From the NCBI GenBank assembly GCA_016292295.1, contig JADNEJ010000602.1:1-22847 (forward strand): a stretch of 22,847 nt of DNA. Direction: 5' to 3'. Under the pieces are notes generated by a model. That model made no database searches and had not been told where the DNA came from. It was given only the letters and a program-made list of their open reading frames with translations. Of this stretch, positions 1 through 22,847 are shown one piece after another. The DNA comes from Candidatus Thiodictyon intracellulare (lineage in GTDB: Bacteria > Pseudomonadota > Gammaproteobacteria > Chromatiales > Chromatiaceae). The stretch's first letter is position 1. Every line of letters begins with the position of its first letter. The position numbers and the translations under genes were made by a program.

Positions 1-535
1 CAACCCCCTGCTCAGCGCACGCGTCGGCACCGCCGTGGCGTCACGCGCGGGGCCGGCGACCGACTGCAAAAATGGCCAAAGTCGAGTTCCAGGTCGTCAG
101 GCCGACAGGGGAGCGAGACTGGCCAGCGCGGATTCGCTGCCATTTTGGCCCACTCAATGCCGGCGTTCGTGATGAGTCGGGGTCGGTGTGCGACCCTTGC
201 CGAGCAAGACACGGCGTTGATCCGATAGGCATCGCAGAGGTTCAGTGCAGCACGGTGGGGGACGCACGGTTCGGCGAGTTCCTGTTGAGCGAGTCGATAG
301 CCGTGCATAGGATCAGTCTATCGGAATATTCGTCCGGTGCAACATGGGGTCTTGCTCAGGCCTGCCGCAATGGGGGGCAAACGCGGACGCGAGCGGGGGA
401 CAGCCCGCGGCACGCTCCCCGCTGGTGGACGTGGCCGCATTCCAAGGCGCTTGGGGTATCGCGGTTCACCGACGCCCACAGGAGCAGGAGGAGGATCGAA
501 GCCTGGGAACAGGACATCGAGTGGCCCAAGATGAG
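1..535. other. stretch without a supportable gene upstream of crtI
   Basis: Open frames occur on both strands, as expected at this GC content, but none has a family motif, a clear ribosome binding site or a continuation I recognise. The first 300 bases could be decayed coding DNA: several overlapping frames stay open and none is convincing. I see no tRNA, terminator or repeat array. A gene truncated by the left window edge cannot be excluded. Confidence 0.5.
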
Positions 536-563
536 GCGACACCAGGCCCTGCGGTGTTATACT
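536..563 (+). promoter_or_regulatory. sigma70-like promoter of crtI
   Basis: GCGACA at 536-541 (4 of 6 to TTGACA) and TATACT at 558-563 (5 of 6 to TATAAT) are separated by 16 bases. Transcription would start near 570, giving a leader of about 30 bases before the crtI start codon. The PpsR-type palindrome at 563-580 covers the end of the -10 box and the expected start point, a repressing position. Inferred from sequence only. Confidence 0.5.
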
Positions 564-580
564 GTCAGCCAGTCTTGACA
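563..580. promoter_or_regulatory. PpsR/CrtJ-type operator of crtI-crtB
   Basis: TGTCAGCCAGTCTTGACA is a perfect match to the known PpsR/CrtJ consensus TGT-N12-ACA and to its longer form TGTC-N10-GACA. It lies between the -10 box and the crtI start. A second, degenerate copy keeping only the right half (TTGACA at 601-606) follows exactly 26 bases downstream and overlaps the TTG start codon, which resembles the paired sites to which CrtJ binds cooperatively. Confidence 0.72.
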
Positions 581-600
581 CCCAGCAGAGCACATCTAAG

Positions 601-2139
601 TTGACAGTCCCGTCCCCGAGCGTCGCCCAGCCAGCCACGTCCAAGTCGCGAACGCATAAACCCTACGCGGTGATCATCGGCGGCGGCTTCGGCGGCTTGG
701 CGGCGGCGGTCCGGCTCGGGGCGCGCGGCTATCGGGTGACGGTGTTGGAACGCTTGGATGCCCCTGGGGGCCGCGCCTATGTCCACCGCCAGGACGGCTT
801 CAGCTTCGACGCGGGCCCCACCATCATTACGGCCCCTTTCTTGCTGGATGAGCTGTGGGAACTGTGCGGCAAGTGTTTCGCCGATGACGTCGAACTGCGG
901 CGGATGGAGCCCTTCTATCGCATCCGCTTCGACAACGGCGAGCATTTCGACTACAGCGGCGACCCGCAGCGCATCCGTACGGAGATCCTGCGCTTCGCCC
1001 CAGCCGACCTGGAGGGCTACGAGCGCTTCTTGAAGAAGAGCGAGGCGATCTTTCGCGTGGGCTTCGAGCAACTCGCCCACAAACCCTTCAGTTCTTTCAT
1101 GGATATGGTGCGAATCATCCCGCCAATGCTGAAGCTCCAAAGCTACCGCAGCGTCTACAGCCTGGTATCTTCCTATATCAAGGACTCGCGGATGCGGACC
1201 ATCCTGTCCTTCCACCCACTCCTGATCGGCGGCAACCCCTTCACGGTCACCTCGATCTATGCCCTGATTTCCTTCCTCGAACGAGAGTGGGGTGTGCATT
1301 CGACCATGGGCGGGACGGGCGCCATTGTGACGGGCTTGGTGGGTCTGATCGAGGGCCAGGGCAATCAGGTCCGCTGCGGCGTCGAGGTGGCGGAGATCCT
1401 GACCACCGAGCGCACCGCCCGCGGGGTGCGGCTGACGAACGGGGAGGAGATCGCCGCCGACATCGTGGTCTCCGATGCGGACCCGGCCTGGACCTACAAG
1501 CACCTCCTGCCCTCGATCAAGCGTCGATGCTGGCCCGATTGGCGCATCAAACACTCTCAGTACTCCAACGGACTCTTTGTCTGGTACTTCGGGACTCGCT
1601 GCCAGCACCCGGACGTGTTGCACCACACCATCCTCATGGGCCCACGCTACCGGGAACTGATCAAGGACATCTTCGGCCACAAGGTGCTGGCGAAGGACTT
1701 CAGCCTCTACTTGCATCGCCCCACCGCCACCGATCCGTCCGTGGCACCGCCCGGGTGCGATACCTTCTACGCCCTGGCCCCGGTCCCGCACCTGGACAGC
1801 GGCACGGACTGGAGGACCCAGGCCGAGCCCTACCGCCAAGCGGTCTGCGCCTATCTGGAGCAGAGCCTGCTGCCGGGGCTGTCCGAGAACCTGGTCACCT
1901 CCAAGGTGATGACTCCGCTCGATTTCAAACACCGGCTCCTGTCTTACAAGGGCGCCGGCTTCAGCCTGGAGCCCGTGCTCTGGCAAAGCGCCTGGTTCCG
2001 TCCCCACAATGCCAGCGAGGAGGTGCGTCACCTCTATCTGGTGGGAGCCGGGACCCATCCCGGCGCCGGTGTACCCGGCGTCATTTCATCCGCCCGTGTA
2101 CTCGATACAGTGGTGCCCGATGCGACAGCCTTCGCTTAG
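601..2139 (+). CDS. crtI: phytoene desaturase CrtI
   Basis: FAD-dependent carotenoid desaturase that introduces the double bonds turning phytoene into neurosporene or lycopene at the membrane. The 512-residue product has the N-terminal dinucleotide-binding fold (GGGFGGLAAAVRLGARGYRVTVLE, about residues 27-50), the following GGRA motif, a DAGPTII segment, and the C-terminal GAGTHPGAGVPGVISSA signature of bacterial CrtI enzymes, at normal family length. The start is TTG at 601: no ATG lies upstream of the FAD motif in frame, and this start gives about 26 residues before the fold. Only a weak AGAG box at 587-590 precedes it. The 3' end overlaps crtB by 20 bases. Control is probably by the PpsR-type site just upstream. 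A CrtD-type desaturase is the alternative; the match to CrtI and the pairing with crtB argue against it. Confidence 0.93.
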   Translation: MTVPSPSVAQPATSKSRTHKPYAVIIGGGFGGLAAAVRLGARGYRVTVLERLDAPGGRAYVHRQDGFSFDAGPTIITAPFLLDELWELCGKCFADDVELRRMEPFYRIRFDNGEHFDYSGDPQRIRTEILRFAPADLEGYERFLKKSEAIFRVGFEQLAHKPFSSFMDMVRIIPPMLKLQSYRSVYSLVSSYIKDSRMRTILSFHPLLIGGNPFTVTSIYALISFLEREWGVHSTMGGTGAIVTGLVGLIEGQGNQVRCGVEVAEILTTERTARGVRLTNGEEIAADIVVSDADPAWTYKHLLPSIKRRCWPDWRIKHSQYSNGLFVWYFGTRCQHPDVLHHTILMGPRYRELIKDIFGHKVLAKDFSLYLHRPTATDPSVAPPGCDTFYALAPVPHLDSGTDWRTQAEPYRQAVCAYLEQSLLPGLSENLVTSKVMTPLDFKHRLLSYKGAGFSLEPVLWQSAWFRPHNASEEVRHLYLVGAGTHPGAGVPGVISSARVLDTVVPDATAFA

Positions 2140-3271
2140 CCCTCGCTTCTCAACCCCCGCCGACCAGGCCGCCTGCCGCGACCTGCTCTGCGGGGGCTCA
2201 CGCTCCTTTTATACCGCGTCCCTGCTGCTGCCGCGACGGGTCTATGAGCCGGCCACGGCCCTCTATGCCTTCTGCCGCATTGCGGACGACGAGATCGATC
2301 TCGCCGACCACCCCCATGACGCAGTGATTGCGCTGCGGCAGCGCCTCGATGCGGTCTACGCCGGCCGTCCTATGCAGATTTCCGCCGACCGCGCACTCAC
2401 CGACGTGGTCCAACAGTTTGCCGTTCCCCGTACTCTATTGGATGCCCTGATCGAAGGTTTTACGTGGGATGCGGAGGGCCGCCGTTACGAGGACATCTCG
2501 TCGGTCTATGCCTATTCCGCCCGCGTCGCCGCCACCGTGGGGGCCATGATGACGCTCCTGATGGGCGTGCGCGACCCGGACCTGATCGCCCGCGCCTGTG
2601 ACCTGGGTGTGGCCATGCAACTGTCGAACATCGCCCGGGACGTGGGGGAAGACGCGGCCAACGCCCGCCTTTACCTGCCGCGCCAGTGGCTGCGCGAAGA
2701 GGGGCTGGACGCGGATGCCTGGCTGGCGCAGCCGGTCTGGAGCCCGGCCTTGGGGCGCGTGGTCTCGCGCCTGCTCGAGGCCGCCGAGGGACTGTATGCA
2801 CGTGCTGATAAAGGGATCGGCGGCCTGCCACTGCGCTGCCGGGCCGGGATCGGGGCCGCGCGTCACCTCTATGCCGAGATCGGTCATGAGGTCGGTCGTC
2901 GCGGTTGGGATTCCGTGCGCCAAAGGGCCGTCGTTTCTCCCCGCCGCAAGGCGCAGTTGCTGCCACGGGTGCTGGCCGCCGCCTTTCCTCGCCGGACTAC
3001 CTCCCTGCCGCCGCTTGCGGAGACCCTGTTTCTGGTCGAGGCGGTAAGGGCCCAGCCTCTATCGCAGCTACTCGGGTCGCAGTCGATCAAGCCCGTGTCC
3101 ATCAATCCCCCCACCGTTGCAGCCAATACGACGAAAAGCGAGAACCGCGTGTCGCGTGTCTTGGATTTGTTCGAGCGGCTGGAGGAGCGCGACCGTCAGC
3201 GCAGACAACAAGCCGCCTGGCAGCGCCCAGGCCTGTCCGCAATGTCGCCTCAGGCCGTGTCCGTCGATTAG
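2120..3271 (+). CDS. crtB: phytoene synthase CrtB
   Basis: Condenses two geranylgeranyl diphosphates to phytoene, the first committed carotenoid step. The 383-residue product shows the squalene/phytoene synthase signatures: an early SFY-ASLLLP segment, the first Asp-rich motif DDEID (residues 56-60), YSARVAATVG, and the second Asp-rich motif in NIARDVGEDAANARLYLP (D174, D178). ATG at 2120 lies inside the end of crtI, so translation is probably coupled. The frame is open further upstream, but that part only mirrors crtI. The last 50-60 residues (after SQLLGSQSIKPVS) are a polar, Arg-rich extension beyond the usual enzyme end and may be disordered. Confidence 0.94.
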   Translation: MRQPSLSPRFSTPADQAACRDLLCGGSRSFYTASLLLPRRVYEPATALYAFCRIADDEIDLADHPHDAVIALRQRLDAVYAGRPMQISADRALTDVVQQFAVPRTLLDALIEGFTWDAEGRRYEDISSVYAYSARVAATVGAMMTLLMGVRDPDLIARACDLGVAMQLSNIARDVGEDAANARLYLPRQWLREEGLDADAWLAQPVWSPALGRVVSRLLEAAEGLYARADKGIGGLPLRCRAGIGAARHLYAEIGHEVGRRGWDSVRQRAVVSPRRKAQLLPRVLAAAFPRRTTSLPPLAETLFLVEAVRAQPLSQLLGSQSIKPVSINPPTVAANTTKSENRVSRVLDLFERLEERDRQRRQQAAWQRPGLSAMSPQAVSVD

Positions 3272-3283
3272 GGTGTCGGCGGA

Positions 3284-3449
3284 ATGCTGGGGAATAACCT
3301 GTCAGACCTGATCGAACTGATGTTCGTGGTCGGTCTGCTGCTCTGGTTCTGGAAGTCCCAGACTTCGCCGCCGGCCCGGAGCGATGGACCAAGGCAAGGG
3401 CGGTGTCTCGGCCCCCGGCAACGGCGAGGCGCCCCCACCCAAGACCTAA
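3284..3449 (+). pseudogene. possible small one-helix membrane protein, frameshifted
   Basis: Twelve bases after crtB an ATG opens a frame reading MLGNNLSDLIELMFVVGLLLWFWKSQ, a short amphipathic lead followed by one hydrophobic helix. That frame then becomes low-complexity and runs on, antisense to the RuBisCO-like gene. A shift of one base near 3360 gives a basic, Pro/Gly-rich tail ending ...GNGEAPPPKT with TAA at 3447-3449, just before the hairpin at 3454. This looks like a 50-60 residue tail-anchored protein with a frameshift, either real or a sequencing error. No family recognised. It could also be chance; the ribosome binding site is poor. Confidence 0.35.
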
Positions 3450-3453
3450 GGGA

Positions 3454-3489
3454 AAGCCCCCTGTACCAGCAGGGCCGCTGCGGGGGCTT
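3454..3489. terminator. hairpin between convergent crtB and rlp
   Basis: The arms AAGCCCCC (3454-3461) and GGGGGCTT (3482-3489) pair perfectly, and the 20-base loop holds an inner stem CAGC/GCTG (3467-3470 with 3477-3480). It sits between two convergent transcription units, just past the rlp stop codon at 3496, and would form on either strand. There is no long T-tract, so a bidirectional terminator or 3'-end protecting structure is inferred rather than proven. Confidence 0.5.
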
Positions 3490-3495
3490 GAGGAC

Positions 3496-4800
3496 TCAGC
3501 CTTTGCCGCCGAAGGCGTCGATGGCTGCCCGCAATTCCTGGTGGGTCTGCGCGTACTGCTCGATCGTAACGCCGGCGACGACCGCCTCCCAGGCCTGGCG
3601 CAGGCTCGCCGCTCCGCCGGTTGGCCCCATCGGGTGGCCAAAGACTCCCCGCCCTGGGATGAATCCGAAATCGACGCTGCCGACCCGGTGGTAGACCCCC
3701 TCCAGCGTGCCCGCCCAGTCGCTCCCGCCGGGAATGGGCAGACTGCGGGCGATAGACCCCATGGGGGCCAGACAGGCGGCGACCCCGTCCAAGACCTCTG
3801 ACTCGTCCATCCCCATGCGCGCCCCGAAGCCGGGCATGACGATGGCATCCAGCCCCACCAGACGCTGGAGCTTGATGAGCACCCGCGTGTGAATTCCATA
3901 CCCGGGGAGTCGGCTCAGGGCCGCGATCATCGGGAAGTGCCCGACCAAGGGCACGCCGGTGTGCCGACTCAACATTCGCACGGCACTCAACCCAACCGGC
4001 AGGGCGTTGATCAGGAGCATATTGGCACCGTTCGCCACACTGCGATCGTGCAGATCGATCAGCCGATCGACTTCATCGGTGATGTTGGCCATGTAGCCCT
4101 TGGCGACCCCGGTTACCGCCTCGGCCCGCCGCCGCGCTTCTCCCAACAGCGCCGAGCGACGCTCTAAGTGACACCAGGGTGCGTCCGCCAGCATCTCATC
4201 GTCCTTGGCGACGTCAAGTCCGCCAAGCAAACCCTGATAGCCCAACTCCGCGAAGGGCTCCGCCGCGAGGCCGATATTGGGCTTGATCACCCCGAAGAAG
4301 ATGGGGCGGCCGTGGACGCCGAGCAGATTGCGGATGCCCTCGATACCAAATCGGGGACCGGCAAAGGCGCTGAGGAAGCCGTCCGGCATCCGCAGGTCCA
4401 GGAGTTTGATCACTGGGATACCCGGCACGAAGAACACCCCCTCGCCGGCAACCGCCGAGAGCAGGTTGGGTATGCGCGGGCCAAAATTGCCATGGGGATG
4501 GGCAATGGTTACACGACAGACGGAAACCTCGCCGGACCCGCAGTCCCGACTGGCCGCGTAGGTCGGGGTTGGACGCTGACCATCCACGCGCAGTTCAAGA
4601 ACCTTTGCCCCGAAGCGCGGCCGGTAGTCCTCGTCGATCCCGATGCGATGCCACTGGGCGGTGGATTGCTCGCTGCACAGGTGAGCAGCGGCGGTACGGG
4701 GGTCCCCGTAGCACTCAAAGGCGTAGTCGAGCTCGATGTACTGGGCAAGGTCCAAGTCATCGCGGCAGCAGAAAAAGCCTGGTAAGTCCGCCGGGGTCAT
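3496..4800 (-). CDS. rlp: RuBisCO-like protein (form IV)
   Basis: A 434-residue relative of the RuBisCO large subunit. Recognisable segments are SEQSTAQW (43-50, form I region ESSTGTW), IKPNIGL (172-178), [10 protein letters not shown] (193-202, which keeps the carbamate lysine K199 and metal ligands D201 and E202), GHFPMIA and GGSDWAGTL. Key carboxylase residues are changed: the second lysine of KPKLG is Asn175, the HRAMH segment is GHFPM, and the loop-6 lysine is missing ([10 protein letters not shown]). It should therefore not fix CO2 and instead act as an enolase or isomerase, as in other form IV proteins. It most resembles the photosynthesis-associated branch known from Chlorobium and Allochromatium. 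ATG at 4800 overlaps the yjbQ stop as ATGA, which decides the start over an upstream TTG at 4875. Substrate unknown. Confidence 0.88.
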
Positions 4801-5222
4801 TGGCCGAGAAACTGCAAATGGACCTGACGTTGCGCCCGCGGGCCGTCCAGTTCCACGAAAAAGACCGATTGCCAACCACCCAGCAAAAGTTTCCCGTCCG
4901 CGAAGGGAACGGTTTCTGTGGCGTTCATCAGAAGCCCCATCAAATGGGAATGGGCGTTGTTGCGGCCGTCAACCGGCGTGCGGTTGTGCCGATAGTCGCC
5001 GTCGCGCGCGACCAACCGCGTAAGAAAATCCAGCATGTCTTGCTGCAGCTGCGGCTCATGCTCATTGAGATTGATATGGGCGGTGGTGTGGGGCGACATC
5101 AGCGTCAACAGGCCGTCACGCAGACCGACCGACTGAAACAGGCCATCCACGTCCGCAGTGATATCGAGCAACTGGATCGGCTCGGTGGTCGCAAGCCTGA
5201 GCGTGCGTGTCATGACCTTCAT
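4797..5222 (-). CDS. yjbQ: YjbQ/UPF0047 family protein
   Basis: The 141-residue product has the family hallmarks in order: [15 protein letters not shown], a D-D...YRHNRTP segment, [41 protein letters not shown], and a C-terminal beta strand. These include the conserved histidines and the LG-WQ...E-DGPR block. YjbQ of E. coli has weak thiamine-phosphate synthase activity; the physiological role is not settled. ATG at 5222 follows the idi stop by one base (TAGCATG), and ATG at 5213 is an equally possible start. The gene overlaps rlp by four bases, so idi, yjbQ and rlp look co-translated. Confidence 0.85.
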
Positions 5223-5223
5223 G

Positions 5224-5808
5224 CTACTCGGCCGCGGCCGCATCCAAAACCCGCTCGACGATCAGTTGGAACCAGGGCGTAAAGAGATGCGGAGACTTCA
5301 CCAACCCCCGCCTCACCGCACCCACCGGGGTCCAGCGCCAGGCCCCGACTTCAGCCGGGTCGGGGCGCGGATCATCCATATAACGCCCCCGGAACACATG
5401 CAAATACTCGTGTTCTATCAGTCGGGACTCCGGGTCCTCTGCTCGATACACCAGTTGCATCTGCTCGGTCAGGGGAGTCTGGAACCCCAGTTCCTCCCCA
5501 AGACGGCGCACTGCCGCCCTTGCGGTGGCCTCCCCGGGGCGCGGATGCCCGCAGCAACTGTTTGACCAACGGCCGGCGAAGTGGTATTTCGCATCGGCGC
5601 GCCGCTGGAGCAACACCTCCTCCTTCGCATTGAAGACAAAGATAGAGAAGGCTCGATGCAGTTGACCAAGGCGGTGTACGTTGAGCTTGTCCCCATCTCC
5701 CTGGGAACGGTCATCGGCGTCGACCAGAATCACACGCTCCAAAGCGTCCTGCTGCCCGGCAGGCCCGTTACCATCGCTTATCGCATGCCGGACAATCGCT
5801 GCCTTCAA
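5224..5808 (-). CDS. idi: isopentenyl-diphosphate isomerase, type I
   Basis: Interconverts isopentenyl and dimethylallyl diphosphate, the C5 units for carotenoids and the bacteriochlorophyll tail. The 194-residue product shows LHRAFSIFVFN, QRRADAKYHFAGRWSNSCCGHP (catalytic Cys and the metal-binding CCGHP), a Nudix-like RLGEELGF helix, and EHEYLHVFRG with the catalytic Glu; W-HLFTPW lies near the end. The chosen start is TTG at 5808 because GGAGA lies eight bases upstream; the TTG at 5832 would place that box inside the gene. It lies downstream of the puf terminator and is first of the idi-yjbQ-rlp unit. No strong promoter is visible in the 68 bases before it, so read-through from puf is possible. 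Confidence 0.92.
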   Translation of the reverse strand: MKAAIVRHAISDGNGPAGQQDALERVILVDADDRSQGDGDKLNVHRLGQLHRAFSIFVFNAKEEVLLQRRADAKYHFAGRWSNSCCGHPRPGEATARAAVRRLGEELGFQTPLTEQMQLVYRAEDPESRLIEHEYLHVFRGRYMDDPRPDPAEVGAWRWTPVGAVRRGLVKSPHLFTPWFQLIVERVLDAAAAE

Positions 5809-5876
5809 GTTGTCATCTCCAAAATAGCACAAAGCCGAGCGGCCGAACTGACAAGGGAAACGGTTTCACAAAAAAA

Positions 5877-5903
5877 CCGGAGCCCCGCAAGAAGGCGCTC
5901 CGG
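5877..5903 (-). terminator. rho-independent terminator of the puf operon
   Basis: On the minus strand CCGGAGC (5903-5897) pairs with GCTCCGG (5883-5877) around a 13-base loop whose two outer pairs can extend the stem past one mismatch. The 3' arm is followed by seven T residues (5876-5870). It lies about 90 bases after the second pufA and before idi. Confidence 0.85.
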
Positions 5904-5994
5904 ATTTCAATTCGTCTGCACTGAGACCCCTAAACGGGACGGGTCGGCCGGATCGTCGCCGAGCCTGGCCGAGCGGTTCCGCGAGTCTCGTCCG

Positions 5995-6246
5995 CTACTT
6001 CTTGATCACCGCCGCGGGAGCCGGAGCTGCCACCGGGGCCGAGACCTGCGACTTGACCACCACCGGCCGGGAGATCGGCGGCTTGGCGTAGGCAGTATCG
6101 AGCCAATTGAAGTTGGCGGTGCTGAGCAGGATCAGATGGATGAGCACGGCGAGTACGGCCAGGAAGCCGAAAAGCGCGATCAGCGCGCGGCGCGGATCGA
6201 ACAGCTTCCAAATCTTGTACAGGTCTGATTGAATGGATGCGGCCAT
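5995..6246 (-). CDS. pufA2: LH1 antenna alpha subunit, second copy
   Basis: The 83-residue core light-harvesting alpha polypeptide. It shows the N-terminal [17 protein letters not shown] segment, a single membrane helix with the bacteriochlorophyll-ligating His in [12 protein letters not shown], and the periplasmic NFNWLDTAY motif. About 30 Pro/Ala/Val-rich residues follow, longer than the usual short tail. The first 53 or so residues are nearly identical to those of the alpha subunit encoded at 9763-10077, while the tails differ. AGGAG lies just upstream of the ATG. Its beta partner is encoded immediately before it, and it is the last gene of the operon. Confidence 0.95.
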
Positions 6247-6291
6247 TGGTTTAGCTCCTAATCAGTTGGATTAACGATGACGTGCTGTAAG

Positions 6292-6441
6292 CTACAGCCA
6301 AGGCCGCCACGCCCAAGCCAGGATATGGGCAACCACCGCAACACCAACGAACGCAGTGAAGCTCGTAATGAAGACCCCGTGAAACTCCTTCGCCTCGTCG
6401 TCCGTCAGCCCCGAACAACCAATGCTCTTGTCTTCAGCCAT
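6292..6441 (-). CDS. pufB2: LH1 antenna beta subunit, second copy
   Basis: The 49-residue core antenna beta polypeptide: [20 protein letters not shown], then one membrane helix with the BChl-binding His in [16 protein letters not shown]. The [11 protein letters not shown] region supplies the conserved outer His that is expected in beta subunits. Compared with the copy at 10123-10269 the helix is identical; the N-terminus is one residue longer and the Gln before GVF is His here. GGAG lies about ten bases before the ATG. It is separated from pufA2 by 45 bases that are also similar to the pufB1-pufA1 spacer, so the whole pair is a duplication. Confidence 0.94.
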
Positions 6442-6639
6442 TTGAATTACACTCCAGACATGAAGTTAGCCATAAAGGCCGTTTCCGCGCACCAGGCGCG
6501 ACCTGTAACTGCCGTGACCACCGCGGCCACGACGCCATCAAACAGATCTCTCCCCCGAGGATTCCTCGCAGTCCACAACGCACGGGCCAGATCGGCCGAC
6601 CCGCGCCCCATTTTCTGCTCACTATCGACCTCGGGGCTC

Positions 6640-6659
6640 GCCGGGGATCGCTCCCCGGC
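6640..6659 (-). promoter_or_regulatory. intercistronic RNA hairpin between pufC and pufB2
   Basis: A perfect 8-bp stem, GCCGGGGA with TCCCCGGC, closes a GCGA tetraloop when read on the minus (transcribed) strand; GCGA belongs to the very stable GNRA class. No T-tract follows, so mRNA processing or 3'-end protection of the upstream message is more likely than termination. The 246-base gap between pufC and pufB2 otherwise holds no gene and no clear promoter. Confidence 0.6.
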
Positions 6660-6687
6660 TAACCTCTATTTTACAACACTACGGCGT

Positions 6688-7839
6688 TTACATCACCCCC
6701 GCCGCTGTTCCCGGCTGCCCAGTCACCTTGGCATCGGTCGCAGCACCATCATCAACACCGGTTTGCACCGTGGCAGGAGCGGCCGCTTCCACGGCCGGGT
6801 CGTTTAGCGGACCCAGTTCCGGGTAGTCCTTCAGCATCGGAGCGGCCAGCAACGGCTTGTTGACGCCCTGATGGCAGGTCTCGCACGCGATCCTCATCGG
6901 ATCACCTAGGGGACCCTTGCGGGCCGCCGGCAGGATGGGGTTCAGCGGCATGACGAACTCCTTGTTTGCCTCGCGCACCATCCGGATTGCGTACCAAGCC
7001 TTCACCCGCTGCGGCGAACTCTGCGCCCAGTCCGCGAACTGGCGGCTGTTGTGGCAGTGGTTGCAGCCGACCCCAAGAGACTTAGAGATATACATCATCA
7101 GGGCATAGGTACCTTCACCCCTCATGGTGTTTACCGTCTTCGGCTCGACCGGAGCCATCGCTTTCGTCGGCGTGATCGCGATGGCAGTATCCTTATCGAA
7201 GTAGGTGGTCAGCGGATCGTAGGGCAACGAGGAGAAGGCCGGCACCGGCGACAGCCGGTTCTGAAGGCCAGCATATCCACTTGCACGCGGCTTCTCACCG
7301 GGATTCGTCGTCCAGACGTATTTCGGTATCGCATTGCCACGATGGCAGGTGTAACAGGTCACCCCCGAGGGGGCCACATGGGCGCCCCAGGACCGGTTCG
7401 CACGCTGGGTCATGTGGAGCATCGACCGCGCCACTACCTTCTGGTATTTGGTGTCCGCCTCCATCGCCGCGATGTCATGGCAGTAAACGCAGCCCTGACC
7501 GTCCACCCACTGATCCCTCGGCACCACCCACTCGGTGATGGCCAGCATCAGACGGGTAAACTCCGTGATCGGCACGTCACCCAGCACCTGCAGGTTTTTA
7601 TACACCGACCCGGCGGTTACAGCAACCGGCACCGCAGCCGGCTGTGGTTCCGGCGCTACATTGGCCGCTACCCGTGCCGCAAAAAACCTGGGATTGACGA
7701 AGGCATTCTGACCGACCCCCCGATAACCCAGCTGCGTGCTCTGCGGGGGGGGACGCTCACACCCCCCGACGACCACCAGGGCAAGGCCGACGGCTGCCAG
7801 TGGCAGCACCTTATGGGTTGAAAAAAACGTCGTTCTCAT
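6688..7839 (-). CDS. pufC: reaction-centre tetraheme cytochrome c subunit PufC
   Basis: The periplasmic cytochrome that re-reduces the photo-oxidised special pair. The 383-residue product has a signal peptide ending in a lipobox (VVVGG-C27), so Cys27 should be lipidated and anchor it to the membrane. Four CxxCH haem sites lie at 117-121 (CVYCH), 162-166 (CYTCH), 259-263 (CNHCH) and 319-323 (CETCH). The helices before them carry candidate Met axial ligands (for example RLMLAITEW, RSMLHM, YALMMYI). A C-terminal tail of about 35 Ala/Gly/Thr-rich residues follows the haem domain. The ATG shares one base with the pufM stop (TAATG), giving tight coupling. Confidence 0.97.
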   Translation of the reverse strand: MRTTFFSTHKVLPLAAVGLALVVVGGCERPPPQSTQLGYRGVGQNAFVNPRFFAARVAANVAPEPQPAAVPVAVTAGSVYKNLQVLGDVPITEFTRLMLAITEWVVPRDQWVDGQGCVYCHDIAAMEADTKYQKVVARSMLHMTQRANRSWGAHVAPSGVTCYTCHRGNAIPKYVWTTNPGEKPRASGYAGLQNRLSPVPAFSSLPYDPLTTYFDKDTAIAITPTKAMAPVEPKTVNTMRGEGTYALMMYISKSLGVGCNHCHNSRQFADWAQSSPQRVKAWYAIRMVREANKEFVMPLNPILPAARKGPLGDPMRIACETCHQGVNKPLLAAPMLKDYPELGPLNDPAVEAAAPATVQTGVDDGAATDAKVTGQPGTAAGVM

Positions 7840-8813
7840 TACAGTGCTCCCGGGAGTGAAACTGGATCGGGAACCGGCACGCCAACGACTGGATAGGGCG
7901 GAACCAGCCCGTGCTTGATACCCCACAGATACCAGTTGTCTACCACGGTTCCCGTCAACAGGATGCCGATACCGCCCGTGATCACCACCAATACCGAGAA
8001 CCAATAGGCCCAGCGATGGATGGATTCCATGGAGGCATTGAAGCCCATGGTCCATCTCCAGAACAGCGCAGCACGCTCCGCGGCCGTACCACGATCCACG
8101 ATTTGATCGATCTCGCGATCACCACCGTAACGGCTCACCGACAGAATCGTCGCACCATGCATGGCAAACAGCAAGGCCGAGCCATACAGGAAGGCGATCG
8201 AGAGCATGTGGAACGGATTGTAGTACAGATTACCGTAGGCGATCGAGAAGGCAGCGGTCCAGTCCAGGTGCGGGAAGATACCGAACGGCGGTGCCTCGGA
8301 CCAGGAGCCCATCATCAGCGGGCGGATGAAGCCGATGACCAGATAGAGCCAGATCGCGGCGGCGAAGGCCCACGCCATGTGCGTGCCAATCCCCAGGGCG
8401 ATGGCCCGCCGGTAGGTACGCACCCACCACAGCAGGATCGACATGGTAAGGAAGAACCCCGCGATCAGCCACCAGCCGCCCTTTGCCAAGGGAGGAATGT
8501 GCAACCCGTACTCGGGACCCGGGGGCTCCAGCGCCAACCAGAAGAATTGCTGGAAGAATTTCATGGGGCTAAAACCCACCGAGGCTGCCTGGCCATAGCC
8601 CATGATCGTGATGGCAATGAGGCCGCAGATCACCGCGAAGACCCCAGTGGCCCCCAAATAGATGGGGCCAATCTGCGCATCGCCGATCTTACCCACCCAG
8701 TAGTTGAAGAACGGCTTTCCGATCCGGTCATGCTGGCCCTGATCATGGGGAACCCCAGGATAGGCCAGCGAGCGCACCTGCACCGTAGTAAAGATGTTTT
8801 GGTATTCAGCCAT
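7839..8813 (-). CDS. pufM: photosynthetic reaction-centre M subunit
   Basis: The 324-residue M subunit of a type II reaction centre with five membrane helices. Visible cofactor ligands in the usual numbering are His182 (accessory BChl, FPHLDW), His202 (special pair, NPFHMLS), and His219, Glu234 and His266 (non-haem iron); Trp252 packs against the primary quinone. The short C-terminal extension after the last helix is the part expected to contact the cytochrome subunit. It starts 15 bases after pufL with a GGAG box eight bases from the ATG and shares one base with pufC. Confidence 0.98.
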
Positions 8814-8828
8814 AGTGGTACTCCAGGA

Positions 8829-9653
8829 TCAGCCGAAAATCGGAAGGTTTGGCCACCAGGTCCACCATTCCGGCCAGCCGCGGGTCCAGAAGGGACCACT
8901 GATAACGATACACACGGCACTCCAGAAGGCCGCAGACAGCGCGAGGAACAGGCCTAACCGATGGATGGCCAAGGCGCCGATGGAGTAGCCGACCTCATCC
9001 CGGAAGAAGGTGTTTTCATGCTCTGACGTCTTCACCTCTTCACCCTTCGGCGGATTGACCACCGACAGGATCAACGAACCGTGCATGGAGAGCGCGAGCG
9101 CGTTGGTGAAGAAGAAGGCGATGGCCAGCATGTGCGCCGGGTTGTAATGGAAGTGCAGGAATTGGTATCCCGTGTTCGACACCCAGTCCAGATGACTGAG
9201 AATGCCGTACGGAAAGCCATGCCCCCAGGCACCCAACAAGATCGGGCGAAACACCACCAGGGTGACGTAGGCGAAGATCGCAACACTGAAGGCAACCGGC
9301 ACATGAAATCCGATACCCAGCTTGCGACAGATCTCAACCTCGCGGAGCGCCCAAGAGACGAAGGCGCCGATAGCGCACATGGTGATGATCTGCCACAGAC
9401 CCCCTTTCGCCATCGGCGCCATCCCGAGCCCATAACTCAGATCCGGCGGCGCGATGCTGATCTGCCACAGATTCCAGGTCGGCCCCATGGCCGCCCCCCA
9501 AACAAACAATAGGGTACCTAAAACGGCGCAAAAAATCCCGGTGACGCCAAAGAAGCCGACATAGATCGGCCCCGCCCAGAAGTCAAAGAGATCTCCGCCG
9601 ATCAGCGTTCCCCCACGAACGCGATATTTTCTCTCAAAACTTAGCATGGCCAT
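8829..9653 (-). CDS. pufL: photosynthetic reaction-centre L subunit
   Basis: The 274-residue L subunit of the type II reaction centre. The N-terminal [21 protein letters not shown] is diagnostic. Counting the initiator Met, ligands fall at His154 (accessory BChl), His174 (special pair, [10 protein letters not shown]), and His191 and His231 (non-haem iron); Glu213 and nearby Asp219 and Ser224 form the QB proton path. It begins about 110 bases after pufA1, beyond the strong hairpin at 9710-9744, and is co-transcribed with pufM and pufC. Two Met codons (residues 1 and 3) could start it; the first is given. Confidence 0.98.
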
Positions 9654-9709
9654 GGTTCAACCCTCTAGTCGGGAGTTGCCGTTGCGACAACATCCCCACG
9701 GTGCCCGGA

Positions 9710-9744
9710 GCGGACGGGAGGTACTGCAATAGCCTCCCGTCCGC
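9710..9744 (-). promoter_or_regulatory. pufA-pufL intercistronic mRNA-stabilising hairpin
   Basis: A perfect 12-bp stem, GCGGACGGGAGG (9710-9721) with CCTCCCGTCCGC (9733-9744), has an 11-base loop and no T-tract. In other purple bacteria a hairpin at this place protects the pufBA segment from 3' decay, so that antenna mRNA outnumbers pufLM. Position and strength fit that role here; the effect is inferred. Confidence 0.8.
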
Positions 9745-9762
9745 CGCCCTTGGCGATGGACG

Positions 9763-10077
9763 CTACTTCGCCGGGGCCGGGGCAGCGGCCGGGGCCGGGG
9801 CCACAACAACCGGGGCCTTCGCCGCTGCTGGTGCAGCAATCGGGACCGGGGCGGCAGCCGGAGCCTTCGCCGCAGCCGGGGCTTTGACCACGACCGGACG
9901 CGAAACCGGCGGGACGGCATAAGCGGTGTCGAGCCAGTTGAAGTTGGCGGTGCTGAGCAGGATCAGGTGGATGAGCACTGCGAGTACGGCCAGGAAGCCG
10001 AACAGCGCGATCAGCGCGCGGCGCGGATCAAACAGCTTCCAAATCTTGTATATGTCTGCTTGAGCGGATACGGCCAT
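9763..10077 (-). CDS. pufA1: LH1 antenna alpha subunit with long Ala/Pro tail
   Basis: A 104-residue core antenna alpha polypeptide, far longer than the roughly 50-65 residues usual for LH1 alpha. Residues 1-53 are a normal subunit: [17 protein letters not shown], one helix with the BChl-ligand His in [12 protein letters not shown], then [10 protein letters not shown]. Residues after about 55 form a low-complexity periplasmic tail of Ala, Pro, Val and Lys, with [16 protein letters not shown] repeats. The copy at 5995-6246 has a shorter, different tail. AGGAG lies seven to eight bases upstream of the ATG. The tail may be trimmed after insertion, as happens to the shorter alpha tail of Rhodospirillum rubrum. 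Confidence 0.95.
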
Positions 10078-10122
10078 TGGTTTAACTCCTAATCAGTTGC
10101 ATTGACGATAGCGATCTTTTGA

Positions 10123-10269
10123 CTACAGCCAGGGACGCCAGGCCCAAGCCAGGATATGGGCAACGACCGCGACGCCGACAAAGGCGGTGAAGCTCGACGC
10201 GAAGACGCCTTGAAATTCCTTCGCTTCGTCATCGGAAAGTCCAGAAGGACTCTTGGTATTCTCGGCCAT
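10123..10269 (-). CDS. pufB1: LH1 antenna beta subunit
   Basis: The 48-residue beta polypeptide [20 protein letters not shown]... with one helix and the BChl-binding His in [16 protein letters not shown]. The conserved outer His often found near the membrane entry of beta subunits is Gln20 here, whereas the second copy has His. GGAGG lies eight bases before the ATG. The gene is too short for many automatic callers but is certain from the WAWRPWL terminus and its place before pufA. Confidence 0.95.
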
Positions 10270-10295
10270 GGAAATTACCTCCAGATCATGAAAAT

Positions 10296-10362
10296 GGCCT
10301 TACGGCCGTTAACGCGCGTCGCCGCGCGAATCAAAGAGATGCAGCGAACTGAGCCGCATCTC
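10296..10362 (-). promoter_or_regulatory. three stacked hairpins in the pufB1 leader
   Basis: Read on the minus strand, three stems follow one another. GAGATGCGGC pairs with GCTGCATCTC (10362-10353 with 10345-10336; one G-U wobble). CGCGCG pairs with CGCGCG around GCGA (10328-10313). GGCC pairs with GGCC around GTAA (10307-10296). The last two loops are of the GNRA class and the wobble pairs only on the transcribed strand, both pointing to function as RNA. The last hairpin ends about ten bases before the GGAGG box of pufB1. A role in processing, stability or translation of the antenna message is inferred. Confidence 0.55.
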
Positions 10363-10394
10363 GCTACTTGCCCGAAGTCCGCCAGGCGCGGACG

Positions 10395-10415
10395 GACGTC
10401 CCATTATAGGACGTC
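10395..10415 (-). promoter_or_regulatory. hairpin at the end of pufQ
   Basis: GACGTCC (10395-10401) and GGACGTC (10409-10415) form a perfect 7-bp stem with a 7-base AT-rich loop, touching the stop codon of the PufQ-like gene. No T-tract follows, so it is more likely a processing or stability element than a terminator. Confidence 0.4.
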
Positions 10416-10635
10416 AGAGAAAGGCGAACGGAAGAATCCGATGTGTCACCGCCCGCGCCTCGGCGATGACAGACAGGCGCACGCTGCTCACCGGCGGCCA
10501 GGGCTGCCAGGGACTCGGCAACAGCCGCGCCAACGGTGTAATAATAAAAAACACCACAAAGACGATCCAGAAGATCAGGCGGTACTGCCGCCGATCCTGC
10601 GCGCAGAGTGCGGATGCGTGGCTGAAAGCGGTCAT
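10414..10635 (-). CDS. pufQ: PufQ-like protein
   Basis: A 73-residue protein with a polar N-terminus, one hydrophobic helix (YRLIFWIVFVVFFIITPLARLL) and the C-terminal block RLSVIAEARAVTHRILPFAFL. This block resembles the ARAWREAGEITPxIF end of known PufQ proteins. PufQ supports bacteriochlorophyll formation and lies between bchZ and pufB in other purple bacteria, exactly its place here; length and layout agree. ATG at 10635 has AGGAG eight bases upstream, which decides it over in-frame codons further back. The similarity is short, so the name rests on position, size and the terminal motif together. Confidence 0.72.
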   Translation of the reverse strand: MTAFSHASALCAQDRRQYRLIFWIVFVVFFIITPLARLLPSPWQPWPPVSSVRLSVIAEARAVTHRILPFAFL

Positions 10636-10698
10636 GGTGGAGACTCCTGTGCTGTTGCGCACCGCTACCAACGTCACACAAATTTACTTGAAGGTCGC

Positions 10699-12165
10699 TC
10701 ATATGGTCACGGCCTCGAGCACTCGCCCCTGGACGCGGCGCAGCCGTTCTAGGGTCACCGTTGACTCCCCGGCCTTGCGGGCCGTCTGCTCGGCCACGTC
10801 ACGCAGACGTTTAGCGGCGGAGATCCGCACCAGGATTGGCTGGCTTTCCAGGTCCGCATCTAGGGCCGCCTTGGCCTCATCCGTCCAAGCTAATTCCTCA
10901 TGAACGCGGACCGGCGTCGGGTCGACGCGATCGAGATCCGAACCCAACGGCAGGATATGAAACAGTGCGTCGAAGAGGGCGTTGCAGACCTCTTGCACGA
11001 CATAAGTGGCCCCACTATACCCCATGAAGGGAGTGCCGGTGTGGCGGCGGATGATGGTCCCTGGAAAGGACGCAGGAATATAAGCCGCCCGCGACCCAAT
11101 TTCCGCCAGATACATACGTTCGTTGTAGCTACCGAAGAGGATCAGCGGGGTTTGCTCCTGCACTTGTCGGCGCACGGCCTGATTATCCGGCTTGACCCCG
11201 GGACGTCGGGCGACCGCAAAGATGCAGGGCAGGCCCAGTTCATCGGCTAAATAGTGCCGCAGACCACGGCTATAGGTCTCGGTGGCGACCACGCCAAAAC
11301 TCGCGGTGGCAAAGAAGTCCTGGGTCACCGAGCGCCACAGGTCCCAGATCGGGGCGAGCGTCGTGCGTTTTTCCGCGGCGATAAAAGGCTCCGGGTCGAG
11401 ACCCAACAGGCTACCCAGAGTACGCAGAAAGCGGGTCGTGGCGTGCAGGCCGATCGGGGCTTGTAGATAGGGCTTGTCCAGGGCCTCGCACAGCAGGCGC
11501 CCGAACTCCCGGTACATACAGACCGTAACATCCGCGTCACGCAGGCGCGTCACTTCAGAAAGGCTGCAACTCAGAGGAAAGACAAGGTTTATTTCGGCGC
11601 CGATGCCCTCGATCAGGCGCCGAACCTCGGCCAGATCCGACCACATGTTAAAGGTACCATACATGGGGCCAACGATATTGGCCCGTGGCTTGGCCCCAGG
11701 CCTGCGCACCTCCTTGGAGCCAGCCTTGGACTTGGCGCTCGCGGGTTCGCCGTACTGGGCCCACAACCAGAACAGCGCGCGGTCCGCACTCTGCCACTGA
11801 TCTTCATCAATGGTGCGCGGCAGAAAACGCCGGATGTTCGTGCCGCTGGGAGTGACGCCGCCGCCGATCATCTCAGCGATAGAGCCGGTCACCACCACCG
11901 TGGGCCGGTCAGGATCCAGGGTCCCATGAGCCCGACGCAACGCGGCCTCGGTGCCCTTTTGGCCCAGCTCCTCTTCCCCAAGACCGGTCACTACGACCGG
12001 CAGGGCGTATGGCGGCAGGCCGTCCGTGTAATGCAGGACCGCGGTGACCGGCAGATTTTCGCACCCGACCGGGCCATCGATGATGACCTGAAGCCCATCG
12101 ACGGCGCAGAAGGCGTAGACTGCCCCCCAATAGCCCCCGGCCCGATCCAGGTCCTGAATCAGCAT
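10699..12165 (-). CDS. bchZ: chlorophyllide a oxidoreductase subunit BchZ
   Basis: A 488-residue subunit of the nitrogenase-like chlorophyllide oxidoreductase, which reduces the C7-C8 bond of the chlorin ring. It has the [10 protein letters not shown] segment with Cys35, the single cluster ligand expected from this subunit, and the BchZ-type [31 protein letters not shown] and [31 protein letters not shown] blocks. The start overlaps the bchY end by seven bases (ATGCTGA). The next gene is pufQ, so bch and puf probably form one superoperon; part of puf transcription may begin inside bchZ, but I see no clear promoter. Confidence 0.96.
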
Positions 12166-13658
12166 GATGCCAGGCCCTCTGTCCCAATCGCTTCCCCGTT
12201 CCCAGCCCCACTAGGGGCACGGGCACCAAGACCCACGGGGGATTGGTTGTCCACGGCGCGGAAGAAGGCGTCCATGGCAGCGAAGCGAGGGCGGCTCGCC
12301 AAGGCGGCGTTGATCACCTGTGCCAGCGAGCCGGCACCGGCCGGGCCGATCAGGGGACGCGCAGAAATCAGGTTGGTGAAATAGAGCGCGGGGGTCGCGG
12401 CCTCCTTGGCCTTTTGCACCACCGGCGTAGTCCCGACCACCAGATCGGGTGCAAACTCGGCCATGGCCTCCAGGTCCTGCTCCAGGCTAGCGCGGTATTG
12501 AACCCGCACACCCTTCGACTCCAGCCAGTCGCAGTCCTGTGCGGACCACTGGGTCCGCCCACAGGCCGTACCCACGTAGCGCAGATCAGCGCCGCTCTCG
12601 ACCAACAGGCGCCCGACCAGGAGTTCGGACCCCTCATAGCCTGAGAGGGTAATGCGGCCCTTGATCGGAGACCCGGCAATGGCCTGCTTGGTGGCCGGCA
12701 GCCAGCGATTCTTGGCACTATCCAGGTTAGCGGGGCTCACGACACAAGCGGCAGCGATACCTTCCAACCAGGCCGCGGTACCCTCGTAGCCGACCGGCGC
12801 CGAGCCGATTACCGGCCTCCCGGCAACCGCAAATTCATTGCAGACACCCGTGTACTGGGGATGGATCGCGGCAACGGCGACGCTTGCCAGGGCCCCATAG
12901 AGTTCACGCCACTCCCGGGTCGGGACCACGGGGCCGGCAGCCAAGCCCAGGGGTTCGAGTAACATACCCACGGTCATCGGATCGACCGGGAACATCTCAC
13001 CCACCAAGGCCACGGTCGGCCGCGACGAACGCCCGCCGCGGGGTGCCTGCACCGGACCCTGCTCGGCCTCCTGCCGCGCCCGGCGCAGCATAGCGGCCGA
13101 CAGCACGTCCTTGGCCTCGGCATGGGTCGGCACGCCGAATCCGGGGACGTCGATCCCGATGATGCGTACCCCGTTGATCGACTCGGGCAGCAGCCGCAAC
13201 GGCACCCCGGAGGCACTGGGAACGCACAGGTTGATGATGACCACGGCATCGTAGCGCTCGGGGTCGGCAAGCGCGTAAGCGGCAGCGCGGACGTCTTCGA
13301 AAAGCTTGCCGGTGACCAGGGTCTCCGAGTCGAAGGGGACGTAGCCGACGCTACGCCGCGCCCCATAGAAATGGGAGGTGAAGGTTAGTCCGTAAGCGCA
13401 GCAGGCCGAGCCGACCAACACACTGACGGTGCGCCGCATGCGCAAAGCGACCCGCAGTGAGCCGAAGGCGGGGCACATGCTCTGGGGCTGGTCATGGGCG
13501 CCGACACTTCGGACCTTGGACTCATCACTGGCGGCGACACGGACGCCGCCCGGAACCGCTCCCAGTTCCAGTGACCGCAGGCCACCCAACCCCTCCGACG
13601 CCCCGAAGGGACACTCGGATGCGGTGGTACCGACGGACTTGCTCAGTGTCTGGGTCAT
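12159..13658 (-). CDS. bchY: chlorophyllide a oxidoreductase subunit BchY
   Basis: A 499-residue partner of BchZ in the catalytic NifDK-like tetramer. Candidate 4Fe-4S ligands are Cys62 (QSMCPAFGS) and Cys86/Cys87 (GSACCAYGL), which with BchZ Cys35 complete the cluster site. Other family blocks are [31 protein letters not shown] and [38 protein letters not shown]. The ATG follows bchX by 44 bases; the ribosome binding site is weak, so coupling to bchX is likely. The N-terminal 55 residues are Gly/Ser-rich and less conserved. Confidence 0.96.
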
Positions 13659-13702
13659 TTGGAGTTTCGGTCTCTGCGCCTAGGATTGCGTGCTCGGGAA
13701 TT

Positions 13703-14716
13703 CTAGGCGTCGTCGTAGATGACTTCGAGCGAAGGCTTGGGCGCGTAGGACTTGCCGCGCATGTCCTCGATTGTGGCAGGCTCCAAGACCACATGACGGC
13801 CCACGTAATCGGACTTGAAAAGATCCAGCAGGCCCTCCGCACTCAGCGGTTTGGGACGCTGGGGTTGCGATTCCGCCACGTTGAGGGCTAGCGCCTCAAA
13901 GAGGGCTCCCCAGGTGCTGCCGGGCACGCCGACGATCTGGTAGCTCGCGCTCTTGCGACGGATCTCTTCGTTGGCGGGGATGCAGCCGAGCACAGGAATA
14001 CTCACCGCTCGCGCGAAGGCCTGGGCCTCACCAGTACCGTCATCCTTGTTGATCACTATGCCGGCCACACCCACGTTACCGCCCAGGTTACGGAAATAAT
14101 CCACGGCGCTGCATACGTTGTTGGCGACATAGAGCGATTGCAGGTCGTTGGAACCGACTACGATAACTTTCTGGCATAAGTCACGGGCGATCGGCAGGCC
14201 AAAGCCCCCGCACACAACGTCGCCCAGAAAATCGAGCAGGACATAGTCGAAGTCCCACTCGTGGAAGCCCAGGCTATCGAGCAACTCGAAGCCGTGGATG
14301 ATCCCGCGCCCGCCGCAGCCGCGGCCAACCTCAGGTCCACCCAACTCCATGGCGTAGACCCCGTCGCGCTTGAAGCAGACGTCACCGATACATACCGGCT
14401 CACGCGCCGCCTTCTTCTTGGACGAAGTCTCGATGATGGTCGGGCAGGCGCGTCCACCGAACAGAAGCGTGGTGGTATCGCTCTTGGGATCGCAACCGAT
14501 CAGCAGCACCTTTTTGCCCTGCTGGGCCATCATGTAGGAAAGATTGGCGAGCGTGAAGCTCTTGCCGATCCCGCCCTTGCCGTAGATCGCAATAATCTGA
14601 GTCTGGCGGCCGGACAAGAGAATCGGCGCGCCCGAGGGCCGGCCAGGGCCGCTCTGGCCTTCGCCGAAATCGCGCTGGGCGAGGACCTGGCTGGTCTGGC
14701 CGGTCAGAATGGTCAT
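13703..14716 (-). CDS. bchX: chlorophyllide a oxidoreductase iron-protein subunit BchX
   Basis: The 337-residue NifH-like ATPase that feeds electrons to BchYZ. The P-loop GKGGIGKS lies at 46-53, and the two Cys that bridge the shared 4Fe-4S cluster are in GRGCGGRG (Cys134) and DVVCGGFG (Cys169). Switch-type DPKSDTTTLL and LLDFLGDVVCGGF segments and the C-terminal YDD tail fit BchX rather than BchL. ATG at 14716 overlaps the bchC stop as ATGA and has GGAGG eight bases upstream, so the longer frame from 14752 is rejected. About 35 residues precede the first strand, normal for BchX. Confidence 0.97.
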   Translation of the reverse strand: MTILTGQTSQVLAQRDFGEGQSGPGRPSGAPILLSGRQTQIIAIYGKGGIGKSFTLANLSYMMAQQGKKVLLIGCDPKSDTTTLLFGGRACPTIIETSSKKKAAREPVCIGDVCFKRDGVYAMELGGPEVGRGCGGRGIIHGFELLDSLGFHEWDFDYVLLDFLGDVVCGGFGLPIARDLCQKVIVVGSNDLQSLYVANNVCSAVDYFRNLGGNVGVAGIVINKDDGTGEAQAFARAVSIPVLGCIPANEEIRRKSASYQIVGVPGSTWGALFEALALNVAESQPQRPKPLSAEGLLDLFKSDYVGRHVVLEPATIEDMRGKSYAPKPSLEVIYDDA

Positions 14717-15660
14717 GCGTCTGGCCTCCAGTCGAGAATCATCTTGATGCAACGGGGATCGCCGAAGGCGGTCGGATAGGCTGCCGCGGCCTCTGACGCT
14801 GGATGTCGGTGAGTGATGAGGCCATCAAGCGACAGCGCCCCGGATTCGGCGAGGCGTCTGGCCTCGCGCAGATCGAGTTCCTTGAACTCTGCTGCCACCC
14901 GGAGCCGCGGCTCACGCTTGAAAGCCGTGGAAAACTGGAATGACAGGGGCTCGGTGTAGAAGCCAGCAAGTACGATTTCGCCCTGCGGCGCCAGGCGGGC
15001 GATCAGCCGATCGAGCAGGCTGGCGTCACCGCTCACATCATAGATGGAGCGATAGTCCTGACGCGGATCAGCGTCCGGATGGACCACCGTATAACCCAGG
15101 GCGCCCGCGGCACGGCCCGCATCGGTCTCCCAGACGACCGGCGGCTCGCCACCCATCGCCATAGTGAGGCGCGCGATGAGACGCCCAAGGACGCCGTGTC
15201 CAACGATGAGTTGTGGCAGTTGCGCCGGTGATGCCGACACCGCGTGACAGGCCGTCGCCGCTAGGGCGAGCAATACGCCTCGCTCGGCCAGGGTGGCCGC
15301 AATCGGCACCACGCGCGCACCTGGGACCACGACGCGCGCGGCGGCCCCGCCGAAGAGTCCGCGTACCGGACCGTAGCAGTTGGCGCCCGGCACGAACACG
15401 GTGTCACCTTCCTGGAGACCGGAGCAGTCACCCGCGATCGCGACCCGACCCACTGACTCGTACCCCGGCACCAGGGGATAGCCCATCCCCGGGAAGTTCG
15501 GCATACGCCCGGTCCAGAGCAGCCGCTCAGTGCCTGTGCTGATGCCACTCCAGTCGATATCGACCACCACGTCCTCCGGACTGGGAGGCGTGAGATCGAG
15601 CAGCTCGAGGCGCAATTGCCCGGGCTGTGCGAAAACCACGGCGGTGGTTGTAATATTCAC
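14713..15660 (-). CDS. bchC: 3-hydroxyethyl bacteriochlorophyllide a dehydrogenase BchC
   Basis: Oxidises the C3 hydroxyethyl group of the ring to acetyl, a late step to bacteriochlorophyllide a. The 315-residue protein belongs to the medium-chain dehydrogenase fold: DWSGISTGTERLLWTGRMPNFPGMGYPLVPGYESVGRV near residues 35-73, then a nucleotide-binding half with LIVGHGVLGRLIARL. The start is GTG at 15660, since the conserved TTAVVF strand begins five residues later and no ATG is available; the ribosome binding site is weak. It is the first gene of bchCXYZ and has its own promoter with a PpsR-type operator about 85-120 bases upstream. Confidence 0.94.
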   Translation of the reverse strand: MNITTTAVVFAQPGQLRLELLDLTPPSPEDVVVDIDWSGISTGTERLLWTGRMPNFPGMGYPLVPGYESVGRVAIAGDCSGLQEGDTVFVPGANCYGPVRGLFGGAAARVVVPGARVVPIAATLAERGVLLALAATACHAVSASPAQLPQLIVGHGVLGRLIARLTMAMGGEPPVVWETDAGRAAGALGYTVVHPDADPRQDYRSIYDVSGDASLLDRLIARLAPQGEIVLAGFYTEPLSFQFSTAFKREPRLRVAAEFKELDLREARRLAESGALSLDGLITHRHPASEAAAAYPTAFGDPRCIKMILDWRPDA

Positions 15661-15742
15661 TCGGATGCTCGGTCGTCTCTATGAATCTTGAAGAAGTACG
15701 GGGGACGCGGTGACGGGAAAAGCAGACCACGAAACTGGTCTC

Positions 15743-15770
15743 AGTCTAGCCTTACTGCATCGGTTGTCAA
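15743..15770 (-). promoter_or_regulatory. sigma70-like promoter of bchC
   Basis: On the minus strand a perfect TTGACA (15770-15765) is followed after 16 bases by TAGACT (15748-15743), 4 of 6 to the -10 consensus. The -35 box lies wholly within the PpsR-type palindrome at 15765-15782, so binding should block RNA polymerase. The leader to the GTG start would be about 75 bases. Confidence 0.62.
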
Positions 15771-15782
15771 CCAGTATTGACA
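15765..15782. promoter_or_regulatory. PpsR/CrtJ-type operator of bchC
   Basis: TGTCAACCAGTATTGACA is a perfect TGTC-N10-GACA palindrome. It sits between the end of crtE and bchC and covers the -35 box of the bchC promoter. A much weaker copy (TCT-N12-ACT, 15739-15756) lies exactly 26 bases away over the -10 box, the spacing seen at the other paired sites in this window. In Rhodobacter the bchC promoter is a classical CrtJ target. Confidence 0.75.
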
Positions 15783-15791
15783 CTTGGGTCA

Positions 15792-16661
15792 TCAGGCGGC
15801 GAGCCGCGCGAGTTCTTCCGGCAGGATCCGCCGGGACTCGGCGGCGATCAGCGCCTGGAGAGCGGGCGCCCCGGGACAGGCAGGGACGGCGTCGGTCGCG
15901 CTGGCGACGAGATCCTTGAGCCGCCGCACGGCACCCTCGATACCCAATTCCTGGACCGCGTTCGGACGCCCCAGTGAACTGTCGCGCCCCAGCGGTTTGC
16001 CCATCTCGCGGCTAGAGGCCATGGCATCGCCCAAGTCGTCCGCCACCTGATAGGCCTCACCCAAACGCTCCCCGACCAGACGCCAGGACTCGGTCGGGGC
16101 CCCGACCGACTCAGCCCCCGCCACGGTAGCGGCGACGAACAGCGACCCTGTCTTGGCGCGATGGTAATCCTCGAGCACGACATCGGACTCGCACTCCCAG
16201 GCCTGTCCGGCACAGATGCCGGCCGGCGCACCGGTACAGCGCGCGATCGTGGCCATTACCCGGCTGACGTTACCCGGCGCCGCGATGATCTGGCGCGCGA
16301 CGATTTCAAAGGCGAGTACGATCAGGGCATCCCCAGCCAACACGGCTAGGCGCTCGCCGTAGGCACAGTGGACCGATGGCCGACCGCGCCGCAGGGTGGA
16401 GTCGTCGAAACAGGGCAGATCGTCATGCACCAGGGACGCGCAATGCAGGAGTTCGATAGCCGCGGCAGCGGCGTCCGTAGTCTCCGGGTCACTGTTGCCG
16501 CAGGCCCAGGCGACCGCAAGGCACAGGCGCGGGCGGATCCGTGCCCCACCGGGAAAGACCGAGTACCTCAATGCCTGGGCGAACCCCGGGGGGCAACTCG
16601 GCCCCTGGGCGGAGACAATGGCCGCTTCCAGTGCCTGCTCGATACGCTGCGTGGGGTCCAT
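15792..16661 (-). CDS. crtE: geranylgeranyl diphosphate synthase CrtE
   Basis: A prenyl-chain-elongating synthase of 289 residues that makes the C20 precursor of carotenoids and of the bacteriochlorophyll tail. Family signatures are GGARIRPRL, the first Asp-rich motif HDDLPCFDDSTLRRGRPSVH (Asp 80, 81, 86), the GDALIVLAFE helix, GQAWE, KTGSLF, and the second Asp-rich motif YQVADDLGD (208-212). ATG at 16661 has GAGAGG seven bases upstream; a longer frame from 16727 would begin inside an operator and is rejected. It ends 131 bases before bchC, in the crtE-bchCXYZ order known from other purple bacteria but without crtF between them. Confidence 0.93.
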   Translation of the reverse strand: MDPTQRIEQALEAAIVSAQGPSCPPGFAQALRYSVFPGGARIRPRLCLAVAWACGNSDPETTDAAAAAIELLHCASLVHDDLPCFDDSTLRRGRPSVHCAYGERLAVLAGDALIVLAFEIVARQIIAAPGNVSRVMATIARCTGAPAGICAGQAWECESDVVLEDYHRAKTGSLFVAATVAGAESVGAPTESWRLVGERLGEAYQVADDLGDAMASSREMGKPLGRDSSLGRPNAVQELGIEGAVRRLKDLVASATDAVPACPGAPALQALIAAESRRILPEELARLAA

Positions 16662-16695
16662 GTTAAGGCCTCTCGTGGACGAATTCGGGATCATC

Positions 16696-16713
16696 TGTAT
16701 TTGTTGGTTGACA
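16696..16713. promoter_or_regulatory. second PpsR/CrtJ-type site at crtE
   Basis: TGTATTTGTTGGTTGACA matches TGT-N12-ACA; the right half is the full GACA and the left half is TGTA instead of TGTC. It lies eight bases from the perfect site at 16722-16739, the spacing described for cooperative CrtJ binding, and falls just downstream of the proposed crtE transcription start. Confidence 0.65.
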
Positions 16714-16721
16714 CTAACGCG

Positions 16722-16739
16722 TGTCATGTAAAATAGACA
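16722..16739. promoter_or_regulatory. PpsR/CrtJ-type operator of crtE
   Basis: TGTCATGTAAAATAGACA is a perfect TGTC-N10-GACA palindrome overlapping the -10 box of the crtE promoter. With the neighbour at 16696-16713 it forms a tandem pair with 26-base periodicity. Confidence 0.75.
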
Positions 16740-16758
16740 TTCGCTCCTATCCAGTCAA
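16730..16758 (-). promoter_or_regulatory. sigma70-like promoter of crtE
   Basis: Minus-strand TTGACT (16758-16753, 5 of 6) and TATTTT (16735-16730, 4 of 6) are separated by exactly 17 bases. The -10 box lies inside the perfect PpsR-type palindrome. The leader to the ATG at 16661 would be about 60 bases. Confidence 0.55.
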
Positions 16759-17255
16759 TCCATTTCCCATCATGCCAGGTGCCGAGTTCAGAAAGCGTGC
16801 GATCGTCGGCGGCGCCGGTGTCGCCCTGGCTAGCCGACTGACACTGCACCGCGCCAGGATCCCGGCGCGCCACGCCTGGAAGAGCAGCGCGCGGCTGGAC
16901 CTTCCGGCGCCTTCCGGCGCCGGCAGCCCAGATGCCGATCGCCCATGTGAAGCTCGGGCAGCTAGCCCCTCGCACCGGGCTTCGGCCGTTGGGACTGATT
17001 GCGTGACGATCTGCGCGGTGAGGCCGCCATCCATTACGACGCCCAGTTCCAGGGCGACGACGGCGCAGAGACCTCGCGAGCCCAGCGGCGCCTTGATGGC
17101 CAGGGACGCATCGCGCTGTTCACCACCGCGCCTCGCCCCGCGTCACCCTGCCGTACAGCTGGATCTGGCGCATGGGGCGCGGCACCCGTTGCGAGCCGGG
17201 ATACGCGGCACACACTTGACCGTACCCGAACCTTAGAGAGTGCAACATCACCGCC
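16740..17255. other. stretch without a convincing gene between crtE and the DUF2868 gene
   Basis: A plus-strand frame stays open from inside the crtE operator to 17236 and includes RKRAIVGGAGVALASRL, which faintly recalls a flavoprotein nucleotide-binding start, but the remainder matches nothing I know. Minus-strand frames are no better. A 10-base unit, CTTCCGGCGC, is tandemly repeated at 16901-16920. The stretch may be a decayed gene. I see no RNA gene in it. Confidence 0.5.
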
Positions 17256-19712
17256 ATGAACATCGGGCACACAGACCCTCCTGAAGCCGACGACGCCCGG
17301 GAGACCGATCGCTGGACGGTCGTCGACCTCATCGACCTGGAACATTACCTGGGCGCCGACGAGCAGGTGCTGCACGAAGGCACTGCGGCCCGTAACGCAT
17401 TGACGGAGCGGGACCGTACCCTCTATTTGGACCGGATTGCCCCGGCCGTCGTAACCACCCTGCCCCATTCGACCCTACATCGGCGTTTGAGCCTGCGGCG
17501 GTGGCTGCGCGAACGCCGCGCCGCGGAACTCCCGCAACGGCGTCTGTTGCTGCCCGGACGCACCTTCGCCCAGGCGCAGCGACTCACCGCCTTGGGGCTG
17601 GCGGTGCTCGGGTTTCTGATCGGCATCGGCGCGGCCTCCGCCCTGCTGAGCTACGACGGTCATCGCCCGATCAACGTTGCCATCTACATCTTTCTATTGG
17701 TTTTAATACAATTTTTGTTGGTAGGTGGGGCCACGGTAGCCTGGTTGGTGCGCCGCGCGCGGCCGGTTGACCGAGCGGTCCAGGATCTGAGCCTGCTCGG
17801 ACGCCTGATCCGACCCCTGGTGATCCGCGTGAGCGGCTGGCTGCTGCACCAGCATCTCGCGGCCACACGCCAGGAGGTCAACGACCGCACCGCGACCCAA
17901 GTCGGACGCCTGCGCTCCCAATACGCGCTCTATGGAGCCGTTTCCTTCCTGCCGATGCTGATCCCGGCGCAGGTCTTCGGCGTCGTCTTCAACCTGAGTG
18001 TGATCCTGACTACGATCGGGCTAGAGTGGTTCACGGACCTGGCCTTCGGCTGGCAAACCGCGCTGGATCTGAGCCCGCAGTTCATCCATGGCTTGGCCCG
18101 CGTCGTTGCCACCCCCTGGGGCTGGCTGTTCGGTGAGGGAGTCGGCTATCCATCACTGGAGCAGGTCGCGGGCTCGCGTATCCTACTCAAGGACCCGCTG
18201 TCACTGCTCGACGCCGGTGATCTGCGCTCCTGGCGCTGGTTCCTGGTCCTGGCGGTCTGCACCTATGGCCTCCTGCCGCGACTCCTGTTGCTCGGTGCCT
18301 CGCTCCTGACCCAGCGGCACCTGCTGGAGCGGCTGCCCTTCACACAGGGCCGCACCCAGGCCCTCTATGCCCGTCTGTTGACACCCACGGTCGAGATCGC
18401 CACCCACGGCAGCGGGCATGGCACCGCGATGCCGATCCCTGCACCCATCACCCACCAGGGGCCACTGGCTCACCCCATCGCCGCGCCCCCAACCCATCCC
18501 CCGACGACCCCGCGCCCGACGGAGCAGGTGACGGTGACGAGGCCCTGGGGCGAGGCGCGCCAGGGTAAGCCCGGGCTGATTGCGGACCGTGGAGGGCCGG
18601 CACCCAAGCGTCCAGACCCCGAACCAACGACGCCCCCGCCCCCCGCAACGACGCCCTTGGACGCGGCGGCCACGCGGCCCGCCGCTGCCGCACCACCAGC
18701 GGCGGCCGAGCTGGAAACTAAGGTCGAAACCGAGCATCAAGGTCCGCCAAGCGAGGTCCTGCCGGCGCCTAGGGCCGAAGGGCTGCTTCGTCCGCAAGCT
18801 GTGGCTGCCGTCGGCGGCGGGCCCCCATCCGACATCCGACCGAAACCGGCGCCCCAAAGCGCGCCTAAACCGGCAGCAATTCGCCCACCGGGTGATAAGA
18901 TGCAGCCGCAACCCGCCCTGGGGCCGGAACCGAGGCCAGCACCCGCACCAGAACTGGCGCCGCATCCGACCCCGCCGCCGGAACTGGCACCGAGACCGGC
19001 GGCTCAATCGGCACCGGTGACCCAGCACGAACCGGCGTCGGAACCGAAACCAGGACTGCAATCGCCTGCGGAATCTGAACCGGCGCAGCAAGCCTGGGTT
19101 GCACCTGGGTCACCGCCCTCACCCGGAGCCCCGCCGCAACCGATCGCCGCGCCGCAAGCCCGGTCTGCACCGGAGCCGGAACCGACGGTTGAGCCCGAGC
19201 TCGAGCCTACGGCAGCGCCCTTGGAGCCCCGTGGGACTGAGGTGCCAGGCGGCGTCGCCGCCGACGCCTGCCTGGTGCTGGTCCAACTCGATGTGGACGA
19301 GCTGATTGACGACGCGCAGCGCCCTCGCGTGGCAGAACTGGTCAAAACCCTCACCGGATGGCGGGTCGCCGCGTCCGCGTCCTTCGGATCCGGCAATGCC
19401 ATGACTGTCGGGGTGGTGAACTGGGTCGAGGGCCAACGCTGGCAGGCCCCGCCGGGACGGGTCGCGGTCATCATGGACGGCTCCCAACCGCCGATCACAG
19501 AGAACCTGCGCTTCCTGCGCGAGTTGCGCGCCGCCGCGGGCACCCAGGCCCAGGTGCTGCTGGCTCTGGTCGGCGACCCCCAGGACGACGACCCCCTGCC
19601 GCCGGTGCGCGCCTTCGACTTCACCGATTGGCAGCGCAAGATCGCCCAATTGGCCGACCCCTATCTGCGGCTGGACATGCTGACCCCCGAGGGCGGTGAC
19701 AGAGAGACATGA
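17256..19712 (+). CDS. DUF2868 membrane protein with long Pro/Ala-rich linker
   Basis: An 818-residue protein. Residues 1-105 are soluble and charged (WTVVDLIDLEHYLGADE... RDRTLYLDRI). Then come membrane helices near 109-130 (LTALGLAVLGFLIGIGAASALL), 141-168, 228-262 and 329-353, the DUF2868 core. Residues about 390-665 are a very Pro/Ala/Glu-rich, probably disordered linker. Residues about 668-810 are a folded C-terminal domain (ADACLVLVQLDVDELID..., VAVIMDGSQPP..., AQVLLALVGDP..., FDFTDWQRKIAQLADPYL) of a kind normally seen next to the partner GTPase. DUF2868 genes are regularly paired with a DUF3482 GTPase, as here with an ATGA overlap. Function unknown. The ribosome binding site at 17256 is weak, so the start is uncertain. 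Confidence 0.85.
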   Translation: MNIGHTDPPEADDARETDRWTVVDLIDLEHYLGADEQVLHEGTAARNALTERDRTLYLDRIAPAVVTTLPHSTLHRRLSLRRWLRERRAAELPQRRLLLPGRTFAQAQRLTALGLAVLGFLIGIGAASALLSYDGHRPINVAIYIFLLVLIQFLLVGGATVAWLVRRARPVDRAVQDLSLLGRLIRPLVIRVSGWLLHQHLAATRQEVNDRTATQVGRLRSQYALYGAVSFLPMLIPAQVFGVVFNLSVILTTIGLEWFTDLAFGWQTALDLSPQFIHGLARVVATPWGWLFGEGVGYPSLEQVAGSRILLKDPLSLLDAGDLRSWRWFLVLAVCTYGLLPRLLLLGASLLTQRHLLERLPFTQGRTQALYARLLTPTVEIATHGSGHGTAMPIPAPITHQGPLAHPIAAPPTHPPTTPRPTEQVTVTRPWGEARQGKPGLIADRGGPAPKRPDPEPTTPPPPATTPLDAAATRPAAAAPPAAAELETKVETEHQGPPSEVLPAPRAEGLLRPQAVAAVGGGPPSDIRPKPAPQSAPKPAAIRPPGDKMQPQPALGPEPRPAPAPELAPHPTPPPELAPRPAAQSAPVTQHEPASEPKPGLQSPAESEPAQQAWVAPGSPPSPGAPPQPIAAPQARSAPEPEPTVEPELEPTAAPLEPRGTEVPGGVAADACLVLVQLDVDELIDDAQRPRVAELVKTLTGWRVAASASFGSGNAMTVGVVNWVEGQRWQAPPGRVAVIMDGSQPPITENLRFLRELRAAAGTQAQVLLALVGDPQDDDPLPPVRAFDFTDWQRKIAQLADPYLRLDMLTPEGGDRET

Positions 19713-21148
19713 TGGCGCTTGAGATCCCACGCTTGGCGATTATGGGGCACCCCAACGCGGGCAAGTCCTCCGTGGTCGCAACCCTCACCGAGAACGACCG
19801 TATTGCCATCGACCAGCGGGCCGGTACCACCACCGAGTCCGATGTCTATCCGGTTATCATCGACGGCCAAACGGTCATCGAGTTCATCGACACCCCGGGC
19901 TTCCAGAACCCCAGCGCGATCCTGGAGTGGTTCCAGGCCCATGGAACCCAGTCGGACCTCGCCGGGGCCTTCGTCCAGGCCCATCGCGCCGATCCGCTGT
20001 TTGCCCATGACTGCGCTCTGCTGGAACCGGTCGGGGCGGGGGCAGGCATCATCCTGGTCGTGGACGGCTCCAAGCGCATCAAGGAGAAGGACCGCATCGA
20101 GATTGAACTGCTGCGCCTGACCGCGCGCCCGCGGATGGCGATCCTGAACAACCTGACCAAGCAACCCCGTTACATGGAACAGTGGCAGGATGCCCTGAGC
20201 AAGGCCTTCAACTCGGTGCGTGAGTTCAATGCCCATCGCGCCACCTACGCCGAGCGCGTCAAACTCTTGAGCGCGCTGAAAAGCATCGACCAGCGCTGGG
20301 AGCCGCGCCTGGAGCAGACCATCGACGCCTTCGTGCGAGACTGGGAGCGGCGCATCGACCAGGCTGCCATCACCATCCTAGACCTCTTGCGTGAGAGCCT
20401 CTCCTTTCGGTACAGCCAAAGCTTCAAGAACAACAAGCTGGTCTTCAAGAGCGGCCAGGACCGGGCCAAGGAGGCCGTGATGGCCGCCTTCGGGGATGGC
20501 CTGCGGGCCCTGGAGGCCAGGGCCCAGGAGCAGGTCCGCGCCAACTTCCGGCACAACGTCTGGAACCTGGCCCCGGGCTCGATCCTGGACCAGGACCTGC
20601 TGTCCGAGGAGGTCAGCAAGTCACTGGGGATCTCCCGCGGCCAACTCGCGATGGCCGGGATCGCCGCGGGGGCCGCCTCCGGCGCCACCATCGATCTGGC
20701 CACCGCCGGTAATTCTCTGGGGGCGGCGGCCTTTCTGGGGGCCGCCGCCGGGGGCCTGTTGGGATTCATGGGGGGCAATGCGCTGGCCAAGCTCGATATC
20801 GAACAGGCGGCCGGCACTCAGCGCTTCACCGTGGGTCCGGCCACCAACCCCAAGTTCCCGTTCATACTGCTCGACCGCATCATTCTCTATAGCGCCCGGG
20901 CTATGAACTGGGCACACGGCCGCCAGGCCGCCGACGAGGAGGCGCCCGACCGGATACCGGACAAGGAGATCTCGTCCAAGGGCTTCACAGAGTCCCTGAG
21001 CGCATCACAACAGCGCGACTTGGCACGGTTCTTTGCCGCGGCTCGGCGCGGCAAGTCATTTGATCTTGAAGACAGCTGCCGGGAGCTTATCAAAGCGATA
21101 CTGCGCGACGTCGCGCAGGGCCGCATCGACAGCCGGGCCAATCTGTAG
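19709..21148 (+). CDS. DUF3482 family GTPase
   Basis: A 479-residue protein with an N-terminal Era-like GTPase domain: P-loop GHPNAGKS (13-20), the GTTTESD switch I, DTPGF (G3), and a weak G4 (NNLTK in place of NKxD). A long helical region follows (about 170-300). A Gly/Ala-rich hydrophobic stretch at about 312-361 (LAMAGIAAGAASGATIDLATAG...) probably associates with or inserts into the membrane, and a helical C-terminus of about 100 residues ends the protein. The layout recalls membrane-acting GTPases, but the task is unknown. ATG at 19709 overlaps the stop of the DUF2868 gene, implying coupled translation and a two-component membrane complex. Confidence 0.87.
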   Translation: MMALEIPRLAIMGHPNAGKSSVVATLTENDRIAIDQRAGTTTESDVYPVIIDGQTVIEFIDTPGFQNPSAILEWFQAHGTQSDLAGAFVQAHRADPLFAHDCALLEPVGAGAGIILVVDGSKRIKEKDRIEIELLRLTARPRMAILNNLTKQPRYMEQWQDALSKAFNSVREFNAHRATYAERVKLLSALKSIDQRWEPRLEQTIDAFVRDWERRIDQAAITILDLLRESLSFRYSQSFKNNKLVFKSGQDRAKEAVMAAFGDGLRALEARAQEQVRANFRHNVWNLAPGSILDQDLLSEEVSKSLGISRGQLAMAGIAAGAASGATIDLATAGNSLGAAAFLGAAAGGLLGFMGGNALAKLDIEQAAGTQRFTVGPATNPKFPFILLDRIILYSARAMNWAHGRQAADEEAPDRIPDKEISSKGFTESLSASQQRDLARFFAAARRGKSFDLEDSCRELIKAILRDVAQGRIDSRANL

Positions 21149-21156
21149 TCAATGCC

Positions 21157-21176
21157 TTGGGCGCCGACGGCGCCAA
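21157..21176. other. short hairpin after the GTPase gene
   Basis: TTGG-CGCC pairs with GGCG-CCAA around GAC with one bulged G. It lies in the 51-base gap before the next gene and lacks a proper T-tract. It could attenuate or protect the message; terminator function is doubtful. Confidence 0.3.
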
Positions 21177-21199
21177 CCTTTGTCCAGTAGGAGTTTCTG

Positions 21200-21574
21200 A
21201 TGAGATATGCCGCAAAGAGAATTTGGCCGGATCGTCCTAAGGCTTGGGAGCACCAAGGGGAGGCTGAGAATCTCGAGGCCTTTGCACTCGCCTTCGCGTC
21301 TGACCGAGGACTCGGCTCGGGCACCGAATTCGAGGTGCTCGATAAGGACTCGGATGACGCCACCCTGGTATCCTTCCGGGTCGAGGGCACCCTGCCCTAT
21401 ACGCTGGGACCCGTGGTGACGCACCTGGCGGATCAGGCGAGGAGCGATGGGCTACCGCCGCCGCCTTTCATGGCGCCTGCCCTGTCTTTCTTCTTTTATA
21501 TGGCCAAGGTAGCAGTATTCACCGTCGCTGTGCTGGTGGTCCTGTTCTGGCTCATCAAGAAATACGGCAGCTGA
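21200..21574 (+). CDS. hypothetical protein with C-terminal membrane anchor
   Basis: A 124-residue protein I do not recognise. Residues 1-90 are soluble and mixed alpha/beta in character (FEVLDKDSDDATLVSFRVEGTLPYTLGPVVTHLAD). Residues about 96-119 form one hydrophobic helix (FFFYMAKVAVFTVAVLVVLFWLI) ending in KKYGS, so it is probably tail-anchored in the inner membrane. AGGAG lies six bases before the ATG, a good ribosome binding site. It follows the DUF2868/DUF3482 pair by 51 bases on the same strand and may belong to the same operon. Confidence 0.68.
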   Translation: MRYAAKRIWPDRPKAWEHQGEAENLEAFALAFASDRGLGSGTEFEVLDKDSDDATLVSFRVEGTLPYTLGPVVTHLADQARSDGLPPPPFMAPALSFFFYMAKVAVFTVAVLVVLFWLIKKYGS

Positions 21575-21628
21575 GCGCACGCTGCGGAAATACTAGTATC
21601 CCGCCACCATTGCGGCGAAGTATCGCAA

Positions 21629-22400
21629 TCAGATAATGGTCTTCTGAGACCCGCCGGGGGCCGGGTCGATGCCCAGGGCCTAGTAGATCGCCAACTGATC
21701 GTGATCGGCGCAGGTGGGCTGACGCAGATGCAGCGTGCGTCTATCGCTGCGCAGTACACTGACGGCGATCCGGTACTGGCCCGCGATGACCTGGCGCAGG
21801 GTCGGCTAGTCGGCGGCGGACCAGGTGCACGCACTGATAGGCGAGAACCGAGATGAACAGATCGGCGGCGTCGCACGCCTCGCCGTACTGATCGGACGAA
21901 CGCGAATGATTCAGAGTCCCGAGGCTGTCGAAGACAGCCTTGATCATAATTCCGCCCACCTTATTCAGTCCCTGCGTCACCTCTTCCTTGTAAAACATGT
22001 TCTTGCGCGCGAAAACCCACATGGGCTGGCCGGCCTTGGGCGGATTTGTGATCAAGGCCTCGAAGACGGACCGCACGGCGCCGATCTCGCCGCTGGGCAG
22101 GAAGCGGTAGCCGTTTGCCTGCAGCCACGCGATGCTGGTGGCGCAGAGCGCATCGCGCTCGATCGCCACCAGTGCCCCGGGTGGGGTACCAAGGCCATCG
22201 AGTATCCGTCTGATCGACAGCTCGGTGGCGGTCACGGCGAAACTGGCCGACCGATAGACAAAACCGCGCTGGTCGCGAACCAGGCCCAAGGTCAGCGGTG
22301 GAATGTCCGCGCCGGCTAACTGGGGCCGGGCACGGATATCGCCCGTCCGCAGCTCCCCGGACAACTGATCGTCAGATCGTAAATAGGCTCGCCGACAGGG
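21629..22400 (-). pseudogene. decayed IS1634-family transposase
   Basis: Pieces in order on the minus strand resemble an IS1634-type DDE transposase: IYDLTI (near 22380), then in another frame PPLTLGLVRDQRGFVYRSASFAVTATELS (about 22300-22215) and ALVAIERDALCATSIAWLQANGYRFLPSGE, the DAGIATEENIAWLRAQGYRY-like block. Most of the middle of the enzyme is then missing. After a small inserted element come VFDSLGTLNHSRSSDQYGEACDAADLFISVLAYQCVHLVRRRL, a frameshift, and LRQVIAGQYRIAVSVLRSDRRTLHLRQ with a TAG inside, ending GSQKTII at the TGA at 21629. With frameshifts, a stop and an internal deletion it cannot be active. Confidence 0.75.
21928..22067. mobile_element. small inverted-repeat element, copy 1, with 8-bp target duplication
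   Basis: The element spans about 21936-22059. Its ends are imperfect inverted repeats: GCCTTGATCATAATTCCGCC at the left, and at the right the complement of GCCTTGATCACAAATCCGCC, 20 of 22 identical including the next bases. The 8-mer TCGAAGAC flanks it on both sides (21928-21935 and 22060-22067), as expected for a target duplication, and it splits the VFE/VFD codons of the IS1634 relic. It encodes no transposase, so it is MITE-like and must have been moved in trans. It is 89 percent identical to the copy at 22524-22645. Confidence 0.78.
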
Positions 22401-22522
22401 GGGCCGACCAGGTCACGCACCCGGGCGATCAGGTGCACTGCCAATGACTTGCGACACTTGAGCAGGCTCTTCCCGGCCCGGTCCAGAAGCAGCGGACTGA
22501 AGGCCTGGACATCGACCTCGAT

Positions 22523-22646
22523 GGCCTTGATCATAATTCCGCCCACCTTGTTCAGTCCCAGCGTCGCCGCTCCTTTGCAGAACATGGTCTTGCGCCCGCA
22601 AACCCATATGGGCCGGCCGGCCTTGGGCGGATTTGTGATCAAGGCC
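22523..22646. mobile_element. small inverted-repeat element, copy 2
   Basis: A 122-base core of the same length as copy 1, with 109 of 122 positions identical and no gaps. Including one more base at each side, the ends are the perfect pair GGCCTTGATCA and TGATCAAGGCC. No direct repeat flanks it, so its surroundings were rearranged after insertion or it was cut in differently. It separates the IS701-like relic on its right from the IS1634-like relic on its left. Confidence 0.72.
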
Positions 22647-22732
22647 AACCCTGAGCAACTCCCCCAGTGCACTGCGTCCACCCCACCACGCCAGCGCCCC
22701 CCGCGCCGGGGCCGCCGCCATCCACGCCACGA

Positions 22733-22846
22733 TCAAGCCCGGGCGATGGCCTTGACGGCCCACTGGCGTTGGGTCTCCACCTCCAGGTGACACCGGACTT
22801 CGGCGAAGGTGACCTCGATCGACCAACGCGAGACGAACCACTCGAT
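22733..22846 (-). pseudogene. C-terminal relic of an IS701/IS4-like transposase
   Basis: Minus-strand reading gives IEWFVSRWSIEVTFAEVRCH followed by LEVETQRQWAVKAIARA and a TGA at 22733. This matches the familiar WFV-RW-IEVTFEE-R-HLGVETQRQW block of IS701-like DDE transposases, which holds the final catalytic Glu. The normal continuation after AIAR is lost, and the 5' part lies beyond the window edge. No function expected. Confidence 0.7.
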
Positions 22847-22847
22847 T

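Follow-up and report, generated by a model that had tools for sequence, protein, structure and literature searches.

In the window (the whole 22,847-nucleotide stretch of Candidatus Thiodictyon intracellulare DNA that was analysed), a gene for a RuBisCO-like protein (RLP) lies behind idi and yjbQ. Comparison of related loci shows that the conserved unit consists of two genes, yjbQ and rlp, and that idi is a lineage-specific addition in Chromatiaceae. Judging from gene neighbourhoods, the form IV-Photo RLP and its dedicated YjbQ may constitute a metabolic module of two enzymes in anoxygenic phototrophs, one that exchanges a C5 (1-deoxy) ketose phosphate with the 1-deoxyxylulose 5-phosphate (DXP) pool, a reading that is put forward tentatively, at a little under an even chance. 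The features concerned are:

5224..5808, minus strand: idi, type 1 isopentenyl-diphosphate delta-isomerase (NF002995 and TIGR02150 above cut-off)
4797..5222, minus strand: yjbQ, Photo subfamily of UPF0047 (PF01894 and TIGR00149 above cut-off)
3496..4800, minus strand: rlp, form IV-Photo RuBisCO-like protein by PDB scores (PF00016 above cut-off)
5861..5896, minus strand: possible terminator-like hairpins between an antenna gene (5995-6246) and idi (consensus search, weak)
2009..3271, plus strand: crtB, phytoene synthase, a neighbour outside the unit (SQS_PSY 223 bits, above cut-off)

The order on the minus strand is idi, yjbQ, rlp. The spacings of +1 and -4 given in the original prediction were confirmed from the open reading frames and the sequence: one nucleotide separates the idi stop (5224) from the yjbQ ATG (5222), and the rlp ATG (4800) overlaps the yjbQ stop (4797) by 4 nt, as ATGA. 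The idi start that fits position 5808 is a TTG behind GGAG, with the frame open up to a TTG at 5832, and the product scores as a type 1 IPP isomerase (TIGR02150, 127.9 bits; cut-off 105.8). Convergent with rlp is crtB, which reaches 391 bits for NF045921, under the cut-off of 500. The hairpins, two of the six consensus matches in 3200-6400 (shuffled mean 3.0), lie 5' of idi and weakly suggest that idi-yjbQ-rlp is a separate transcription unit. The predicted pigment cluster setting also holds, as a photosynthesis cluster with crtB, pufC, pufM, pufL, antenna genes, and bchZ surrounds the unit; the names BchY, BchX, BchC, and CrtE were given solely by Pfam superfamily matches and position.

In 67 of 80 loci of relatives, yjbQ and rlp share a strand with yjbQ on the 5' side, at a distance of 25 nt or less in 54 of these pairs and of 428 nt at most, and seven pairs have the same 4-nt overlap. 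The paired loci belong to Alpha- and Gammaproteobacteria and Gemmatimonadota (one is unplaced), i.e., the two genes are adjacent on one strand in several phyla, and this recurrence at short distances rules out chance gene order. Two of the 13 loci without yjbQ 5' of rlp begin at or near a contig edge. The exact order idi-yjbQ-rlp was found in five of the 80 loci (Thiodictyon, Lamprocystis, and one Chromatiaceae MAG); it is not limited to the window genome, and it is not conserved across phototrophs. In 27 loci idi lies on the other side (yjbQ-rlp-idi), and in 48 there was no idi match within the locus DNA searched. The three-gene unit was rejected as a conserved module, since idi beside the pair is confined to 30 named Chromatiaceae and two unplaced Gammaproteobacteria (32 of 80 loci). 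Some photosynthesis clusters are known to include idi and dxs, and idi alone is therefore weak evidence. Next to the pair, dxs occurs only once in the 80 loci: in Rhodomicrobium udaipurense it precedes yjbQ-rlp, and the other Rhodomicrobium locus gave no match for it there, which makes this a one-off. Of 1421 proteins, 120 were listed, and none of these is a YjbQ-RLP fusion. A scan for a third shared neighbour in alphaproteobacteria, Ectothiorhodospira, and Gemmatimonadota (78 of the 166 flanking ORFs listed, drawn from 26 of the 28 loci, all but R. udaipurense and L088) gave no family in more than three ORFs among the 25 of 61 families listed, a count that allows for single cases.

Against PDB entries, the window RLP scored 641 bits with Rhodopseudomonas palustris RLP2 (2qyg) and 605 and 603 bits with the Chlorobium tepidum RLP (1tel and 1ykw), the next entry being 3nwr with 191 bits. 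By score these proteins are of one clade, form IV-Photo, to which the window RLP belongs. In 81 aligned RLP rows, with RuBisCO residue numbers carried over by motif, the enolisation residues K175, K201, D203, E204, and H294 are invariant, and H327 is retained in 74. Lys334 of loop 6 is replaced by Arg and Lys177 by Asn in all 81 rows, and the Ser379 site holds Gly in 71 rows and Ala in the other 10, the Ala being fixed in Chloroflexi and one Desulfobacterales. A bona fide RuBisCO is ruled out by these three replacements.

In the literature, the functions of RLP2 (PMC5893883) and of the A. vinosum RLP (PMC3368242) are described as unsettled. According to PMC5893883, deletion of rlp2 in R. palustris had no adverse effect under the conditions used and did not reproduce the pleiotropic effects of the C. 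tepidum RLP mutant, which is described there by its stress response and sulfur oxidation. It is highly improbable that the RLP isomerises 5-methylthioribulose-1-phosphate in a methylthioadenosine (MTA)-isoprenoid shunt ending in DXP, the reaction carried out by R. palustris RLP1 and the R. rubrum DeepYkr RLP (PMC4958253, PMC5893883). RLP2, an ortholog and the closest solved relative, showed no detectable kinetic activity on this substrate, and its deletion spared MTA metabolism (PMC5893883); the window genome holds one other RuBisCO-family match (395 bits to PF00016). A role in MTA salvage via 5-methylthioribulose-1-phosphate was rejected on these published tests, which contradict the sulfur version of the route into C5 isoprenoids in the original prediction. 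A small conversion of this compound by RLP2, reported earlier and cited in PMC5893883, fits a native substrate that is related to it.

The window YjbQ is a UPF0047 protein (TIGR00149, 109 bits, cut-off 67.75; PF01894, 122 bits, cut-off 27). In the YjbQ tree, a single clade with support 100/99 unites the rlp-linked YjbQs with two unlinked ones from Chlorobium; the tree includes 21 unlinked YjbQs with a usable match, other copies found being outside it, and the window YjbQ, itself not a row, was placed through its identity to members. This identity is 50-77% for 25 subfamily members, compared with 30-38% for eight other YjbQs whose genomes also encode a Photo or Photo-like RLP. The YjbQ and RLP trees both place Gemmatimonadales locus L093, a long branch, with Ectothiorhodospira, a grouping that a joint move of yjbQ and rlp would explain. 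YjbQ is listed as of unknown function (PMC7954711), and its name goes unmentioned in the RLP papers that were examined for that word.

In all of 41 Chlorobiaceae genomes, a Photo-type yjbQ lies directly 5' of the only full-length dxs, the gene that opens the isoprenoid pathway, an adjacency that may go back to one ancestral event. A second YjbQ, carried by 33 of them, lies far from dxs, as judged by eye from the coordinates. Three of the 41 have YjbQ-dxs with no RLP match, and two more have an RLP fragment only. The NCBI name of the YjbQ family is taken from a secondary thiamine-phosphate synthase activity. Together with the dxs adjacency, this could mean that YjbQ provides thiamine phosphate for DXS and that the RLP is an independent passenger. 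Such a supply role is very unlikely, as the activity is reportedly low and secondary by the title of Morett 2008, the tightest and widest yjbQ linkage is with rlp rather than dxs, and the enolisation site of the RLP is intact.

The Chlorobium rlp lies in an operon of the order aldolase/SDR, LsrF, RLP, SDR, i.e., between the LsrF thiolase and a dehydrogenase, and LsrF and SDR were found beside it in 20 of 20 loci looked at. This LsrF scored 512 bits (cut-off 297), and 397 bits with the E. coli LsrF structures; the named substrate of LsrF is, by formula, oxidised DXP. Because of the YjbQ-dxs adjacency and of LsrF beside the Chlorobium RLP, entry from a sugar phosphate into DXP and isoprenoids, the part of the original prediction that stands, stays the best lead. 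LsrF as a general RLP partner was rejected: in 55 genomes of Chromatiaceae and other relatives none was above cut-off and five matches were weak, at about 30 bits or less, although the E. coli control genome also stayed under the cut-off and is thus uninformative. In the same 55 genomes, the Photo RLP and PufM occur in an identical set of 16, where G044 and G047 (RLP matches of 249-269 bits) and many lower RuBisCO matches were not counted as Photo RLP.

Read in this way, the substrate of the pair may be a C5 sugar phosphate near the isoprenoid entry point. The RLP would enolise and isomerise a ketose phosphate of four or five carbons, with pentulose phosphates of the 1-deoxy or 5-deoxy type as the likeliest candidates, e.g., 5-deoxyribulose-1-phosphate, DXP, or oxidised DXP. 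YjbQ would act on the same compound or the next one, and the module would trade material with the DXP pool, the source of the isoprenoid pigments. A stronger version, which we regard as unlikely, makes the pair a second, DXS-independent tie to this pool, through which isoprenoid precursors would be formed or recycled with no need for pyruvate or thiamine, namely, I) 5-deoxyribulose-1-phosphate from 5'-deoxyadenosine, a radical SAM by-product, would be isomerised straight to DXP; or II) LsrF and a dehydrogenase of green sulfur bacteria would join acetyl-CoA and dihydroxyacetone phosphate to DXP via phospho-HPD, with the RLP as keto-isomerase. The radical SAM source was tested via BchE, counted at more than 200 bits with three fragments included. 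In 148 Gemmatimonadota, BchE is associated with RLP overall (8 of 16 carriers vs 7 of 132 others); among the 31 that are PufM-positive, RLP carriers are not significantly set apart (7 of 11 vs 7 of 20, p 0.15), so that the idea gained no support there.

Chloroflexi and one Desulfobacterales have close RLPs and lack a Photo-type YjbQ. A sugar-phosphate isomerase of the RpiB type is joined to the RLP in one protein in eight of nine Chloroflexi loci, and 17 protein clusters have this fusion. The RpiB part passes the cut-off of the RpiB subfamily; its highest score is for D-erythrulose-4-phosphate isomerase, 196 bits against a cut-off of 240. Next to the fusion are a sugar-binding regulator and two proteins resembling xylose isomerase; in the Desulfobacterales locus, a triosephosphate isomerase follows the RLP. 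These neighbours argue for a module that salvages or repairs sugar phosphates and has no tie to isoprenoids (tetrose or pentose phosphates, stress response), next to which idi and dxs would lie through the clustering of photosynthesis and housekeeping genes. The absence of an isoprenoid family among the 25 of 61 families listed for alphaproteobacterial and Gemmatimonadota neighbours and the stress and sulfur phenotype of the C. tepidum mutant point the same way. This explanation is a serious yet doubtful one, as it is the RLP-type YjbQ, and not the other YjbQ, that is beside dxs throughout the Chlorobiaceae, and the match with PufM in the Chromatiaceae set is exact.

The Photo-clade RLP, whose role has been described as unresolved (PMC3368242, PMC5893883), gains a steady partner here in a dedicated YjbQ subfamily. 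With the exact match to the reaction-centre gene in one genome set and three chemical pointers (dxs, LsrF, and RpiB) that agree on small ketose phosphates, the RLP question narrows to a short substrate list. Should the DXP link prove true, the RuBisCO family would have a second tie to isoprenoids, and a YjbQ would gain a native role.

Compared with known systems, the DeepYkr RLPs of R. rubrum and R. palustris (RLP1) share with the Photo RLP the RuBisCO fold, a proposed DXP link, and an enolisation-type isomerisation. They form another clade, however, and Photo RLP2 showed no detectable use of their substrate (PMC5893883). DeepYkr membership was rejected for the window RLP by its best scores with Photo structures, the RLP tree having held no DeepYkr sequence. 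The apionate-pathway decarboxylase OiaX is its top NCBIfam model match, but at 219 bits against a cut-off of 700. With YjbQ/UPF0047 proteins at large, the window YjbQ has in common the nine columns that are invariant in 34 aligned YjbQs, including H45, H79, H93, and E124, and differs in belonging to a distinct subfamily coupled to rlp or dxs. Lastly, the gene 5' of the Chlorobium rlp resembles the autoinducer-2 phosphate pathway in being an LsrF above the family cut-off, and differs from it in adjoining an RLP and dehydrogenases.

The genes idi (IPP isomerase), yjbQ (UPF0047 family) and rlp (RuBisCO-like protein, RLP) form a coupled run on the minus strand, as originally noted; in the open reading frames of the window, idi and yjbQ are spaced by one base, and yjbQ and rlp overlap by four.

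5808-5224, minus strand: idi, TTG start, type 1 IPP isomerase by family models
5222-4797, minus strand: yjbQ, UPF0047/YjbQ by family models
4800-3496, minus strand: rlp, RuBisCO large-chain fold by family models

The unit is flanked by a convergent crtB on one side and an antenna gene on the other, past which family searches found pufC, pufM, pufL and bchZ; beyond bchZ lie nitrogenase-like genes, a dehydrogenase and a polyprenyl synthetase, which by position should be bchY, bchX, bchC and crtE. Terminator-like hairpins between the antenna gene and idi are a weak sign that the three genes may be transcribed as their own unit. At the edge of this photosynthesis cluster, genes for a DUF2868 protein and a DUF3482 GTPase (17256-21148) overlap by 4 nt. 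Thiodictyon is a purple sulfur bacterium; the window RLP is 83-89% identical to the RLPs of its nearest relatives, and one further RuBisCO-family match is present in the genome besides rlp.

Species genomes were scanned with peptide patterns of the window RLP, and the best 80 of 91 confirmed relatives, a sample leaning to close relatives, were analysed. A same-strand yjbQ lies 5' of rlp in 67 of these 80 loci, i.e., in named Chromatiaceae (30), Gemmatimonadota (9), Nitrobacteraceae (9), Ectothiorhodospiraceae (5), Rhodoblastaceae (4), Acetobacteraceae (3) and 7 others (two Hyphomicrobiaceae, the rest Paracoccaceae, Blastochloridaceae or not placed). The distance is at most 25 nt in 54 of the 67 pairs (-4 in 7), with a maximum of 428. 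No yjbQ was found 5' of rlp in 13 loci, from Chlorobiaceae (2), Desulfobacterales (1), Chloroflexi (9) and a Gammaproteobacteria contig (1); in the latter (L085) the RLP match starts at contig base 7, and in the Chloroflexi locus L111 the start is near the contig edge. The idi gene adjoins the pair in 32 of the 80 loci (30 named Chromatiaceae and two unplaced Gammaproteobacteria), 3' of it in 27 and 5' in 5 (three Thiodictyon, Lamprocystis and one MAG). The conserved unit is yjbQ-rlp. With idi adjoining it in 32 loci, and 5' in just these 5, the order idi-yjbQ-rlp is a local arrangement, and conservation of the three-gene order across phototrophs was not borne out. The yjbQ-rlp pair itself is very probably real and functional.

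In a YjbQ tree with few columns and long branches, from which the window protein is absent, one clade (support 100/99) holds every one of the 67 linked YjbQs together with two unlinked copies from Chlorobium, and the remaining 19 fall outside it. In a smaller alignment, the window YjbQ is 50-77% identical to 25 members of this subfamily, versus 30-38% to 8 other YjbQs. A YjbQ of some kind occurs in all 23 genomes tested, as it does in the controls E. coli and B. subtilis, so the family at large is general and only this subfamily is special; in 5 of these genomes (those of Rhodomicrobium, Chromatium okenii and three Gemmatimonadota) the linked copy is the sole YjbQ found. Genera named among the best 120 of 214 database matches are Thiodictyon, Ectothiorhodospira, Thiohalocapsa, Thiorhodovibrio, Halochromatium, Rhodoplanes, Thiocapsa and Chlorobium, all of which we take to be phototrophs. 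Both the YjbQ tree and a 40-row RLP tree, built from 38 of the 80 loci plus two further Chlorobiaceae, place the Gemmatimonadales locus L093 with Ectothiorhodospira, which suggests joint transfer of its yjbQ and rlp; the long branch of L093 calls for caution here.

The closest solved structures to the window RLP are R. palustris RLP2 (2qyg, 641 bits) and C. tepidum RLP (1tel/1ykw, 605/603 bits), and because the next solved relative reaches only 191 bits, the protein is placed by these scores in the Photo clade of form IV RLPs. Residues of the window protein and its 80 relatives (81 rows) were compared in RuBisCO numbering, which, like the residue roles, was transferred by motif. E60, K175, K201, D203, E204 and H294 are invariant and H327 is present in 74 rows; these are presumably metal-binding or enolisation residues, as in RuBisCO. 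K177, K334 and S379 are substituted in all 81 rows. Since the former residues are kept and the latter replaced, the window RLP should be an active enolase-type enzyme and no carboxylase. A single TAG lies within the RLP match of locus L018 (G024:C272:690-1988), from a genome of the window's family, and may reflect either misassembly or gene decay.

Photo RLP (counted at >570 bits) and PufM are found in the identical set of 16 genomes among 55 from Chromatiaceae and other relatives of the window; one of the 16 PufMs is a fragment, and rlp and pufM are on separate contigs in 4 genomes. In this set, neither was found in the same-genus genome G006. Among 148 Gemmatimonadota, RLP (>500 bits) is present in 11 of 31 PufM-positive versus 5 of 117 PufM-negative genomes (p 1.4e-5, kinship ignored). 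The five RLP-bearing genomes without a PufM match are G161, G168, G186, G189 and G260, at least one of which may be an incomplete phototroph, BchE being present in one, G189.

In 8 of the 9 Chloroflexi loci, one open frame of ~610 codons encodes an N-terminal RpiB/LacAB-type isomerase and a C-terminal RLP, a combination found in 17 protein database clusters; in the ninth (L111), a stop lies just upstream of RLP.

L103:7446-9284, also L104-L109 and L112: fusion of RpiB/LacAB-type isomerase and Photo-like RLP, Chloroflexi MAGs

The RpiB part scores above the cut-off for the RpiB subfamily, and its best-scoring model, D-erythrulose-4-phosphate isomerase, is below its own cut-off. Neighbours of the fusion are two xylose-isomerase-like proteins, a sugar-binding regulator and a lactamase-fold hydrolase, and in the Desulfobacterales locus a triosephosphate isomerase gene comes after rlp. 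As the Chloroflexi and Desulfobacterales RLPs share the catalytic residues and carry Ala at the Ser379 site, versus Gly in the other 71 rows, their substrates may resemble those of the other RLPs without being the same.

In Chlorobiaceae, rlp stands in an operon with a homologue of LsrF.

L074:4808-10131 and L082:4811-10132: operon with, in this order, an aldolase/short-chain dehydrogenase (SDR) fusion, LsrF homologue, RLP and SDR

LsrF and the SDR flank rlp in all 20 Chlorobiaceae loci examined, and the fusion is present in 19, the exception being at a contig end. The gene 5' of Chlorobium rlp is assigned to LsrF on strong scores (512 bits against a family cut-off of 297; 397 bits against structures of E. 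coli LsrF). The family name cites 3-hydroxy-5-phosphonooxypentane-2,4-dione. By formula this compound is what C4 oxidation of 1-deoxyxylulose 5-phosphate (DXP) would give, and equally that of 5-deoxyribulose-1-phosphate; phospho-DPD corresponds to DXP with C3 oxidised. In the literature searched, no paper joining LsrF with Chlorobium was found.

A link to the DXP synthase gene dxs was seen in the 41 genomes of Chlorobiaceae (the family of Chlorobium genome G065), all of which encode a YjbQ at least 64% identical to the G065 copy, just 5' of dxs on the same strand, with 14-621 bp between matched stretches.

L143:7809-10242 and L144:6648-9082: yjbQ just 5' of dxs, Chlorobiaceae

The order was also read from DNA in 30 loci, where the spacing stays within 600 bp in 29 and is 601 in the other; in G088, where dxs is split between two contigs, yjbQ adjoins the N-terminal part. 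This dxs is the only full-length one in these genomes, other DXS-domain matches reaching at most 45 bits, yet mostly above Pfam's low cut-off. A second YjbQ (31-36% identical) occurs in 33 of the 41 genomes, in none of which it lies beside dxs by coordinates. Photo RLP is complete in 36 genomes, fragmentary in 2 and without a match in 3 (G092, G111 and G115), where yjbQ-dxs is present and rlp may have been lost or fall in a gap of the assembly. Among the 80 loci, dxs adjoins the yjbQ-rlp pair in one, upstream of it in Rhodomicrobium udaipurense (L046:4811-8004); the other Rhodomicrobium locus, L057, has no such match.

Given the RpiB, triosephosphate isomerase, LsrF and dxs links and the enolisation site, the RLP-YjbQ pair probably works on a C4-C5 ketose phosphate. 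The best single guess, a tentative one, is that this substrate is part of the DXP circle and either supplies isoprenoid synthesis or draws on it. A radical-SAM source for it was examined through BchE (counted at >200 bits, three fragments included): among PufM-positive Gemmatimonadota, BchE is present in 7 of 11 RLP carriers and 7 of 20 others, a non-significant difference (p 0.15) that speaks neither for nor against such a source. No paper combining RLP with isopentenyl and bacteriochlorophyll was found in the literature searched, and the word YjbQ is absent from the RLP papers PMC7844134, PMC10892978, PMC5893883, PMC4958253, PMC3368242 and PMC11267869; yjbQ-rlp or yjbQ-dxs may have been noticed earlier elsewhere. 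For E. coli yjbQ, PMC7954711 reports that overexpression overcomes a pdxB lesion through a route still to be elucidated. As to known Photo RLPs, the role of A. vinosum Alvin_2545 is described as unresolved (PMC3368242; likewise PMC11267869), and the Gemmatimonas phototrophica RLP is assigned to the same clade (PMC7844134). For R. palustris RLP2, PMC5893883 leaves the function open, reporting no detectable kinetic activity on 5-methylthioribulose-1-phosphate and unaffected methylthioadenosine use upon deletion, and cites an earlier report of slight conversion of 5-methylthioribulose-1-phosphate by this protein.
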